A stretch of 64,000 nucleotides of DNA, from NCBI GenBank assembly GCA_947627205.1, contig CANQVE010000001.1:124001-188000 (forward strand), written 5' to 3'. Below are positions 1 to 64,000 of the stretch, piece after piece. The number at the start of each line of letters is the position of its first letter. Position 1 is the first letter of the stretch. The DNA is from an uncultured Clostridia bacterium (GTDB taxonomy: Bacteria; Bacillota; Clostridia; Oscillospirales; Ruminococcaceae). The position numbers and the translations under genes are program-made. Under the pieces are notes generated by a model. The model ran no database searches, had not been told where the DNA came from, and saw only the letters and a list, made by a program, of their open reading frames with translations.

Positions 1-89
1 TTTCCCTTTGCTATAACGCTCTCGTTGTCCATATCGAGAAGCTGATATTTAAGCGAGGAGCTGCCGGCATTGATAACTAAGATCTTCAT
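1..89 (-). CDS. ackA: Acetate kinase, N-terminal fragment (cut by window edge)
   Basis: Only the first 29 codons lie in the window. The reverse strand reads [20 protein letters not shown], which is the phosphate-binding N-terminus of acetate kinases (NAGSSSLK). The enzyme interconverts acetyl phosphate and acetate with ATP formation, the last step of acetate fermentation in the cytoplasm. An AGGAAA Shine-Dalgarno lies upstream of the ATG at 89. The gene is divergent from tmcAL, whose product activates acetate, so an acetate-related gene neighbourhood is plausible. The rest of the gene, and pta if present, lies left of the window. It is too short for the ORF track. Confidence 0.93.
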
Positions 90-186
90 TGTTTCAAATT
101 TCCTTTCATATAATAAAAATAGCCACATAGCCACTTTCATTTTAAAACATTTATTAAAAAAAATCAAGGGCTTTTGTAAAATTTTA

Positions 187-215
187 TTGATTTTATTTAA
201 GAAATGTTGTAAAAT
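187..215 (+). promoter_or_regulatory. Sigma-A promoter of tmcAL-murL-murD2
   Basis: TTGATT (-35) and TAAAAT (-10) are separated by 17 bp, about 34 bp before the tmcAL ATG. An AGAGGA ribosome site follows. This would drive the three overlapping genes to 4029. Confidence 0.6.
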
Positions 216-248
216 ATACTAAGTAAATAATTTTAAAAGAGGACATCT

Positions 249-1418
249 ATGTATACGGCGGCAGTTATTGCGGAATTTAACCCGTTCCATAACGGGCATA
301 AACACCTTATTGAAACGGCGCGGAAAGCGGGAGCAACACACGTTTTATGCATTATGAGCGGAAATTTTGTCCAGCGCGGAGACGCGGCGATATTCGACAA
401 ATTTGCACGCGCAAGGGCTGCTCTCGAAAACGGCGCAGATCTTGTAATTGAACTTCCCGCAAGGTTTTCGCTTATGTCTGCGGAGGGATTTGCAAGGGGC
501 GCGGTCGGAATCTTATCCGAGCTTAATGTTACGGATATGCTTGCTTTCGGGAGCGAATGCGGAGATATTTCGGCTCTTGAAAAAGCGGCGGCGGCTGTGA
601 GACAATGCATACGCTCCGATAAATTCTGCGAGCAGATAAAGCTGGGGAAAAGCTATCCCGCGGCTTTACAGTTTGCCGTTAAGGAATACTGCGGCGAGGA
701 TATCGGCGAAATTTTAAAAAGCCCGAACAACACCCTCGGCATAGAATATCTAAATGCGCTTGAAAAGCTGAAAAACCGCATAAAGCCTTTTACGGTAAAG
801 CGTACCGTTCCTCACGGAGAACAGGGCTTTGAAAACGGGGAATTTGCGAGCGCGTCGCTTATACGGCAGATGATAATAAACGGCGAGGACTATTCCGCTT
901 TTGCGCCCGTTATAAACGAGCCGACGGCTGATATTTCACGGCTTGAGCGCGCGGTGCTTTCAAAACTAAGGTCGCTTTCCGAGGAAGAATTCCTCGGCGG
1001 GGCGGACTGTTCTAACGGTTTGGGAGAAAGGCTGTATAAAGCCGTAAAAAAAGCGGGGAGCCTAGATGAGCTGTACTTCCTCGCAAAAAACAAGAGCATA
1101 ACTTTAGCAAGGGTACGCCGAGCGGCGCTGTGTTTGTTTCTCGGCATAACGAAAGAATTTTCGCCGCCCGCTTATATACGCGTTCTGGGAATGAATGAGC
1201 GCGGAAAGGAAATTCTTTCGGCGGCGAAATGCAGACTGCCCGTGGACACTTCGCTGAAAGCGCTGTCATCGGCTTCTGCCTCGGCACACAGGCAGGCTTA
1301 TTCCGAAGCAAGGCTCGGAGATATTTACGCTCTTGCGTTTGAAACGCCCATTCCTTGCGGATATGATTTTACCGCAAAGCCCGTTATTATCCGAAACCAA
1401 AATAGAGGTACTGTATGA
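249..1418 (+). CDS. tmcAL: tRNA(Met) cytidine acetate ligase (TmcAL/YlbM)
   Basis: Family knowledge: TmcAL forms acetyl-adenylate from acetate and ATP and acetylates the wobble cytidine of elongator tRNA-Met. The N-terminus MYTAAVIAEFNPFHNGHKHL carries the HxGH-type nucleotidyltransferase motif (FHNGH) near residues 13-17, and SGNFVQRGD follows around residue 37, both typical of this family. The length of 389 aa is usual. The start is supported by AGAGGA 7-8 nt upstream. The stop overlaps the murL ATG (ATGA), so the two are translationally coupled. Divergence from ackA is a sensible context for an acetate-using enzyme. Older annotations call this family a nucleotidyltransferase or YlbM. Confidence 0.9.
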   Translation: MYTAAVIAEFNPFHNGHKHLIETARKAGATHVLCIMSGNFVQRGDAAIFDKFARARAALENGADLVIELPARFSLMSAEGFARGAVGILSELNVTDMLAFGSECGDISALEKAAAAVRQCIRSDKFCEQIKLGKSYPAALQFAVKEYCGEDIGEILKSPNNTLGIEYLNALEKLKNRIKPFTVKRTVPHGEQGFENGEFASASLIRQMIINGEDYSAFAPVINEPTADISRLERAVLSKLRSLSEEEFLGGADCSNGLGERLYKAVKKAGSLDELYFLAKNKSITLARVRRAALCLFLGITKEFSPPAYIRVLGMNERGKEILSAAKCRLPVDTSLKALSSASASAHRQAYSEARLGDIYALAFETPIPCGYDFTAKPVIIRNQNRGTV

Positions 1419-2734
1419 GCAATTTTGATGAACTAAGAACTAAACATCCGCTGTTTATCTATCACAGCTATGAGCTTAGCGAAAACAGCCTTACTTTCCA
1501 CTTTCAGATGGACGAATATCATTTTTATCCGAAGTGGGAATTTGACAAAAACTATTTGCAAGGGAATTTTTCACGGCTTCAGCTCGAAGAAGCGGCGTTC
1601 TCGCTGGGAATGGCGGAGCTTGTTTCATACTGGAAGTGCAGTTGCTGTCCTACGGTTGAAATAAAATGCAAAGGGCTTTCCGAATGGCAGAAAGAATGGT
1701 GGAAAAAGCTCTATTTTAACGGCTTGGGAGAATTTTTTTACCGAAACGGCATTGAAGCAGAATTTGACAGCTTTATGACAATAATCGCGCCCGAAAGCGA
1801 ACCGCTTCCCGAAACGAACAGCGTTCTGAACGGCGCGCTTGTTCCCGTGGGCGGAGGAAAGGACAGCGCCCTTACTCTTGAAATTCTTAAACAGGCTAAA
1901 GAGGACATAACGCCATATATTATAAACTCGCGAAAAGCAACAGCAGGCTGTGTCGAAGCGGCGGGCATTTCTCCCGAAAAGACGGTTTGTCCCCACAGAA
2001 CAATAGACAAAACTCTGCTTGAACTAAATAAAAAAGGCTATCTTAACGGTCATACGCCGTTTTCGGCGGTAGTGGCTTTTTCGGCTCTGCTTTTCGGGAT
2101 AATGACAAATAAAAGATACATCGTACTTTCAAACGAAAGCAGTGCGAACGAAACTTATGTCGAGGGAAAAAACGTAAACCACCAATACAGCAAATCCACC
2201 GAGTTTGAAAGTGATTTTCGCGTATACTGCGCGAAAACTTTCGGGAACTGCCCCGAATATTTCAGCCTACTGCGCCCGCTTTCAGAATGGCAGATAGCGC
2301 GCGCATTCGTAAATTATCCGCAGTATTTCCCCGTTTTCCAAAGCTGTAACCTCGGAGGGAAAACGGATATATGGTGCTGTAACTGCGCCAAATGCCTTTA
2401 TGTATACATTCTGCTCGCAGCATTTCTTGATGATGATACGCTTATAAAAATTTTCGGCTGTAATATGCTCGAAAAAGAGGAGCTTTCGGATATGCTCGAC
2501 GGGCTTATGCTCGAAAAAGAAGACAAGCCGTTTGAGTGCGTCGGAACGAAAAACGAAGTTAGGCTTTCGCTCTCAATGGCTCTTGAAAAAAGAAAGGCAA
2601 ATGTTCCCGCGCTTTTAAAACGGTTCAGTGAAAAATTCCCCGATTACAAGCCCGCTAAACTTACAAAGTTTTTTGACAGGAACAATTTCGTTCCCGAAAA
2701 ATTTACAGGATATGTGGAGATGCTCGCAAGATGA
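1415..2734 (+). CDS. murL: UDP-MurNAc-L-Ala-L-Glu epimerase (MurL)
   Basis: In the MurD2/MurL pathway described in Xanthomonas, this ATP-dependent enzyme epimerises the terminal L-Glu of UDP-MurNAc-L-Ala-L-Glu to D-Glu. The sequence shows a PP-loop-like ALVPVGGGKDSA motif near residue 145, NGHTPFSAVVAF, a VNHQYSKSTEFESDF block, SLLRPLSEWQIARAF and a cysteine-rich CCNCAKCLYVYILLA segment, in the order I recall for this family. The length of 439 aa fits. It overlaps tmcAL and murD2 by 4 bp on each side (ATGA junctions). The adjacent murD-family ligase supports the pairing strongly. Which isomer is used in this organism is inferred, not shown. Confidence 0.87.
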   Translation: MSNFDELRTKHPLFIYHSYELSENSLTFHFQMDEYHFYPKWEFDKNYLQGNFSRLQLEEAAFSLGMAELVSYWKCSCCPTVEIKCKGLSEWQKEWWKKLYFNGLGEFFYRNGIEAEFDSFMTIIAPESEPLPETNSVLNGALVPVGGGKDSALTLEILKQAKEDITPYIINSRKATAGCVEAAGISPEKTVCPHRTIDKTLLELNKKGYLNGHTPFSAVVAFSALLFGIMTNKRYIVLSNESSANETYVEGKNVNHQYSKSTEFESDFRVYCAKTFGNCPEYFSLLRPLSEWQIARAFVNYPQYFPVFQSCNLGGKTDIWCCNCAKCLYVYILLAAFLDDDTLIKIFGCNMLEKEELSDMLDGLMLEKEDKPFECVGTKNEVRLSLSMALEKRKANVPALLKRFSEKFPDYKPAKLTKFFDRNNFVPEKFTGYVEMLAR

Positions 2735-4029
2735 AATATGATGAACTAAAACCGATATTCAGCGGAAAAAGAGCCGTTATTCTCGGCTACGGTCGCGAGG
2801 GGAAAAGCTGGCTCGAAATATTAAAGGAACTGAATGTCTGCAAGGAAATAGCCGTTGCCGATATGAACGAGCTTTCTATTCCCGATATAACGACAATTTC
2901 GGGAGAAAACTATCTTGAAAAATGCGCGACATACGACCTTATTTTACAATCGCCCGGGGTTATCGTAAAAAACAGGCTCGATGAAAAGACGAAAGCGAAG
3001 ATACTGACGCAGACCGAGCTTCTTTTAATGCTTCACCCGTGCAAAATAATCGGCATAACGGGGACAAAGGGAAAGTCAACTACGTCTTCTCTTATTTATC
3101 ACTTTCTAAAGGCAAACGGCATAAACTCAATGCTTATAGGAAACATCGGCATTCCCCCGCTCCAAAGGCTCGAAGAGATGAACGAAGATACGACGGCGGT
3201 CTTGGAGATGAGCTGTCATCAGCTTGAATTTGTAAGGCATTCGCCCGATATTTCGGTTTTGCTGAATATCTTCCCCGAACACCTCGACCACTATGTTGAT
3301 TTTAACGCTTATGCAAACGCAAAGCGCAATATAGCGCGGTTTCAGGATAAAGACGGCGTTGCTGTAATAAACAAAGCTCTTCTGCCCGCCGAAACGAAAG
3401 CGAAAGTATTTACCGCTGCGCTCGACGAAAATGCGGACATTTGGACGGACGGCACGGACATTTTTATGTTCGGAGAAAAACTTGCAAACATAAAAACCTC
3501 TCTTTGCGGAAAGCATAATTTGTATAATATAGCCGTTGCGCTTGCGGCGGCGGTAAAAGCGGGAGCGGACAAGGACAAGTGCCTTTTGTCGCTGAATGAT
3601 TTCAATGCTCTCGAACACAGGCTCGAAAAAGTAACAGTAATAAACGGCGTTGAATATATAAACGACAGCATAAGCACCGTGCCCGAAGCGGCGATCGCGG
3701 CGGTAAAGGCTTTTGACGGCGTTGACTGTCTTATTCTCGGAGGAATGGACAGAGGGATATCTTATGATAAATTAGGAGATTTTTTAAACGGCGGAGAAGT
3801 CGCAAACGTCATTCTCCTGCCCGATACGGGAAAAAGGCTGGCGAAGCTCATAACGAACGAAAACGTAAACGTTGTGTTCGCACAGAATATGGAGCAGGCG
3901 GTCGAAACTTCCGCCAGGCTCGCGAAAAAGCGCGTTGTGCTCTCCCCCGCCGCAGCAAGCTACGGGTTTTATAAAAACTTTGAGGAAAGAGGGAGACACT
4001 TTAAAAGCCTTGTTATGGAACTGAAATAA
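2731..4029 (+). CDS. murD2: UDP-MurNAc-L-Ala--L-Glu ligase (MurD2-type)
   Basis: This is a Mur ligase: an N-terminal Rossmann-like ILGYGREGKSW motif (residues 18-28), the ATP-binding loop GITGTKGKSTTS (about residue 110), then a typical central and C-terminal ligase fold ending in SPAAASYGFYKNFEERG. Canonical MurD adds D-Glu to UDP-MurNAc-L-Ala in the cytoplasm. The GREG variant and the overlap with murL point instead to the L-Glu-adding MurD2 form, an inference from context. The length of 432 aa is normal. It starts at an ATG overlapping the murL stop. If the genome has another murD and a murI racemase, this pair would be an auxiliary route. Confidence 0.85.
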   Translation: MKYDELKPIFSGKRAVILGYGREGKSWLEILKELNVCKEIAVADMNELSIPDITTISGENYLEKCATYDLILQSPGVIVKNRLDEKTKAKILTQTELLLMLHPCKIIGITGTKGKSTTSSLIYHFLKANGINSMLIGNIGIPPLQRLEEMNEDTTAVLEMSCHQLEFVRHSPDISVLLNIFPEHLDHYVDFNAYANAKRNIARFQDKDGVAVINKALLPAETKAKVFTAALDENADIWTDGTDIFMFGEKLANIKTSLCGKHNLYNIAVALAAAVKAGADKDKCLLSLNDFNALEHRLEKVTVINGVEYINDSISTVPEAAIAAVKAFDGVDCLILGGMDRGISYDKLGDFLNGGEVANVILLPDTGKRLAKLITNENVNVVFAQNMEQAVETSARLAKKRVVLSPAAASYGFYKNFEERGRHFKSLVMELK

Positions 4030-4074
4030 AATTTAGGGGAAAACCTTTTTCAAATGGTTCTCCCCTTAAATTTT
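4028..4074. terminator. Bidirectional hairpin between convergent murD2 and dnaJ
   Basis: Imperfect inverted repeat AAAATTTAGGGGAAAACC and GGTTCTCCCCTTAAATTTT, starting at the end of murD2. A/T runs flank it on both sides, so it could end transcription from either direction. Confidence 0.65.
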
Positions 4075-4092
4075 CTATAACTGTTTGATCCG

Positions 4093-4127
4093 AATTCTTA
4101 CCTCTTACCTCTAACCTCTTACCTCTA
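4093..4127 (-). repeat. TARAGGN heptad repeat abutting the dnaJ stop codon
   Basis: On the dnaJ strand the sequence after the last sense codon is TAGAGGTAAGAGGTTAGAGG and continues for about 35 nt. Stop triplets occur every 7 nt and therefore in all three frames. The first TAG of the array is the dnaJ stop codon itself. Related tracts occur at 20.1, 20.4, 33.2, 53.0, 60.8 and 63.0 kb. Confidence 0.85.
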
Positions 4128-5288
4128 CTTGAACATATCTTTAAGTTTATCAAAAAAGCCTTTGCGCTTTTCGTAGTTTTTATCATCAAGCGTTTCGTCA
4201 AAAGCGATAAGCGCCTCTTTCTGCTTTTTGTTCAAGTTTTTCGGAACTTCAACTACCATTTTTACAAGCTGGTCGCCCCTGTCGCCGGGGTTTCTCTGCA
4301 GGCGCTGAACGCCCTTTCCGCGAAGCCTGAATACCTGACCGGGCTGTGTTCCCGCGGGGACTTTATAGCTTACCATTCCGTCAATTGTCGGAACGTCTAT
4401 CTCCGCACCGCAGACCGCCTGCATATATGTTATCGGGAAATCTATCAGGATATCGTCCTCGTCGCGCTTGAATACGGGATCGCTCTTTACGGAAATTCTT
4501 ACTTTCAAGTCACCGTGCTGACCGCCGTTTGTGCCTGCCGCACCTTTTCCGCGAACAGAGAGCGTAATTCCGTTATCAACGCCCGCAGGGACGTTTACAT
4601 TTACGGTCTTTGTCTGCATGGTTCTTCCCGAACCCGCGCACTTCGAGCAGGGCTTTTCGATTATCTTTCCCTTTCCTCCGCACTTTGTACAGGGCTTTTG
4701 CGTCTGCATCATTCCGAACATACTGCGCTGCTGTACGGTAACAACTCCCCTGCCGTTGCAATCGGGGCAGGTCTTTACAGTGCTTCCCGCAGCTGCGCCC
4801 GTGCCTTTACAGTCGGGACATTCTTCAAGACAGCTTACGTTTATGTTTTTGGAAACGCCCTTACATGCTTCCATAAAGCTGATATCAAGATTAACGGCAA
4901 TATCCGAGCCTCTCTTTGCGGCGCTTCCGTTCGCAGAACGGCTCGAAGAAAAACCTCCTCCGAAACCGCCGAAGCCTCCTCCGAAAATGTCCGCGAAGAT
5001 GTCGCCGAGGTCGACGCCGTCAAAACCGCCCGTGAAATTCGCCCCGCCGCCATAGCTCGGATCAATGCCCGCAAAGCCGAACTGGTCGTATTTTGCGCGC
5101 TTTTCGGGATCCGAAAGCACCTGATTTGCCTCGTTTATCTCCTTAAACTTTTCCTCCGCCTCGGGGTTGTCGGGGTTTAAGTCGGGGTGATACTGCTTTG
5201 CAAGTTTTCTGTACGCCTTTTTTATCTCGGCGTCAGTCGCTCCTTTTTGCAGTCCCAAAACCTCGTAATAATCTCTTTTGTCTGCCAT
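4125..5288 (-). CDS. dnaJ: Chaperone DnaJ (Hsp40)
   Basis: This is a co-chaperone that delivers unfolded proteins to DnaK and stimulates its ATPase. The sequence shows the full class I layout: J domain (residues 5-70) with the YHPDL HPD motif, a Gly/Phe-rich linker ([11 protein letters not shown]), four zinc-binding CxxCxGxG repeats ([32 protein letters not shown]) and the C-terminal substrate-binding domain. The length of 387 aa is standard. The ATG at 5288 follows a GAGGGAATA ribosome site 12 bp after the DUF4241 gene, so it is the last gene of the CIRCE-controlled operon. The natural C-terminus DKLKDMFK ends directly at a heptad repeat. Confidence 0.97.
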
Positions 5289-5302
5289 AATTATTCCCTC
5301 TT

Positions 5303-6373
5303 TTACTCTGCACCTATTTCACTTTTGTCAAACAAGTCGGGATCAACAAGCGGAGTTACAAGCTCGCATATCTCTCCGCTTTTGTCATATCCCCAGAAGC
5401 ACTGATAATATCCGTCGCCGAAACCCGACGATATCATAACCATTTTTTCGTTTGTGTCGGGATTTGTCCACTCGGTAAAGTCGCCGCCCTCGCGCTGAAA
5501 TGCGGGGAGCTTTTTATAGCTTTCGGCGAGAATTGACGCGAAATAATCGTCATAGTGGTTTTTATCGGGATTTGCTTTGTGCCATTTATCTATCCACTCG
5601 CCCATTTTATCCGCGCCTTTTGCGTCAATAAAGCACGTCATGCCTGCGTCCACGGGATAACCCGTCCATATCGTGCCGTCCTTTGAAACGTTCGCCGCGG
5701 TTTCGGGAACGGGCTTTGCAAGCTCATAGCGAACGGCTTTCGTGTCCTTTATCTTAAGCCGCGCGGTGCAAATTCTTATTCCCGTGATACGGCTTCGGCA
5801 AATGCTCACCTCGGCGGGATATGTGCCGTTTGGAATTTCCTGCTCCAAAGTCGGCATAAACTTTCCCATTGCGATATAACAAAGCGGATCGGCGACAACA
5901 ACGTGATTTGACGTTATATCTACCTTTCCGACTTCGAGGAAATTCCGCGTCACGTTCTTTACAAACTGCCTGTCGGTCTTGTCAGCGTCAAGCGTCATGC
6001 TTTGGACATACGCCTGATTTTTCTTAAACAGCGTATTTATAGCCGCTTTCATTTGCTCGCGCGCATTAAAATCGCGGATAAATGCCGCCATTCTCTGCCC
6101 AAAATCCAGCGCGGTCTTTTCGTCGTACAGGTCCCTCATACCCGTGAAAACGTGCCCGCAGTTTTCAAGAGAATTGCCCTCATAACCTCCCGCAACGCCG
6201 ATAAACCACTTTCCGAGAGCGGTTTTTTTGTATCTTATGACGTAATACGTCAGACCGTCCATAACGAAGTCATGCGTTGCTTCGATTTTAGCGGGAGATT
6301 TGCCGAAATCTTTCGTCTTTTTGAGCCATTCGGACAAAGCCTTGCACGCGGCGTTAGCCTGTTCGTTGTTCAT
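5303..6373 (-). CDS. DUF4241-containing protein inserted in the dnaK operon
   Basis: Function unknown. The C-terminal two thirds (about residues 150-350) resemble DUF4241: a VADPLCYIA start, a strand carrying PAEVSICRS, and a [14 protein letters not shown] segment, ending with a [16 protein letters not shown] motif. The N-terminal 140 residues look like a separate alpha/beta domain. No signal peptide or membrane segment is visible, so it is probably cytoplasmic. It lies 88 bp after dnaK and 14 bp before dnaJ on the same strand, with a strong GC hairpin in front. It should be transcribed with the chaperones, though a stress role is only inferred from position. An immunity or binding role cannot be excluded. 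Confidence 0.7.
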
Positions 6374-6413
6374 TCCGTCCTCCGTATACCGCAGTTATCA
6401 ATATACTGCAAAT

Positions 6414-6440
6414 CGCCGAGCGGCGGAAAACCGCTCGGCG
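6414..6440 (-). other. Strong GC hairpin between dnaK and the DUF4241 gene
   Basis: Perfect 10-bp arms CGCCGAGCGG and CCGCTCGGCG with a 7-nt loop and no U-tract on the transcribed strand. It is more likely an mRNA-processing or stabilising hairpin than a full terminator. It could tune the ratio of DnaK to the downstream products. Confidence 0.65.
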
Positions 6441-6461
6441 TTGTGCATAAACTAAACAATA

Positions 6462-8294
6462 TTACTTTTCGGTGTACTCAACGTCAACAGCGCCGTCGTC
6501 GTTATCTGAGCCGTTATTGCCGTTATTGCCTGCGCCCTGAGCACCCTGCGCGCCCTCGGGAGCGCTAGCCTGATATACCTTTTGAGCTACCCCGTAAAAC
6601 GCGTTCTGAAGCTCGTCTTTGGCTTTCTTTATTGCCTCGATATCAGTACCCTTGAGGGCTTCTTCGAGAGCGGTTATCTTCGGCTCTACCTTTGCCTTGT
6701 CGTCTGCGGAAACCTTGTCGCCGAACTCGCTCATTGACTTCTTTGCCTGATAGCACAAAGAGTCAGCTTCGTTTCTTGCGTCAACGTCCTCTTTGCGCTT
6801 CTTGTCCTCTGCGGCATACGCTTCAGCTTCTTTAACAGCCTTGTCTATATCTTCCTTGCTCATATTTGTAGAAGCGGTTATGGAGATGTGCTGTTCCTTG
6901 CCCGTGCCGAGGTCTTTTGCAGATACGTTTACAATGCCGTTTGCGTCAATGTCGAAAGTAACTTCTATCTGCGGGATACCGCGGGGAGCGGGAGCAATTC
7001 CGTCAAGACGGAAGTTTCCTATGGACTTGTTGTCCTTTGCAAACTCACGCTCGCCCTGCAAAACGTTTATATCGACAGAGGGCTGATTGTCCGCATAAGT
7101 CGTAAATACCTTGCTTTCCTTTGTAGGAATGGTGGTGTTTCTTGCGATCATTCTCGTGCATACGCCGCCCGCTGTTTCAATACCGAGCGAAAGCGGAGTA
7201 ACGTCGAGAAGAACGATACCTTGTACTTCCTTATTGAGAACACCGCCCTGAATTGAAGCTCCGATAGCTACGCACTCGTCGGGGTTAATTCCCTTGAACG
7301 GCTCTTTTCCGAGGAAGTTCTTTACCATGTCCTGAACTGCGGGAATTCTGGTCGAACCGCCGACAAGAAGTATCTTGTGTATCTCGCTCTTTTCAAGACC
7401 GCTGTCGGCAATAGCCTGCTTCAGCGGGCCCATTGTCATATCGACAAGGTCTGCGGTAAGCTCGTTGAACTTTGCTCTCGAAAGCGTAACGTTCAGGTGC
7501 TTAGGACCTGTTGCGTCGGCGGTTATATACGGAATGGAAATGTTTACGGAAGTGGAGTTTGAAAGCGCTATTTTTGCCTTTTCAGCCTCGTCTTTAAGTC
7601 TCTGCATTGCGAACTTGTCGTTTGAAAGGTCAATTCCGTCGGACTTCTTAAATTCGCTCTTGAGATAGTCCATTATCCTCTGGTCGAAATCGTCGCCGCC
7701 GAGGTGGTTGTTTCCTGCGGTAGCAAGAACTTCCTGAACGCCGTCGCCGATGTTTATGACAGATACGTCGAACGTACCGCCGCCGAGGTCGTAAACAACA
7801 ATGTTCTGGTCCTCTTCCTTATCTACGCCGTATGCGAGAGCCGCCGCCGTAGGCTCGTTTATGATACGCTGAACATTAAGTCCCGCAATTTGTCCTGCGT
7901 CCTTTGTAGCCTGGCGCTGGCTGTCTGTAAAGTATGCGGGAACGGTTATTACCGCGTCCGTGACTTTTTCGCCGAGATATGCTTCAGCGTCGTTTTTCAG
8001 CTTCTGAAGTATCATTGCCGAAATTTCCTGGGGAGTGTACTTTTTGCCGTCAATGTCAACTTTGTAGTCGCTTCCCATGTGACGCTTAATTGAAATAACG
8101 GTCTTTTCGGGATTCTGTACAGCCTGGTTCTTTGCAAGCTGACCTACAAGTCTTTCTCCGTCCTTTGTAAACGCAACAACGGAGGGGGTTGTTCTTGAAC
8201 CCTCGGAGTTTGTAATAACGACAGGCTCGCCGCCCTCTATTACGGATACGCAGCTGTTTGTCGTGCCTAAGTCAATACCTATTATCTTGCTCAT
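6462..8294 (-). CDS. dnaK: Chaperone DnaK (Hsp70)
   Basis: ATP-dependent cytoplasmic chaperone. The protein opens with [14 protein letters not shown], the phosphate-1 loop of the actin-like ATPase, and contains [13 protein letters not shown] and [10 protein letters not shown], followed by the substrate-binding domain and a helical lid. It ends in a Gly/Asn-rich tail and the acidic motif [10 protein letters not shown]. The length of 610 aa is normal for Firmicutes. An AGGAG site precedes the ATG at 8294. It lies 49 bp after grpE within the hrcA operon and is therefore expected to be derepressed by heat when HrcA leaves the CIRCE element. Confidence 0.98.
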
Positions 8295-8343
8295 AATTAT
8301 ATCTCCTTTTCAATAATAAAAGATTTTAAGTTTTTGCTCTTTG

Positions 8344-8928
8344 CTATTCGGCAACTGCCACTATTGCAAACCTTATGACCTTGTCGCCGATCTTATAACC
8401 CTTTGCAAAGGTCTGAACGATCTTGCCGCTTTCTCCTCCGGGAACTTTCTGGACCGCCTGATGATAATTCGGGGAGAACGTTTCGCCGTCGCTCTTTATC
8501 TCCTCAACGCCAAGACTTTTGAGCGTTTCACAGAAGCTGTCGAAGATCATCTTTACGCCGCTTTTGTAGTTCTCGTCGGAACATTCTGCCGCTAAAGCCC
8601 TTTCGAGATTGTCCATAACGGGCAGGAACTTTGATGTGACGTTCGTTATGATGTCCGCTCTCAATGCGTCCTTTTCGCGCTGCGAACGCTTTCGGAAGTT
8701 GTCATACTCCGCCATTGTCCTCAAAAGCTGATCCTTTACGGCTTTAAGCTCTTCGGCAATTTTGCTGTCCTCGTCTTTGATTTCCTCGGCAGTGTCCGCG
8801 CCGTCCTCGGCTTGCTTTTCGGGCTCGGTCGTCTCTTTTGCCTCGGTTGCCTCATTTGTCTCGGTTGCCTCATTTGTCTCGGTTGCCTCGTTCTCGTTCA
8901 CTTCGGACTTTTCTTCTTCATTCATCAT
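8344..8928 (-). CDS. grpE: Nucleotide exchange factor GrpE
   Basis: GrpE releases ADP from DnaK. The conserved core runs from AEYDNFRKRSQREKD (about residue 75 onwards) to the C-terminal GDKVIRFAIVAVAE beta domain. The N-terminus is unusually repetitive, with a hexapeptide NEATET repeated about three times and Glu/Thr-rich sequence, probably disordered. The ORF track starts at 8934, but AAGGGAG ends directly against that ATG. The in-frame ATG at 8928 has a 6-nt gap and is the better start; 8925 is also possible. The start lies inside the end of hrcA, so the two are coupled. Confidence 0.93.
   Translation of the reverse strand: MMNEEEKSEVNENEATETNEATETNEATEAKETTEPEKQAEDGADTAEEIKDEDSKIAEELKAVKDQLLRTMAEYDNFRKRSQREKDALRADIITNVTSKFLPVMDNLERALAAECSDENYKSGVKMIFDSFCETLKSLGVEEIKSDGETFSPNYHQAVQKVPGGESGKIVQTFAKGYKIGDKVIRFAIVAVAE
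8842..8892. repeat. 18-bp tandem repeat inside grpE
   Basis: The unit CTCGGTTGCCTCATTTGT occurs twice and then partially a third time, encoding the (NEATET)n segment of GrpE. An in-frame 18-bp unit can expand or contract without shifting the frame. Confidence 0.9.
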
Positions 8929-9964
8929 CGTCATCTCCCTTGTTTTCTATTTCAAGGCTCTCTTTTTCGGAGAGCATTGTCGATACCTTTTTGCTAAGAT
9001 ATTCCACATAGGGGATTATCTTTCTGTAGTCGAGCCTCATAGGACCTATTATGCCGAGCGTTCCCGCGGGCTTTCCGTCCTTATAATAGCTGGTGCTTAC
9101 CAGCGTTGAATTTGAAATGGCGAACGTTCCGCTTTCCTCGCCGAACTTTACGTTTATTCCCGAAAAAGCGTTGTCCAAAAACTCCGTAAGCTCTCCCTTT
9201 TTTTCGAGGAATTTCATAACGTCGTCCGCTTCAAATTCTCTGCAGGCAAGAAGATTTGCTTCTCCTCTCACGTCAACGCTGTCTTTCATCATCTCCTCGG
9301 AAAGCTCGTATACAGCGTTTATGAGGGGCGAGAGGGAAAGCATATAGCTTCCCATTGCCGCGACGACGCCGTTTACATATTCCTCGGACATATTTTCAAC
9401 GTTCATTCCGCACAGATGCTCGTTTAAAAAGCTCGTTATGCTCTGCATCTGCTCGTTCGTGAGGTCAAATTCCATGCGGCAGACCTTGTTTTTTATCGCG
9501 CCGTTCGACGTTATCATAAGCAGAACGTACATTCTTCTGCCCGTCGGAATGACTTCGACCTTTGAAATTACCGAAAACTTTGCCGCGTGATTTGTGGATA
9601 TCGCCGCGCATTTTGTAATTTCAGCGAGAGCCGTTCCCGCGTTTTCGACTATCGCCTCATCTGTCAATCCTCCGCTTTCGAGAAGCTCGTCTATCTGCGA
9701 GATTTTTTCAACGGAGAGCGGTTCGGGACACATAAGGTGGTCGATATAATACCTGAATCCCTTAAAGGTCGGAACTCTTCCCGCAGACGTGTGCGGGTGG
9801 TCGAGATAGCCCTCCTGTTCGAGTGCCGCCATTGTGTTGCGGATAGTGGCGGAGCTTACGCCGATATCGGACATTTCCGCAAGAGTTTTTGAGCCGACAG
9901 GCTCGCCCGTGCGGATATATTCGTCGATTATCGCGGTTAATATCTTCATTCCGCGCTGCTCCAC
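8918..9964 (-). CDS. hrcA: Heat-inducible transcription repressor HrcA
   Basis: HrcA binds CIRCE and represses chaperone genes; its activity depends on GroEL in characterised Firmicutes. The N-terminal winged-helix region reads ILTAIIDEYIRTGEPVGSKTL, followed by SSATIRNTMAALEQEGYL, the expected DNA-binding helix. The GAF-like middle and C-terminal domains complete about 348 residues. The ORF track starts at GTG 9973, but AAGGAG is then too close. GTG at 9964 has an 8-nt spacing and gives the N-terminus (M)EQRGMKIL usual for the family. It is the first gene of the operon hrcA-grpE-dnaK-DUF4241-dnaJ. Confidence 0.95.
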   Translation of the reverse strand: MEQRGMKILTAIIDEYIRTGEPVGSKTLAEMSDIGVSSATIRNTMAALEQEGYLDHPHTSAGRVPTFKGFRYYIDHLMCPEPLSVEKISQIDELLESGGLTDEAIVENAGTALAEITKCAAISTNHAAKFSVISKVEVIPTGRRMYVLLMITSNGAIKNKVCRMEFDLTNEQMQSITSFLNEHLCGMNVENMSEEYVNGVVAAMGSYMLSLSPLINAVYELSEEMMKDSVDVRGEANLLACREFEADDVMKFLEKKGELTEFLDNAFSGINVKFGEESGTFAISNSTLVSTSYYKDGKPAGTLGIIGPMRLDYRKIIPYVEYLSKKVSTMLSEKESLEIENKGDDDDE

Positions 9965-9985
9965 GCAAACCACTCCTTGCTTGTT

Positions 9986-10012
9986 TTAGCACTCTATCTC
10001 TTTGAGTGCTAA
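9986..10012 (-). promoter_or_regulatory. CIRCE operator, perfect consensus
   Basis: TTAGCACTC-N9-GAGTGCTAA with no mismatch. It lies just upstream of the hrcA ribosome site and downstream of the -10 region, the usual position in Firmicutes, and accounts for HrcA autoregulation of the whole operon. Confidence 0.97.
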
Positions 10013-10016
10013 ATAT

Positions 10017-10045
10017 AATTTAACACAATTATAAACGTTTGTCAA
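10017..10045 (-). promoter_or_regulatory. Sigma-A promoter of the hrcA operon
   Basis: TTGACA (-35, 10040-10045) and TAAATT (-10, 10017-10022) are 17 bp apart, immediately before CIRCE. The -10 is weak, but the spacing and position are right. Confidence 0.65.
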
Positions 10046-10202
10046 GTGTTTTTGAAAAATAATTACACAAATAATTAAAATAATTTCACACAAATTTGTG
10101 GAATTTCACTATATGATTAAAAACAACTAATAAAACAACTAACCACCTTTTGGTTTTTGCGTCTATAAACCAAAAAACTTGATCCAAGAAAAAGAGCTTA
10201 GG

Positions 10203-10292
10203 TCGGCGCCGCGATTTTGCTGAGCGGAGCGAAGCAAAATCACGAACGACGCGCAGCGGAGTGAGCAAGCCGCGTCAGCGGCGCGGCGCCGA
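10203..10292. repeat. Nested GC-rich palindrome
   Basis: Outer arms TCGGCGCCGCG (10203-10213) and CGCGGCGCCGA (10282-10292) are perfectly complementary. Inside lies GATTTTGCT / AGCAAAATC (10213-10221 / 10233-10241). The interior is built of GCGGAGCGAAGC-like words. Composition is far more GC-rich than the flanks, which suggests a repeat element rather than coding sequence. Confidence 0.75.
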
Positions 10293-10474
10293 GCGGGCGG
10301 GAGCCTGCTGTTCGGCTAGAAGAGGGTTTGAGCGGACAAGTGCATTTTGACTTTGTGCGTTTAAATCAGATCCACGGAATAACAAACAAACTGCTTTTCT
10401 GTTCAAGCTATAGCCTCTTGCCTCTGAATTTCTAGAGTCTAATTGAAAATCTCATGAAATATATTAAAAGGTAC

Positions 10475-10503
10475 TTGAAATGTTGAATATATTTTGTTAT
10501 AAT
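10475..10503 (+). promoter_or_regulatory. Sigma-A promoter of the GGDEF/EAL gene
   Basis: TTGAAA, 17-bp spacer, TATAAT. The 5' leader would be about 100 nt, with AAGAGGTGACAGC before the ATG. Confidence 0.7.
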
Positions 10504-10608
10504 AAACATGGCAGAATATATTTTCCATAAAAATTTTTACATAAGTTGACAGATTTTAGTATATTTGCACATTAAACATAAATTTAACAATTAAGAGGTG
10601 ACAGCATA

Positions 10609-13110
10609 ATGTCAAAATTGGAAAGAGCTTTGTCATACAGCGGAAATCTTGCTTTCTCTATGAAATACAAGCCCGGCTTTCCCATTGATTTTTTCGGGGA
10701 AAACAGGTCGGAAGTTTTAAACAACATTATTTATACGGACGATTATATGCCTTTCTGCGAGGCTGTGAACGACGTTGTAGACGGCAGGAGCAGGAGCCTT
10801 AAAATATATTCGAGATTAAAACTTAAAGACGCTTATAAATGGTATTATATCTCCGCGGCTCCCGAGCATACGGAGGAAAATTCTACGGAGTTTCTGGGAA
10901 CAATGCAGGAGGCTTCGGACGACTTTGAGGACGTTGTAAGCGACTTCAAGAAAAAGGTCGGAGCTTACTCGGAGATAGAGGACGAAATACCGTCGCTTCG
11001 CGAGATACTCGGAGAGAATTATCTTGAACTTATACAACAGCCTTTCGCTAATACAGAGGGGCTTTACTCGGCTATCGTTTCTCCGAGCGGAGGAATAATC
11101 GCCGTTGCCAGCGGTCAGCCGAAAAACAAAAACCTCAACAAAATGAGCTATCAGCGCAAAAAGAGCATACGAATAAAGCACAAGACTGCCGCAGAGTGGA
11201 TAATTGCGGGAGAAAATCTTGATATTATAAATGCAAATTCTCAGCTTCTTGACATTATGGTGCAGACGGTGAGCAATATCGCGAACTCTTATGTCGTTGT
11301 CGGAGAGGAAGTCGAAAACAGCCGAAAGGCAAACAAACTCCTCGGCGAAAATTTTGAGGATCAGATGCTGATAAATAACATCTACACAAATATCCTCAAA
11401 TGCAAGACGAGCGTTGATGCGTTCGGGAAAATTATTCCGCTCGTAAAGGATTATTTTGCGCTCGACAGGCTTATTTTCTGCATTGACAGAGAGGATCCGC
11501 CCAAAGTCTACCACTGGGACGAAAACGGCGCGATAAGCCCCGCTTCGAGCGACTTTATAACCAATGTTAAAATAAATGAAGAACTTGAATCCAACACTAT
11601 AGTTTATGTTGACGAGGACGAGATACGCGGGAAAAAGAGCGAGAAGAACAGAAGCTGCGCGCTTTCGAGAATTTATGACAACGGCACCGCAAAGGGCGTT
11701 TTTATGTTCATTTCCCATACTTCGGGGAGAGCTTGGACGAACCGCGACAGAAAAGTTTTAAGGAGCGTTACGCAGATACTTACGACACTTATTTACCGTT
11801 CTTTCACGGAAAACAGGCTCGCTCTCTCGCAGGAACATCTCCAGAGGCTCGCGTTCCGTGACGCGGCGACGGGTATCCCGAACAGAACGGCTTTTGAAAC
11901 GGATTTCGCGCAGACAGTACAAGACGGCAAGAGCGGCGCGGTCATTTCGTTTGAGATCGCGAACTACAAGGCTATGACGGCTTCTTACGGCTATCAGTAT
12001 GCTGACGGGATAGTCGGGAGCATAGCGGAATATATCGCGGCGATACCCTTGGGAAACAAAACGAGCGTTTATCTGTTTTCAAGCGACGTGCTTTTCGTCA
12101 TTATCGAGGACGCGAGCAAAGAAGCAACTCTCGGCTTTGCAAAGACTGTTTTAGGAAAATTCTCGCACAACTGGTATTATGACGACACCTATCATAATAT
12201 AGAAATGTACGCGAGAGTAAACTTCTTCCCCGATGATGTTTACACGGCGGAAGAATGTGAAAATGCGGCGTCGGAAACGCTGAAACTTTCAGAATGCGAA
12301 AATCAGCGCGGAGCGGTCAGCGTGTCGCCCGACCTTGAAAATAAACTTGACGAGAATATCCGCATAAGAAAGATGATAAGCGACGACGCGAAAAACGGCT
12401 TTGAGGGATTTTACTATCTGTATTCACCGATAAACGACGCGGCGACGGGAGAGCTTATTTGCTGTGAGAGCAGGCTTTTCTGGAAGAAAGAGGGCTTTAT
12501 TGCGCCGCGCGACAAGGTGCTTCCGATAGTTGAACGCGAGGGAAAACTTGAAGAGCTTTATGACTATGCGATAAACAAGCTGTGCTGGTTCTGCGCGGAA
12601 GTAAGAAAGCTGGGCTATCCCGATTTCAGGGTAGGCTTTGAATATCCGAGGTTCGCGCTGGACTCGGACTATTATATAGTAATGCTGAACAAAACGCTCG
12701 AAAAGTATTCTCTCCCCGCAAGCGCTATAAGCATATCGGTTTCTGACAATTCGGGAACGCTCGCGAAAAGCAGCGTTACTTTGCGGCGGTTTTCAAAGCT
12801 CGGTGTAAACATAATAAGCGAGGACAAGGGCAGAAGTTTTCTGACGGAAACGCTGTTCAAGATGCCTTATGTAAACATTGCGAAGATAAGCTCTAAAAGG
12901 CTTCACGGCGATGAAATTTCGTCGGGATATTTAAGGGCGCTCATTGAAAAGGCGCACCAGAGCGGAATGACGGTCTGCGTAAGCGGAGTAGACAACGAAA
13001 AGACGCTCGAACTCACGCGGTATTTCAACGTCGACCTGATACAAGGCGCGGTAAACGGACAGCCGCTGCACTCGGGGGATTTTATAGAAAGGATCAAAAA
13101 AAGCAAATAA
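10609..13110 (+). CDS. Large sensor protein with degenerate GGDEF and EAL domains
   Basis: Visible domains in order: a PAS-like N-terminus (about 1-115); a segment around 130-230 starting LELIQQPFANTEGLYSA that recalls PocR sensor domains; a GAF-like domain (about 255-395); a GGDEF-type domain (about 410-575) with an intact FRDAATGIPNRTAFE entry; and an EAL-type domain (about 595-830). The GGDEF site reads FSSDVLFV and the EAL motif reads CESRLFW, so cyclase and phosphodiesterase catalysis are both unlikely. The family makes and breaks cyclic di-GMP. This member is more likely a receptor or scaffold. No membrane segment is seen. It is a single gene with its own promoter and terminator. Confidence 0.8.
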   Translation: MSKLERALSYSGNLAFSMKYKPGFPIDFFGENRSEVLNNIIYTDDYMPFCEAVNDVVDGRSRSLKIYSRLKLKDAYKWYYISAAPEHTEENSTEFLGTMQEASDDFEDVVSDFKKKVGAYSEIEDEIPSLREILGENYLELIQQPFANTEGLYSAIVSPSGGIIAVASGQPKNKNLNKMSYQRKKSIRIKHKTAAEWIIAGENLDIINANSQLLDIMVQTVSNIANSYVVVGEEVENSRKANKLLGENFEDQMLINNIYTNILKCKTSVDAFGKIIPLVKDYFALDRLIFCIDREDPPKVYHWDENGAISPASSDFITNVKINEELESNTIVYVDEDEIRGKKSEKNRSCALSRIYDNGTAKGVFMFISHTSGRAWTNRDRKVLRSVTQILTTLIYRSFTENRLALSQEHLQRLAFRDAATGIPNRTAFETDFAQTVQDGKSGAVISFEIANYKAMTASYGYQYADGIVGSIAEYIAAIPLGNKTSVYLFSSDVLFVIIEDASKEATLGFAKTVLGKFSHNWYYDDTYHNIEMYARVNFFPDDVYTAEECENAASETLKLSECENQRGAVSVSPDLENKLDENIRIRKMISDDAKNGFEGFYYLYSPINDAATGELICCESRLFWKKEGFIAPRDKVLPIVEREGKLEELYDYAINKLCWFCAEVRKLGYPDFRVGFEYPRFALDSDYYIVMLNKTLEKYSLPASAISISVSDNSGTLAKSSVTLRRFSKLGVNIISEDKGRSFLTETLFKMPYVNIAKISSKRLHGDEISSGYLRALIEKAHQSGMTVCVSGVDNEKTLELTRYFNVDLIQGAVNGQPLHSGDFIERIKKSK

Positions 13111-13116
13111 TGCATT

Positions 13117-13143
13117 GAGGGAAGCAGGGCTTCCCTCTTTTTT
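13117..13143 (+). terminator. Rho-independent terminator after the GGDEF/EAL gene
   Basis: Perfect 9-bp stem GAGGGAAGC / GCTTCCCTC with a 3-nt loop, followed by six T. Confidence 0.95.
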
Positions 13144-13224
13144 GTGCCGATTTTTCAACAAATACACAATATATCTTTAAACTGCAAAAAGTTTCCGAAA
13201 TGCAACTTTTTTTGACTCAAATTA

Positions 13225-13253
13225 TTGACAAGCATCTGCGTATATGATATAAT
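13225..13253 (+). promoter_or_regulatory. Perfect consensus sigma-A promoter of the LRR lipoprotein
   Basis: TTGACA, 17-bp spacer, TATAAT with no mismatch. The predicted start at 13260-13262 coincides with the first stem of the structured leader. A TGCAACTTTTT word just upstream (13201) also occurs upstream of the ECF sigma gene. Confidence 0.88.
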
Positions 13254-13260
13254 TAATTTA

Positions 13261-13347
13261 AGGTACAGTGTGATGTTGAGCCGCTCGGTTTGCAAGTCTA
13301 TATGGCGAGTGTCAGGCTCAAAATAATTGTACCGTGTATAGCTTGCA
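13261..13347 (+). ncRNA. Candidate structured 5' leader with nested stems and pseudoknot
   Basis: Three nested stems are visible. P1 is GGTACAGT / ATTGTACC (13262-13269 / 13326-13333, one G-U). P2 is TTGAGCC / GGCTCAA (13276-13282 / 13315-13321). P3 is GCTCG / CGAGT (13283-13287 / 13306-13310). The 18-nt apical loop contains TGCAAGTCTATA, which can pair over 11 bp (one bulge) with TATAGCTTGCA at 13337-13347, just 3' of P1. This could be a pseudoknot or an alternative switch conformation. The element begins at the predicted transcription start and ends about 25 nt before an AAGGAGG site. I do not recognise it as a known riboswitch class. Confidence 0.6.
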
Positions 13348-13386
13348 ATCTTAACTACATTTTATTATCAGTCCAAGGAGGTCAAA

Positions 13387-14172
13387 ATGAAAAAAGCAAA
13401 AATTTTATCAGTAGTTTTAATAACGGCGCTGATGCTTTCGGGGTGCAATAACAACTCCGAACTTAATGAGAGCAATTCTTCACAAACACAGAGCCATACG
13501 GAAAGCAGCTATTCAAGTACATCAAGCTCGTCAGTTTCTTCAAGCTCAACATTCAGCTCTTCCGAAAGCAGTTCAAGCAAACCCGCTTCAAGCTCAAAGG
13601 ATGAAATTCGCATATACGGCACTATGGGTTCAACGACAGTTAAAGGTCAGAAATATGATATAGCGACGACCGAAAACGTTGATTTAATGAATTCCGACGT
13701 TACAGACGAAAGCCTTAAAGGAATAGAAAAGCTGGTATATCTCAAAGATTTAATGCTTTATCAAAATAAAATCAGTGATTTAACTCCTCTTTCAGATCTT
13801 ACCGTGTTGGAGAGCTTAGACCTTGGTTATAATGAAGTAAGTGATCTTACTCCGCTAAAGGAGCTTACAAATCTGGACTATCTGGCTTTACATAACAATA
13901 AGATAAGCGACCTGACTCCTCTTTCAGGTCTAACAAATTTGGAAAGTTTGGATTTAGCGAGAAATCAATTAACCGATATAACGCCTATCGCAAATCTTAA
14001 AAATCTTAAAAGGTTAAGCATAGAATTTAATCAGATAAGCGACATAAAACCTCTGGCAAATCTTAAAAATTTACAAACCCTGACTTATGCAGGCAATAAT
14101 ATCAGCGAGGAAGACATTGCTTGGCTTAAACAGCAACTTCCGAATTGTGAAATAATAGATTATATCCACTAA
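13387..14172 (+). CDS. Leucine-rich-repeat lipoprotein
   Basis: A signal peptide ends in a lipobox (LMLSGC), so the protein should be lipid-anchored on the outer face of the membrane. Residues 25-75 form a Ser-rich linker. From about residue 110 come roughly six 22-residue repeats of the internalin/SDS22 type (for example LTNLDYLALHNNKISDLTPL), a curved binding scaffold with no enzymatic site. The 261-aa length suggests a small adhesin or sensor partner. AAGGAGG lies 7 nt before the ATG. Expression is probably governed by the unusual leader upstream. The ligand is unknown. Confidence 0.88.
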   Translation: MKKAKILSVVLITALMLSGCNNNSELNESNSSQTQSHTESSYSSTSSSSVSSSSTFSSSESSSSKPASSSKDEIRIYGTMGSTTVKGQKYDIATTENVDLMNSDVTDESLKGIEKLVYLKDLMLYQNKISDLTPLSDLTVLESLDLGYNEVSDLTPLKELTNLDYLALHNNKISDLTPLSGLTNLESLDLARNQLTDITPIANLKNLKRLSIEFNQISDIKPLANLKNLQTLTYAGNNISEEDIAWLKQQLPNCEIIDYIH

Positions 14173-14182
14173 AAACAACCGC

Positions 14183-14214
14183 GGGCAAGCATAATGTTTG
14201 CCCTCTTTTGTTTT
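14183..14214 (+). terminator. Terminator after the LRR lipoprotein gene
   Basis: GGGCAA / TTGCCC hairpin followed by TCTTTTGTTTT. Confidence 0.75.
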
Positions 14215-14231
14215 CCCGCAGACGGATTTTA

Positions 14232-14300
14232 CCGTAAACGGCTTTCACCGTCAGCGGGTTTCCCGTCAACGGCATTCCCGTCAACGGATAAGCCCTCAAC
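14232..14300. repeat. Tandem array of palindromic decamers (about 15-bp period)
   Basis: CCGTAAACGG, CCGTCAGCGG, CCGTCAACGG and CCGTCAACGG again, then a degenerate CCCTCAACGC, joined by five- or six-base linkers such as CATTC. Each unit can close CCGT on ACGG or GCGG. It follows the LRR gene terminator. Confidence 0.8.
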
Positions 14301-14561
14301 GCATACATTATTATAATATAAAATACTAAACAATTAAATACTCATTCATCAATCACTCATTCTTCAGCGCTACGCGCGAAAAAAGAGGGATTGACGGAGG
14401 GACGGAAGATGATTTCTTGAAAAAATTTTTTTCTTGATGAGAAAGACTGTAATATCGGAAGCCGAAATGCTGTCGAAAATAAGCGCATTATCGGGGGAAC
14501 GGGTTTGTCGGCAGTCTGTAAATTTTTCAAAAATTATTCTGTGAGAATTTCCAAAATCTAC

Positions 14562-14590
14562 TTGAAAAATTCGCCGAAATATTGTACAAT
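14562..14590 (+). promoter_or_regulatory. Sigma-A promoter of pgk
   Basis: TTGAAA, 17-bp spacer, TACAAT, about 60 bp before the pgk ATG. GAAAGGA provides the ribosome site. Confidence 0.78.
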
Positions 14591-14650
14591 ATATAGTGTA
14601 AATGACAGGACACTGTCAAATTCTAACGTAAAGAAAGGATATTTCACATC

Positions 14651-15871
14651 ATGGCGAAGCTGAACAAAAAAAATGTAGAGGATCTTAACGTAAAAGGCAA
14701 AAAAGTTCTGGTGCGCGTTGACTTTAACGTGCCTATGAAAGACGGCGTTATCACTAACGACAACCGTATAACCGCCGCTCTGCCGACTATCAACAAGCTC
14801 GTTGAAAACGGTGCGAAAGTCGTTTTATGCTCTCACCTCGGAAAACCCAAGAACGGTCCCGAGGCTAAATTCTCGCTCAAGCCTGCGGCTGACAGACTTG
14901 CAGAGCTTGTAAAGTGCAAGGTTACGTTCGCTCCCGATGATACGGTAGTAGGAGAAAACGCAAAGAAAGCTGTTGCTCAAATGAACGACGGAGAGATCGT
15001 TGTTCTTGAAAACACACGTTTCCGCGGAAGCGACGAGACAAAGAACGGCGAGAACCTCTCTAAGGAGCTTGCTGACCTCGTTGACAACGAAATTTTCGTT
15101 ATGGACGCGTTCGGTTCTTCTCACAGAGCACACGCTTCTACTGTCGGCGTTACAAAGTTTGTAAAGGAAACCGCTGTAGGCTATCTTATGAACAAGGAAA
15201 TTGAGTTCCTCGGAAACGCTGTTGAAAGCCCCGTTCGTCCGTTTGTTGCTATTCTCGGCGGAGCTAAGGTAGCGGATAAGCTCAATGTTATCTCTAACCT
15301 CCTCGAAAAGTGCGACACACTGATAATCGGCGGCGGTATGGCTTACACATTCCTCAAGGCGCAGGGCTATGAAGTTGGAACTTCACTTGTTGACAATGAA
15401 AAGATAAACTACTGCAAAGAGATGATAGAAAAGGCAAAGGCAAACGGAAAGAAACTGCTTCTGCCTGTTGACGCGACAATTGCAAAGGCATTCCCCGATC
15501 CCATTGACGCTGATATCGAAGTTCAGGTAGTTGACGCTGACAAGATACCCGCTGATATGATGGGACTTGACATCGGTCCTAAGACAATGGAGCTTTTTGC
15601 AACTGAAGCGAAGAACGCAAAGACGGTAGTTTGGAACGGTCCTATGGGCGTATTTGAAAATCCCACGCTCAAAAAAGGAACTATAGCTGTCTGCGAGGCT
15701 CTCGCACAGGCTGACGCTACGACAATTATCGGCGGCGGCGACTCTGCAACGGCGGCAATTAACCTCGGCTATGCCGACAAGATGAGCCACATCTCCACGG
15801 GCGGCGGCGCTTCTCTCGAATATCTTGAGGGCAAGGGACTGCCGGGAATAGACGCTATTCAGGACAAGTAA
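14651..15871 (+). CDS. pgk: Phosphoglycerate kinase
   Basis: Cytoplasmic glycolytic enzyme that transfers phosphate from 1,3-bisphosphoglycerate to ADP. The N-terminus shows [16 protein letters not shown], the substrate-binding signature. Further on are SHLGKP, ENTRF and [13 protein letters not shown], and the nucleotide-binding C-terminal domain has GGGDSATA. The 406-aa length fits bacterial enzymes. It is followed by tpiA and gpmI on the same strand, but gap and eno are not in this window. A 131-bp inverted-repeat element separates pgk from tpiA and may partly uncouple them. Confidence 0.98.
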
Positions 15872-15872
15872 T

Positions 15873-16003
15873 TCAGACTGTATATAAAGCCCCATCTACT
15901 TCGTCAGCGTAACTGCGGCAGGCACAAAGCCTAGCCGCAGCCACGCTTCAGCGTTGCACGCGAAGCGTTCAATGCGGTATCTGGGACTTTCTCTACAGTC
16001 TGA
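15873..16003. repeat. 131-bp inverted-repeat element, copy 1
   Basis: The ends TCAGACTGTATATAAAGCCC and GGGACTTTCTCTACAGTCTGA are near-complementary. A central 28-nt hairpin (15913-15940) has arms CTGCGGC / GCCGCAG and AGGC / GCCT around an ACAAA loop. A further ACGCTTC / GAAGCGT hairpin follows. The second copy is at 21776-21906. Confidence 0.88.
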
Positions 16004-16034
16004 AATTTGACTTTATATAGCTTCTTTTTATTAT

Positions 16035-16059
16035 TTTTCCCCTGCTATGCGGGGGAAAA
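16035..16059 (+). other. Hairpin in the tpiA leader
   Basis: TTTTCCCC / GGGGAAAA around a 9-nt loop, about 27 bp before tpiA. No T-run follows; a processing or attenuation role is possible. Confidence 0.5.
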
Positions 16060-16085
16060 CATATACTGTTTTAAAGGAGTTTTTT

Positions 16086-16859
16086 ATGAACAAAAACGTT
16101 AGAAAAGCTATAATCGCGGGCAATTGGAAAATGAACAAGACAAGACCTGAAGCAAAAACCCTGCTCGAAGAATTAAAGCCGCTCGTTGCTGATGTAAAGG
16201 GCGTTGAGATAGTGGCGTGCGTTCCGTTTACAAACCTTGAAACGGCGCTTGCGGTGACAGCGGGTACGAATATAAAGGTCGGCGCGGAAAACTGCCACTT
16301 TGAGAAAAGCGGAGCTTTTACGGGAGAAATTTCTGCGGATATGCTGGCTGAAATGGGCGTTGAGTATGTAGTTTTAGGTCACAGCGAGCGCAGACAGTAT
16401 TTCGGAGAAACCGACGAGACCGTAAACAAGCGCACAAAGGCGGCTCTTGCGGCGGGATTAAAGCCGATAGTTTGCGTTGGCGAGCTTCTCTGGGAGCGCG
16501 AGTGCGACATCACGGAAGAAGTTATCGCGCGCCAGATAAAGCTCGATCTGTTCGGTATCTCCGCAGAGGACGCCAAGAAATGCACGATAGCTTACGAGCC
16601 TGTCTGGGCGATAGGCACAGGAAAAACCGCTACCGCAGAGCAGGCAGAAGAAGTTTGCGCGTTTATCAGAGCACAGCTTGAAAAGAAATACGACAAGGCT
16701 ACTGCGGACAGCATGACAATTCAATACGGCGGTTCAATGAACGCAAAGAATGCAGAAGAACTTGTCAAGAAGCCGAATGTAGACGGCGGTCTTATCGGCG
16801 GCGCAAGCCTTAAGGCTCCCGATTTTACGGCAATAATCAAAGCCGCCGAAGCGAACTAA
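16086..16859 (+). CDS. tpiA: Triosephosphate isomerase
   Basis: Interconverts dihydroxyacetone phosphate and glyceraldehyde 3-phosphate. The sequence shows IIAGNWKMN (catalytic Lys), VVLGHSERR (catalytic His) and AYEPVWAIGTGKTA (catalytic Glu), with a C-terminal GGSMNAKNAEEL phosphate-binding loop. The ORF track starts at 16047, but AAAGGAG precedes the ATG at 16086 and gives a 257-aa protein with the expected N-terminus, so I chose that start. gpmI follows after 19 bp with its own ribosome site, and the two are likely one transcript. Confidence 0.97.
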   Translation: MNKNVRKAIIAGNWKMNKTRPEAKTLLEELKPLVADVKGVEIVACVPFTNLETALAVTAGTNIKVGAENCHFEKSGAFTGEISADMLAEMGVEYVVLGHSERRQYFGETDETVNKRTKAALAAGLKPIVCVGELLWERECDITEEVIARQIKLDLFGISAEDAKKCTIAYEPVWAIGTGKTATAEQAEEVCAFIRAQLEKKYDKATADSMTIQYGGSMNAKNAEELVKKPNVDGGLIGGASLKAPDFTAIIKAAEAN

Positions 16860-16878
16860 AAAGAAAGGAAACTGATAT

Positions 16879-18450
16879 ATGGCTGTTAAACCTGTTTTAC
16901 TTGTAGTAATGGACGGCGTTGGCTTTTCAAAAACGGGACTTGGCGACGCTGTTACAGAGGCGAACACTCCTACTCTTGACTGGCTGCTGAAAAACTGCCC
17001 GAACACAAGACTTAAAGCGCACGGCTCGGCGGTAGGACTGCCGACTGACGACGATATGGGAAACTCGGAAGTAGGACATAACGCTCTTGGCTGCGGGCAA
17101 ATTTACTCGCAGGGCGCAAAGCTCGTGAACGAAAGCATTGAAAGCGGGAAGATGTACAATTCTTCCGCCTGGAAAGAGCTTGTAAATAACTGCGTTTCCA
17201 AAAACTCGACAATGCATTTTATAGGCTTGCTGTCTGACGGTAATGTTCACTCGAACATCTCCCACCTGTTCAGCATGCTGAAAAAAGCGAAAGCAGAGGG
17301 CGTAAAGAAAGCAAGAGTTCACTGCTTACTTGACGGACGCGATGTTCCCGCGACGTCTGCGCCTATCTATATTGAACAGCTTGAAAAGGCGCTTTCGGAG
17401 CTTAACGACGCGGATTTCGACGGAAAGATAGCGTCGGGCGGCGGCAGAATGAAGATAACAATGGACAGATACCAGGCAGACTGGGCTATGGTAGAGCGAG
17501 GCTGGAACACTCACGTTAAGGGCGAGGGACGGCAGTTTGCGAGCGCAGGAGAAGCGGTTGAAACCCTTAGAAACGAAACGGGCGCAATTGACCAGGATCT
17601 TCCGCCGTTTGTTATCGCAAAGGACGGCGAGCCTGTGGGAAAGATAGTTGACGGCGACAGCGTCATTCTCTACAACTTCCGCGGCGACAGAGCTATTGAG
17701 CTTTCAATGGCGTTCGATATGGACGATTTCACATACTTTGAGCGCGGAGGTAAGCCCGACGTATGCTATGCGGGAATGTTACAGTATGACGGGGACTTAA
17801 AGCTCCCTGCACGTTATCTTGTTAATCCTCCCGAAATTCACGACACCTTGTCCGAAGTCCTTGTAGAAGCTAAGCTCAATCAATACGCCGTTTCCGAAAC
17901 GCAGAAGTACGGTCATGTAACCTACTTCTGGAACGGCAACAGAAGCGGAAAATTCTCCGAGGATCTCGAAACGTTCAAGGAAATTCCCTCCGACAACGTT
18001 TCATTCGACCAGCGCCCGTGGATGAAATCGGCGGATATTGTTGACGATCTGATTGAAGCGATAAAGTCGAAGAAATACGACTTTTTGCGCTGCAACTTCC
18101 CGAACGGCGATATGGTAGGTCATACAGGTTCAATGCCTGCTACGATAATTGGCGTTGAAGCAGTGGATATCGGACTTGCAAGGCTGATGAAAGTCTGCGA
18201 CGAATACGGCGTGACTATGATAATTACCGCCGACCACGGAAACGCGGACGAAATGCTCGAAAAGAACAAGAAAGGCGAAATTCAGGTCCGCACCGCGCAT
18301 TCGCTCAATCCCGTGCCGTTTATAATTTACGACAAGGACGTTAAGTACACGATAAAGGACGGAAACTACGGTCTTTCAAATGTCGCGCCTACGGTCGTAA
18401 AGATGTTCGGGCTTAAAGCTCCCGACTGCTGGCAGGAGAGCATGATCTGA
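16879..18450 (+). CDS. gpmI: 2,3-bisphosphoglycerate-independent phosphoglycerate mutase
   Basis: Manganese-dependent alkaline-phosphatase-fold enzyme that converts 3- to 2-phosphoglycerate. VVMDGVGFS near the N-terminus carries metal ligands, and MGNSEVGHNALG contains the serine nucleophile. HCLLDGRDVP lies in the transferase domain, and ITADHGNADEM and RTAHSLNPVPF supply the remaining metal ligands. The length of 523 aa is typical. It follows tpiA with an AAAGGAA site and is closed by a strong terminator, so it ends the glycolytic transcript. Confidence 0.97.
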   Translation: MAVKPVLLVVMDGVGFSKTGLGDAVTEANTPTLDWLLKNCPNTRLKAHGSAVGLPTDDDMGNSEVGHNALGCGQIYSQGAKLVNESIESGKMYNSSAWKELVNNCVSKNSTMHFIGLLSDGNVHSNISHLFSMLKKAKAEGVKKARVHCLLDGRDVPATSAPIYIEQLEKALSELNDADFDGKIASGGGRMKITMDRYQADWAMVERGWNTHVKGEGRQFASAGEAVETLRNETGAIDQDLPPFVIAKDGEPVGKIVDGDSVILYNFRGDRAIELSMAFDMDDFTYFERGGKPDVCYAGMLQYDGDLKLPARYLVNPPEIHDTLSEVLVEAKLNQYAVSETQKYGHVTYFWNGNRSGKFSEDLETFKEIPSDNVSFDQRPWMKSADIVDDLIEAIKSKKYDFLRCNFPNGDMVGHTGSMPATIIGVEAVDIGLARLMKVCDEYGVTMIITADHGNADEMLEKNKKGEIQVRTAHSLNPVPFIIYDKDVKYTIKDGNYGLSNVAPTVVKMFGLKAPDCWQESMI

Positions 18451-18461
18451 TTTAAAACAAC

Positions 18462-18493
18462 ACCGCCGTACTTTCGGGTACGGCGGTCTTTTT
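18462..18493 (+). terminator. Terminator after gpmI
   Basis: Perfect 10-bp stem ACCGCCGTAC / GTACGGCGGT with loop TTTCGG, then CTTTTT. It also faces the end of the convergent anti-sigma gene. Confidence 0.93.
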
Positions 18494-18512
18494 AATTGTA
18501 TTTTACATACGG

Positions 18513-19451
18513 TTATTGCTGTTGAGTTGCTGTAATGCTTTCGTTTATAATAACTTCGGACTGAAGAACTTCTTTGTTTTCTTTTGTGTAATACTGCGCA
18601 GAATAAGTGTCCGTATCAACGACCATAACTCTATTTCCGTTTCCGCAGATAAGATACTTTATGCCGTCCGAGCTGAAACGCGCCGCGCTGTCGGGAAGCG
18701 TTTTCAGATAAAAGCTCTCGCCTGTTTTTATATAGCTGTCCTCTCCGAGCATGACGCGCGTTTCTTCAGCGTCATTTGTTACAAGCATTATGTCAATATT
18801 GCTGATGTCCTTTCCGTTTACATATACCGACATTTTTTCAAAAGCATACGCCCATGCAGAAGTATCCTCAACAAGATAAATAATATCTTCGTTTCCCTCC
18901 AATATAACATAATAGCTCTTTCCGTCGACCTGTATCACGCTGTCATATTTTTCGGAGATCTCATAAGCTCTGACCTTGTCCGTTCTGAAATATCGAGTGC
19001 CGTTTTGTACGACTTCGATCATATCGCCGTCATCTGAGCGTACTATTTCAAATTCCTCAGACTGCCACGAACTGCCCGAACTGTCCGATATGACATGAGA
19101 GCTGTTTTCCGGAGCTATATCCATTCCACCGTTAAGATTGTCCGAATTATTCGTTTCAATATGTTCGGGAGAGTTGCCCGCTCCGTTCATGTCGCCCATA
19201 TTGTTCATTTCGCCCGTATTGCTTAAAGGTAAACCGAAAAACTTAGGAATGAATATTATGCACAATGCGATACAGGCTGCCGCTCCCGCCAAAGGCGCTA
19301 TGATCTGCCAAAGCGGTCTTTTCTTCCTTTGCTCGGTCCTTATCTTCAAAGGCGCGTTTTCATAAAGCCGCTCATGCACCTCGGCAATTATCTTTTCCGT
19401 GTCGGGAGAAGCAGAGCGAAGCGCCGACTTATAATCGTTTTTAAAGCTCAT
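18513..19451 (-). CDS. Membrane anti-sigma-factor-like protein
   Basis: About 70 cytoplasmic residues precede one transmembrane helix (PLAGAAACIALCIIFIPKFF). They are followed by an Asn/Gly/Met-rich linker and an extracytoplasmic domain of about 190 residues with no motif I recognise. This topology directly downstream of an ECF sigma gene is typical of regulated anti-sigma factors that hold the sigma factor at the membrane. The sigma-binding role is inferred from context. The ORF track starts at 19466, but AGGAGG sits 6 nt before ATG 19451, the better start. The reading frame begins 15 bp after the sigma stop, consistent with coupling. Confidence 0.75.
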   Translation of the reverse strand: MSFKNDYKSALRSASPDTEKIIAEVHERLYENAPLKIRTEQRKKRPLWQIIAPLAGAAACIALCIIFIPKFFGLPLSNTGEMNNMGDMNGAGNSPEHIETNNSDNLNGGMDIAPENSSHVISDSSGSSWQSEEFEIVRSDDGDMIEVVQNGTRYFRTDKVRAYEISEKYDSVIQVDGKSYYVILEGNEDIIYLVEDTSAWAYAFEKMSVYVNGKDISNIDIMLVTNDAEETRVMLGEDSYIKTGESFYLKTLPDSAARFSSDGIKYLICGNGNRVMVVDTDTYSAQYYTKENKEVLQSEVIINESITATQQQ

Positions 19452-19465
19452 ACTTTTCCTCCTCA

Positions 19466-19984
19466 CTAAAATTCTTCATCTTTCAAAAGCCTTTTCAGTT
19501 TTTCTCTCGCTCTCGACAGGTGAGATTTTACGGTGTTTTCCTTTTCGCCCGTTATCTCGGCGATCTCGGCAATAGACAGATCTTCATAATAAAAAAGGTG
19601 GACGGCTGTTCGGTATTTTTCGGGAAGTTTCATAACAGCCTCTAAAACCGCGCGTTTCCTTTCATTTTCTTCTGCTGTTTCATCTGCGTTATCTCCCAAA
19701 AGCCCGATAATATCATCGGGATCGCATAACGACCTGTGTCTGTGCCAGGAGCTTTTGGCGAATGAATTTGAACAGTTTACGGCTACTCTTATCAGAAAAA
19801 ATCTTCTGTGTTCCTCGCTTTCAAAAGTCTTGTCGGCTTTATAATATCTTATGAAAACTTCCTGCGTCACATCTTCGGCGTCAGCCGCGTTTCCGAGCCT
19901 TTCGAGCACAATAGCATAAACCATGGGGATATACAGCCTCATGGCTTCATCAAAGCTCTCTGAAGTTTTTAGAGATAATTCCAT
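19466..19984 (-). CDS. ECF-type RNA polymerase sigma factor
   Basis: A 172-aa sigma-70-family protein with region 2 (MVYAIVLERLGNAADAEDVTQEVFIRYY) and region 4 (LSIAEIAEITGEKENTVKSHLSRAREKL helix-turn-helix), with no regions 1 or 3. It directs RNA polymerase to a stress or envelope regulon when released from its partner. The downstream membrane protein is the likely anti-sigma factor. A TGCAACTTTTT word 51 bp upstream of the ATG could be the -35 of an autoregulated promoter, though no clear -10 is certain. Some helix spacing resembles SigV/SigW-like ECFs. The exact subgroup is not assigned. Confidence 0.9.
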   Translation of the reverse strand: MELSLKTSESFDEAMRLYIPMVYAIVLERLGNAADAEDVTQEVFIRYYKADKTFESEEHRRFFLIRVAVNCSNSFAKSSWHRHRSLCDPDDIIGLLGDNADETAEENERKRAVLEAVMKLPEKYRTAVHLFYYEDLSIAEIAEITGEKENTVKSHLSRAREKLKRLLKDEEF

Positions 19985-20016
19985 AAATTTTCTCCGAATT
20001 TTCTTCTGTCATAAAC

Positions 20017-20045
20017 AATACTCGGCAAGAGCCGAAAAAGTTGCA
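20017..20045 (-). promoter_or_regulatory. Possible autoregulated ECF promoter
   Basis: TGCAACTTTTT on the minus strand 51 bp upstream of the sigma gene resembles the AAC-containing -35 of ECF promoters. The -10 near 20020 is not clear. Confidence 0.35.
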
Positions 20046-20066
20046 GTTTGATAAAAAAAATCCTCC

Positions 20067-20110
20067 TAGAGGTTAAAGGTAAGAAATAAGAGGTAAGAAG
20101 CAAGAATTTG
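20067..20110. repeat. Heptad repeat tract
   Basis: AGAGGTTAAAGGTAAGAAAT and continuation, a degenerate TARAGGN array upstream of the sigma gene. Confidence 0.75.
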
Positions 20111-20211
20111 TTTTAAACCACATACAACTTTTCCTTTCAAACTCTAGCTCCTAACATCTTGTCTCTAAGACGCAATTTCCCTCAATAACGTTATCTCGCC
20201 CTATCCCCCTG

Positions 20212-20236
20212 CCCCCTTTCCCGGAGGGAAAGGGGG
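20212..20236. other. Perfect pyrimidine/purine hairpin
   Basis: CCCCCTTTCCC / GGGAAAGGGGG with loop GGA, 11-bp arms. Confidence 0.8.
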
Positions 20237-20423
20237 AGAATGCGGGGCGCTAGGCGCGCCCCGTGCCCCGCCTTGTGGCGAAGCCCCAAACCCCTTTACA
20301 ACATGTAAATTGAGCATGTGAGTTGGTCTGGAAACGAAGAGGGCAATTTCGTGTAATTGTCGTTCGGATATTACTGAATACTGTACACTGTCAACTGACT
20401 ACAGCCCACTGCCCTATTAGATG

Positions 20424-20650
20424 TTAGAGGTAAGAAATAAGAGGTAAGAATTTCGGGGAGCTTTCGGAAGATAAGGTATTTGTTTTTCAGAGAAAGAGGC
20501 TAGAGTTGAAGTCAAAACAAGTTTCCCTTTTCAAACCTTGCCTTAGTTAAAATTCTAGCCTCTAGCTTCTTTCTCTGAAAACCAAATAACTTTATCTCCA
20601 AAACAACTTTTTAATTCTTACCTCTTACTTCTTACCTCTTACCTCTAACC
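20424..20650. repeat. Palindromic heptad element, dispersed copy
   Basis: The left end carries GTTAGAGGTAAGAAATAAGA and the right end the complementary CTTACCTCTTACCTCTAACC. Inside, AGAGAAAGAGGCTAGAG pairs with CTCTAGCTTCTTTCTCT. The order of blocks (heptads, TTTCGGGGAGCTTT, AAAGAGGCTAGAG, complementary blocks) matches the 60.9- and 62.6-kb repeats around vanY, with considerable divergence. Confidence 0.85.
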
Positions 20651-20656
20651 GGTTAA

Positions 20657-20706
20657 GCGTGTAGGGAGGTCACCGCCGCATTTTAGCGGTGACCTACCGT
20701 ACACGC
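20657..20706. other. Long hairpin with 20-bp arms
   Basis: GCGTGTAGGGAGGTCACCGC and GCGGTGACCTACCGTACACGC pair almost completely around a 9-nt loop. No T-run follows, so a terminator is less likely than a repeat or processing site. Confidence 0.75.
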
Positions 20707-20761
20707 GTAACGGAGTGAAGTGAAACGAACTATATATAAGGGGTTGCAACAATTTGAAGCA

Positions 20762-20913
20762 ACGTGTTTTCACGTCGTTTCAACTTTTTGAAACCACGTT
20801 AAATTAACGTCATTTCAAAACTTTGAAATTTTGAAAACGTGAAAATTTCACGTCGTTGCAAAACTTGGAATTTTGGAAAACGTGAAAAATAAACGTCGTT
20901 TCCAAACTTGAAA
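20762..20913. repeat. Array of palindromic units of about 42 bp after the fumarase gene
   Basis: Unit starts at 20762, 20795, 20837 and 20880. Each has an ACGT-closed hairpin (ACGTG-tttt-CACGT; ACGTTA-aat-TAACGT; ACGTGAAA-a-TTTCACGT; the last unit is partial) followed by a second one (for example ATTTCAAA / TTTGAAAT). Arms differ between units but mostly stay self-complementary. The array ends 8 bp from the fumarase stop codon. Confidence 0.8.
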
Positions 20914-20920
20914 TGAGTCT

Positions 20921-21763
20921 TTATATACAGGCTTCGGCGTGCCTTGTGACATGACAGCCCATATTTACCGCGACGGGAAGTCCCGCAATATGCGTCGGAG
21001 CTTTTTCTATGTTTACATAAAGCGCGGTCATTCTGCCTCCAAAGCCCTGTGCGCCTATTCCGAGCTTGTTTATTTCTTCAAGCATTTTCTGTTCCATTTC
21101 TGCGTAAAGAGGTTCGGTGTTTCTCTGTGAAAGATCCCTGCAAAGCGCTTTTTTTGCAAGCAATGCACAGCCCTCAAAATCGCTCCCTATACCCACTCCC
21201 ACTACAACGGGCGGGCAGGGATTGCTCCCCGCAACGGAAACCGTTTCGACCACAAAGTTTATTATGTCCTCTTTTGAAGCGGACGGAGTGAACATTTTGA
21301 GCCTGCTCATATTCTCGCTTCCAAATCCCTTTGGAGCAACGGTCAGCTTTATCTTGTCGCCCTTTACTATCCTTGTATGTATGAGCGCGGGGGTGTTGTT
21401 GTTCGTGTTTTCTCTTATCAAGGGATCTTTTACTATGGAAAGCCTTAATTTTCCCTCGACATAGCCCTTTGCCACGCCCAAGTTTATTGCTTCTTCAAAA
21501 CCGCCGTTTATGATATGCACGTCCTGTCCGACTTCGGCGAAAACGACTGCCATTCCCGTGTCCTGGCATATAGGCACGGAAAGCTCTTTGGCGCAGTCTA
21601 TGTTGTCAACTATATCGCCGAGAACGCTTTTGCAAAGCTCGCTCTCCTCTTTTTCGGCGGCGCTTTCTATGCACTCGCGCATACCGCACGGAAGCTGTAG
21701 ATTTGCTTTTACGCAAAGCTCGGCAATTTTTTCTGTAATAAGTATAGCGTCAATTTCCCGCAT
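20921..21763 (-). CDS. Class I fumarate hydratase, alpha (N-terminal) subunit
   Basis: The oxygen-sensitive iron-sulfur fumarase interconverts fumarate and malate; tartrate dehydratase alpha is a close relative. The three expected cluster cysteines are visible in PICQDTGMA (about residue 65), SNPCPPVVVGVGIG (about 185) and NMGCHVTRH near the C-terminus. The length of 280 aa matches the alpha subunit alone. The beta subunit normally follows directly, but here only a repeat array follows, so the partner must be elsewhere or missing. The gene is separated from the upstream amidohydrolase by a 131-bp repeat element. It is probably cytoplasmic. Confidence 0.9.
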   Translation of the reverse strand: MREIDAILITEKIAELCVKANLQLPCGMRECIESAAEKEESELCKSVLGDIVDNIDCAKELSVPICQDTGMAVVFAEVGQDVHIINGGFEEAINLGVAKGYVEGKLRLSIVKDPLIRENTNNNTPALIHTRIVKGDKIKLTVAPKGFGSENMSRLKMFTPSASKEDIINFVVETVSVAGSNPCPPVVVGVGIGSDFEGCALLAKKALCRDLSQRNTEPLYAEMEQKMLEEINKLGIGAQGFGGRMTALYVNIEKAPTHIAGLPVAVNMGCHVTRHAEACI

Positions 21764-21775
21764 AATTTTCTCCTC

Positions 21776-21906
21776 CAGACTGTATATAAAGCCCCATCTA
21801 CGTCGTATGGTTATCCGCCAAAGGCGGATAACACGGTCACTGCAACAGCCACAAAGGCTAGTTGCAGTAACGCTTCCTAGTATCTGGGGCTTTCTCTACA
21901 GTCTGA
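21776..21906. repeat. 131-bp inverted-repeat element, copy 2
   Basis: Ends CAGACTGTATATAAAGCCCC and GGGGCTTTCTCTACAGTCTGA. The central hairpin at 21840-21867 (CTGCAAC / GTTGCAG, AGCC / GGCT, loop ACAAA) differs from copy 1 by paired, compensating changes. An extra GTTATCCGCC / GGCGGATAAC hairpin replaces the last hairpin of copy 1. Confidence 0.88.
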
Positions 21907-21938
21907 AGTTGGACTTATTATACAGTTTATATTATTTT

Positions 21939-23120
21939 TTACAGCTTATTCACTGCTGTCTTTCCGTTTACGCAAACAAAAACGGGCGTTTCGTAAATAT
22001 CGAGCGGCTCCCCTGAAAACAGCGAAAAGTCCGCGTCCTTTCCGACTTCTATAGAGCCTAGTCTGTCGTCAATTCCTAAAATTTTCGCCGCGTTTATTGT
22101 CACTGCTTTAAGCGCTGTCTTTCTGTCAAGCCCGCCTCTTACCGCAAGCGCCGCCGTAAGCGGAAGATACTGTATAGGCGTTTCGGGGTGGTCGGTGCAA
22201 ACGGCAAACTCTATCCCGAATTTATCCATTACGGCGGGGGTGGTTATGCTGTGATTTTTAAGCTCGGGCTTTCCCCTGTCGCCGAAAACAGGACCTAAGA
22301 CCACTTTCGGCATATCCTCCGCAAGCTCCTCGGCAATTATCCCGCCGTCCGTACAGTGTATAAGCACATAATCGAGCTTGAACTCTTTTGCTATCCTCAC
22401 AGCCGTGAAAATGTCGTCGGCTCTGTGACAATGAAAATGCGCCTGAAGCTGTTTTTCCTCATTAAACAGCGGAATAAGCGCCTCGCATTTTGCATCGAAA
22501 TCGGGCTTTGAAACTTCGTCATCCGTGCCCTTTGTGCGGCGGTATTCGTCGAGGTCTTCTTTATAGCGGAGCGCTTTTGAGAGCTGTTCGCGGATTATCG
22601 CGGCGGTCGCCATTCGGGTGACGGGCGTTTCGTCGCGGTCGTTATAAGTGTTCTTGGGATTTTCGCCTAGGGCGAATTTTATCGCCGCGGGGCTTTTTAC
22701 TATGAGCTTGTCCACGCGTTTAGAGCCGAAAGTTTTTATAACGGCAAGGCTTCCGCCTATGGGATTTGCGCTTCCTACTCCCGTACATACCGAAGTGACG
22801 CCCGCAGAAACGGCGTCCTCAAAGCACCTGTCCGCGGCGTTTATGCTGTCTATTGCGCGGAGGTGGGGCGTAGATGGATCGGTGTCCTCGTTTCCGTCGT
22901 CGCCCTCAAAGCACAGCGCGTCATCCCACATTCCGAGATGACAGTGCGCGTCGATAAATCCGGGGTAGAGAGTTTTCCCCGCGCCGTCAATTTCTTCTTC
23001 GGAGGAGCTTACATAGCTGTCCATACTGCCTATTTCGGTTATTGCCTCGTTATAGCGCACAAAGCCGTTTTCAATGTCACTGCCCGCCATTGTTATTATC
23101 TTTACGTTTTTAATTACCAT
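21939..23120 (-). CDS. Metal-dependent amidohydrolase (imidazolonepropionase-like)
   Basis: TIM-barrel amidohydrolase: the first metal site GFIDAHCHLG (residues 55-64), KFALGENPKNT, HFHCHRADD and YVLIHCTDGG in the middle, and VCTDHPETPI for the last Asp, with a C-terminal composite beta domain (LGSIEVGKDADFSLF). It resembles the imidazolonepropionase/prolidase-like group, which hydrolyse cyclic amides or dipeptide bonds, but the substrate cannot be read from sequence. The length of 393 aa is usual. No signal peptide is seen, so it is cytoplasmic. It lies 15 bp after aroK and is probably cotranscribed with aroE-aroK. Confidence 0.85.
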   Translation of the reverse strand: MVIKNVKIITMAGSDIENGFVRYNEAITEIGSMDSYVSSSEEEIDGAGKTLYPGFIDAHCHLGMWDDALCFEGDDGNEDTDPSTPHLRAIDSINAADRCFEDAVSAGVTSVCTGVGSANPIGGSLAVIKTFGSKRVDKLIVKSPAAIKFALGENPKNTYNDRDETPVTRMATAAIIREQLSKALRYKEDLDEYRRTKGTDDEVSKPDFDAKCEALIPLFNEEKQLQAHFHCHRADDIFTAVRIAKEFKLDYVLIHCTDGGIIAEELAEDMPKVVLGPVFGDRGKPELKNHSITTPAVMDKFGIEFAVCTDHPETPIQYLPLTAALAVRGGLDRKTALKAVTINAAKILGIDDRLGSIEVGKDADFSLFSGEPLDIYETPVFVCVNGKTAVNKL

Positions 23121-23134
23121 TTCAAATCCTTAGT

Positions 23135-23644
23135 TCAAATGTTATTTTCGGATATCCGAGATAGTTTTTCTATTTCATCAACTATCGTTGTATCGCGGGT
23201 GTTTCCGTTTACCATATATGTACTGTTTCGGCGGTATATCGGAGCGCGCTTGTTATACAGCTCTTCAAGCTGTTCGGGAGTGTTTTTCACAACAAGCGGG
23301 CGGTTTTTGTCGCCCTTTATCCTCGCATAACACGTTTCAAACGAGGTGTTTATATAAACGGATATCCCGCTCTCCCTCGCAAAACGCGCCGTTTCGTCGT
23401 TTAAAAGCGCGCCGCCGCCTGTAGCTACGACATTTCCGCCCGAAAGCTCTTTTATATATTTTGCCTCAAGGCTTCTGAAATACGGCTCGCCGAACTTTTC
23501 AAATATTTCGGGAATGGACATTTTCTCCGCGTCCACTATATACTTGTCCAAATCTATCAGCTTCATTTTAAGCCTTGCGGACAGCATTCTCCCTATATGG
23601 CTCTTTCCGCAGCCCATAAACCCGCACAGATAAATACTTTTCAT
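23135..23644 (-). CDS. aroK: Shikimate kinase
   Basis: Phosphorylates shikimate at the 3-position with ATP. The P-loop GFMGCGKSHIGR (residues 8-19), LIDLDKYIV (substrate Asp), the ATGGGALL shikimate-binding glycine loop and the NRPLV lid arginine are all visible. The length of 169 aa is normal. The start overlaps the aroE stop by 4 bp (ATGA), so the two are coupled. Cys replaces the more usual Ser or Thr in GCGKS, which is common and harmless in this family. Confidence 0.96.
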   Translation of the reverse strand: MKSIYLCGFMGCGKSHIGRMLSARLKMKLIDLDKYIVDAEKMSIPEIFEKFGEPYFRSLEAKYIKELSGGNVVATGGGALLNDETARFARESGISVYINTSFETCYARIKGDKNRPLVVKNTPEQLEELYNKRAPIYRRNSTYMVNGNTRDTTIVDEIEKLSRISENNI

Positions 23645-24471
23645 ACTGCGTTCTCCATATCGGACACGAGCTTGTCTATATCGCTCTTTTCAAACTTCGC
23701 GCCGTACCATATTTCATGCGCGGCGACAGCCTGCAAAACGAGCATTGCCATTCCGCCCATTGCATTTATGCCATGCTCGCGGGCGGTTTTGAGGAGCTTT
23801 GTTTCCTTGGGATTGTAGATAACGTCAAAAACGTTCTTAAACTTCTTTACGACTTCTTCGGTACAAGGCATATTGTCAACTTTCGGGAACATTCCTGCGG
23901 GCGTTGCGTTGATCAGCAGATCGCCCCCGTCAGTATCTTCAAGCACAAACCCCGAAAACGTCCTGACATTAACCTTTGCCGTTATGCCCTGTTCTTCAAT
24001 TTCCTCAACAACCTTTTTCGCCAACGGCAGATCGCTTTCCAGCGCGCAGATAGTAAGTTCCGCACCGCAGTGCGCCGCTTCTATGCATATCATTCTCCCT
24101 ACGCCCCCGCACCCTATGACGGTGACTTTAGAGTTAAGACTTGCGCCCATGGCTTCAATTGACTTTGTAAAGCCTATGGCATCGGTGTTATAGCCAGACT
24201 TGTCGCTGTTTCTTATACAGTTTACCGAGCGGTAGCGCTGTGCGCCGTCGGAAAGCTCCTTGCAATAATCAATTATCGCAATTTTATGAGGAATGGTGAT
24301 ATTAAATCCCTCGTATTCTTCGAGAGTATTAAACTTCTCGGAAAGCTCCTCGGGGGCTATGTCGTTTAAAGTGTATTCGGCTTCAATTCCCGAAAGCTCA
24401 AACAGCCTTTTGTGTATCTGCGGAGAGAATGAATGCCCGAGAGGGTGACCTATTAAACAAAATTTTTTCAT
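23641..24471 (-). CDS. aroE: Shikimate dehydrogenase
   Basis: NADPH-dependent reduction of 3-dehydroshikimate. GHPLGHSFSPQIHKRL at the N-terminus and FNITIPHKIA (catalytic Lys) form the substrate site. VIGCGGVGRMICIEAA is the nucleotide fold, and GMAMLVLQAVAAHEIW ends the protein. The length of 276 aa is typical. It lies 6 bp after fabD and overlaps aroK, so aromatic and fatty-acid genes share a transcript here. Confidence 0.96.
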   Translation of the reverse strand: MKKFCLIGHPLGHSFSPQIHKRLFELSGIEAEYTLNDIAPEELSEKFNTLEEYEGFNITIPHKIAIIDYCKELSDGAQRYRSVNCIRNSDKSGYNTDAIGFTKSIEAMGASLNSKVTVIGCGGVGRMICIEAAHCGAELTICALESDLPLAKKVVEEIEEQGITAKVNVRTFSGFVLEDTDGGDLLINATPAGMFPKVDNMPCTEEVVKKFKNVFDVIYNPKETKLLKTAREHGINAMGGMAMLVLQAVAAHEIWYGAKFEKSDIDKLVSDMENAV

Positions 24472-24477
24472 AATTCC

Positions 24478-25401
24478 TTATCCTTTCAAAACTGCGAGAG
24501 CCTTTTCCAATGTTTCATTGTTTTCAACATTCACGCTTATAACATCTTTAAGCGTTTTCTTTACAAGGCCTGTCAGAACCTTGTTCGGACCGAGTTCAAC
24601 AAACGCTTCAATCCCGTCAGCCTGCATGGCGTTGAGTTCATCTACAAACCTCACGGGAGAGCATATATGCTTTGCGAGATAACCGGGCATATCCGAAAAA
24701 TCGTCAAGTTTTTTGCCGTAAAGATTTGAATAGAATGCACAGCTAGGATCGCTGAATGTTGTACAGATTAGTTTCTCCCTGAACTCGTCAGCTGCAGGCT
24801 GCATAAGTTTTGTGTGGAATGCCGCGGAAACCGCAAGTTTTACGCAGCGTTTTTTCATCTCGCCGAATTTCGCGATAGCCTCGTCAATTGCCGCTGCTTC
24901 TCCCGCAATAACCGTCTGCACGGGGGAATTATAATTTGCGGGCGCTGCGAAACCGCTTACGCTTGACAAAACCTGCTCGATTTCTTCGTCAGACGCACCG
25001 ATGACCGCCGCCATTGCGCCCTTTGAATTTTCGGCGGCTTTCGCCATTGCCTCGCTTCTCCATTTTATCGCCATAAACGCATCTTCTAACGGAAGCACGC
25101 CCGCCGCGACCATTGCCGCGTATTCTCCCAGAGAATGACCGGCAACCGCATCGCAGGCGATCCCGTTTTCTCTCACAGCATGCAGTGCAAGAAGCGACAC
25201 GGTAAAAATAGCGGGCTGTGAAAGGCGCGTCTGAGCAAGCTCCTCGGCAGTAGACTCTTTGAGCTTTTTCATAAGGTTGAAGCCCATAATGTCCGAACCG
25301 CATTGCAATATCTGCGCCGAGCTCTGGTATTTCTGCGCGAGCTCTACGCCCATCTGAGGATACTGCGAACCTTGTCCCGAAAATAAAAATGCCGTTTTCA
25401 T
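24478..25401 (-). CDS. fabD: Malonyl-CoA:ACP transacylase
   Basis: Loads malonyl groups onto acyl carrier protein. It shows LFSGQGSQYPQMG at the N-terminus, the catalytic serine in VAGHSLGEYAA (about residue 90) and the catalytic His in SAAFHTKLM. The length of 307 aa is normal. It is divergent from the fabH operon, whereas in many Clostridia fabD sits inside that operon. A TTTGGAGG site precedes the ATG. Both divergent units share the 276-bp regulatory region with the dyad at 25486-25515. Confidence 0.96.
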   Translation of the reverse strand: MKTAFLFSGQGSQYPQMGVELAQKYQSSAQILQCGSDIMGFNLMKKLKESTAEELAQTRLSQPAIFTVSLLALHAVRENGIACDAVAGHSLGEYAAMVAAGVLPLEDAFMAIKWRSEAMAKAAENSKGAMAAVIGASDEEIEQVLSSVSGFAAPANYNSPVQTVIAGEAAAIDEAIAKFGEMKKRCVKLAVSAAFHTKLMQPAADEFREKLICTTFSDPSCAFYSNLYGKKLDDFSDMPGYLAKHICSPVRFVDELNAMQADGIEAFVELGPNKVLTGLVKKTLKDVISVNVENNETLEKALAVLKG

Positions 25402-25485
25402 AGATAAACCTCCAAAGTTTTTTCCTGCCTGAATTCTGCTTCCGACAGTGTAATGATAATATTAAACATAAAAGGCGAAGAATGA

Positions 25486-25515
25486 GAAATATCATCTGCA
25501 AAAAGATGAAATTTC
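25486..25515. promoter_or_regulatory. Candidate operator between fabD and fabH
   Basis: GAAATATCATC and GATGAAATTTC form 11-bp arms (10/11 complementary) around 8 nt. The dyad lies between the fabD start and the fabH promoter. It does not match the FapR or FabT consensus as I remember them. Confidence 0.45.
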
Positions 25516-25547
25516 CTTTTCTAGCGTCTCTAATTTACAACATATAC

Positions 25548-25576
25548 TTGACAAATCTACCAAAATGAGTTATAAT
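25548..25576 (+). promoter_or_regulatory. Sigma-A promoter of the fabH operon
   Basis: TTGACA, 17-bp spacer, TATAAT, a perfect consensus about 100 bp before fabH. Confidence 0.9.
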
Positions 25577-25677
25577 AAATTTATATTGAATTTTTTTGTG
25601 TAGGCTTTTTAAAACAACGCCATACAAACCATAATGATATTATACATTATTTTGCAAATAAAATCAAGGAGTTTTTT

Positions 25678-26676
25678 ATGAGCGGATTGCAGTTTTTGGG
25701 AACAGGCAGTTATGTCCCCGATTTTGTCGCTGATAACGACAGATTTTCTCAGATCCTCGATACCTCGGACGAATGGATATATCCCCGCACGGGAATAAAA
25801 AAGCGCCAGCTTGCGGTGGACAAGCCCAACTACTATATGGGTACGGAGGCGGCAAAGGACGCGCTGAAGTCTGCGGGAATAACGGCGGACAAAATTGACC
25901 TCATCATAGTTTCGACCTGTACTCCCGACTTCTTCTACCCCGCTATGTCCTGCCTTATACAAAAGCGCATAGGCGCGGTTAATGCCTCCTGCTTTGACGT
26001 GAACAGCGCCTGCACGGGCTTTATAACCGCAATGGACATTGCTCACAAATTTCTTGAAACGGACAAGTATAAAACAATACTTATCGTATCGAGCGAAAAG
26101 CTCTCCTCACAGCAGGACTACACCGACCGTGCAAACTGTATTCTTTTCGGCGACGCGGCGGGAGCGGTCGTTGTTGCGAAAAGCGACGGACAGTTCAGCT
26201 CTTTTCTCGGAGCGGAGGGCGACGAGTTTGACGCGCTCTACTGCAAGGTGAACTATCAGAGCAACTGCCCGTGGTTTAAGGACGAGGACGAGTTTTATGA
26301 AAACCGCTTCGATACCTTTGCAAAGAAGAATTACCTCTATCAGGACGGCAGAGCGGTATATAAATTTGCCGTAAACGCAATGGCTGACGCGGTAAATCAC
26401 GTTTCGGAGCAGATAGGTATAGCGCCCTCGGAGCTTGATCTTGTGATACCGCACCAGGCTAACCTGAGAATAATCGCAAAGGCTACGGAGCTTTTGGGTA
26501 TCCCCGAAGAAAAAGTATATACAAATATAGAATACATGGGAAATGTTTCGAGCGCGTGTATTCCCGTAGGAATAGACGAGCTTTATAAGAGCGGCAGGCT
26601 GAAACGCGGAATGAAGCTCTGTCTGGTCGGATTTGGAGCGGGGCTTACATACGGCTCGATAATCATGGAGACTTAA
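25678..26676 (+). CDS. fabH: 3-oxoacyl-ACP synthase III
   Basis: Condenses an acyl-CoA starter with malonyl-ACP to begin fatty-acid synthesis. The catalytic Cys is in NSACTGFITA (about residue 112), the His in VIPHQANLRI and the Asn in MGNVSSACIP. The length of 332 aa fits. AAGGAG lies 7 nt before the ATG. It heads the operon fabH-fabG-fabF-accB-fabZ-accC-accD-accA, which lacks an enoyl reductase gene. Confidence 0.96.
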   Translation: MSGLQFLGTGSYVPDFVADNDRFSQILDTSDEWIYPRTGIKKRQLAVDKPNYYMGTEAAKDALKSAGITADKIDLIIVSTCTPDFFYPAMSCLIQKRIGAVNASCFDVNSACTGFITAMDIAHKFLETDKYKTILIVSSEKLSSQQDYTDRANCILFGDAAGAVVVAKSDGQFSSFLGAEGDEFDALYCKVNYQSNCPWFKDEDEFYENRFDTFAKKNYLYQDGRAVYKFAVNAMADAVNHVSEQIGIAPSELDLVIPHQANLRIIAKATELLGIPEEKVYTNIEYMGNVSSACIPVGIDELYKSGRLKRGMKLCLVGFGAGLTYGSIIMET

Positions 26677-26713
26677 TAGAAAACATAGACTTTAGTTGAC
26701 GAAAGGACATTAT

Positions 26714-27445
26714 ATGAGTAAAACAGCTATCATCACAGGTTCGGGAAGAGGTATCGGAGCAGCTATTGCAAAGCGCTTAGCAAAAGACGGATTTAATATC
26801 GTAATAAACGAGCTTTCCGAAGAAGCAGGACAGCAGACCGCAGAGGAATGCCGTGCGCTCGGAGTAAAGGCGGAAGTTTACGCGGCGGACGTTTCCGACT
26901 ATGCACAGTGTGAGGAAATGGTAAAGAAAGCAAAAGAGGAATTCGGAACGCTCGACGTTCTCGTAAACAATGCGGGAATTACCCGCGACGGGCTTCTTCT
27001 GAGAATGAGCGAGGAAAACTATGACGCGGTCATTCGCATAAATCAGAAATCCGTGTTCAATATGACAAAGCTCGTCGGAGCGATAATGCTTAGGCAAAAA
27101 AGCGGAAGTATCGTAAACCTGGCTTCCGTTGCGGGACTTTACGGAAACGCGGGACAGATGAACTATTCCGCTTCAAAAGGCGCAGTCATAGCGATGACAA
27201 AGACCGCGGCAAAGGAGCTTGGTTCCCGCGGGATACGCGTTAATGCGGTAGCGCCGGGATTTATCCAGACGCCCATGACAGACAAGCTCACGGACGAGCA
27301 GAAAAACGCCATTCTCGGACAGATCGCCATGAAACGCTATGGACAGCCCGAGGAAATAGCAAACGTTGTCGCGTTTTTGTGCGGAGAAGATTCTTCGTAT
27401 GTTACGGGGCAAATTATAGAAATCAGCGGCGGGTTAAGCATGTGA
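26714..27445 (+). CDS. fabG: 3-oxoacyl-ACP reductase
   Basis: Short-chain dehydrogenase that reduces 3-ketoacyl-ACP with NADPH. The cofactor motif is TGSGRGIGAAIA, then NNAG, the catalytic Ser in NLASVAG and the YSASK Tyr/Lys pair. The length of 243 aa is standard. The ORF track begins at a TTG at 26696, but AAAGGA precedes the ATG at 26714 and MSKTAIITG is the usual N-terminus, so I took that start. It lies in the fab operon between fabH and fabF. Confidence 0.95.
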   Translation: MSKTAIITGSGRGIGAAIAKRLAKDGFNIVINELSEEAGQQTAEECRALGVKAEVYAADVSDYAQCEEMVKKAKEEFGTLDVLVNNAGITRDGLLLRMSEENYDAVIRINQKSVFNMTKLVGAIMLRQKSGSIVNLASVAGLYGNAGQMNYSASKGAVIAMTKTAAKELGSRGIRVNAVAPGFIQTPMTDKLTDEQKNAILGQIAMKRYGQPEEIANVVAFLCGEDSSYVTGQIIEISGGLSM

Positions 27446-27488
27446 TAGAAGTTTATTATCGTTTTATAGGAATGGTCACGGAGGTTTT

Positions 27489-28733
27489 ATGAGTAGTGAA
27501 AGAAGAGTAGTGATAACGGGACTTGGGTGTGTTACGCCCTGCGGAAATTCTCCGCAGGAGCTGTGGGACAGCCTGCTTATGGGAAAGCACGGATTTACAC
27601 TTGAGCCGTGGTTCCCCGAGGAAAACACCGAGGAAAAGAACGTTGTCGCAAGAGTAAAGAACTTTGATCCGTCCGCGGTTTTCGACAAGAAAGAGCTTCG
27701 CAGAAGCGACGTTATAACTCAATATGCCGTATACTGCGCGGAAATGGCGCTAAAAGACGCAAAAACAGATCTGAAAGACATAGATCCGTTTCGCGTCGGC
27801 TGTATAATAGGAAGCGGTATCGGCGGTATCTGCACGACAGAGGACGAAATGAACGCCTATCGCTCTAAAGGAAGCGGAAGAGTTTCGGTCTTTACAATTA
27901 CAAAGATGATAGGAAATATGGCGGCGGCGACAGTCGCGATAAGACACGGCTTTAAAGGATCGAATTTCTGCGTTACGACGGCGTGCGCTTCGGGTACGCA
28001 GTCGATAGGAGAAGCGTTCAGAGCGATAAAGCACGGCTATCTTGACGCGGCTATAACGGGCGGAACGGAACATTCGGACATAGGCTTCTGCTATGCGTCA
28101 TTCAACAATATGAAAGCTATCACCCGTTCAACTGACGTTGACAGAGCGTCGATACCCTTTGACGCGGAAAGAAGCGGATTTGTCCTCGGCGACGGCTGCG
28201 GGATACTTGTTCTTGAAGAATATGAACATGCAAAAGCAAGAGGCGCGGAAATATACGCGGAGATATGCGGATACGGCTCGACCTGCGACGCATATCATGA
28301 AACAAGCCCCGATCCCGACGGCTTGGGCGGAGCAAAGGCCATGGAGCTTGCGGTAGAAGAAGCAGGCATTCCGTTTGAGCAGGTGAATTATATAAACGCC
28401 CACGGCACTTCGACGCACATGAATGACCTTACGGAAACAAAGGCTATAAAGCTCGCTTTCGGAGAACACGCGGGAAATATCGCGGTAAATTCCACGAAAT
28501 CGATGACAGGTCATCTTCTCGGCGCGGCAGGCGGCGTTGAAGCGATAGTTACGGCGCTTTCCGTTAAATACGGGAAGATACACAGAACGCTGGGATATAA
28601 AGTTCCCGATCCCGAATGCGACCTTGACTATGTTACAGAGGGCGCGCGCGAACTGAAAATAACCGCGGCGCTCAGCAATTCTCTCGGTTTTGGCGGACAT
28701 AACGGCTGTATCTGCCTTGTTCCTGCCGAATAA
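27489..28733 (+). CDS. fabF: 3-oxoacyl-ACP synthase II
   Basis: Elongating condensing enzyme. The Cys-His-His triad is visible in TTACASGTQSIG (about residue 163), NAHGTSTHMNDLTE and STKSMTGHLLGAAGG. The length of 414 aa is usual. GGAGG is 4-5 nt before the ATG. It is followed after 19 bp by accB in the same operon. Confidence 0.96.
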   Translation: MSSERRVVITGLGCVTPCGNSPQELWDSLLMGKHGFTLEPWFPEENTEEKNVVARVKNFDPSAVFDKKELRRSDVITQYAVYCAEMALKDAKTDLKDIDPFRVGCIIGSGIGGICTTEDEMNAYRSKGSGRVSVFTITKMIGNMAAATVAIRHGFKGSNFCVTTACASGTQSIGEAFRAIKHGYLDAAITGGTEHSDIGFCYASFNNMKAITRSTDVDRASIPFDAERSGFVLGDGCGILVLEEYEHAKARGAEIYAEICGYGSTCDAYHETSPDPDGLGGAKAMELAVEEAGIPFEQVNYINAHGTSTHMNDLTETKAIKLAFGEHAGNIAVNSTKSMTGHLLGAAGGVEAIVTALSVKYGKIHRTLGYKVPDPECDLDYVTEGARELKITAALSNSLGFGGHNGCICLVPAE

Positions 28734-28752
28734 ATTAAAAAGGAGAACGAAG

Positions 28753-29232
28753 ATGAATTTAAAAGACAAAGAAAAAGAGCCGACCGTAATAGAAGACACC
28801 GTAGAATGTATAGAGGCTCTCGCAAAGATAGTAAAGGAAAACGACCTTTCTAAGATCAAAATAAGCACGGAAGAATTGGATATAGTTATAGAGGGAAAGT
28901 CCCCGATAAAACCTCCGTTTCCCACTATGCCGATCATGGCACAGCCCTCACAGCCTGTTCAGAGTGCGCCTAAAGCCGAACCGCAGGAAACTGTTTCGGG
29001 TAAATTCATAAAGTCGAAGATAATCGGGACTTTCTATACCTCCCCCGCTCCCGAAAAACCGCCGTTTGTAAGAGTAGGCGACACGATAAAAGAGGGCGAC
29101 GTTGTGTGCATAATCGAGAGCATGAAGCTCATGAACGAAGTTCAGAGCGAATTTTCGGGAAGAGTTGCAGAGATATATGTAAACGACGGCGATACGGTTG
29201 AATTTGACCAGAAGATAATGAAGATAGAATAA
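28753..29232 (+). CDS. accB: Biotin carboxyl carrier protein of acetyl-CoA carboxylase
   Basis: Carries biotin between AccC and AccA/AccD. The C-terminal biotinyl domain has the acceptor lysine in CIIESMKLMNEV. A Pro/Gln-rich linker (about residues 60-90) joins it to an N-terminal helical region. The length of 159 aa is typical. The ORF track starts upstream in fabF at 28690; AAAAGGAG before ATG 28753 and the reading MNLKDKEKEP mark the real start. Confidence 0.95.
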   Translation: MNLKDKEKEPTVIEDTVECIEALAKIVKENDLSKIKISTEELDIVIEGKSPIKPPFPTMPIMAQPSQPVQSAPKAEPQETVSGKFIKSKIIGTFYTSPAPEKPPFVRVGDTIKEGDVVCIIESMKLMNEVQSEFSGRVAEIYVNDGDTVEFDQKIMKIE

Positions 29233-29241
29233 GGTGAAAAT

Positions 29242-29682
29242 ATGACGCTTGATTTGGAACAAATAAAGGAAATAATCCCCCACCGCGATCCGTTTTTGCT
29301 CATTGACGAAGTAACGGAGCTTGAACCGGGCGCTAAGGTGACGGCAAAAAAATATCTGAAGCCCGACGAATATTGGTTTAAGGGGCATTTCCCCGGACAG
29401 CCCGTAACTCCCGGAGTGCTGATGATAGAAATGCTCGCCCAGGCGGGAGCAGTGTGCGCGCTGTCGCTCCCCGAAAACAAGGGGAAAATTGCGTTCTTTG
29501 CGGGGATAGACAAGGCGCGTTTTCGCGGACAGGTACTGCCCGGAGATACTCTTGAACTGTCTGTGGAAATGACCGAAAAGAAAGGTCCGATAGGCTTTGG
29601 AAAAGCCGTCGCAAAGGTAAACGGAAAAAAGGTGGTTACGGCGGAAATTTCCTTTGCCGTTTCAGATCCGAAAACCGAGTAA
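29242..29682 (+). CDS. fabZ: 3-hydroxyacyl-ACP dehydratase
   Basis: Hot-dog-fold dehydratase. IPHRDPFLLIDEV opens the protein, and HFPGQPVTPGVLMIEM holds the catalytic His and the helix with the Glu. The length of 146 aa is normal. The ATG is 10 bp after accB, with AAGGTGAAA as ribosome site. Whether it also isomerises (FabA-like) cannot be told from sequence. Confidence 0.96.
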   Translation: MTLDLEQIKEIIPHRDPFLLIDEVTELEPGAKVTAKKYLKPDEYWFKGHFPGQPVTPGVLMIEMLAQAGAVCALSLPENKGKIAFFAGIDKARFRGQVLPGDTLELSVEMTEKKGPIGFGKAVAKVNGKKVVTAEISFAVSDPKTE

Positions 29683-29704
29683 ATACAATTGGAGCGAGAA
29701 GTAA

Positions 29705-31054
29705 ATGTTTAACAAGATACTTATTGCAAACCGCGGCGAGATCGCGATAAGAATAATGAGGGCCTGCCGCGAGCTTGGGATAAAAACCGTTGCGGTATAT
29801 TCTACTGCGGACAAATTCGCGCTCCATGCGCAGATAGCGGACGAGGCTGTCTGCATAGGTCCTGCGCCGTCTAAGGACAGCTATCTGAACACAAAATCTA
29901 TAATCGCCGCCTGTGAAGCGACGGGCGCAAATGCTATTCATCCGGGGTTCGGATTTTTGTCGGAAAACGCAGATTTTGCGCGGCTTTGCGAGAAATGCGG
30001 GATAACCTTTATAGGTCCTACTCCGCAGGTCATGGACGAAATGGGCGACAAGGCGAACGCGCGTAAAACCATGATAGAAGCGGGAGTTCCTGTTATTCCG
30101 GGTTCGGACGGTATTGTAAAAACTCTCGAAGAAGCATACGAGGTATGCGACAGGATAGGCTATCCCGTTATGGTAAAGGCAACTGCGGGCGGCGGCGGCA
30201 GAGGGATACGTCTTGTTGAAAACAAAAACGCTCTCGAAAGCAATTTCCTTTCCGCAAGCGCCGAAGCGGAAGCCTGCTTTGGAAACGGCGGGCTTTATAT
30301 CGAAAAATTTGTCGTAAACCCTAGGCATATTGAAGTTCAGCTTCTTTGCGACAACTACGGAAACGTCGTACATCTCGGAGAGCGCGACTGTTCTCTTCAA
30401 AGGAGAAATCAGAAAGTTCTCGAAGAAAGCCCCAGCCCCATTATGACGGACGACCTCCGCAGAAGAATGGGCGAAGCGGCGGTGAGCGCGGCAAAGGTCA
30501 GCGGCTATAGAAACGCGGGAACGATAGAGTTTCTTGTTGACAAGGACAAGAATTTCTACTTTATGGAAATGAACACGCGTATACAGGTAGAACACCCCGT
30601 GACAGAGTTTGTAACGGGCATTGACCTTGTAAAAGCGCAGATACGCATTGCCGCGGGCGAAAAGCTGTGGTTTACGCAGGACGACGTTAAACTCAGCGGT
30701 CACGCGATAGAGTGCCGCATAAACGCCGAAAACCCGAGAAGAAACTTCCAGCCCTGCCCAGGACTTGTAAAATCAATTCATGCTCCGGGCGGCTTTAATG
30801 TGAGAATAGACAGCGCCGTATATGCGGGATATGAGATACCGCCGTATTATGACAGCATGATAGCAAAGCTCATAGTAAAAGGCACGGACCGCGACGAGGC
30901 AATAATGAAAGCCCGCGTTGCGCTGGCGGAGTTTGTCATAGACGGCATTGAAACGAACATTGATTTCCAGCTTGCGCTTTTGAAGAATGAAAATTTCGTG
31001 CGCGGGGAATTCGACAACGGATTTCTGAACCGCGTTGATATTATGAGGGAGTGA
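29705..31054 (+). CDS. accC: Acetyl-CoA carboxylase, biotin carboxylase subunit
   Basis: ATP-grasp enzyme that carboxylates biotin on Acc[21 protein letters not shown] opens the protein. The glycine-rich ATP loop [22 protein letters not shown] and [16 protein letters not shown] (metal and catalytic residues) are all present. The length of 449 aa is standard. It ends 6 bp before the accD start and is part of the fab-acc operon. Confidence 0.97.
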
Positions 31055-31059
31055 GCATA

Positions 31060-31968
31060 ATGGACATCGAAGAACTGTTCAAGGTCGTAAAGGCGCGTTT
31101 TACGGACGACAGCCACGGCACTGCGGACAAAAATGAAATTAGGGACGTTGAAATTCCGCAGGATCTGCTGTTCAAATGCCCGCGCTGTTCTAATGTTTTT
31201 TATAACGAGGAGTTTGTAAACAACAAAAAAGTCTGCCCCAAATGCAACTATCATGCTCGGCTTACATGGCAGGAGCGCCTTGAAATGACAGCGGACGAGG
31301 GGAGCTTTATCCCCTTTGACGAAAATCTTCATTCTCTCAATCCCATAGGATTTCCGAGATATGAGGAAAAAGTGCATAAATGCGCGGCGGATTGTAATAC
31401 AAACGAGGCTATCGTTACGGGAGAATGTACTATCCGCGGTTATCGCTGCGTTATAGGCATAATGGACAGCCATTTTATGATGGCGAGCATGGGGAGCGTT
31501 GTCGGAGAAAAAATAACGCGCGCTTTTGAATATGCGACGGAAAAGAAACTGCCCGTGATTATGTTTACCGCTTCGGGCGGAGCCAGAATGCAGGAGGGCA
31601 TAGTATCTCTCATGCAGATGGCAAAGACGAGCGGCGCGGTAAAGCTCCACAGCGACGCGGGAGGACTTTATATAGCGGTAATGACCGATCCGACGACGGG
31701 AGGAGTTACGGCGTCATTTGCGAGCCTCGGAGACATAACTATTGCAGAGCCGAAAGTTCTTATAGGCTTTGCGGGAAGAAGAGTTATTGAGGACACCATT
31801 CGCCAGCGCCTGCCCGACGATTTCCAGTCGGCAGAGTTTCAGCAGGACTGCGGGTTTGTGGATATGATAGTCGAGCGCGGAATGATGAGAAAAAGACTCT
31901 CAAACATATTAAAGCTCCATGGATTTCCCAAAGAGAGAGGGAGCAAGCCCGTAAAGAACGAAGAATAA
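31060..31968 (+). CDS. accD: Acetyl-CoA carboxylase carboxyltransferase, beta subunit
   Basis: Forms the carboxyltransferase with AccA. A four-cysteine zinc ribbon lies near the N-terminus (KCPRCSNVF ... VCPKCNYH), followed by the crotonase-fold domain with FTASGGARMQEGIVSLMQMA. The ORF track starts at GTG 31051, but AGGGAG then abuts the start. The ATG at 31060 has an 8-nt gap and gives 302 aa. The zinc ribbon distinguishes it from accA, which follows after 22 bp. Confidence 0.96.
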   Translation: MDIEELFKVVKARFTDDSHGTADKNEIRDVEIPQDLLFKCPRCSNVFYNEEFVNNKKVCPKCNYHARLTWQERLEMTADEGSFIPFDENLHSLNPIGFPRYEEKVHKCAADCNTNEAIVTGECTIRGYRCVIGIMDSHFMMASMGSVVGEKITRAFEYATEKKLPVIMFTASGGARMQEGIVSLMQMAKTSGAVKLHSDAGGLYIAVMTDPTTGGVTASFASLGDITIAEPKVLIGFAGRRVIEDTIRQRLPDDFQSAEFQQDCGFVDMIVERGMMRKRLSNILKLHGFPKERGSKPVKNEE

Positions 31969-31990
31969 ACGGCTTTTAAAGGAGAAAATT

Positions 31991-32794
31991 ATGAATAATT
32001 TATCTGCCTGGGAGCGAATGGAAATAGTTCACAATAAAAACCGCCCCACCGTAAACGACTATATCCCCGCGATATTCACGAGGTTTATGGAGTTTCACGG
32101 AGACAGGCTTTTCGGCGACGACGCGGCTATAATCGGCGGTATCGGGTTTTTAAGCGACGTGCCTGTTACGGTATTGGCGCAGGTCAAGGGCAAAACTCTC
32201 GACGAAAACCGCCGAACGAATTTTTCAATGCCCCACCCCGAGGGCTACAGAAAGGCATTGAGGCTGGCAAGGCAGGCGGAAAAATTCCGCCGTCCCGTTA
32301 TCTGTCTTGTGGATACGCCGGGAGCATACTGCGGGATAGAGGCTGAAAAACGCGGTCAGGGTGAAGCGATCGCGAAAAACCTTGCCGAATTTATGACGCT
32401 CAAAACGCCCGTTATCTCGGTAGTCTTAGGAGAGGGCGGAAGCGGCGGCGCTCTGGCGCTTGCGGTATGCGACGAGCTGGCTATGCTCTCAAATGCGACA
32501 TATTCGGTCATTTCCCCGCGTGGCGCGGCGTCTATACTGTGGAAAGACGGCTCTAAAGAAAAAGAAGCGTCCGAGCTTCTTAAAATAACAGCAGAGGATC
32601 TTTCGAGGTTTGGCGTGTGCGACAAGATAATACAAGAGCCCGACGGCGGCGCGCAGACTAATCCCGAACAGACCGCCGACAGCATTTACGAGTATCTGGT
32701 CGACGCTGTAGCAAGACTTAAAACCGTGCCGACAGACAAGCTCACGGAAAACCGTTACAAAAAATTTAGAAAAATTGGTATGTTTACCGAATAA
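31991..32794 (+). CDS. accA: Acetyl-CoA carboxylase carboxyltransferase, alpha subunit
   Basis: Partner of AccD, transferring CO2 from carboxybiotin to acetyl-CoA. FMEFHGDRLFGDD, LVDTPGAYCGIEAEKRGQGEAIA and VVLGEGGSGGALALAV are family hallmarks. The length of 267 aa is somewhat short because the N-terminal helical region found in proteobacterial AccA is reduced, as is usual in Firmicutes. AAAGGAG precedes the ATG. It is the last gene of the fab-acc operon; acpP follows with its own promoter. Confidence 0.96.
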   Translation: MNNLSAWERMEIVHNKNRPTVNDYIPAIFTRFMEFHGDRLFGDDAAIIGGIGFLSDVPVTVLAQVKGKTLDENRRTNFSMPHPEGYRKALRLARQAEKFRRPVICLVDTPGAYCGIEAEKRGQGEAIAKNLAEFMTLKTPVISVVLGEGGSGGALALAVCDELAMLSNATYSVISPRGAASILWKDGSKEKEASELLKITAEDLSRFGVCDKIIQEPDGGAQTNPEQTADSIYEYLVDAVARLKTVPTDKLTENRYKKFRKIGMFTE

Positions 32795-32833
32795 TTTCAG
32801 TAATATTTACCAGCAATTTTTGTTAAATTGCTC

Positions 32834-32862
32834 TTGATTATTTTGTAAAGATGATTTATAAT
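32834..32862 (+). promoter_or_regulatory. Sigma-A promoter of acpP
   Basis: TTGATT, 17-bp spacer, TATAAT, giving a leader of about 48 nt. A second TTGACA at 32868 has a poorer -10. Confidence 0.72.
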
Positions 32863-32916
32863 ATAACTTGACAATGCCAAGAAGTTTTTGGTAAAAATAT
32901 TTTGGAGGATATAACA

Positions 32917-33150
32917 ATGGAAATTTTTGAGAAAATAAGAGACATTATTGCAGACCAGCTTGATGTTGCCGATAAGGACATCATTACAGAGGCTTCGGTC
33001 ATTACAGACGACCTCGGCGCTGATTCGCTCGACGTAGTTGACCTTGTAATGGCTATCGAGGACGAGTTCTCGGTAGAAATACCCGAGGACGAGGTCGAGA
33101 ATATCAAGACCGTCGGCGATATCGTAAAGTATGTTGAGGATAAGCAGTAA
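32917..33150 (+). CDS. acpP: Acyl carrier protein
   Basis: A 77-residue acidic helical protein. The phosphopantetheine attachment serine lies in [14 protein letters not shown] (about residue 38). It carries the growing acyl chain for the Fab enzymes encoded upstream. GGAGG at 32904-32908 sets the start at ATG 32917 rather than the ORF-track start at 32902. It has its own promoter, which suits the high expression level usual for ACP. Confidence 0.97.
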
Positions 33151-33176
33151 TAAGTTCTTGACAACAAAACAACTTG

Positions 33177-33207
33177 AGCGTCCTGTCCGTTTAGACGGGG
33201 CGCTTTT
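33177..33207 (+). terminator. Terminator after acpP
   Basis: An 11-bp stem AGCGTCCTGTC / GACGGGGCGCT (two G-U pairs), loop CGTTTA, then TTTG. Confidence 0.85.
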
Positions 33208-33220
33208 GTGTGTATAGACA

Positions 33221-33253
33221 TTCTAGCCTCTAGCTTCTAGCCTCTAGTTTCTG
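33221..33253. repeat. CTAG-type heptad repeat
   Basis: TTCTAGCCTCTAGCTTCTAG and continuation: TAG every 7 nt on both strands because CTAG is palindromic. Confidence 0.8.
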
Positions 33254-33312
33254 TTTTATACATTTAGCGTAAATTTAAGTGTAATTATGAGGAATTTTAT
33301 TTAATATTGCTA

Positions 33313-33341
33313 TTGAAAATATAATTAAAAAAGTATATAAT
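33313..33341 (+). promoter_or_regulatory. Sigma-A promoter of the rodA-like gene
   Basis: TTGAAA, 17-bp spacer, TATAAT, about 40 bp before the ATG. Confidence 0.75.
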
Positions 33342-33382
33342 AAATAATGTGTAGGAATTTTTAGTTAGATTTTTGGAGCAAG

Positions 33383-34537
33383 ATGAAAACTGTTTTAAAT
33401 TATGTACGCGATTATCTTAAACACGTTGACAAAATTCTGCCTCTGATATGCCTCGCGCTCACGGCGTTTGACCTGTTTATCATGTATTCTATGACGCAGA
33501 CGGGATATGTGAGCAGAGGAGGCTTCGTAACGTTTATGGACGAGGGAACGTTCAGGACACAGGTTATAGCCTCCGTGCTCGGAATAATTGCAGGTATAAT
33601 AATAAGCGCCATTGACTACAGACTGTTGTCAAAAATGTGGTTTGTTATGGCGCCTGTTGCCATTATTTTACAATTATTGCTGTTCACACCTCTCGGCGTA
33701 AGCCGTGACGACGATATAGCGTGGCTGAATTTCGGATTTATAACGATACAGCCGTCAGAGATACTGAAGTTTGTTTTTATAATAACCCTTGCGACGCATA
33801 TCTCAAAGGTCGGAGAAAATATAAACTCGCCAAAACATCTTCTGCTTATTTGCATTCACGGATTAGCGCCCGTGGCGCTTATCATGCTACAAAAAGACGC
33901 AGGCTCGGCGCTGGTTTTTTTGTTCATTTTCATTTGCATGCTGTTTATGGCGGGCATTTCCTGGAAGTATCTTATCGCAGGAATAGCAAGCATACCGCTG
34001 GTCGGGATATTAGCGTGGAATTTCCTTATGGAAGACCACCACAAAACGCGTTTTCTTATCCTGTTCAACAAGGATATGCAGGAGGCCGAAAAACTCGACA
34101 AGTTTTATCAGCAATATAACGGCACCATAGTCTTAGGCTCGGGACAGCTTTCGGGACTTGGTTTTGAGCAGGAAAGCTATCACTATACCTCGGAGCTTTC
34201 AAACGATTTTATTTTCGCATATATCGGAATGACACTCGGATTTATCGGGTGTATGGCGCTTGTCATAATGCTTGCGCTCTTGTGTTTGAAACTTCTGTCA
34301 AACGCTTCGGGCGCGCAGACTAACCTCGGAAAGCTGATTTGTATAGGCGTTTTCGCAATGATATTCTTTCACTGCGTGATAAATATAGGAGTTGTGCTTT
34401 GCGTTGTGCCCGTAATAGGCATTCCCCTGCCGTTTATAAGCAGAGGCGGTACGGCCGTAATTATGGTAAATGTCTGTATAGGGCTTGTGCTCAGCGTTTC
34501 GGCTCACAGAGAAAAAGAAAAGCACATGTTTTACTGA
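33383..34537 (+). CDS. SEDS-family peptidoglycan polymerase (RodA/FtsW type)
   Basis: An integral membrane glycosyltransferase of about ten helices that polymerises lipid II with a partner class B PBP. WLNFGFITIQPSEILK, the charged external loop before DFIFAYIGMTLGFIG and the C-terminal IGIPLPFISRGGTAV are SEDS signatures. The length of 384 aa fits RodA or a short FtsW. RodA is favoured by length and the single-gene setting, but FtsW or SpoVE cannot be excluded. The last motif has Arg where Tyr is more usual (ISYGG). ATTTTTGGAGC supplies a ribosome site. Confidence 0.85.
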   Translation: MKTVLNYVRDYLKHVDKILPLICLALTAFDLFIMYSMTQTGYVSRGGFVTFMDEGTFRTQVIASVLGIIAGIIISAIDYRLLSKMWFVMAPVAIILQLLLFTPLGVSRDDDIAWLNFGFITIQPSEILKFVFIITLATHISKVGENINSPKHLLLICIHGLAPVALIMLQKDAGSALVFLFIFICMLFMAGISWKYLIAGIASIPLVGILAWNFLMEDHHKTRFLILFNKDMQEAEKLDKFYQQYNGTIVLGSGQLSGLGFEQESYHYTSELSNDFIFAYIGMTLGFIGCMALVIMLALLCLKLLSNASGAQTNLGKLICIGVFAMIFFHCVINIGVVLCVVPVIGIPLPFISRGGTAVIMVNVCIGLVLSVSAHREKEKHMFY

Positions 34538-34613
34538 TAATGCACACCGACATTTAAAAGCGATAATTGCTGTAAAAAATAAAAACTGTAGACAAAAAGG
34601 AGACGTAACTGTT

Positions 34614-35861
34614 ATGCGCCCTATTGTAAAGAAGCCGGAAAATATCTATGAAAATCCCGAAAAGCAGATAAAGCGCTATGACGAGCTTAAAAAAGGATTT
34701 TCGGGATATTTCGGCGAACACGGTGAGCTAAGGTTTTTCTCTACTCCCGGAACTACCGAAATTTGCGGAAACCACACCGAGCAGAACGGAGGAAAGGTTT
34801 TTGCGGCGGGAGTTGACCTTGATATAATCGCTGCGGTAGAAACGACTGACGACGGCTTTGTAACGATAAAGTCCGAGGGACTGCCCGAGGATAAAATTGC
34901 TCTTGATGACCTTGAAGTTAAAGCGAGCGACAAAAACTGCTCGTCGGGACTTATACGCGGGGTTCTGAAATATTTCACCAAGAAAAGATACAATATCGGC
35001 GGATTTCGCGCTTATACGACCTCGACGCTCTTCAGGGGTTCGGGACTAGGAAGCGCGGCGGCGTTCGGAGTGCTGACGGGAATTATCCTCTCAAACCTGT
35101 TTAACGAGGGAGAGATAAGACCTGTGACGCTGGCGCTTGCGTCTAAGTTTGCAGAGGAAAACTATTTTCAAAGGCCCTGCGGGCTGACGAGGGCAGTCTC
35201 ATGCGCGTCGGGCGGTTTTACTTCAATTGATTTCAAGGACATTGACGCGCCCATTGTCGAAAACATTCCGTGTGATTTTTCGCAGTTTGAGCATTCGCTG
35301 TGCATTATTGAAATAAAGGAAGCTCCGAGGCTCGACCTCGCAAAATTGTACAAGCAGATAAGCGACGATATGCACGGGATAGCGGCTTATTTCGACTGCG
35401 AAAATCTGAGGGCGCTGTCGCTTAGCGACATAATGCTGAACATCACGGAGCTTCGCAGGCAGTTCGGCGACAGAGCGGTTTTAAGAGCGATACACTTTTT
35501 CCGCGAAAACGACAGAGTGGAGAAAGTCGCTCATGCGCTTATAAACAACAAGTTTGAGGACTTTTTGTCGTCCGTCCGCGAAAGCGGAGATTCGTCGTTT
35601 AAATATCTCCAGGACGTCTACTCCCCCGACGACATTTCACATCAGCCTCTTTCTATCGCATTGCAGGCGGCGGAGATAACGCTTCACAGACACGGAACAT
35701 GCAGAGTTCACGGCGGAGGATTTGAGGGTACGATACAGGCTATAGTGCCGTTTGATGATATAAAGCAGTTCAGAATGAACATCGACAGGATATTCGGCAA
35801 CGGAGCATGTCATTTTATGACAGTGCGCGGAATAGGAACGTGCGAGGTAGATTTAGGGTAA
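34614..35861 (+). CDS. Galactokinase-like GHMP protein with altered active site
   Basis: The fold is that of the clostridial galactokinase branch: a substrate motif near residue 45 (PGTTEICGNHTEQNGG), a GHMP ATP loop RGSGLGSAAAFGVL (about residue 145) and GGGFEGTIQAIV near the C-terminus. Compared with the usual GRTEIGGNHTDHN, the Arg is Thr and the Asp is Glu. Where the family has PCGLMDQ, this protein reads PCGLTRA, so the catalytic Asp is absent. The reading frame is intact. It may be inactive, regulatory or act on another sugar. The ORF track starts at 34485; AAGGAG before ATG 34614 gives the better 415-aa form. No galT or galE is adjacent. Confidence 0.8.
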   Translation: MRPIVKKPENIYENPEKQIKRYDELKKGFSGYFGEHGELRFFSTPGTTEICGNHTEQNGGKVFAAGVDLDIIAAVETTDDGFVTIKSEGLPEDKIALDDLEVKASDKNCSSGLIRGVLKYFTKKRYNIGGFRAYTTSTLFRGSGLGSAAAFGVLTGIILSNLFNEGEIRPVTLALASKFAEENYFQRPCGLTRAVSCASGGFTSIDFKDIDAPIVENIPCDFSQFEHSLCIIEIKEAPRLDLAKLYKQISDDMHGIAAYFDCENLRALSLSDIMLNITELRRQFGDRAVLRAIHFFRENDRVEKVAHALINNKFEDFLSSVRESGDSSFKYLQDVYSPDDISHQPLSIALQAAEITLHRHGTCRVHGGGFEGTIQAIVPFDDIKQFRMNIDRIFGNGACHFMTVRGIGTCEVDLG

Positions 35862-35867
35862 AAATAA

Positions 35868-35894
35868 TTGTGCCAAGAGAAACTCTTGACACAA
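35868..35894. terminator. Bidirectional hairpin between the galactokinase-like gene and hflX
   Basis: TTGTGCCAAGAG / CTCTTGACACAA with loop AAA, between converging genes. Confidence 0.7.
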
Positions 35895-35903
35895 AACAGT
35901 ATA

Positions 35904-37124
35904 TCACTCGGCGATATATTCGCTCATCTGCTTTATCAGCGCGTTTTCTACAAGCGCGTCAATAAGCACGCCGTTTTCGGTATATTCTTCGGAAAAGACT
36001 TTTCCGTTCTGACGTATCTGCGCGGACAAGCCCGCCTTTTCATAAGGCAAAAGCAGTTTCATTCTGCGCGAGGTCTGAGGAAGATTTCTGGAAATAGCCA
36101 GCATAAGCTCGGGGATACCCTCGTTTTTCAGTGCGGATATTTTTACCGTTCTTTCATCTGTCGGAAGCTCCTCGCTTATTTTATCGCATTTGTTTAAGAC
36201 AGTCACGACGGGTATTTCCGCCGCTCCGAGCTCTGCAAGAGTTTTCAGAGTAACTTCGGCTTTTTCGGCGGATTCGGGATCGGACGCGTCACATACATGA
36301 ATGATGATATCTGCGCTCGCGGCTTCTTCGAGAGTGGATTTGAACGCTTCTACAAGGTTATGAGGCAGTCTGCGGATAAGCCCTACGGTATCTATAAGCA
36401 CAAGATTTCTTCCGTCGGGAAGTTCAACTGAACGTGCGGTAGGATCGAGCGTCGCAAAGAGCTTGTCTTCCGCAAGGACTCCCGCTCCCGTCAGGAGATT
36501 TAACAGCGTGGATTTTCCCGCGTTTGTATAACCGACGACGGCGCCTACTTGTACATTGTCTTTCTTCCTGCGTGAACGCATGAGACCGCGCCGCTTTTCA
36601 AGCTCGCGAAGTTCTTCCGACAGCTTGTCTATGCGCCTGCGGATATGACGGCGGTCGGTTTCGAGCTGAGTTTCTCCCGGACCGCGCGTGCCTATTCCTC
36701 CTCCAAGTCTGGAAAGGCTCGTGCCTATTCCCATAAGCCTCGGCAGGCGGTATTTGAGCTGGGCAAGCTCAACCTGGAGCTTTCCCTCTGCGGAAACCGC
36801 GCGTCCTGCGAAAATATCGAGGATAAGCATTGTGCGGTCGATAACTCGGACTTCCGCCGCGTCCTCTATGTTTCTTATCTGCGAAGCGGTAAGCTCGCAG
36901 TCGAATATAAGAAGTTCGGCGGAATACAGCCTGCAAAGCTCGGATATCTCACTAAGTTTTCCCTCTCCGACAACGGTTGCCGATTCGTATGCTTCGCGCT
37001 TTTGTATAACGCGCGCCGTTTCTTCCGCACCCGCTGTTTTAGCAAGTTCGGAAAGTTCGTCTAATGATATATCGCAGTCGTATTCACCCGTATCTACGGA
37101 AACCAGAATTGCTTTTTCGGGCAT
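35904..37124 (-). CDS. hflX: Ribosome-associated GTPase HflX
   Basis: GTPase that splits stalled or heat-damaged 70S ribosomes. The N-terminal HflX domain ends in a coiled region rich in Arg/Glu (DRRHIRRRIDKLSEELREL) preceded by GTRGPGETQLE. The G domain shows VVGYTNAGKSTLLN (G1), DTVGLIRRLP (G3) and NKCDK (G4). The 406-aa length is normal. It has its own consensus promoter and an AAGGAG site, and is divergent from nadB. Confidence 0.95.
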   Translation of the reverse strand: MPEKAILVSVDTGEYDCDISLDELSELAKTAGAEETARVIQKREAYESATVVGEGKLSEISELCRLYSAELLIFDCELTASQIRNIEDAAEVRVIDRTMLILDIFAGRAVSAEGKLQVELAQLKYRLPRLMGIGTSLSRLGGGIGTRGPGETQLETDRRHIRRRIDKLSEELRELEKRRGLMRSRRKKDNVQVGAVVGYTNAGKSTLLNLLTGAGVLAEDKLFATLDPTARSVELPDGRNLVLIDTVGLIRRLPHNLVEAFKSTLEEAASADIIIHVCDASDPESAEKAEVTLKTLAELGAAEIPVVTVLNKCDKISEELPTDERTVKISALKNEGIPELMLAISRNLPQTSRRMKLLLPYEKAGLSAQIRQNGKVFSEEYTENGVLIDALVENALIKQMSEYIAE

Positions 37125-37176
37125 TTTATTCTCCTTTGGTTTTTATCATGCCTTAAAAAATAAGACCTTAAAAAAG

Positions 37177-37205
37177 ATTATAGCATTTTTTATACGCCTT
37201 GTCAA
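37177..37205 (-). promoter_or_regulatory. Consensus sigma-A promoter of hflX
   Basis: TTGACA, 17-bp spacer, TATAAT on the minus strand; no mismatch. Confidence 0.88.
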
Positions 37206-37261
37206 GTTCTCGGTCTATAAAACCTTAAAGCTCAAAAGGCGGGCTTTAGAAAGGACAAACT

Positions 37262-38746
37262 ATGAAATTCAAGAGATTTGACGTGCTTATTGTCGGCACG
37301 GGAATTTCGGGCATTTATGCGGCGCTCAACCTTGATACCAAACTGAAAGTGCTTATGCTGTCGAAAAAGGAGCTTTCGCTTTGCAACTCTGCTCTTGCGC
37401 AGGGCGGCGTTGCGGCAGTTATGGACAGCAAGAATGATGATTTTGAGCTGCACATAAAGGACACGCTTATTGCGGGACAGTATAAAAACAACCTCGACAA
37501 TGTAAAGATACTTGTCGAGCAAGGTCCCCGCGATGTTGAAAGACTCGTGGAAAAATACGGAGTGGATTTCGACAGAAACGACGACGGCTCGCTTGCGCTG
37601 ACGCTTGAGGGCGGACATTCGCGCAGGAGAATTGCACATCACAAGGACACAACGGGAAAGGAAATTGAAACGTGTCTTATTGCGCAGGTTGAAAAGCTGA
37701 AGAATGTTACCGTTATAAATCACTCGGTGCTGTGCAGACTTGAAAAGGACAACGGGCTGTTCTTTGCGGACGTGTTTACCGAAAACGGCTCTCACGAATA
37801 TTACTGCGCGAATTTTGTAATTATGGCGACAGGCGGAATAGGCAGAGTGTATAAATATACGACAAACTCCGAAATTGCCACGGGCGACGGTATTGCTTTA
37901 GCTCACGACTTAGGCGCGGAGATAAAGAATTTAAGTTATGTTCAGTTTCACCCGACCGCTTTTGCCGACAAGAAAAACAACGAGTGCTTTCTCGTGTCGG
38001 AGGCAGTGCGCGGAGAGGGAGCGTATCTCTTAAACTGCAACAAAGAGCGCTTTATGCCCGCGTATGAACCCGAAAGAAAAGAGCTTGCGCCGAGAGACGT
38101 TGTTTCAAAATGCATTATGGAAGAACAGAAGAAAACAGGCTCCGACGAATTCTGGCTCGACATTTCATATAAGGACGCGGATTTCATCAAAAACCGATTC
38201 CCGATGATATATGAAAACGTGCTCGAAAAAGGCTATGACATGACAAAAGAGCCTATACCGATATATCCCTGCCAGCACTATCTTATGGGCGGGATAAATG
38301 TAGACGGAAAAGGCGCGACAAATGTTCAGGGGCTGTATTCCGCGGGAGAATGTTCGCATACGGGCGTTCACGGGAAAAACAGGCTTGCGTCGAACTCTCT
38401 GCTTGAAGCGCTTGTTTTTTCAAGGCTTATCGCCGAGGACATAAACTCAAAGGATATTTCACAAAAACAGCCCGAAGCAGAATATCCCATGAGCGAGCCT
38501 AAAGGAAAGCCTCTCGCAAACAAAGCCGAAATTCAGGACGAGATACGCTCTATTATGCAGAAAGCATATTTTGTCTACCCCGATTATGACGAGACCGAGA
38601 AAGGTCTTAAAAGGATAAAAGAGATAAAAGACGACCTCGAAAACGGCGGGTATGAGATAAATGCAGACCATACCGAAACAAGGTCTTTAGCTGTGGTTGC
38701 TTTTATAATCCTTAGTGAAATTTGGGAAAGGAGAAACGAAGAATGA
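37262..38746 (+). CDS. nadB: L-aspartate oxidase
   Basis: Flavoenzyme that oxidises aspartate to iminoaspartate in de novo NAD synthesis; under anaerobiosis fumarate serves as acceptor. The FAD motif VGTGISGIYAALN, NSALAQGGVAAV, VRGEGAYLLN and GVHGKNRLASNSLLEALVF are all present. The length of 494 aa is slightly short, with a compact C-terminal helical domain. The stop overlaps the nadC ATG. nadA (quinolinate synthase), normally clustered here, is not in this window. The promoter is not obvious, and an NAD-responsive repressor site was not recognised. Confidence 0.95.
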   Translation: MKFKRFDVLIVGTGISGIYAALNLDTKLKVLMLSKKELSLCNSALAQGGVAAVMDSKNDDFELHIKDTLIAGQYKNNLDNVKILVEQGPRDVERLVEKYGVDFDRNDDGSLALTLEGGHSRRRIAHHKDTTGKEIETCLIAQVEKLKNVTVINHSVLCRLEKDNGLFFADVFTENGSHEYYCANFVIMATGGIGRVYKYTTNSEIATGDGIALAHDLGAEIKNLSYVQFHPTAFADKKNNECFLVSEAVRGEGAYLLNCNKERFMPAYEPERKELAPRDVVSKCIMEEQKKTGSDEFWLDISYKDADFIKNRFPMIYENVLEKGYDMTKEPIPIYPCQHYLMGGINVDGKGATNVQGLYSAGECSHTGVHGKNRLASNSLLEALVFSRLIAEDINSKDISQKQPEAEYPMSEPKGKPLANKAEIQDEIRSIMQKAYFVYPDYDETEKGLKRIKEIKDDLENGGYEINADHTETRSLAVVAFIILSEIWERRNEE

Positions 38747-39582
38747 TACTCCTGCCGTTTTACGTTGACGACCTTATAAAAACAGCGCTCAATGAAGATA
38801 TAAACTACATCGACAGCACCGCAGATCTTCTTATTGACGAAAATTCAATTTCAAGCGCGTACTTTATGGCAAAGGCTGACGGAGTGCTTGCGGGAATTGA
38901 AATTGCGCTGAGAGTGTTTACAATTTTAGATCCCGATATGAAAATGACAGTGTACAAAAAAGACGGGGACAAGATAAAAAAAGGCGAGATTATCGCAGAT
39001 TTCTGCGGTCACACGCGCCTTATGCTCAAAGCCGAAAGAACTGCGCTCAATATTTTACAGCACATGAGCGGGATCGCGACCTATACGAACAAGTGCGTTG
39101 AGGCTGTAAAAGGCACAAAAGCGTCGATAACAGATACGCGAAAGACTCTTCCCGGGCTTCGCGCGCTTCAGAAATACTCGGTGACGGTTGGCGGCGGCAG
39201 AAATCACCGTTATAATCTGACGGACGCGGCAATGCTCAAGGACAATCACATTGACGCATACGGAGGCATTATTCCCGCGGTAGAAGCGCTCCGCAAAAAG
39301 GCGGGACACATGCTCCAGATAGAAGTTGAAACAAGGAATATTGAAGAAGTAAAAGAAGCGCTGGAGTGCAATGTAAATGTGATAATGCTCGACAATATGA
39401 GCACCGAGCAGATGAAAGAAGCTGTAGAGCTTATAAACGGGCGGGCTAAGACCGAGGCATCGGGAAACGTGACGCTAGAGAACATTCGCGAAGTTGCCGA
39501 GACGGGTGTCGATATAATCAGCCTTGGCGCGCTTACGCACAGTGTTTCGGCGTTTGATATTTCAATGAAATGGAAGAAATAA
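38743..39582 (+). CDS. nadC: Nicotinate-nucleotide pyrophosphorylase (quinolinate phosphoribosyltransferase)
   Basis: Decarboxylates quinolinate and joins it to PRPP to give nicotinate mononucleotide. LNILQHMSGIAT, DTRKTLPGLRALQKYSVTVGG and LKDNHI are family hallmarks, and VDIISLGALTHS closes the barrel. The ORF track begins at 38722, but AAAGGAG and the ATGA overlap with nadB fix the start at 38743 (279 aa). It is followed after 12 bp by a small FakA-like gene. Confidence 0.96.
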   Translation: MILLPFYVDDLIKTALNEDINYIDSTADLLIDENSISSAYFMAKADGVLAGIEIALRVFTILDPDMKMTVYKKDGDKIKKGEIIADFCGHTRLMLKAERTALNILQHMSGIATYTNKCVEAVKGTKASITDTRKTLPGLRALQKYSVTVGGGRNHRYNLTDAAMLKDNHIDAYGGIIPAVEALRKKAGHMLQIEVETRNIEEVKEALECNVNVIMLDNMSTEQMKEAVELINGRAKTEASGNVTLENIREVAETGVDIISLGALTHSVSAFDISMKWKK

Positions 39583-39594
39583 CGGAGGATAATA

Positions 39595-39854
39595 TGGCGG
39601 ACGATATTTTATACAGGTATGACACACAGCTTTTGATAGACGGAGAGAACATCGACGAGGACGAGCTTGACAGCTATATCCGCGAGCATTTTGTCGGCGA
39701 CAGCCTGCTTGTTATAGCAGACGAGGATACGGCGAAAATCCATTTTCACACAAACGAGCCGTGGAAAATTCTCGAATATTGCAGAACGCTCGGCGAAATT
39801 TACGATATTGTCGTGGAAGATATGGTGAGACAGGCTAGAGGCGACAAAGGATAA
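39595..39854 (+). CDS. Small stand-alone FakA/DAK-type domain protein
   Basis: An 86-residue protein resembling one internal segment of the fatty-acid kinase subunit FakA (YloV): YRYDTQLLID, then GDSLLVIADEDTAKIHFHTNEPWKILEYC, then a GEIYDIVVEDMVRQ end. In FakA this segment lies between the kinase and C-terminal domains. Here the DAK kinase domain with its ATP site is absent, so the protein cannot be a kinase alone. GGAGG precedes ATG 39595; the ORF track starts earlier inside nadC. Cotranscription with nadBC is likely from the 12-bp gap. The function is unknown; a FakB- or DegV-binding role is a guess. Confidence 0.75.
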
Positions 39855-39875
39855 GGAAAGGCACAAAGACGCGCA

Positions 39876-39900
39876 AGGGGGGGACCTTTTGGGTTCCCCT
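39876..39900 (+). terminator. Weak terminator-like hairpin after the nadBC transcript
   Basis: A G-run followed by ACC, TTTT, and GGTTCCCC can pair imperfectly. No clean T-tail is present. Confidence 0.35.
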
Positions 39901-39988
39901 GCTATAATATAATTACAAACCTCAACCATTTTCTCTATGTCTATTGTCTAACATCTACACAATAAGATAAAAGAATCTTTAAAAAACA

Positions 39989-40017
39989 TTGCAAATTTAA
40001 AAGAATTATGGTATAAT
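39989..40017 (+). promoter_or_regulatory. Promoter of the ATPase/DUF3226 module (extended -10)
   Basis: TTGCAA, 17-bp spacer, TATAAT with an upstream TGG. It lies within a 16-bp block TTATGGTATAATAATC that is repeated on the other strand at 43956-43971. Confidence 0.75.
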
Positions 40018-40100
40018 AATCTCAGAATGGTTAATATACTTTATGTCAGCGCACATCTGCAAAATTTTCTACAAAAATTTTTTTCGTGCGATAAATGTAA
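40006..40100 (+). other. Conserved promoter-leader element, copy A
   Basis: The block TTATGGTATAATAATC is followed after 19 nt by TTATGTC, CGCACATC, GCAAAATTTT, TACAAAA and CGTGCG. The same blocks in the same order and spacing (20 nt after the promoter block) occur at 43879-43971 on the minus strand, about 80 percent identical over about 60 nt. CGCAC and GTGCG can pair. It lies in the leader of the ATPase gene. No ORF is present in 39855-40205. Confidence 0.8.
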
Positions 40101-40205
40101 TCGCAGAGTGCTTATTTCATAACACATATACTATAATAACATCGACATATTGTATTTTTAAGTAGATTCAGAAAATAAATTTCAGAGAGAGGAAGAATAT
40201 AATAT

Positions 40206-41261
40206 ATGATTACAGCTCTTGTTATAGAAAATTTTAAGGTTTTCAGGCATATAGAATTTAAAGATCTTAAACGAATGACTTTGATTTCGGGTAGAAACAA
40301 TATCGGTAAAAGTACCATACTTGAAGCTATGTTCTTATATATGGATCATTTATCCGTAGAATCATTCGGGAAATTGAATGGATTCCGAAGTACGGTTGGT
40401 ATGGGTGTTGAAGGTTTATGGGAACCTTTGTTTTATCAGATGGATACGAATAACCCTATTCATATCACCGTTACCGACAATGACAGGACAGGACATCTGC
40501 TTTACGAGCGCGACGATCAATATTTACCGTCCGGTATCAGTGGTTTATCAGAAGAGGTTCTTGCAAATTTCCGAGCGGATACAAGAAGTTCTTATTCATT
40601 AGCCTGCTCTTTTTCAGATAGCAATTATAAGGAACAAGGTCATTTCACATTGAATAAAAACTCAGTTCTTAGGGATTTCACTACTTCACTTGCCGGAAAT
40701 GAAAATCTACCAATGAAACCAACGAAGTTTATGAATAATCTTTTTTTCCGCAATAATAACATTATAAATGATATTGGAAGAGTAGAATTGTCCGGTGAAA
40801 AACAGGAACTTGTCAGAGCATTAAAGGAAATGGATCCTTCCATTGAAGATATTGTTACATTGGTAGTGCATGGCATAACACAGTTGTATATCAAAATTGC
40901 CGGAGAACTAAGACCTTTGCAATATGCCGGTGATGGAATTGCAAAACTTCTAAGCATCTGTTCATCAATAATGTGTCAGCAAAATGGTCTTGTTTTAATT
41001 GACGAAATAGAATCCGGCTTTCATTACTCTATGTATGGCAAACTATGGAATCTTATTGATCATATCAGTCAAAGAGCAAACTGTCAAGTCGTTGCGACAA
41101 CACACAGCTATGAATTGATTTCCGGAGTGATAGACAATATAGATAAATGTAATGATTTCTGCTATTATAGGATAGGTAAGAAAAAAGAAAATACCGTTGC
41201 CTGTCGTTTCGACTATACAATGCTTCAAGGGGCATTGACGTCCGAAATGGAGGTAAGGTAA
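40206..41261 (+). CDS. AAA15/OLD-like ATPase of a probable two-gene defence module
   Basis: SMC/ABC-type ATPase: ALVIENFKVFRHIEF opens the protein, Walker A is SGRNNIGKST (residues 28-37), and YAGDGIAKLLSIC is a signature-like segment. Walker B is LVLIDEIESG, and ATTHSYELI carries the switch His. A helical insertion of about 200 residues lies between the halves. Such ATPases pair with TOPRIM-like effectors in PARIS, AbiL and OLD-type anti-phage systems. The coding sequence is visibly more AT-rich, with AGA/TTA/ATA codons, than its neighbours, which suggests horizontal transfer. The stop overlaps the next start (TAATG). The defence role is inferred. Confidence 0.82.
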   Translation: MITALVIENFKVFRHIEFKDLKRMTLISGRNNIGKSTILEAMFLYMDHLSVESFGKLNGFRSTVGMGVEGLWEPLFYQMDTNNPIHITVTDNDRTGHLLYERDDQYLPSGISGLSEEVLANFRADTRSSYSLACSFSDSNYKEQGHFTLNKNSVLRDFTTSLAGNENLPMKPTKFMNNLFFRNNNIINDIGRVELSGEKQELVRALKEMDPSIEDIVTLVVHGITQLYIKIAGELRPLQYAGDGIAKLLSICSSIMCQQNGLVLIDEIESGFHYSMYGKLWNLIDHISQRANCQVVATTHSYELISGVIDNIDKCNDFCYYRIGKKKENTVACRFDYTMLQGALTSEMEVR

Positions 41262-41929
41262 TGGCAATTGAAAATAAATGCATTATAAAACGATTTCTTA
41301 TTCTTTGCGAAGGTATTGATACACAGAATTTTTTGATAGAGTATCTGAACAGTGATGTACTGAAGAAATACGACTCAAGATTCAGTAATGATATACAAAT
41401 TCTTAATTTTGGTGGAATAAACGATTTAGATAATTTTATTCTAAATTTGAAAAACATAGAACATTTTGATGAAGTGAACAGATTGTTGATTGTCAGAGAC
41501 GCTGAAACGTATGTCCAAAAATCAATCAGTATGATACAAAAATCATTAGAAAAAGCTGAACTTCCTGTACCAAATGGCTGTCATCAATGGAGCGAAGAAA
41601 ACGAGGATATTAAAACAGCCTTTACATTGATGCCATCATGTAATGCTGAACCTGTTTCCGGTGCACTTGAAAATCTTTGCTGGAAAATCATTAAAAATGA
41701 TTTAAACGGTAAAATACGAAATGATGTGCAGAAATTTGTCGATTATATGGACAATACTTACAACAGCATAAAACCGCATGAACACAAGAGTAAACTTCAT
41801 ACCTATTTTTCTGTAAACTTACGATACATCTCTCATAAAATCGGCGAAGCAGCAAAAGCTGGAGCATTTGACTGGACTAGTCCAGAATTAAATGCTTTAA
41901 AGGAACTAATAGAGGATGGTTGGGTTTAA
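41261..41929 (+). CDS. DUF3226 / TOPRIM-like effector candidate
   Basis: A 222-aa protein resembling DUF3226. FLILCEGIDTQNFLIEYL (residues 12-29) fits the conserved Glu of TOPRIM folds, and LLIVRDAET (about residue 75) supplies an Asp-x-Glu in place of the usual DxD. TOPRIM domains cut or rejoin nucleic acids with metal ions. Paired with an SMC-like ATPase, the arrangement parallels AriA-AriB of PARIS, though the AriB family (DUF4435) is different. The start shares one base with the ATPase stop and has GGAGG upstream, so strict co-expression is expected. AT-rich codon use matches the ATPase. Nuclease activity is not proven by the motifs. Confidence 0.72.
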   Translation: MAIENKCIIKRFLILCEGIDTQNFLIEYLNSDVLKKYDSRFSNDIQILNFGGINDLDNFILNLKNIEHFDEVNRLLIVRDAETYVQKSISMIQKSLEKAELPVPNGCHQWSEENEDIKTAFTLMPSCNAEPVSGALENLCWKIIKNDLNGKIRNDVQKFVDYMDNTYNSIKPHEHKSKLHTYFSVNLRYISHKIGEAAKAGAFDWTSPELNALKELIEDGWV

Positions 41930-42036
41930 ATTTCTATGCCCTCAATAAGATAATGGGATATAGTTTATCTGATGTTTAAGTATTTAAGTAATAATAGACT
42001 TGTGAAAGATCACAACCTAATGCCTGTCTAAAAAAT

Positions 42037-42074
42037 TTAACGGTATCAGCGCAATTTTGCATTGATACCGTTAA
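42037..42074. terminator. Perfect dyad after the ATPase/DUF3226 module
   Basis: TTAACGGTATCA / TGATACCGTTAA, 12-bp arms with a 14-nt loop. It is preceded by an A-run and followed by TTGTAAG, and lies between converging genes. Confidence 0.65.
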
Positions 42075-42183
42075 TTGTAAGCAGTAATGTACAACGGACC
42101 ATGAGTATTATCCAAAACATTTTAATACGAAAAGTCAAGACAAATTACTAAAGATTACAAAAAAGTGAAAGGCTTAAATGCAC

Positions 42184-42453
42184 TCACATTACCTCGTGCT
42201 TTACACGAGCCTTTTCCTCGGCGCGCTTCGCGTTGTTGAAACGGTCGAGAGTTCCTACGAGATAACCCGTTATCCTGCGGATACGCTGGAAAGGAACTTC
42301 CGCAAAGCTGTACTTTGCGTTTACATAACCGCCGTCAAGCTCAAGCTCGATAGCTCTGAGCGTTTTGTCGGGGTATTTTTCCCTCGCTTCGTTGATGTAA
42401 TACTGAACCTCAGCTTCTGAAAGGCTTCCGCCCATAACGTTAATATCAATCAT
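42184..42453 (-). CDS. Small NrdD-like protein
   Basis: An 89-residue protein ending in RIRRITGYLVGTLDRFNNAKRAEEKARVKH, which recalls the C-terminal segment of class III anaerobic ribonucleotide reductases. It lacks the catalytic core, the Cys pairs and a glycyl-radical motif. Similar short proteins in Clostridia are, as I recall, annotated as NrdD-related. Function unknown. The ORF track starts at a TTG at 42462; AGGAG sits 9 nt before ATG 42453, the better start. It stands alone between the DUF3226 gene and the diguanylate cyclase. Confidence 0.72.
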   Translation of the reverse strand: MIDINVMGGSLSEAEVQYYINEAREKYPDKTLRAIELELDGGYVNAKYSFAEVPFQRIRRITGYLVGTLDRFNNAKRAEEKARVKHEVM

Positions 42454-42565
42454 TTTTATCAATCTCCTATCAATATTTTTGGGGTGTGATTAGAGTATAA
42501 CACAATATCTTGTATATGTCAATTAGCAAATTACACAATTTTTTGATAATTTTTTTGTACATGCT

Positions 42566-43672
42566 TCAGACAACGACCTTGTTCTTTCCGCTGTTTTTCC
42601 CCTCGTAAAGCCGTTTATCCGCGGCCGAGATAAGCATATCCATATATGTAGAAGACTGAGCGCCCGAATTTATTTTAAGCTCTGTATAATTTGCAAGTCC
42701 GAATGTCATACTTACATTGATGTTCTCTTCATTATAAACCAGACCGAGCTTATTTATGTGCGATCTTATTTTTTCCGTGCGGGCGAGGCAGTCATTTCTT
42801 GTGCCTAAAAGTATCATCAAAATTTCCTCGCCGCCCCAGCGCACCGCTATATCTCCCTCTCTGACTTCATCAAGAAATACCTTTGCGACATTTTTCAGCA
42901 CTATATCCCCGCAGTCGTGACCGTAGGTGTCGTTTATCTTCTTGAAGTCGTCTATGTCGCCCATTATAACGCAGAAGCTCTCTTCTTTCTTCATGAGCTC
43001 GTCAAAATAACCCCACAAGGCATGGCGGTTATAAAGTCCCGTGAGCGCGTCATGTTCGGCTATGTATTCAAGCTCTTCGTTCTTTTTGCCAAGCTCTCTT
43101 ATCAGCCCTGATATCTCCGCGCAGAACATCAGCGTAAATGCACACAAGCAGACCATTGCGAAGAAAATATTGACGGTTTTCATTATGATCGTCCCCGTAG
43201 CATTCAGGGTATGAATATTCATCAGCTCATAGAACGGACCGAAAATATTGTCGAAAACAACACTTATTATCAGCAGAATGACCGACGCAGACGTAAACAG
43301 AACGATCTGCTTTCTGAATTTTTCCCTGCTCCCGTAAAAGAACAGGCAATATGCCGCGATGGGAATTGTCAGCAGATAGTAAACGTAAAATCCGACGTCT
43401 ACTCCCAGAAACAGCGTGCAGAGAAAAGCATGTACGACTATTTCGGAATAAATAGCGTTTATCCAATTGTCTGCGTGCTCGGATACTGTGCCTTTGTCGC
43501 AGGCCGCCGCGCAGCAAATGTAAAGGGTTACGCTCAGGACATTAAATCCTGCCAGCAAAAAATAACTAAGCGATGCAAATTCTATCAGAAAGGTCAGATG
43601 CGTCACGGCACAGCAAATACAGATGAGCCTGAATTTATTATCGACAGAAAATTTTGACGCATCAAATTTCAT
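42566..43672 (-). CDS. Membrane-bound diguanylate cyclase (GGDEF)
   Basis: About six transmembrane helices (residues 10-195) are followed by a short coiled segment and a complete GGDEF domain: EYIAEHDALTGLYNRHALW, VIMGDIDDFKKINDTYGHDCGD and an intact RWGGEEILMIL active site. It should make cyclic di-GMP from two GTP in response to an unknown membrane signal. No RxxD inhibitory site is obvious before the motif. The length of 368 aa fits this architecture. Promoter-leader element B, about 290 bp upstream and in the same orientation, may drive it. It contrasts with the degenerate GGDEF/EAL protein at 10.6 kb. Confidence 0.92.
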   Translation of the reverse strand: MKFDASKFSVDNKFRLICICCAVTHLTFLIEFASLSYFLLAGFNVLSVTLYICCAAACDKGTVSEHADNWINAIYSEIVVHAFLCTLFLGVDVGFYVYYLLTIPIAAYCLFFYGSREKFRKQIVLFTSASVILLIISVVFDNIFGPFYELMNIHTLNATGTIIMKTVNIFFAMVCLCAFTLMFCAEISGLIRELGKKNEELEYIAEHDALTGLYNRHALWGYFDELMKKEESFCVIMGDIDDFKKINDTYGHDCGDIVLKNVAKVFLDEVREGDIAVRWGGEEILMILLGTRNDCLARTEKIRSHINKLGLVYNEENINVSMTFGLANYTELKINSGAQSSTYMDMLISAADKRLYEGKNSGKNKVVV

Positions 43673-43838
43673 CTCTTTCGCTCCCTCTTTAAATAATTTG
43701 CAGATATTTACCGATAACTAACACATATCTGCCCAAAACATTATAATCCCTAATACTAAAAATGTGATCTATTTCTTTCTCACTATAGGAAGAATTTTAC
43801 AGATTCCTTGCAAAATAATTCAAGCGTGTACTTTTTAT

Positions 43839-43876
43839 AATTATACCATAAATTCGCAAGAATTTATGGTATAATT
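43839..43876. other. Perfect 17-bp-arm hairpin with GCAA loop
   Basis: AATTATACCATAAATTC / GAATTTATGGTATAATT around GCAA (TTGC on the other strand). The arms contain the same TTTATGGTATAAT word that bounds element B on its other side. Confidence 0.85.
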
Positions 43877-43878
43877 GT

Positions 43879-43971
43879 CCATTACCGCACGGAGCAAAAT
43901 TTTGTAAAAAATTTTGCGGATGTGCGTGGACATAAATGTATAATAATCGCCTTGCGATTATTATACCATAA
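43879..43971 (-). other. Conserved promoter-leader element, copy B
   Basis: Minus strand: TTATGGTATAATAATC, 20 nt, then TTATGTC, CGCACATC, GCAAAATTTT, TACAAAA, TTTTGC and CGTGCG. It folds into GTCCA-CGCAC ... GTGCG-TGGAC with an inner GCAAAATTTT / AAAATTTTGC stem. Element A at 40006-40100 shows the same blocks. It reads toward the diguanylate cyclase gene. Confidence 0.8.
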
Positions 43972-43988
43972 ACTGCGGAGAAAATCAA
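43960..43988 (-). promoter_or_regulatory. Promoter within element B
   Basis: TTGATT, 17-bp spacer, TATAAT (extended TGG) on the minus strand, oriented toward the diguanylate cyclase. Confidence 0.7.
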
Positions 43989-44069
43989 CCGTTTTTTATA
44001 ACATCTACACAACTTATTGTAAAAAAAATTTTAATGACACAACATTGAGTAAATTTTGCGCTTTTGGTA

Positions 44070-44098
44070 TTGACAAATTATTTTTTTTATGGTAATAT
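44070..44098 (+). promoter_or_regulatory. Promoter of the rubrerythrin-rubredoxin genes
   Basis: TTGACA, 17-bp T-rich spacer, TAATAT. Confidence 0.78.
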
Positions 44099-44138
44099 AA
44101 ATTTATCCAAAAATTTTATAAATCAGGAGGTTTTTATT

Positions 44139-44684
44139 ATGAAATATGTATGCCCTGTCTGCGGATACGTTTATATCGGCGAGTCCGCGCCCGAGAAATG
44201 CCCCCAGTGCGGCGTTCCCGGAAGCAAGTTTAAAGTTATGGAAGAGGACAACAAGCTCGTGTTTGCCTGCGAGCATGAAGTAGGTATCATCGAGGGCGTT
44301 CCCGAGGAGATAGTTGACGGTCTTCGCGCTAACTTCACGGGCGAATGCACCGAGGTAGGTATGTATCTCGCTATGGCTAGAGCCGCTTTCAGAGAGGGTT
44401 ATGCCGAGGTCGGAATGTACTACGAAAAGGCTGCTTATGAGGAGGCTGAACATGCGGCAAAGTTCGCGGAAATGCTCGGAGAGGTAGTTTCCGCTTCTAC
44501 AAAGGAAAACCTCACAAAGCGCGTTGCCGCTGAACACGGCGCTACAGAGGGAAAGCTCGACCTCGCGAAAAAGGCTAAGGCAGCTAACCTCGACGCTATC
44601 CACGACACTGTTCACGAAATGGCTAAGGACGAGGCTCGCCACGGAAAAGCATTTGAGGGACTGCTCAACCGCTATTTCAAGTAA
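44139..44684 (+). CDS. Reverse rubrerythrin (N-terminal rubredoxin domain)
   Basis: An NADH-linked peroxidase of anaerobes, reducing H2O2 and helping with O2. A rubredoxin-type Fe(Cys)4 domain comes first ([10 protein letters not shown] ... KCPQCG, residues 3-27). It is followed by the four-helix diiron domain with [15 protein letters not shown] and a C-terminal [17 protein letters not shown]. In classical rubrerythrin the rubredoxin domain is C-terminal, so this is the reversed type. The ORF track starts at 44064; AGGAGG before ATG 44139 marks the start (181 aa). The rubredoxin gene 20 bp downstream is the likely electron donor. Confidence 0.95.
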
Positions 44685-44704
44685 TTTTATCGGAGGAAAA
44701 TATT

Positions 44705-44860
44705 ATGGAAAAACACGTTTGCCCTTGCGGATATGTTTATGATCCCGCTGTAGGAGATCCCGACGGAGGAATTGCTCCCGGAACAAAGTGGGAGGATATT
44801 CCCGACGATTGGGTTTGCCCTGTTTGCGGACTTGGTAAGGACGCATTTGAAACCGAATAA
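44705..44860 (+). CDS. Rubredoxin with shortened first cysteine knuckle
   Basis: A 51-residue protein below the ORF-track length cut-off. It reads as a typical rubredoxin ([36 protein letters not shown]), a small Fe(Cys)4 electron carrier. The first metal knuckle is VCPCGY, that is CxCG instead of the usual CxxCG, one residue short; the second is normal. GGAGG precedes the ATG. It is transcribed behind the reverse rubrerythrin and presumably donates electrons to it. A strong terminator follows. Confidence 0.93.
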
Positions 44861-44883
44861 AACAACTTCGGGTTGCTAAAAAA

Positions 44884-44911
44884 ACGGACTGCTTTTCGGC
44901 AGTCCGTTTTT
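44884..44911 (+). terminator. Terminator after rubredoxin
   Basis: ACGGACTGC / GCAGTCCGT with a 6-nt loop, then TTTT. It is also usable by the convergent zinc-ribbon genes. Confidence 0.92.
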
Positions 44912-44958
44912 CAGTATACAGTATCGTTTCAGCTTTATGTATAAGCCAAACAGCTCTT

Positions 44959-45258
44959 TTAATTTTTACCAATTGAATTAAACAAAAACTCGCTGATACT
45001 GCTGCTTAAGCCCGGTACATACTGATAGAGAAGAATAAACACAAAAAACATCGCCGAGCAGACAAGGTATATTATCCCCTGAACTATCCTGCGGTTTGCG
45101 ATATTAAAGATACCGACCGTAAGACCGAAAAGCGGAATAAGTATCGACGCCAGACACAGCACGAGACTTACCCTTGAATACTCGCGCTTTTCCCTTTCCT
45201 GTTTGCAAGCCTTGCAAACTCCGTTTTCCATCAATTCTCCGCAATATCTGCAATACAT
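44959..45258 (-). CDS. Zinc-ribbon membrane protein, paralogue 1
   Basis: A 99-residue protein with an N-terminal mini zinc ribbon (MYCRYCGELM ... VCKACKQE) and two predicted transmembrane helices (SLVLCLASILIPLFGLTVGIF and GIIYLVCSAMFFVFILLYQY). The function is unknown. The layout matches small zinc-ribbon membrane proteins common in Firmicutes. It lies 14 bp after a second, related gene, from which it probably arose by duplication. AGGAATG supplies a ribosome site. Confidence 0.8.
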   Translation of the reverse strand: MYCRYCGELMENGVCKACKQEREKREYSRVSLVLCLASILIPLFGLTVGIFNIANRRIVQGIIYLVCSAMFFVFILLYQYVPGLSSSISEFLFNSIGKN

Positions 45259-45272
45259 TTTTCATTCCTCCG

Positions 45273-45671
45273 TTAACGAAATCTGCTGACATATTCCGCC
45301 CATTTGCCCAAAAGATTTATCATAGCTTTAAATAACTTTATAATAGTATCAAGAATGGAATCAACTAAAGGGCTGTCTTCATTTGTAATAGCGCTGAAAA
45401 CAAATTTCATCTCTAAAACTGCGAACACAATAACAGCCACGTTCATAACTATATAAGAAATGCTTGCCGCAAGAATAAAACGCTTATAGGGCTTTCCGTT
45501 GTTTGAAAGATAGTTTATAAGCCCGTATACAAAGCCGAATATAGGAAACAAAATGCTTAGGACCATAAACAAAACGTTGAGATTATCTTTAGACGACGGT
45601 ACAGGCACACCGCAATATGCGCAGAACAAAACGTTTTCCTCCAGCTCCTTGCCGCAATTTTCGCAATACAT
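45273..45671 (-). CDS. Zinc-ribbon membrane protein, paralogue 2
   Basis: A 132-residue protein with an N-terminal zinc ribbon (MYCENCGKEL ... LFCAYCGVPV) and two membrane segments (VLFMVLSILFPIFGFVYGLI and FILAASISYIVMNVAVIVFA), with a short amphipathic C-terminus. It has the same organisation as its downstream neighbour. Function unknown. The pair appears as a two-gene unit between rubredoxin and the ABC importer, each gene pointing toward the rubredoxin terminator. Confidence 0.8.
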   Translation of the reverse strand: MYCENCGKELEENVLFCAYCGVPVPSSKDNLNVLFMVLSILFPIFGFVYGLINYLSNNGKPYKRFILAASISYIVMNVAVIVFAVLEMKFVFSAITNEDSPLVDSILDTIIKLFKAMINLLGKWAEYVSRFR

Positions 45672-45727
45672 TGTTCTTCACCTCAATGTTATTGTATCAC
45701 AAAAAAACTCTCCTGTCAACAAAAAAA

Positions 45728-45753
45728 GACCGACGCCGTTAAGCATCGGTCTG
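45728..45753 (-). terminator. Terminator of the sugar ABC operon
   Basis: The minus strand reads AGACCGATGC / GCGTCGGTCT (one mismatch) followed by TTTTTTT. Confidence 0.85.
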
Positions 45754-45775
45754 TTTTTTAACTTTTGGGGTTTGT

Positions 45776-46684
45776 TTATCCCTTTACTGCGCCGAGAGCT
45801 ACGCCCTTGATGATGAACTTTGAAAGTATGAGGTAGATAACTACAACGGGCAGGATAGAAAGTGTAACAACAAGATATCTTGCGCCGTAGTCGCTGAGCT
45901 TATCTGCCAGAAGTACCGTCTGTACCATCATAGGCATTGTCTTTAAGCTGGTGTCCGCTGTTCCGAGGAGCATGGAGGGCGTATAGAAGTTGTTCCAGCT
46001 TGTAACAAAAGCGAATATCGCCTGTACCGCAAAAGCGGGCTTAAAGATAGGAAGCGCTATCTGCATAAACGTTCTGAACTCTCCGCAGCCGTCTATTCTA
46101 GCCGCCTCGACTATTTCAAGCGGGAAAGACGAGCGCATGTACTGGAGCATATAGAATACTACAGCAGGAGCCGCTATTGACGGAAGAATAAGAGCTATAT
46201 AAGCCTGAGGTCCGCCATAGAGGTTTATCTGGATCATAAACTGCAGAAAACCTGTAGATACGACCTGCATAGGAACCATCATGACCGCAAGGATAAAATT
46301 CATAGCGAATTTCTTTCCTTTGAAATCATAAACTACAAGTCCGTATGCTGTCATTCCGGAGAAGAACACCGTAAGTATAGTTGAGCAACCCGCAATGATA
46401 AGGCTGTTTCTATAGCCGTCCCAAAGACGGAAACTGCTCGCGAAAAATCCGCCGTATACCTCGGGGTTTGTAATGGTATCCCAGTTCTTTCCGAGCGCAC
46501 CGCTGAAGAAACCGATACCGCTATCAATGATCTCGGAGTTGGTTCTTGTCGCGTTTGTAACGATAACATAGATCGGGAACAAGCAGATGATAGTAAGTAT
46601 AATGCAGACTATCAATCTGATTATAGAGTGAGTCATCAGACTCCTCCTATACGCCTTGTTGGACTGATTATAAGAATCTGCCAT
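45776..46684 (-). CDS. Carbohydrate ABC transporter permease (MalG type)
   Basis: Second membrane subunit of a CUT1-family sugar importer. Six transmembrane helices are visible, with the EAA loop EAARIDGCGEFRTFMQIALP that docks the ATPase near residue 205. The length of 302 aa is typical. It lies 17 bp after the MalF-type permease, with the binding protein upstream. No ATP-binding subunit is encoded nearby, so a shared MsiK-like ATPase elsewhere probably energises it. The sugar is unknown. Confidence 0.93.
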   Translation of the reverse strand: MADSYNQSNKAYRRSLMTHSIIRLIVCIILTIICLFPIYVIVTNATRTNSEIIDSGIGFFSGALGKNWDTITNPEVYGGFFASSFRLWDGYRNSLIIAGCSTILTVFFSGMTAYGLVVYDFKGKKFAMNFILAVMMVPMQVVSTGFLQFMIQINLYGGPQAYIALILPSIAAPAVVFYMLQYMRSSFPLEIVEAARIDGCGEFRTFMQIALPIFKPAFAVQAIFAFVTSWNNFYTPSMLLGTADTSLKTMPMMVQTVLLADKLSDYGARYLVVTLSILPVVVIYLILSKFIIKGVALGAVKG

Positions 46685-46701
46685 AATAATTCACTCTCCT
46701 C

Positions 46702-47688
46702 TCAACCCTTTTTACGTTTCTTCTTCGGCGCGGTAGAATCGGTATTGAACTTGTTTATAACCATGCCGAGAATAAGCGTGATTATAAAGAGAATAACAGA
46801 TGCCGCCGCAGAAAGTCCGTAGTTTCTTACACCGCCCGTAGTAAATCTCTCGTATACATATACCGCAACAGTTCTCAATGCAGGATTGATGTTATTTGCA
46901 CGTCCTGTATGGAGCATATACGGGATATCGAACATCTGAAGTCCGCCGATAAGAGAAGTAATTACAACGTAAATGAAGATGGGCTTAAGAATAGGCATTG
47001 TAATTCTGAAGAATGTACTCGGTCCGCTCGAACCGTCTATAGCCGCCGCCTCATAAATGGACGGATCTATTCCGAAAATACCCGACATCAGCAATAGCAT
47101 GGTATTTCCGAACCACATCCACGTCTGGACCATCATAACAATTATTCGTGCTGACCACTCGTTACTTACAAACATGATAGGCTCATTTGTTATGCCTGCG
47201 CCTACCAGGAAAGAGTTCAACGCGCCGTAGCCGCTGTCGTTGAAGATCATCAAAAAGATAGCCGCAACAGAAGCCGCCGTGATGATGTTCGGCATATACA
47301 TAACTACCTTAAAGAAACCGTTTCCGGGAGTTTTAATTCTGACGTCGGAAAACCATACCGCAAGCAGGAGCGAAAGTACAAGCTGAACCACGAAGTTTCC
47401 TATCCAAAGGATAAACGTGTTTCCTATGGAAGAAATAAACAAATCATGGTTAGACTGTGCGAATGCACTATCCCCGCCGAAAAGCAGGTTGGCGTAGTTC
47501 TCCAGACCTACGAACTTATTAAGTCCCTTGGTAGAGAAGCCTTGGTTTCCGAAAAAGCTCAGTCTTATGGTGTTTATCAAAGGATAAAACATAAACAATG
47601 CGTAGATGATAAAAAACGGCGCAATGAACATATAGCCATATTTTGAATAGCTTACCATCTTGTGCTGTTTTGTCGTCGCATTTGCCAT
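46702..47688 (-). CDS. Sugar ABC transporter permease (MalF type)
   Basis: First membrane subunit of the CUT1 importer. The N-terminus YMFIAPFFIIYALFMFYPLI is the first helix of this family. Six helices follow, with the EAA loop EAAAIDGSSGPSTFFRITMP around residue 220. The length of 328 aa is somewhat long but normal. It lies between the binding-protein gene and the MalG-type permease. The 134-bp gap upstream contains a GCGGGAGC-type hairpin, which may lower permease expression relative to the binding protein, a common pattern. Confidence 0.93.
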   Translation of the reverse strand: MANATTKQHKMVSYSKYGYMFIAPFFIIYALFMFYPLINTIRLSFFGNQGFSTKGLNKFVGLENYANLLFGGDSAFAQSNHDLFISSIGNTFILWIGNFVVQLVLSLLLAVWFSDVRIKTPGNGFFKVVMYMPNIITAASVAAIFLMIFNDSGYGALNSFLVGAGITNEPIMFVSNEWSARIIVMMVQTWMWFGNTMLLLMSGIFGIDPSIYEAAAIDGSSGPSTFFRITMPILKPIFIYVVITSLIGGLQMFDIPYMLHTGRANNINPALRTVAVYVYERFTTGGVRNYGLSAAASVILFIITLILGMVINKFNTDSTAPKKKRKKG

Positions 47689-47822
47689 AAAAACACCCCT
47701 TTTGTTAAAAATTTTTTATATATAATTTTGCGCTAAAAAATCAATATACGACTTGCGGGAATCGCTCCCGCAAGCGTATATTGCAAAAATCACTATTTTA
47801 CAGCGTAGCCGTTTAACTTAAA

Positions 47823-49163
47823 TTAAACGATTTCACCGTAGGTACCAGCAACCTCATCCTTAAAGCCTTTAACAGCATCGTCAACAGATGCGTATGTGCC
47901 CTTGATAGCGTAGCCCTGAACAGCGTTGTTGAATGCGCCCTTGATTACAGAGTCATACTTTGTAACAGAAAGGTTGATCTTGTCAGCACTCTTGTAGAGT
48001 ACGCCGAACTGGTGGATACCATCCTTGAAGAGGGAGTTTGTGAGAGAAGTATCCTTAGAAACTTCTTCCATAACTTTCTTGTTGTTCATAAGGTCGCCGC
48101 TCTTCTTCGAGTATTCAGCCATTGTTGTCTCGTTGATAGAGAATGTTTCGATCCACTTCTTAGCGAGGCTCTTGGAGTTGCACTTTGCGCAAACTTCCAT
48201 ATATGTGCCGCCCCAATACCAGCTTGCAGGACCTTCGCAAAGTCCGAGAACGCCCTTCTCGTCGCCTGCAAAGTTAGCAGCAATAGAAGTATCGTTGTCG
48301 AGAACGCCCCATGTAGGTGCGAAGTCGCCGAGAGCCTTACCTTCTCTAATTACGTTGTACCAAGGATCCTCCCACTGAGTTTCCTTTGTAACATAGCCCT
48401 TGTCAACATAGTCCTTAACTTTCTGGATAAAGTCTGTAGCGAAGCTGTCTACAACGAGCTTGCCGTCCTGAACCCACTGAGAAGTTCTCTGGCACTGCAT
48501 GATCTGCCAAAGACCGCCCTCAGAAGCAACGAGAGCAACGCCGTGATCCTTAGCGAGCTTATCAGCTGTCTGCTCGAAAGTATCCCAGTCTTTTACAAGA
48601 GCCTGCATCTCATCGGGAGTCTTAACTCCGAGATATTCTTCAGCATAGTCTGCTCTGTAAAGGAATCCGCCGGGAGTAGCCTGCCATGTAGCGCCGACAA
48701 ACTGACCTGCGTCGTTTGTGCCTACCTTAAGGGTATAAGCATAAGCGTTCGGGAAATCGCTCTCACTAAGTCCGAGAGATGAAAGCGGTGTTATAAAGTC
48801 GCGCTCGTCGTTGGGATAAAGTGCAGCCCAGTCAGCATCGCAGAAGATAAGGTCTGCGTCGCCGGAGCCCAGAAGATAATCATCATATCCGTCACGCGCG
48901 TCTTCGCCGCCTGCGCCTACTTTCTTCCAAACTACCTTGTCCTTGGGTGTTCCTGTAGCCTCGCAGAAGTAGTCTATAAGTCCCTGCATATCACTGTTTG
49001 ATTCCCAAGACAGAATGGTTAAGGTATCATCGTCATCTGTAAGTTCTGCTTCGGGAAGTTTGTGAGCGCCCTGCTCTTCTTCGGTGTTGTTACAGCCTGA
49101 GAAAGACACTGCCGCAAGAGCAGCTGCAGAAGCCAAAACTCCTGCCAATATTCTTTTCTTCAT
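47823..49163 (-). CDS. Sugar-binding lipoprotein of the ABC importer
   Basis: A family 1 extracellular solute-binding protein. A signal peptide ending in the lipobox VSFSGC anchors it to the outer membrane face. After an acidic linker, DTLTILSWESNSDMQGLIDYF starts the periplasmic-binding fold. The length of 446 aa is usual. It is the first gene of the three-gene importer, with its own promoter and a cre-like operator upstream. The ligand is probably an oligosaccharide but cannot be named from sequence. Confidence 0.93.
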   Translation of the reverse strand: MKKRILAGVLASAAALAAVSFSGCNNTEEEQGAHKLPEAELTDDDDTLTILSWESNSDMQGLIDYFCEATGTPKDKVVWKKVGAGGEDARDGYDDYLLGSGDADLIFCDADWAALYPNDERDFITPLSSLGLSESDFPNAYAYTLKVGTNDAGQFVGATWQATPGGFLYRADYAEEYLGVKTPDEMQALVKDWDTFEQTADKLAKDHGVALVASEGGLWQIMQCQRTSQWVQDGKLVVDSFATDFIQKVKDYVDKGYVTKETQWEDPWYNVIREGKALGDFAPTWGVLDNDTSIAANFAGDEKGVLGLCEGPASWYWGGTYMEVCAKCNSKSLAKKWIETFSINETTMAEYSKKSGDLMNNKKVMEEVSKDTSLTNSLFKDGIHQFGVLYKSADKINLSVTKYDSVIKGAFNNAVQGYAIKGTYASVDDAVKGFKDEVAGTYGEIV

Positions 49164-49269
49164 TGGTTTTTCCTCCTAAATGTTATGAGCCTTATCTTAT
49201 TCCTTATGAATATTCAAAGGCTTATTCGAGCCTAAAATGATATGGAAATCACTGCTCGTTTACACTGTT

Positions 49270-49298
49270 AGTTTAACACATTTTTTTCACTTTTGCAA
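49270..49298 (-). promoter_or_regulatory. Promoter of the sugar ABC importer
   Basis: TTGCAA, 17-bp spacer, TAAACT on the minus strand, about 100 nt before the binding-protein ATG. Confidence 0.6.
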
Positions 49299-49324
49299 GT
49301 GCTTTTTTTTAAATTTTTTCCAAG

Positions 49325-49345
49325 CGTTTTCGGAAAACGTTTTCA
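49325..49345 (-). promoter_or_regulatory. Tandem LacI/CcpA-type operator (cre-like)
   Basis: GGAAAACGTTTTCA (49332-49345) matches the cre consensus TGWAANCGNTNWCA at 13 of 14 positions. It overlaps a second palindrome CGTTTTC-G-GAAAACG (49325-49339). Control by CcpA or a local LacI-type regulator is inferred. Confidence 0.6.
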
Positions 49346-49656
49346 ATTTTTTCTTATTGTCTATTTTGCCGACTTTTTAACTTTATAACTTAAATTATGT
49401 TTTATTATAAAAAAGCCCGCAAGCCCTTTATTTAATCACGTTTTCACAAAGCTGTCACTTTTTACTTAACTAATTTTCACTTTAAAACGTCAAATGTAAC
49501 TGAATTGTAACTTTTATTTTGTGCATTCTGCCGATTTTTATTTTTGAGCAACAAAACCCGTATAATTTGAGTAAATTACTTAAATGTTTAGAAAGTGAAC
49601 AAGCAATAAAAACGCTCCGCGGCAAATATCTTTTTGCAAACGGAGCGCTTGTTTTA

Positions 49657-51060
49657 TTAGACAGGGTGAACTTTGTTCTGTTTATCCGCATGCTCTGCGT
49701 CAATTCCGAGCTGTTTGTCGCGGCGAGTCTCAAAGAACTTCGGAGCAACTTTCGGGAACATCGCGTAGGTGAGAATGTCCTCAACGGACGAGCCGTCGCA
49801 CCATTCCTTTGCTTCTTCTTTCATCTGCTCAAACTCGGGTTCGAGCAGGTCTGCGGGACGGCAGGTTATCGGCTCTTCTGAGCCGAGTATCTTCTTTCTG
49901 AATTCGGGATCAATTTCGACGGGCGTTCTTCCGTACTCGCCCTTTACCATGCCCTTGAATTCCTTTGTGACGGTCTTATAGCGCTCGCCCGTGATAACGT
50001 TGAACACAGCCTGTGTGCCGACTATCTGTGAAGTAGGCGTAACGAGCGGCGGGAAGCCCGAATCCTTGCGGACGCGGGGAACTTCTTTCAAGACTTCTTC
50101 GAGTTGGTCGGCTTTGCCTGCCTGCTTTAACTGTGAGAGCAGGTTTGAAAGCATTCCGCCGGGCACCTGATAAATAAGAGCCTTTGTGTTTGTAGCGAGC
50201 ATTGACGGATCGAGCAGACCGCTGTCAATGTACTTCTTGCGAAGTCCCATAAAGTACTCTCTTATTTCGCCGAGAGCGACAAGGTCAATTCCCGTGTCAT
50301 ATTCCGTTCCCATAAACGTAGCTACTATGGACTCTGTAGGAGCGTGAGATGTTCCGAGCGCAAGCGGCGACATAGCCGTATCGACCATATCTACGCCCGC
50401 CTCAACTGCCTTTAAAATGCACATAGAAGCAAGACCGGACGTGTAGTGGGTGTGGAGCTGGATCGGAATTTTGACCGCGCTCTTTAAGTCCTTTACGAGT
50501 GTTTCAGCCTCATAAGGCGTGAGCAGAGCAGCCATATCCTTTATGCAGATAGAATCCGCGCCAGCGTTTTCGACCTGCTTCGCATAATCCATATAGTATT
50601 CGTGAGTGAAAACCTCGCCTGTTGTATACGAAATAGCGACCTGCGCATGGCCGTTTTCCTTTTTTGCCGCTTTGATAGCGGTTTCAAGGTTTCTGATATC
50701 GTTTAATGCGTCGAAAATTCTGATAATGTCGATACCGTTTGCTATTGACTTCTGAACGAAATACTCAACAAGGTCGTCCGCATAGTGACGATAGCCGAGC
50801 ATATTCTGTCCTCTGAACAGCATCTGGAGCTTGGTGTTGGGCATTTCCTTGCGAATAATGCGGAGTCTTTCCCACGGATCCTCATTTAAAAAGCGTATGC
50901 ACGAGTCAAACGTTGCTCCGCCCCAGCACTCTGCCGAATAAAATCCGACCTTGTCGAGCGCGGGAAGAATGGGGCGCATATCGTCTATGGACATTCTCGT
51001 AGCAAGAAGACTCTGATGTGCGTCGCGGAGAACGGTTTCCGTTATTTTCAGTTTAGCCAT
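49657..51060 (-). CDS. Carboxyltransferase 5S / oxaloacetate decarboxylase alpha-like subunit
   Basis: Moves a carboxyl group between carboxybiotin and pyruvate or oxaloacetate. The TIM-barrel shows ETVLRDAHQSLLATR, ECWGGATFDSCIRFL, CIKDMAALL with the carboxylated Lys, and the metal-binding LHTHYTSGLA, then the PVEIDPEFRKKILG tail. The protein ends without a biotin domain, which is encoded separately just upstream. The length of 467 aa equals the 5S/OadA catalytic part. Together with the next two genes it looks like the 5S part of a transcarboxylase. An OadA role would need a membrane beta subunit, not found here. Confidence 0.9.
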   Translation of the reverse strand: MAKLKITETVLRDAHQSLLATRMSIDDMRPILPALDKVGFYSAECWGGATFDSCIRFLNEDPWERLRIIRKEMPNTKLQMLFRGQNMLGYRHYADDLVEYFVQKSIANGIDIIRIFDALNDIRNLETAIKAAKKENGHAQVAISYTTGEVFTHEYYMDYAKQVENAGADSICIKDMAALLTPYEAETLVKDLKSAVKIPIQLHTHYTSGLASMCILKAVEAGVDMVDTAMSPLALGTSHAPTESIVATFMGTEYDTGIDLVALGEIREYFMGLRKKYIDSGLLDPSMLATNTKALIYQVPGGMLSNLLSQLKQAGKADQLEEVLKEVPRVRKDSGFPPLVTPTSQIVGTQAVFNVITGERYKTVTKEFKGMVKGEYGRTPVEIDPEFRKKILGSEEPITCRPADLLEPEFEQMKEEAKEWCDGSSVEDILTYAMFPKVAPKFFETRRDKQLGIDAEHADKQNKVHPV

Positions 51061-51070
51061 AAATATCTCC

Positions 51071-51430
51071 TTAGTTAATAGTGATAACAGCCGCGCCTGT
51101 TTCGATAGCGTCGCCCTTGTTTACGAGAACAGCCGCAACCGTGCCGTCCTTGTCGCAGACGATATCGTTTTCCATTTTCATTGCTTCAAGTACAGCAACG
51201 ACAGTGCCGTTTGTTACCTTATCGCCGACCTTTACTTTGACCTCGACGATAGTTCCTCTCATGGGAGCGTTTATGGGAGTTCCGCCTGCCGCAGGAGCCG
51301 CAGCCTTTTTGGGAGCGGGAGCCGCCTTAGGGGCAGCCTTTGAAGCGGCAGCGGGAGCAGTGCTCTCTCCGCTTTCCTCAACGGTTACGTCATAAGCTGT
51401 GCCGTTTACTGTGATTACATAATTTTTCAT
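51071..51430 (-). CDS. Biotin carrier protein (1.3S / decarboxylase gamma type)
   Basis: A 119-residue carrier. The N-terminal strand KNYVITVNGTAYDVTVEE is followed by an Ala/Pro/Lys hinge (residues 22-50) and a biotinyl domain with AVLEAMKMENDI, whose central Lys is the biotin site. The hinge lets the arm swing between two carboxyltransferase sites. It lies 10 bp before the 5S-like gene and 24 bp after the 12S-like gene, in one operon. The protein is cytoplasmic. Confidence 0.94.
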   Translation of the reverse strand: MKNYVITVNGTAYDVTVEESGESTAPAAASKAAPKAAPAPKKAAAPAAGGTPINAPMRGTIVEVKVKVGDKVTNGTVVAVLEAMKMENDIVCDKDGTVAAVLVNKGDAIETGAAVITIN

Positions 51431-51454
51431 TTTATATACCTCTCTGTATTTTTA

Positions 51455-52783
51455 TCAAAGCGACAAATTCGCGTGTTTTCTGTGCGGAGCATTCTCGCGT
51501 TTTCCCGAATACAAGTCTATTGCGCTGAATACTGCCTCATAAGAATCGGCGGGATCTATGACCGAGCCAACAAGCCCCGCTTCTGCCGCGGCAAATGCGG
51601 AGGTGTCCTGCTCCTCGCCCGCAAATACTTTCAGAGCCTCGGAGTTCATCGGAGCAATTTCCGCGCCGTCCCATGCTATGGTGACATCAGCGCTGTTGAG
51701 TGCGGCGAACGCTGCGCCGAAAGCCTTTCCCGTAACGAGGTTTATCTTTGCGGTAGTTGCGTTTGCATATACCTGTGCAAGGCGCGCGCAGTCGCGAATA
51801 CTTCCCGCAAGCTCTGCCGCGCTGCTTCCCTCAAAGCCCTCTGTATTAACAACAGTCACAACGGGAATAGAGAATGCGTCGGCAAATTCTACAAACCTTG
51901 CTATCTTCGCGCAGTCTGCGGCAGTGAGCTTTTCAGCTTTATCTGTAGTAACAAATGCGGTCGTATTTGAATTTATTGCGGCAAGAGCCGTAACTGCCGC
52001 TTTTCCGAACTTTTCGCCAAGTTCTATCTCAACGCCCTTGTCGGAGAAAGCCTTTACAAGCTCCATTCCCTTTGCCGAAGCAGAAATGCTTCCGTCGGAG
52101 GGTTCAGCCTCCAAATAGCAGAAAGGCACGTCGAGATTATTTGCGGGAAGCATTGCAAGAAGCGTCTGAGCTTTCTTTACCGCATCCGTTTCGTCCTTTG
52201 CAACTATCTGGCACACGCCCGCTTTTGCGGCGTTTTCGGCAGTTCCCGCGCCCGAAAGTTTTCCGTCCTCGTTATTGAACGGGGAAGTAAGGAATACCTC
52301 GCTCTTTTCGGTCGCTATAACGATGTCAGCCGTAGCCGCGAGCATTGCCGCGCAGCCTGCGCATACGCCCGTAATAACCGCTATCTGCGGAACAACTCCC
52401 GACAGCTTTGCAGAAGCGGAGAGTATCTCGGTATAATCCGCAAGAACGCTCATTCCCTCGCCTATATCGCCGCCCTTTGAATCATAAAAACCTACGACGG
52501 GGTTTCCCGCTTTTGCCGCGGACTCGTAAACGCGCTTTATCTTTTTTGACGCATACTTGTCCACAGCGCCGCTTTTTACGCTTACGTCCTGAGCAAACGC
52601 GAAAACGTTCGCTCCGTTGACATTTCCATATCCCGCGACAACAGAACTCGTTTCCTTGTCTGAAGCAAGGAACTTATCCGTTTCCGTAAATGTTCCCTCA
52701 TCGAAAAACTCAGCGAGCCTTTTTCTCGCGCCGCTGTCAGGAACGGTCTGTTCCATTTCAGCCAACGTTTTTTTTAATGCCAT
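51455..52783 (-). CDS. Divergent acyl-CoA carboxyltransferase (12S / MmdA-like)
   Basis: A crotonase-fold carboxyltransferase of the propionyl/methylmalonyl-CoA type with two halves: DSKGGDIGEGMSVLADYTEI and VITGVCAGCAAMLAATADI in the N-half, and IPVVTVVNTEGFEGSS and LVTGKAFGAAFAAL in the C-half. The usual GGARIQEG and GPCAGGAVYSPA oxyanion segments are recognisable but altered. At 442 aa it is about 70 residues shorter than typical MmdA (about 510). It heads the operon with biotin carrier and 5S-like genes, consistent with methylmalonyl-CoA:pyruvate transcarboxylase. The substrate is uncertain because of the altered motifs. Confidence 0.82.
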   Translation of the reverse strand: MALKKTLAEMEQTVPDSGARKRLAEFFDEGTFTETDKFLASDKETSSVVAGYGNVNGANVFAFAQDVSVKSGAVDKYASKKIKRVYESAAKAGNPVVGFYDSKGGDIGEGMSVLADYTEILSASAKLSGVVPQIAVITGVCAGCAAMLAATADIVIATEKSEVFLTSPFNNEDGKLSGAGTAENAAKAGVCQIVAKDETDAVKKAQTLLAMLPANNLDVPFCYLEAEPSDGSISASAKGMELVKAFSDKGVEIELGEKFGKAAVTALAAINSNTTAFVTTDKAEKLTAADCAKIARFVEFADAFSIPVVTVVNTEGFEGSSAAELAGSIRDCARLAQVYANATTAKINLVTGKAFGAAFAALNSADVTIAWDGAEIAPMNSEALKVFAGEEQDTSAFAAAEAGLVGSVIDPADSYEAVFSAIDLYSGKRENAPHRKHANLSL

Positions 52784-52970
52784 AATCTTCCTCCTATTTA
52801 AAATATGAACCCTGTATAATTGTAATAAATTTCCATTGGCTCACAAAAATATCCACGTTAATTATACAACATCTTTCGCCAAATAACAAGGCATTTTTTT
52901 CATTAAACTGTTTTTTTACGTTTTGATAAAATTTATCTTTAATTTTTTGTGCATTACGCATAAAAGAAAA

Positions 52971-53020
52971 AAGAGGTTAGAATCTAAACTCTTACCTCTT
53001 GCTTCTTATCTCTTACTTCT
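52971..53020 (-). repeat. Heptad repeat overlapping the stop of the GNAT-like gene
   Basis: On the gene strand the sequence reads AAGTAAGAGATAAGAAGCAA and continues with GAGGTAAGAG. TAA triplets recur at multiples of 7 nt, and the first of them is the stop codon of the gene at 53013. Confidence 0.8.
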
Positions 53021-53330
53021 GACAGGGCGCAGCAAAAAACGCTTCAATGCTCTCTATCTCGGGCTTATCGCCGATAAACCTTAAACGCTTTAAAAGTTCC
53101 GTATATTCGGGAAGCTCGAACCTTGCTCTGTCTATACCGTGCAGGTTCATCAAATTCAATATCGCGCGGATAAGTCCGTCCGCCATAAACTCTTCGCATG
53201 AAAGCTCGTCAATAACGAACGTATCTAGCCCGTCGAGCCTCCCTGCAATTCGTCCGAGTTCTTTCCCGTTCTCTCGGGCAACATACTCTATCTTGTCGAG
53301 ATTTTCCTTGTTCTGAATAATTTCTATCAT
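53013..53330 (-). CDS. Small GNAT-like half-domain protein
   Basis: 105 residues. GRIAGRLDGLDTFVIDELSC followed by DGLIRAILNLMNLHGIDRARF resembles the central strands and the following helix of an N-acetyltransferase, but a full GNAT domain (about 150 aa) is not present. The acetyl-CoA pyrophosphate loop is reduced to ADGLIRA. It may be a degenerate or accessory acetyltransferase, and no substrate can be assigned. It lies 9 bp after the rluB-like gene, the last gene of the scpA-to-rluB operon. The final residues are encoded by the border of a heptad repeat. Confidence 0.6.
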   Translation of the reverse strand: MIEIIQNKENLDKIEYVARENGKELGRIAGRLDGLDTFVIDELSCEEFMADGLIRAILNLMNLHGIDRARFELPEYTELLKRLRFIGDKPEIESIEAFFAAPCQK

Positions 53331-53339
53331 AAACTTTCG

Positions 53340-54077
53340 TTACCTTTTGCCTTTTCCTATCGAAGAACGCAAAATGCGCAGTTCTTCTTTTGTAAGGTCG
53401 CGCCATTCGCCGGGCTTTAACATTCCGAGCTTTACGCCGCCTATTGCAGTTCTGCGAAGTCTGCCGACTTTAAGTCCTACTGCTTCGCACATTCTGCGTA
53501 TCTGCCTGTTAAGTCCCTGTTTTATCACAAAGCGCAGGACCGTGCGCTCCGGCTCCTCTGTCAGCACCTCTACTTTGCAGGGGAAAGTCCTTTCCCCGCC
53601 GTCAAGCTCTACTCCTCCCGAAAGCCTTGAAAGCTGTTCGTCGGTGACATTTCCGTCAATTGTCACGCGGTAGACCTTGCTGACATGGTGAGAGGGGTGG
53701 GTTATTTCGTTGGCAAATTGCCCGTCGTTTGTAAACAGCAAAAGCCCCTCGGAATTTCTGTCAAGTCTCCCGACGGGGAAAACGCGCTCCTCTACGCCCG
53801 TGAGCAGTTCGGAGGCTATTTTTCTTCCCTGTTCGTCGCTCATTGTAACGACATAGCCGCGCGGCTTGTTGAGCATTATGTAACGCCGCTCGGGAAGAGC
53901 GGCGGAAAGTCTTTCTCCGCAGACCGCTATTATATCGTTCTGCGGATCTGCCTTATCGCCGAGCGAACATTTTCTGCCGTTTACGGTGACTTCTCCAGAA
54001 GAAATAAGCTCCTCCGCTTTTCTTCTGGAGCAATAGCCGCTGTCGGCGATTATTTTCTGTATTCTGATAGGTTCCAT
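53340..54077 (-). CDS. rluB: Pseudouridine synthase RsuA/RluB family
   Basis: Isomerises uridine to pseudouridine in ribosomal RNA; RluB in Firmicutes modifies 23S rRNA. An N-terminal S4 RNA-binding domain (RIQKIIADSGYCSRRKAEELI) precedes the catalytic domain with LNKPRGYVVTMSDEQGR and VGRLDRNSEGLLLFTNDG (catalytic Asp). GLNRQIRRMCEAVGLKV follows. The length of 245 aa is normal. It sits downstream of dacF, the common Firmicute order scpA-scpB-...-dacF-rluB. Confidence 0.94.
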   Translation of the reverse strand: MEPIRIQKIIADSGYCSRRKAEELISSGEVTVNGRKCSLGDKADPQNDIIAVCGERLSAALPERRYIMLNKPRGYVVTMSDEQGRKIASELLTGVEERVFPVGRLDRNSEGLLLFTNDGQFANEITHPSHHVSKVYRVTIDGNVTDEQLSRLSGGVELDGGERTFPCKVEVLTEEPERTVLRFVIKQGLNRQIRRMCEAVGLKVGRLRRTAIGGVKLGMLKPGEWRDLTKEELRILRSSIGKGKR

Positions 54078-54097
54078 AATTCACCTTAGTTATTCAT

Positions 54098-55213
54098 TTA
54101 AGCGTATATGCCGAAAAACGACAATATCTTCTGCCAAAGGCTAAGCTCGCTTTTTACTTCTACCGTCTCTCTTGCAAGAAGCGGAACGGTCTTTACAACT
54201 TTCCCGCCAAGCAAAAACTGAAGCTCGCCGAGCTTCTGACCTTGTTTAACACCTCCGTAGACCATTCTCGGAAGAACAACGCGCCGTTCGAGCTTCTGAC
54301 GGTTTTCGGGCGTCAGCGAAAGCTCCGAGCTTTCGGCGAATACTCCGACAGACTTTCCCGAGCCTGCTACAGCCGTCTTAGCCGTACAGCCCGTTTCGAG
54401 CGGATAATTCTTAACTACAGAAAAACCGTAGTCAAGCATTTTCGTATGGTCGTTCCAGTCGTCGGGGGCGTTCAGCGTTACGGCAATAAGCGTAACTCCG
54501 TTCCTCTCCGCAGCGGACACAAGACACCTGCGGGCGTTGTCTGTAAAGCCTGTTTTTATGCCTATTGCGCCCTCATAATTCGAGAGCATTTTATTTGAAT
54601 TGTACAACGTGCGCGGATAAGGCGGGTTTCCGAACTCCAGCTTTTTGGACTTTGAACTTACGATCTCTCTGAAAGTCTCGTTTTTCATTGCATAAGCCGC
54701 AAGCGCCGCAAGGTCTCTCGCAGTGGTATAGTGCCCGTCTGCGTCCAAACCCGAGGGCGTAACGAAATGCGTATTGCTAAGTCCGAGAGCTTGGGCTTTT
54801 TCGTTCATCATCTTTACAAAAGCGGGGATACTCCCTCCGACCGAAACAGCCGCGGCGTTTGCCGCGTCGTTTCCCGAGGGCAGCAATATCCCGTAAAGCA
54901 AGTCTCTTCGGGAAATGCGGTCGCCCTCCTGCAAGCCCATAGACGTACCCTCGACCATTATCGCATAGCTGTCAACGGTAAACTCTTTGTCTAAGTCTCC
55001 CGCCTCAATGGTCAGAATGGCAGTCATTATTTTAGTCGTAGACGCCATTGCACGCCGTTCGTCGGCGTTCTTTTCGCTTATTACCGCTCCCGTTTCGGCT
55101 TCTATAAGGATAGCGCTTTCGGCAGACGACGCACTCTCGGCGCTTGCTCCTATTCCCGAAAGTAAGCCGAAAAATATCGAATTTGCAAGTAACAGCGCAA
55201 CAATTTTTTTCAT
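54098..55213 (-). CDS. dacF: D-alanyl-D-alanine carboxypeptidase (DacF type)
   Basis: A penicillin-binding protein 5/6-type serine peptidase that trims pentapeptide stems. A signal peptide (KKIVALLLANSIFFGLLSGI) is followed by the SxxK motif in MASTTKIMTA, the SxN motif in PSGNDAAN and KTG in IKTGFTDNA. A C-terminal beta domain follows, with a terminal amphipathic helix for membrane attachment. The ORF track starts at 55246; the ATG at 55213 begins the signal peptide, giving 371 aa. Position next to ytfJ suggests the sporulation-linked DacF branch. Confidence 0.95.
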   Translation of the reverse strand: MKKIVALLLANSIFFGLLSGIGASAESASSAESAILIEAETGAVISEKNADERRAMASTTKIMTAILTIEAGDLDKEFTVDSYAIMVEGTSMGLQEGDRISRRDLLYGILLPSGNDAANAAAVSVGGSIPAFVKMMNEKAQALGLSNTHFVTPSGLDADGHYTTARDLAALAAYAMKNETFREIVSSKSKKLEFGNPPYPRTLYNSNKMLSNYEGAIGIKTGFTDNARRCLVSAAERNGVTLIAVTLNAPDDWNDHTKMLDYGFSVVKNYPLETGCTAKTAVAGSGKSVGVFAESSELSLTPENRQKLERRVVLPRMVYGGVKQGQKLGELQFLLGGKVVKTVPLLARETVEVKSELSLWQKILSFFGIYA

Positions 55214-55288
55214 AACAAACACACTCCGCAAAAAATTTATTTTCACGGATAGTGTGCGTTTATTTCGGGAAAATATTCCTTTTAAAAA

Positions 55289-55723
55289 TTATTCGGCAGG
55301 ATTTTCTGCGTTTTCGAGCTTTGCTTTTTCCTCTGCTGCCGCTTTCTTTTCAGCCTTTGCGGCTTTCTTATCAGCGAGGAATGACTTTATCTTTTCAACT
55401 ACTCCCGGCAAAGCGTCCATAACTCCGTCGAGCGGACTTCCCTTTGCGCCAAGCTCCATAAGCTGAACATCACCGTCAGCCTTTATGACGATAAACGCAA
55501 CGGGCTTTACCGTAACGCCTGCGCCCGAACCTCCCGCAAACTTTTCAGCCGCCTGTACGGGCAGATCGCTTCCGCCCGAAGCAAAGCCGAACGCTACCTT
55601 TGAAACGGGGATTATAGTAGCTCCGTCCGCCGTTATCGGTTCTCCGATAATGGTGTTTACGTCTACCATCTCGCGTATTTTCTGCATGGAAACGTCAAGT
55701 ATACCCTCAATAGGATTTGCCAT
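55289..55723 (-). CDS. ytfJ: GerW/YtfJ family sporulation protein
   Basis: 144 residues. MANPIEGILDVSMQKIREM, VDVNTIIGEPITADGATIIPVSKVAFGFASGG and a Gly-rich GGSGAGVTVKPVAFIVI stretch are hallmarks of the family. GerW is needed for germination response in Bacillus spores. The C-terminus is Lys/Ala/Glu-rich and probably disordered. The start at 55723 has GAGGAG upstream and replaces the ORF-track start at 55741. Its presence suggests a sporulating lineage, although relatives occur in non-sporulating Clostridia. Confidence 0.93.
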   Translation of the reverse strand: MANPIEGILDVSMQKIREMVDVNTIIGEPITADGATIIPVSKVAFGFASGGSDLPVQAAEKFAGGSGAGVTVKPVAFIVIKADGDVQLMELGAKGSPLDGVMDALPGVVEKIKSFLADKKAAKAEKKAAAEEKAKLENAENPAE

Positions 55724-55773
55724 AATAAAAACTCCTCTCAAAATTTTTCATTGTATCAAAACGGGATATCCGT

Positions 55774-56412
55774 TCAGACCAGATTTTTTATTGCCGTGCG
55801 AACGTCCTTGCCGGTGATATAATTCTTTATTACCCTGCCGATAAGCGTAAACGCAAATGCAAACGCCGCCGCTACCGTGAGCTTTACTTCTACATAGGCG
55901 TCTGCCGTTGTTTCCTCGCTTTCAAAGTCCACGTTTACAGCGAGCTTGTCCACAGGCTTTAAAGTAAATATCGTATCGAACCAGCCGAGAAGATTTCCTA
56001 TCGCCATATTTACCGCTCCGAAAGTTATCGCGGCTTTTGCGGCGTCCTCTCCCCCGCACACTATATCCAGAGAAAGATGTGATATTTCAACGCGCTTTAA
56101 TATCTTTCTAAGCGGTTTTCCTATACTGTTCAGCGCCATTTTTGCAAGCGCTAAGATATCATCAAGAGTAAGAGATATTTTCTTCTTCGGTTTTTTCTCT
56201 TTCTCGTCCTCGGCTTTTTCTTCTTTCGGTTTTTTGGGCTTTTTCGGCTTTTTTTCTTTCTTCGGTTTTGCCGAGGGCAGCGTCAGGATCGGGAAAAACA
56301 TATACTTTATTTTCAGGATAAAGTTTTCGCTGTAGTCGGCAGTTATTTGTACCTTTCCGAGCAAAAGCACAAGAATGATAATAAATATTATGCCTGCAAT
56401 TATCCAACCCAA
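55774..56412 (-). CDS. DUF2953 membrane protein (YtfI-like)
   Basis: 212 residues. An N-terminal transmembrane helix (IIAGIIFIIILVLLLGKVQI) is followed by a highly charged Lys/Glu-rich linker (about residues 50-80). A DUF2953-type region follows, with FGAVNMAIGNLLGWFDTIF and a beta-rich stretch ending in a second hydrophobic segment. The function is unknown. Genes of this family regularly stand next to ytfJ in spore formers, and here it precedes ytfJ by 50 bp. Confidence 0.85.
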   Translation of the reverse strand: MGWIIAGIIFIIILVLLLGKVQITADYSENFILKIKYMFFPILTLPSAKPKKEKKPKKPKKPKEEKAEDEKEKKPKKKISLTLDDILALAKMALNSIGKPLRKILKRVEISHLSLDIVCGGEDAAKAAITFGAVNMAIGNLLGWFDTIFTLKPVDKLAVNVDFESEETTADAYVEVKLTVAAAFAFAFTLIGRVIKNYITGKDVRTAIKNLV

Positions 56413-56441
56413 AACGATCCCTCCTCTCCAAAAAACGCTCT

Positions 56442-56999
56442 TTAAAACTCGTCGTTTTCGTAATCGTCAAGACTAAGCTGGTCGGTGCTTCCCGGAATGG
56501 GAGGCAGTCCGTCCAGACCGTTTAAACCGAAACATCTAAGAAAGTTTTCCGTTGTCCTATAGGCAATAGGCTTTCCGGGTATGTCGTTCATTCTGCCGTG
56601 TTCTTCGAGCAAGTTGCGCTCCGTCAGGCTCTTTACAACTCCCGAACTATCTACCCCGCGTATCTGGTCTATAAATCCCCTTGTCACAGGCTGATTATAC
56701 GCGACTATCGCCAGCACTTCGAGCGCCGCCTGCGACAGCGGAGTCTGTCTGCGCGTTTCAACGGCGGACTTTATATAGCGCGAATATTCCGCTTTTGTCA
56801 TCATCTGATAACAGCTTTCGAGCTTTACTATCTCAAACGCGCTTTTTTGCTCGCGATAGCGGTCGTTTAACCGCTCGATAACGCGCACTGTCACTTCTTC
56901 TTCAAGCTCGCAAGCCTGCGCCAGCTTTTCAAGCTCTATCGGCTCTCCCACGGCAAACAAAACCGCCTCTACCGCCGACATTCCCTCCGAAAACTTCAT
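56442..56999 (-). CDS. scpB: Segregation and condensation protein B
   Basis: A winged-helix kleisin-interacting subunit of the bacterial condensin SMC-ScpA-ScpB. It shows AVEAVLFAVGEPIELEKLAQ at the N-terminus and the second winged-helix signature ALEVLAIVAYNQPVTRGFIDQIRGVDS. GRMNDIPGKPIAYRTTENFL follows near the end. The length of 185 aa is usual. It overlaps scpA by 4 bp. Confidence 0.96.
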   Translation of the reverse strand: MKFSEGMSAVEAVLFAVGEPIELEKLAQACELEEEVTVRVIERLNDRYREQKSAFEIVKLESCYQMMTKAEYSRYIKSAVETRRQTPLSQAALEVLAIVAYNQPVTRGFIDQIRGVDSSGVVKSLTERNLLEEHGRMNDIPGKPIAYRTTENFLRCFGLNGLDGLPPIPGSTDQLSLDDYENDEF

Positions 57000-57697
57000 C
57001 TTTTCTCCTTTTCGGAAATAAGGCTCATGCTTTCGCCGTCGTCGGAAATATTAACCCTCCCCGACTTTGAAAGCTCCAATATCGCAAGAAACATCGACAC
57101 TCTCTGCGAGCGCGTATGCCCCTTATAAACGTCCTCTATCTTTACCGTTTTATTTTTCCTAAGCGCTTTTAACACTGTCATTATCCCCGTAAACACCGTT
57201 ACATACGGTTTTGCCACAACGGGCGTTACGGAGCGCGGAGCCTCTGTTCTTCTCCGTATGCGCTCGGATATTGCGCTGTATGCCGAGGTTATTTCCTCGG
57301 GCTGGTGAGTGCGGCGATAGGAGCTGTCGACTTCTATCTCGGTCTGCTTTCTGACGAAAACATCATCTCCGCGCCACCTTGTTTTCAGCTTCTCGGCCAT
57401 TGTCTTGCAGAGTGCGTATTCTATAAGCGCGCCCTGAAGCTCTTTTTTCATCTTTTCGGCTTCGTCTTTCGGAAGCAGTGCCGCCGATTTTATCAGGATA
57501 AGCCGTGCCGCCATTTCGAGAAAATCGGAAGTTACTTCCATATCCTCGTCTGTCATTCTTTCGAGATAGATGAGAAATTGCTCTAAAAGCACCGATATCT
57601 CTATGTCCTGTATATTCAGTTTGTGCTTTTGTATAAGCGACAACAGCACATCGAGCGGGCCCTCGAACTGCTCTAACTTAAAATTCAGCTCTACCAT
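56996..57697 (-). CDS. scpA: Segregation and condensation protein A (kleisin)
   Basis: The kleisin that bridges the SMC heads. FEGPLDVLLSLIQKHKLNIQDIEI near the N-terminus is the family signature, and TSDFLEMAARLILIKSAALLP follows. The C-terminal winged helix ends in VSMFLAILELSKSGRVNI. The length of 233 aa is typical. It starts one base after the M50 peptidase stop and overlaps scpB, so the three are tightly coupled. Confidence 0.96.
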   Translation of the reverse strand: MVELNFKLEQFEGPLDVLLSLIQKHKLNIQDIEISVLLEQFLIYLERMTDEDMEVTSDFLEMAARLILIKSAALLPKDEAEKMKKELQGALIEYALCKTMAEKLKTRWRGDDVFVRKQTEIEVDSSYRRTHQPEEITSAYSAISERIRRRTEAPRSVTPVVAKPYVTVFTGIMTVLKALRKNKTVKIEDVYKGHTRSQRVSMFLAILELSKSGRVNISDDGESMSLISEKEKR

Positions 57698-57698
57698 G

Positions 57699-58418
57699 CT
57701 ATTTTATAATAAATGAAAGCGGAAGCTCAAGCACATACATCAGCCAGTTTGCCGCCAGGTTCAGAGGGATAGAAAGAAGTCCCGAGAATATAACTATAAG
57801 GACAATTATCTGTATAACTCTGCCGTTGCGCTCCATAAAATACAGAGCCTTTCCGGGCAGGAACGACGCAAGAACATGATATCCGTCAAAAGGAGGAATG
57901 GGTATAAGATTAAAAATAGCCAAACCAACATTTATCCGCGCGGCAAAATACAGCATATCCGAAATCAGGTACATCGTCTCCGACAGCTGATTTACCGCCT
58001 GAACAAGAAGTATTCTGCTCGGGATAAGCAGGATAAACGCCATAAGCAGGTTTGAAAGAGGACCTGCAATAGAAACAAGGACGTTTGCCGTTCTGACAGG
58101 CACTTTCCTGCACTTTGCGAGATTTACGGGAGTAGGCTTTGCATAGCCGATATTGCAGAGAAATATCATAAGCGCGCCTATCCAGTCGATATGTGCGAAA
58201 GGATTTAAAGTAACTCTTCCCTCTCTTTCCGCCGTATCATCTCCGCAGAGCTTTGCGACAAGCGCATGAGCGCACTCGTGAACGGGAAAGCAGACGAATA
58301 TAACAATTAAGTCGGCGAAAATCGAAATTATAAGCGTACCTACAGGTACCTGACCTGAAAGAAACCATATTAAATTTGTAGCAGAACTTTCCAAATCGTT
58401 CTCCTCCATAATACTCAT
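57699..58418 (-). CDS. Site-2-protease-family membrane zinc peptidase (M50)
   Basis: An integral membrane protein with the zinc site in FPVHECAHALVAKLCGDD (HExxH) and the second motif NLIPIPPFDGYHVL in a later helix. About five or six transmembrane segments are visible. The YwhC-like branch of unknown substrate is closest. The length of 239 aa is typical. There is no ribosome site before the ATG at 58418, whereas GGAGGAG inside the frame sits 6 nt before a TTG at 58394. Translation may therefore begin there, which would not affect the fold. It is the first gene of the scpA operon. Confidence 0.88.
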   Translation of the reverse strand: MSIMEENDLESSATNLIWFLSGQVPVGTLIISIFADLIVIFVCFPVHECAHALVAKLCGDDTAEREGRVTLNPFAHIDWIGALMIFLCNIGYAKPTPVNLAKCRKVPVRTANVLVSIAGPLSNLLMAFILLIPSRILLVQAVNQLSETMYLISDMLYFAARINVGLAIFNLIPIPPFDGYHVLASFLPGKALYFMERNGRVIQIIVLIVIFSGLLSIPLNLAANWLMYVLELPLSFIIK

Positions 58419-58541
58419 TGATATACATTTTATATTATAACACGCTTTATTGATTTTTTCAAGTGCTTTTTCCTTGACAAAGGTGAAAATTTATGTTAAA
58501 ATAGGTAATGTGAATTTTATCGGTAATTGCAGGTGAATATA

Positions 58542-58964
58542 TTGAGAATAATGTCTGTGGACTATGGCGACAGCCGGACAGGTCTTGCGATAAGCGACAA
58601 AAGCGAAATTCTGGCTTCGCCGCTTGTGACGGTGTATGAAAAGGACTTTGACAGGTGTGTGGAAGCTGTCGCAGAAAACGCCGAAAAAAACGGCGCAGAG
58701 CTTATTGTCGTGGGCGATCCGATAAATATGAACGGCACAAGAGGTCCCCGCTCGGAAAAATGCAGGCTGTTTGCGGATAAATTGCGCGAGAAAACAGGTC
58801 TTGAAGTCGTTATGTGGGACGAGCGGTCTACGACCGTTTCGGCCATCTCGATAATGAACGAAAACAACAAGCGCGGCAAAAAGCGCAAGGACGCTTTAGA
58901 CCAAGCGGCGGCGGCAATTATTCTCGAAAGTTATCTTGCATACAGAAAAAATCAGGGTAAATAA
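58542..58964 (+). CDS. ruvX: Putative Holliday junction resolvase YqgF/RuvX
   Basis: An RNase H-fold protein linked to rRNA processing and recombination. Motifs: MSVDYGDSRTGLAIS (first Asp), VVGDPINMNGTRGPRSE, MWDERSTTVSA and DALDQAAAAIILESYL (last Asp). The ORF track starts at TTG 58527. I prefer TTG 58542, which has AGGTG 6-7 nt upstream and gives (M)RIMSVDYGD, the standard N-terminus, at 140 aa. Confidence 0.93.
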   Translation: MRIMSVDYGDSRTGLAISDKSEILASPLVTVYEKDFDRCVEAVAENAEKNGAELIVVGDPINMNGTRGPRSEKCRLFADKLREKTGLEVVMWDERSTTVSAISIMNENNKRGKKRKDALDQAAAAIILESYLAYRKNQGK

Positions 58965-58973
58965 GTTTTGTTA

Positions 58974-59003
58974 TTGACAGTTATATGCGAGTCATGCTAT
59001 AAT
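58974..59003 (+). promoter_or_regulatory. Promoter of fabV
   Basis: TTGACA, 18-bp spacer, TATAAT with TGC just upstream (extended -10). Confidence 0.82.
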
Positions 59004-59036
59004 GTCATTGCAATAAAATGTTAAAGGAGCAGAAAA

Positions 59037-60185
59037 ATGGTAGTAGAACCAAAGGTCAGAGGATTTATCTGCACAACGGCTCACCCCGTCGGCTGTGAAA
59101 AAGCCGTAAAAGAGCAGATAGACTATGTAAAGTCAAAGGGAAAAATGAGTGGAGCTTGCGCCAAGAAAGTCCTTGTGTTGGGCTCGTCAATGGGATACGG
59201 GCTTGCTTCGAGAATATCTGCGGCGTTCGGAATGGGCGCGGCGACGCTCGGCGTTATGTTCGACAAGCCCGGCTCGGTAAACAAAACGGGTACGTCGGGC
59301 TGGTACAATACAAAGGCGTTTGAAAAATTCGCCGCAGAAGAAAATCTTTATGCAAAGACGATAAACGGCGACGCTTATTCGGAAGAATGCAAAAAAGAAG
59401 TAATTGACACGATAAAAGCCGATCTCGGAAAGGTGGATATGGTGGTTTATTCGCTCGCCGCTCCGAGAAGAACGGTAGGCGATGTTGTTTACAAAAGTGT
59501 TCTGAAAACAACGGGCGCGCCTTATACTAACAAGACTATTGACCTTAGAAACAACACCGTTTCCGAAATAACGATCGAACCCGCGAATGCCGAGGAAATC
59601 GAGGCTACCGTCAAAGTTATGGGCGGAGAGGACTGGGAGATGTGGATAGAGGCGCTGAAAGAAGCCGACGCAATTGAAAGTAACACCGTAACTATTGCTT
59701 ATTCCTATATCGGTCCCGAAATAACTCACCCGATGTATTATGAGGGAAGCATTGGCAGAGCGAAAGACGACCTGCTTGAAAGCTCTCGGAAAATAACAAA
59801 AAGCGGTATACGCGCGTATATTTCGGTAAACAAGGCTCTTGTTACGCAGTCGAGCGCGGCAATCCCGATAGTTCCGCTTTACATTTCAATTTTGTACAAG
59901 GTCATGAAAGAGCACGGAACGCACGAGGGCTGTATTGAACAGATGCAGAGGCTTTTCAAGAGGATATCCGAAAATGACCTGAACCTTGACGACGAGGGCA
60001 GGATAAGAATGGACGACCTCGAAATGAAGCCCGAAATTCAAGCCGAAGTAAGCGAAATATGGGAAAAACTTAACCAGGATAATTTCAAGGAATTTACCGA
60101 CATAGACGGCTATTGGAAAGATTTTTACGCGCTGTTCGGATTTGGAATTGACGGGGTGGATTATTCCGCTGATGTTGAAGTATAA
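59037..60185 (+). CDS. fabV: Enoyl-ACP reductase FabV / trans-2-enoyl-CoA reductase
   Basis: An NADH-dependent reductase of the last step in each fatty-acid cycle; close relatives (TER) reduce crotonyl-CoA in butyrate formation. VLVLGSSMGYGLASRISAAF is the cofactor fold, YSLAAPRR follows, and the active site is the Tyr-x8-Lys type in MYYEGSIGRAKDD. The length of 382 aa is slightly short of 400. The fab operon at 26-33 kb has no fabI, fabK or fabL, so this is the probable partner. FabV and TER cannot be separated by sequence alone. Confidence 0.93.
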   Translation: MVVEPKVRGFICTTAHPVGCEKAVKEQIDYVKSKGKMSGACAKKVLVLGSSMGYGLASRISAAFGMGAATLGVMFDKPGSVNKTGTSGWYNTKAFEKFAAEENLYAKTINGDAYSEECKKEVIDTIKADLGKVDMVVYSLAAPRRTVGDVVYKSVLKTTGAPYTNKTIDLRNNTVSEITIEPANAEEIEATVKVMGGEDWEMWIEALKEADAIESNTVTIAYSYIGPEITHPMYYEGSIGRAKDDLLESSRKITKSGIRAYISVNKALVTQSSAAIPIVPLYISILYKVMKEHGTHEGCIEQMQRLFKRISENDLNLDDEGRIRMDDLEMKPEIQAEVSEIWEKLNQDNFKEFTDIDGYWKDFYALFGFGIDGVDYSADVEV

Positions 60186-60236
60186 TGCGTGTGTTTACGC
60201 ATATCAAAAATTAACAAAATAAAGGAGAGCATAAAA

Positions 60237-60842
60237 ATGTACGTTACTTGTCTTGACCTTGAGGGAGTTCTTGTACCCGAAATATGGATAGCGTTTTCGG
60301 AAGAATCGGGAATACCCGAGCTTCGCCGCACAACGCGCGATGAGCCCGACTATGACAAGCTCATGAAATTCCGCATAAACATACTTAAAGAACACGGTCT
60401 GGGACTTAAAGAAATTCAGCAGACCATCGAAAAGATAGAGCCTATGGAGGGCGCAAAAGCGTTTTTGGACGAACTTCGCGAGTTGTCGCAGGTAATTATT
60501 ATAAGCGACACGTTCACACAGTTTGCCGCGCCGCTTATGAAAAAGCTGGGGCTGCCGACTATTTTCTGCAACACGCTGGAAGTTGCGGAGAACGGCGAGA
60601 TAACGGGCTATAAAATGCGCGTTGAAAAGTCGAAGCTGACGACAGTAAAGGCGCTTCAGTCCATAGGATTTGAGACTATCGCGGGCGGTGACAGCTTTAA
60701 CGACCTCGGTATGATAAACGCTTCCAAGTTCGGATTTTTGTTCCGCTCTACGGAGCAGATAAAGAAAGACAATCCTAATCTTCCTGCATTTGAGGATTAC
60801 GGAGAATTGCTCGGGTATTTGAAAGAGTGTCTGGCGAAGTAG
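60237..60842 (+). CDS. thrH: ThrH-type phosphoserine phosphatase / homoserine phosphotransferase
   Basis: A HAD-superfamily phosphatase. CLDLEGVLVPEIWIAFSEESG is the nucleophile loop (DxE form typical of ThrH). IIISDTFTQFAAPLM is motif II, the catalytic Lys is in the MRVEKSKLTTV region, and IAGGDSFNDLGMI is motif IV. It makes serine from phosphoserine and can move the phosphate to homoserine. The start is ATG 60237 with AAAGGAG upstream, not the ORF-track 60189. The length is 201 aa. The stop codon TAG is the first element of a heptad repeat. Confidence 0.93.
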   Translation: MYVTCLDLEGVLVPEIWIAFSEESGIPELRRTTRDEPDYDKLMKFRINILKEHGLGLKEIQQTIEKIEPMEGAKAFLDELRELSQVIIISDTFTQFAAPLMKKLGLPTIFCNTLEVAENGEITGYKMRVEKSKLTTVKALQSIGFETIAGGDSFNDLGMINASKFGFLFRSTEQIKKDNPNLPAFEDYGELLGYLKECLAK

Positions 60843-60926
60843 AGGCTAGAAGCTAGAAGCAAGAGGCAAGAATAAGTTTTGAGCGGCGAACCACTTTTAT
60901 TCTTAAAACTACATAACGGGCGACGA
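60840..60926 (+). repeat. Heptad repeat starting at the thrH stop, outer left arm
   Basis: TAGAGGCTAGAAGCTAGAAG and continuation: TAG every 7 nt, so all three frames are closed. The sequence to 60926 is about 75 percent identical to the reverse complement of 62910-62999 and forms the diverged outer part of the repeat pair around vanY. Confidence 0.82.
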
Positions 60927-61237
60927 CACGAAAGTTTTTTGAAAAGGGAGTCCTTTTAGAGGTTAGAGGTTAGAGGTAAGAGGTAAGAATTTCGGGGAGC
61001 TTTTGAGATTAAAGTTATTTGATTATTAAAAAAAGAAGCAAGAGGCTAGAGTTTGGTTATAGAGGAAAGAAACTTCTCCTATTAAACTCTTGCCTCTTGC
61101 CTCTTTCTCCGAAATCCAAATAACTTTTCCTCTTTAAAGTTCCTAAAAATTCTTACCTCTTACCTCTTACATCTAACCTCTAGTAGGGGTTTTCCCCGCA
61201 TTGCCGTTTTAAAAACGGTGTTTTTAAAACGGCAATC
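60927..61237 (+). repeat. 311-bp inverted repeat, left arm
   Basis: The reverse complement of 62599-62909 matches at 310 of 311 positions by my reading, with the only difference in the 3-nt loop of a terminal hairpin. Internally it is a palindromic heptad element. It ends with ATTGCCGTTTTAAAAAC / GTTTTTAAAACGGCAAT, a perfect 17-bp stem (61200-61236). No ORF is supported in 60843-61514. Confidence 0.92.
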
Positions 61238-61424
61238 TTACAAAGAGGTTTTGAACGGAAAAAAACTTAAAAATGCATTTACCTTAAAGCGTGAAATCAA
61301 ATGCTCTTATGATGAAAAGTTCCCATTGACCTCTTTCCAAAACCTTATGTCCCGCCTCTTGTGGGGCGGACGAACGTTGAGCAGTCAGCCCTAAAATTGT
61401 AACGAAATTGTAAGAAAAAAATTA

Positions 61425-61453
61425 TTGACATTTTATTTAAAACGTTCTATAAT
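61425..61453 (+). promoter_or_regulatory. Consensus sigma-A promoter of vanY
   Basis: TTGACA, 17-bp spacer, TATAAT, no mismatch, located inside the segment bounded by the inverted repeats. Confidence 0.9.
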
Positions 61454-61514
61454 TATATTTGTGAACACAAAGTGTGCTCTAAGCGGGAAAATATACAACA
61501 GAAAAGGAGAAAAA

Positions 61515-62465
61515 ATGAAAAAAAGCATGGCATTGATATGCGCGGCTGTGATAACACTTGCGGGGTGCAGTGAAGCAGACGTCACCCCAAACAGTGAACA
61601 GTCGGGCAATGATTCTCAGTTTATAACCCCGACCGATCCGGGAGACAACACAGGCGATAAAAGCTCGGAACCGACTGACGAAAATATAACGGTATCAGCG
61701 GACGAGCCTCTTGTGATAAATGATGATATCACCTGCAAAGAGGGCAATGAGATAAGGATCGAAAAGGGCGGCACCCTGACGCTCGGCGGGGATCTTGACC
61801 TTTCGGGAGATCTTTATGTAGAGGGAAAGCTAATTATCGAAGAGGACGCGACAATAAGCGGTCCGGGAATTTTACATGTTGTAAATTCGTTTGACGACAT
61901 AGACTGCAAAGGCACCGTAACGGCTAAGATAGACGCGCCCGAGCCTGTAGAAGTAGACGGCGTTACTTATGTGGGAGGCGTACTTCTCGTCAACAAAGAA
62001 TACAGTCTCCCGCGCGAATTCGGAACGGATATCGGCGATATAAGGCCTGAACTCAAGCAAGCTATTGAACAGATGCGCGCGGACACGGGCTTCGGAATGA
62101 CGCTCAGAGCTTCTTCGGGTTACAGAAGCTACGCGACGCAGGAATGGTGGTTCAACTATTATTGCGAGACGGACGGTTATGAAAACGCTATTACTTATTC
62201 CGCGCTCCCCGGACACAGCGAACACCAATCTGGCTATGCGGCGGACATAACCAGAACAGAACTTGACTATGCCGACACCGAAGAGGGAAAATGGCTCGCG
62301 GCTAACTGCTATAAATACGGCTGTATCATACGCTATCCCGCCGATAAGGTAGACATAACGGGCTATATCTACGAGCCGTGGCATATCAGATACCTCGGCA
62401 AGAGCACTGCAAAACTTGTACACGACAGCGGACTTTGCCTTGAAGAGTTCCTTGAAGTTGACTAG
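61515..62465 (+). CDS. VanY-type D-Ala-D-Ala carboxypeptidase lipoprotein
   Basis: The signal peptide ends in lipobox ITLAGC, so it is outer-face anchored. After a Ser/Asp-rich linker comes a beta-repeat segment (about 80-150: GGTLTLGGDLDLSGDLYVEG). The VanY/LAS metallopeptidase domain follows: LRASSGYRSYATQEWWF, SALPGHSEHQSGYAADI with zinc His and Asp, and YEPWHIRYLG with the catalytic Glu and zinc His. It trims peptidoglycan stems; resistance is not implied without van partners. The start at 61515 has AAAGGAG upstream. The gene, promoter and terminator lie alone between 311-bp inverted repeats. Confidence 0.92.
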   Translation: MKKSMALICAAVITLAGCSEADVTPNSEQSGNDSQFITPTDPGDNTGDKSSEPTDENITVSADEPLVINDDITCKEGNEIRIEKGGTLTLGGDLDLSGDLYVEGKLIIEEDATISGPGILHVVNSFDDIDCKGTVTAKIDAPEPVEVDGVTYVGGVLLVNKEYSLPREFGTDIGDIRPELKQAIEQMRADTGFGMTLRASSGYRSYATQEWWFNYYCETDGYENAITYSALPGHSEHQSGYAADITRTELDYADTEEGKWLAANCYKYGCIIRYPADKVDITGYIYEPWHIRYLGKSTAKLVHDSGLCLEEFLEVD

Positions 62466-62496
62466 TGGCTGGCATTGATTTAATTTCTTAATAATT

Positions 62497-62526
62497 AAGA
62501 GGTAAGGATTTGAGTCCTTACCTCTT
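62497..62526 (+). terminator. Terminator after vanY
   Basis: AAGAGGTAAGGA / TCCTTACCTCTT, 12-bp stem, followed by TTTT. The stem contains the same AGAGGTAAG word as the heptad repeats. Confidence 0.93.
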
Positions 62527-62598
62527 TTTTGTGGTTTAAATTCACGCTATATGATAAATGCATTTTAAAGGTTGTTCCCCGCTCTACACCTCTCTTAG

Positions 62599-62909
62599 GA
62601 TTGCCGTTTTAAAAACACGGTTTTTAAAACGGCAATGCGGGGAAAACCCCTACTAGAGGTTAGATGTAAGAGGTAAGAGGTAAGAATTTTTAGGAACTTT
62701 AAAGAGGAAAAGTTATTTGGATTTCGGAGAAAGAGGCAAGAGGCAAGAGTTTAATAGGAGAAGTTTCTTTCCTCTATAACCAAACTCTAGCCTCTTGCTT
62801 CTTTTTTTAATAATCAAATAACTTTAATCTCAAAAGCTCCCCGAAATTCTTACCTCTTACCTCTAACCTCTAACCTCTAAAAGGACTCCCTTTTCAAAAA
62901 ACTTTCGTG
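62599..62909 (-). repeat. 311-bp inverted repeat, right arm
   Basis: Near-identical reverse complement of 60927-61237. The 17-bp-stem hairpin lies at its inner end (62600-62636). The region 62466-63001 holds only this repeat, the vanY terminator and diverged heptad sequence. Confidence 0.92.
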
Positions 62910-62999
62910 CGCCCGTTCGTTTTGTAGTTTGAAAATATAATGTTGTTTACCACTCAAAACTTATTCTTTCCTCTTGCTTCTAGCCTCTAGCTTCTAGAT
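62910..62999 (-). repeat. Diverged outer right arm with heptad tract
   Basis: Imperfect reverse complement of 60840-60926; ends in CTAGCCTCTAGCTTCTAG, 3 bp from the stop of the next gene. Confidence 0.75.
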
Positions 63000-63001
63000 G
63001 C

Positions 63002-64000
63002 TTATATTCCGCGACCGCCGCCCGGTCCTCCGGGATTTCCGCCGTGACCTCCGGGGTTACCGCCCATACCGCCGGGATTACCGCCCATTCCGCCGTTGCC
63101 CGTAACTCCGTTCTGCGCGGTAACTGTGGAAATTGACGTATCGTCAACATAAACGTTATATGTGCTTCCCTCTTTGAAATTAAAGCTCGAGAATATAAGC
63201 GACTGGCAGTTTTTGGGAGTAGTCGTGCTCATAACGACCGTTCCGTCCTCGCTCTTTACTTCTATCTTGCTTCCCGCAGAAACATTCGACGTAATCGAAA
63301 TGCAGGGCTGTGAAAGCGTGCTCGGAGCCTGCGCCATTCCCGAAGAACCGAGCGCGATAAGCTCTCCCCCACTCACTGCAAACGATTTACCGTAATCGAG
63401 CGCGCCGTTTCCGCTGTTCGTAGGTCCGTATACTGTGAGCTTTCCTCCGCTCATTGCCACAGAGCCGTTGCAGTCGATACCGTCGCCGTCTGCGTTTACG
63501 GTTATATCGCCGCCCGAAATTGAAATATAATACTCGTCCGAGTCACTTCCAAAGCCGAAATAGTCGCCGTTGTCGCCGCCTGCGGCATTCATTCCGTCGT
63601 CTGCGGCCAAAAGGTCTATAGTTCCTCCGTTTATGGAAATGCTCTTGCCCTCAAAGCCCTCATAGCTCTTTGTAATGTTTATCGTTCCGTTGTCTATTGT
63701 CAATATCTCGTCTGCATGAATTGCGTCGTCACAGCTCGAAAGAGTTATCTGCCCGCCTGAAATATTGACGTTTGCATTCGAATGAATAGCGTCGTCGGCA
63801 GACGTTATGTCAATGACAGTGTCCTTATTATAAATTCTTATATCACCGCCCGCTTTAAGACCTTTAAGGCTCTGGGAAATTTCGGTTGTCGTCGTGTCCT
63901 GGCTTGTGCCGCGTCCGCCCCAGTCGCCGCCGAACGGTCTGCCGCCCGGACCTTGACCGTTGTCGGGAGCAACTTCTTCATAAGCCGCGTCGCCGCCCGA
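63002..64000 (-). CDS. DUF4353-like carbohydrate-binding surface protein, C-terminal part
   Basis: The frame is open to the right edge (333 codons visible), so the gene is cut. The ORF track shows only 63002-63703 because it needs a start codon. The sequence consists of short beta-helix-like repeats such as SADDAIHSNANVNISGGQI, DDAIHADEILTIDNGTINI and DGIDCNGSVAMSGGKL. This pattern fits DUF4353 or carbohydrate-binding-domain proteins, often secreted and found with CotH-type proteins. It ends in Gly-rich repeats (GGMGGNPGG). The signal peptide would lie outside the window. Ligand unknown. Confidence 0.8.
   Translation of the reverse strand, partial: SGGDAAYEEVAPDNGQGPGGRPFGGDWGGRGTSQDTTTTEISQSLKGLKAGGDIRIYNKDTVIDITSADDAIHSNANVNISGGQITLSSCDDAIHADEILTIDNGTINITKSYEGFEGKSISINGGTIDLLAADDGMNAAGGDNGDYFGFGSDSDEYYISISGGDITVNADGDGIDCNGSVAMSGGKLTVYGPTNSGNGALDYGKSFAVSGGELIALGSSGMAQAPSTLSQPCISITSNVSAGSKIEVKSEDGTVVMSTTTPKNCQSLIFSSFNFKEGSTYNVYVDDTSISTVTAQNGVTGNGGMGGNPGGMGGNPGGHGGNPGGPGGGRGI
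63005..63105 (-). repeat. Gly/Pro-rich tandem coding repeats
   Basis: GGMGGNPGG-type units repeated about four times at the C-terminus of the surface protein; an in-frame slippage-prone tract. Confidence 0.8.

Follow-up and report, generated by a model that had tools for sequence, protein, structure and literature searches.

Results

Two facing copies of a promoter-proximal block

The window, the whole 64,000-nt stretch of DNA that was analysed, comes from an uncultured Clostridia bacterium (genome G000) and contains two similar blocks, here called copy A and copy B. Copy A leads into ATPase and DUF3226 genes and copy B, on the opposite strand, into the gene for a GGDEF protein (Table 1). The two face each other because their downstream genes are convergent. 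The similarity of a 92-aa protein encoded at 42184-42462 to the NRDD family is confined to the final 30 positions of that family (the C terminus of anaerobic ribonucleotide reductase).

Alignment confirmed the similarity pointed out in the preliminary description of this locus: the inverted pair joins 40040-40094 to 43882-43936 (55 nt, 84% identity) and 40006-40042 to 43935-43971 (37 nt, 78% identity). The sequence TTATGGTATAATAATC is exact at both block sites, and CGCACATCNGCAAAATTTT has two exact occurrences in the window, versus 0.14 expected at three or fewer mismatches. The promoters proposed there also hold, with consensus -35/-10 geometry at copy A (TTGCAA-N17-TATAAT) and at copy B (TTGATT-N17-TATAAT, 43960-43988, minus strand), as does the facing arrangement. 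Copy B reaches about 45 nt past the block as first described, to a perfect terminal hairpin at 43840-43875. In both copies the two TATAAT boxes lie 120 nt apart, the second box of copy A being a candidate remnant. When compared to shuffled sequences, copy B folds far more stably (z of -10.2), in contrast to copy A (z of -1.5). Copy B is intact, and copy A is decayed.

Table 1. Positions of the two copies, their parts, and the adjoining genes in the window
Feature	Position	Strand	Remark
-35 of the GGDEF gene's host promoter (TTGATT), outside the element	43983..43988	-	conserved where the allele is empty (G041, G040)
Copy B 5' box TTATGGTATAAT, the host's own extended -10 and target site (TATAAT 43960-43965)	43960..43971	-	
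Copy B insert of 120 nt, starting immediately behind the first TATAAT and including the second	43840..43959	-	absent in G041 and G040
Copy B hairpin 1 (GTATAATAATCGC AAG GCGATTATTATAC), left arm taking in the target -10 box	43938..43966	-	
Copy B hairpin 2 (GTCC...GGAC), with conserved internal loop ATNC / TCC	43877..43931	-	
Copy B hairpin 3 (ATTATACCATAAATTC TTGC GAATTTATGGTATAAT), right arm forming the second extended -10 box	43840..43875	-	
Copy A promoter TTGCAA-N17-TATAAT (TATAAT 40012-40017)	39989..40017	+	
Copy A, decayed: element match to ~40094 (81%), hairpins weakened, candidate second-TATAAT remnant 40132-40137	40018..40137	+	
GGDEF protein gene behind copy B, at its native locus	42566..43672	-	Pfam GGDEF 1.4e-35; native in G041
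AAA_15/AAA_21 ATPase and DUF3226 genes that follow copy A, within the strain-specific region	40206..41929	+	

The relative G041 carries the NrdD-like and GGDEF genes as native genes. It matches the window at 37003-39854, at 42186-43852, and from 43957 onward, with 407 unrelated nt between the first two of these segments. Both G041 and G040 have the GGDEF locus without copy B, and the empty alleles at the copy B target site read GTGGTATAAT. None of the 42 other congeneric genomes has a DNA match to the ATPase/DUF3226 region (~39855-42185), which places copy A in a separate region specific to the strain. Copy A is an old element in the promoter of that region, and copy B is an independent insertion into the native GGDEF promoter.

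Copy number and distribution

The genome that carries the window holds 8 to 10 copies of the element. A query with copy B recovers six other long copies (94 to 97% identity over 91 to 135 nt) on contigs C2, C25, C34, C1, and C8 (two), together with copy A (81%) and shorter remnants. The element is present in 27 of 43 congeneric genomes by BLAST and in 28 of 43 by a covariance model trained on 41 copies; the model counts 45 in G037. In a sample of the family, the model finds the element in at least 58 of 249 genomes and at least 35 of 126 genera, counts that are lower bounds with 14 candidates scored per genome. Tandem arrays have a period of 109 to 116 nt, and adjoining units have one TATAAT in common; near-identical units with a period of ~109 nt are arrayed at G267:C12:391911-392576. 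Phage and plasmid records gave no element match, and one exact hairpin 1 pattern had no occurrence in viral contigs. The close relatives, uncultured Clostridia metagenome assemblies with isolate names containing "Lapin," presumably come from rabbit gut.

The element inserts directly behind the -10 box of existing promoters

Empty alleles were sought with queries that join both flanks of each copy and were matched ungapped in relatives. They were found for five loci of the genome itself and for fourteen loci of other genomes (G040, G105, G199, and G266). Within the genome, the copy B locus is empty in G041 and G040; the typA locus in G041, G034, and G037; the hpt locus in G041, G031, G012, G013, G011, and G034; the aminotransferase locus in G041, G031, G037, and G034; and the rubrerythrin locus in G031 and G041. 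An empty allele is an ordinary promoter; in the occupied allele that promoter is interrupted after TATAAT by the element and a second TATAAT, beyond which it continues. Each insertion sits immediately 3' of TATAAT in a sigma-A promoter already in place, in a single orientation, and leaves the host -35 and first -10 intact.

Among the target promoters are those of genes for diguanylate cyclase, typA, hpt, rubrerythrin, an aminotransferase, tmRNA, and SRP RNA; the window genes, tmRNA, and SRP RNA were identified by search and the others read from translated starts. At the tmRNA (ssrA) promoter, G031 and G041 have a full element and the genome itself a truncated one (beside L170 2080-2429). At L227, the SRP RNA begins 36 nt after the element. 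Defence or GGDEF genes do not recur as a theme among the neighbors of the copies, and with such unrelated genes behind the other copies the proposed coordination of the two units in the window does not stand. What stands of that proposal is a sigma-A promoter followed by a block that its transcript would include as a leader.

A TTG lies exactly 17 nt upstream in 70 of 134 distinct 5' flanks (a set that includes a few antisense or array-internal hits), 16 nt upstream in 6, and 18 nt upstream in 4, with counts at other distances mostly below 10. In G+C-rich genera, no -35 can be made out at some of the copies. Among control TGN-TATAAT sites outside the element, ~12 of 18, counted by eye, look like promoters. 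The target may therefore be the extended -10 sequence itself and not promoter activity, and the TTG at 17 nt may simply reflect that TGN-TATAAT sites are mostly promoters here.

Two other repeats were observed. One, TGTTACAATAGATGTGAGACAAAAGGTATAGAAAAAGTGGTTGAGAT..., lies directly upstream of three element-bearing promoters (L003 1641-1753, L004 1635-1754, and L167 4650-4738), with a weaker version at window 39920-39970, and also occurs at contig ends in several genomes. It probably represents the end of an IS or a further small repeat; beside L003 and L004 it was rejected as a partner IS, as the flanks read there hold no related ends and no transposase. The other, a G+C-rich palindromic intergenic repeat (CTCGCCCTATCCCCCTGCCCCCTTTCCC...GGGGAAAGGGGGAGA), has at least two occurrences in the stretch L010/L166 (G000:C13, ~44.3 to 44.9 kb).

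Anatomy of the element

The element is a hairpin-rich mobile DNA of ~111 bases with TATAAT at each end. An occupied promoter reads, in order, host -35, 17 nt, host TGN-TATAAT, hairpin 1, hairpin 2, and hairpin 3. The left arm of hairpin 1 includes the host TATAAT. Hairpin 2 has the form TGTCC...GGACA or an equivalent such as TGGCC...GGCCA, and hairpin 3 runs from ATTATA-N' through a loop to TGN-TATAAT, so that its right arm is the second TGN-TATAAT. The inserted part thus comprises the three hairpins, including this second TATAAT. The element ends are the hairpins themselves, which are mutually inverted only loosely. From the first TATAAT to the loop of hairpin 1 there are 5 to 7 nt in 135 of 138 copies measured, and the transcription start would therefore be expected in that loop.

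The only strongly conserved unpaired bases found in hairpin 2 form an asymmetric internal loop, with ATNC opposite TCC. Its polarity is kept while the flanking pairs vary, and this loop is likely a mark recognized by a protein.

The helices covary strongly. Compensatory double changes occur at 19 of 40 helix pairs. Over ~159 distinct copies, in two alignments fitted to the covariance model, there are 5,716 Watson-Crick, 70 G-U, and 62 A-C pairs. For an RNA under selection, G-U would be preferred over A-C. Since G-U is no commoner than A-C mismatches, it is apparently as DNA that the hairpins count, or are repaired, and the constraint looks to act at the DNA level. No Rfam family matched any copy, and a known RNA family was dropped as a candidate.

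Target and element mostly match in sequence

The base N is identical in the 5' and 3' boxes of 79 of 88 distinct copies, and in a permutation test within genomes 61 of 67 match, versus 46.9 expected (P < 5e-5). TATAAT stands on both sides of the element, and two loci reveal where the flanking positions come from. At L072 the target is GGATATAAT and the 3' box TGATATAAT; at L069, three relatives show A at the target N, and the 3' box carries G. The sequence left of TATAAT is therefore target-derived on the left side and element-derived on the right side. Judged from these sequences, the exchange point appears to lie within TATAAT or at its right edge.

In genus g64, two subfamilies differ at the unpaired loop base (A or T) of hairpin 3. 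A-type copies have TGA targets in 6 of 6 cases, and T-type copies have TGT targets in 10 of 11 by the present 5' box and in 11 of 11 by empty alleles, the L223 target being read from the empty alleles in G105 and G266. Pre-insertion targets mostly match the element's own TGN-TATAAT at N, which suggests sequence-matched targeting. Alternatively, the match at N could arise from a duplication that covers N, followed by hairpin correction that adjusts b'. In L079 (CGC), such a duplication seems to have escaped correction.

Search for a mobilizing enzyme

Y1_Tnp has no hit in G000, G031, G040, and G041; of 20 element-rich genomes, 12 lack it, among them G105, G199, and G266, which hold near-identical copies. 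Reverse transcriptase (RVT_1) was not found in G000 and 11 other element-bearing genomes, and a search for the IS110 DEDD recombinase in ten genomes of genus g1, in G199, and in G266 found none. None of the three (Y1/RAYT, reverse transcriptase, or IS110) is consistently present in element-rich genomes, and all were rejected as the mobilizer. No transposase-bearing or autonomous relative was found, and the partial copies inspected in G000 and the g64 genomes have no transposase. Partial hits in G000 contig C13, G105, G199, and G266, considered as autonomous copies, proved to be decayed copies or contig ends.

Discussion

Both blocks are very probably copies of one small mobile DNA element, non-autonomous and inserted into sigma-A promoters on the 3' side of TATAAT. 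The host promoter would still start transcription, at the position expected in the loop of hairpin 1, and the transcript would run through the element, giving the gene a leader longer by ~120 nt. With transcription continuing from the host promoter, insertion would be largely tolerated. New copies can also sit head-to-tail, with one TATAAT in common.

For the mechanism, we give an even chance to a putative recombinase that acts on the hairpin-folded strand, cuts the target and the right-end TATAAT, and joins them, favoring a matched TGN-TATAAT because the element's own complementary segments, namely b' and the hairpin 1 right arm, would pair with it. Such targeting would resemble the guide and cleavage-site logic of IS200/IS605, and no such enzyme was found in the host. 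The wider reading, a new kind of mobile DNA that finds -10 boxes by complementarity to internal box copies, inserts as a folded single strand, possibly by a host-encoded recombinase, and leaves the promoter working, is tentative, and we rate it on the unlikely side.

The element could instead be a conventional MITE moved by a DDE transposase, with a 6- to 9-bp target duplication (TATAAT or TGNTATAAT) and internal inverted copies that were later corrected by the hairpins. Like MITEs, it is short, non-coding, multi-copy, and mobile as judged by empty sites. The TATAAT direct repeat at both ends with clean empty sites, the loosely inverted ends, and L079, whose outer boxes are both TGC with b' of G type, as if freshly duplicated, all agree with this account. 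However, the g64 subfamily predicts the target N, which simple duplication would not; at L069 the 3' box differs from the target N recorded in relatives; and no IS with the same ends was found. We regard a DDE transposase as a real but somewhat doubtful possibility. It competes on mechanism only, as a mobile element is common to both accounts.

IS200/IS605 elements insert 3' of a short target that is kept on the left, have a similar right-end cleavage sequence, and pair through guide segments. The present element is alike in leaving its target on the left side, in its right-end sequence, and in its complementary guide segments, but differs in its 6- to 9-nt box, longer complementary arms, absent enzyme, and lack of a transposase-bearing copy. 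A derivative of this type (Y1 HUH; PATE or REPIN-like), moved in trans by TnpA or RAYT, would account for the one-sided target 5' of the element, the fixed orientation, the subterminal hairpins with guide-like segments, and the DNA-level structure with its conserved bulge. Because Y1_Tnp is absent from the genome itself, its close relatives, and most of the element-rich genomes searched, we find this derivation unlikely.

A shared RNA leader is ruled out by the wobble counts, the empty alleles, and the unrelated downstream genes. More generally, a structured RNA family (leader or sRNA) with its own promoter, kept for regulation, would fit the strong covariation, the 5' promoter, and the spread over 35 genera. 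Against it stand the G-U counts, the empty alleles at orthologous genes, downstream genes as unrelated as tmRNA and SRP RNA, half of hairpin 1 lying upstream of the expected start, and the lack of any Rfam match, which together make it very improbable. The reading of the two blocks as borders of a single inserted segment (40.0 to 43.97 kb) can be dismissed almost entirely, despite their inverted orientation and the enclosed genes, since in G041 the NrdD-like and GGDEF genes, which make up the right half, are native, and copy B alone is missing there and in G040; the earlier suspicion that something was inserted was itself well founded.

The nearest described kinds are Correia, REP/RAYT, REPIN, and the pneumococcal repeats, among which the promoter specificity of the present element is unusual. 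Correia elements (CREE) of Neisseria have direct repeats of TA or 3 to 5 bp (TATA, CTATA) that are like a -10 hexamer (PMC9330008), affect downstream genes, and carry promoters near genes (PMC10969869). They are similarly ~100- to 150-bp non-autonomous palindromic repeats near promoters with TATAAT-like sequences. In contrast, the site of the present element is the whole TATAAT of an existing promoter, entered in fixed orientation with the -35 left in place, and the element consists of three hairpins with family-wide covariation and a second -10 in the terminal hairpin.

REP/BIME and REPIN sequences, associated with RAYT (Y1), are intergenic DNA hairpins that form tandem arrays and spread non-autonomously (PMC2817692, PMC3116915). 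The present element shares these three traits but targets promoters, and most of the hosts tested have no Y1 protein. REPs carry a GTAG-type foot, which the present element lacks. BOX, RUP, and SPRITE of Streptococcus pneumoniae are, like the present element, small modular stem-loop repeats, apparently parasitic, with a low transposition rate (PMC3049150). Their structure is unrelated, and the description consulted gives no -10 box target for them. A literature search that reached a minority of subscription journals found no description of a small element specific for -10 boxes.

Together, these alleles provide a clear natural case of a bacterial element with the -10 box of housekeeping promoters as its insertion site, in at least 35 genera and with clean before and after states. 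Repeats of this type mislead searches for RNA motifs because covarying DNA hairpins look like structured RNAs. The occupied and empty alleles are natural experiments on the tolerance of promoters for a ~120-nt leader. They pose sharp questions: which enzyme moves the element, and whether the target is chosen by base pairing. If targeting is indeed guided by complementarity, promoters themselves would be the homing site of the element.
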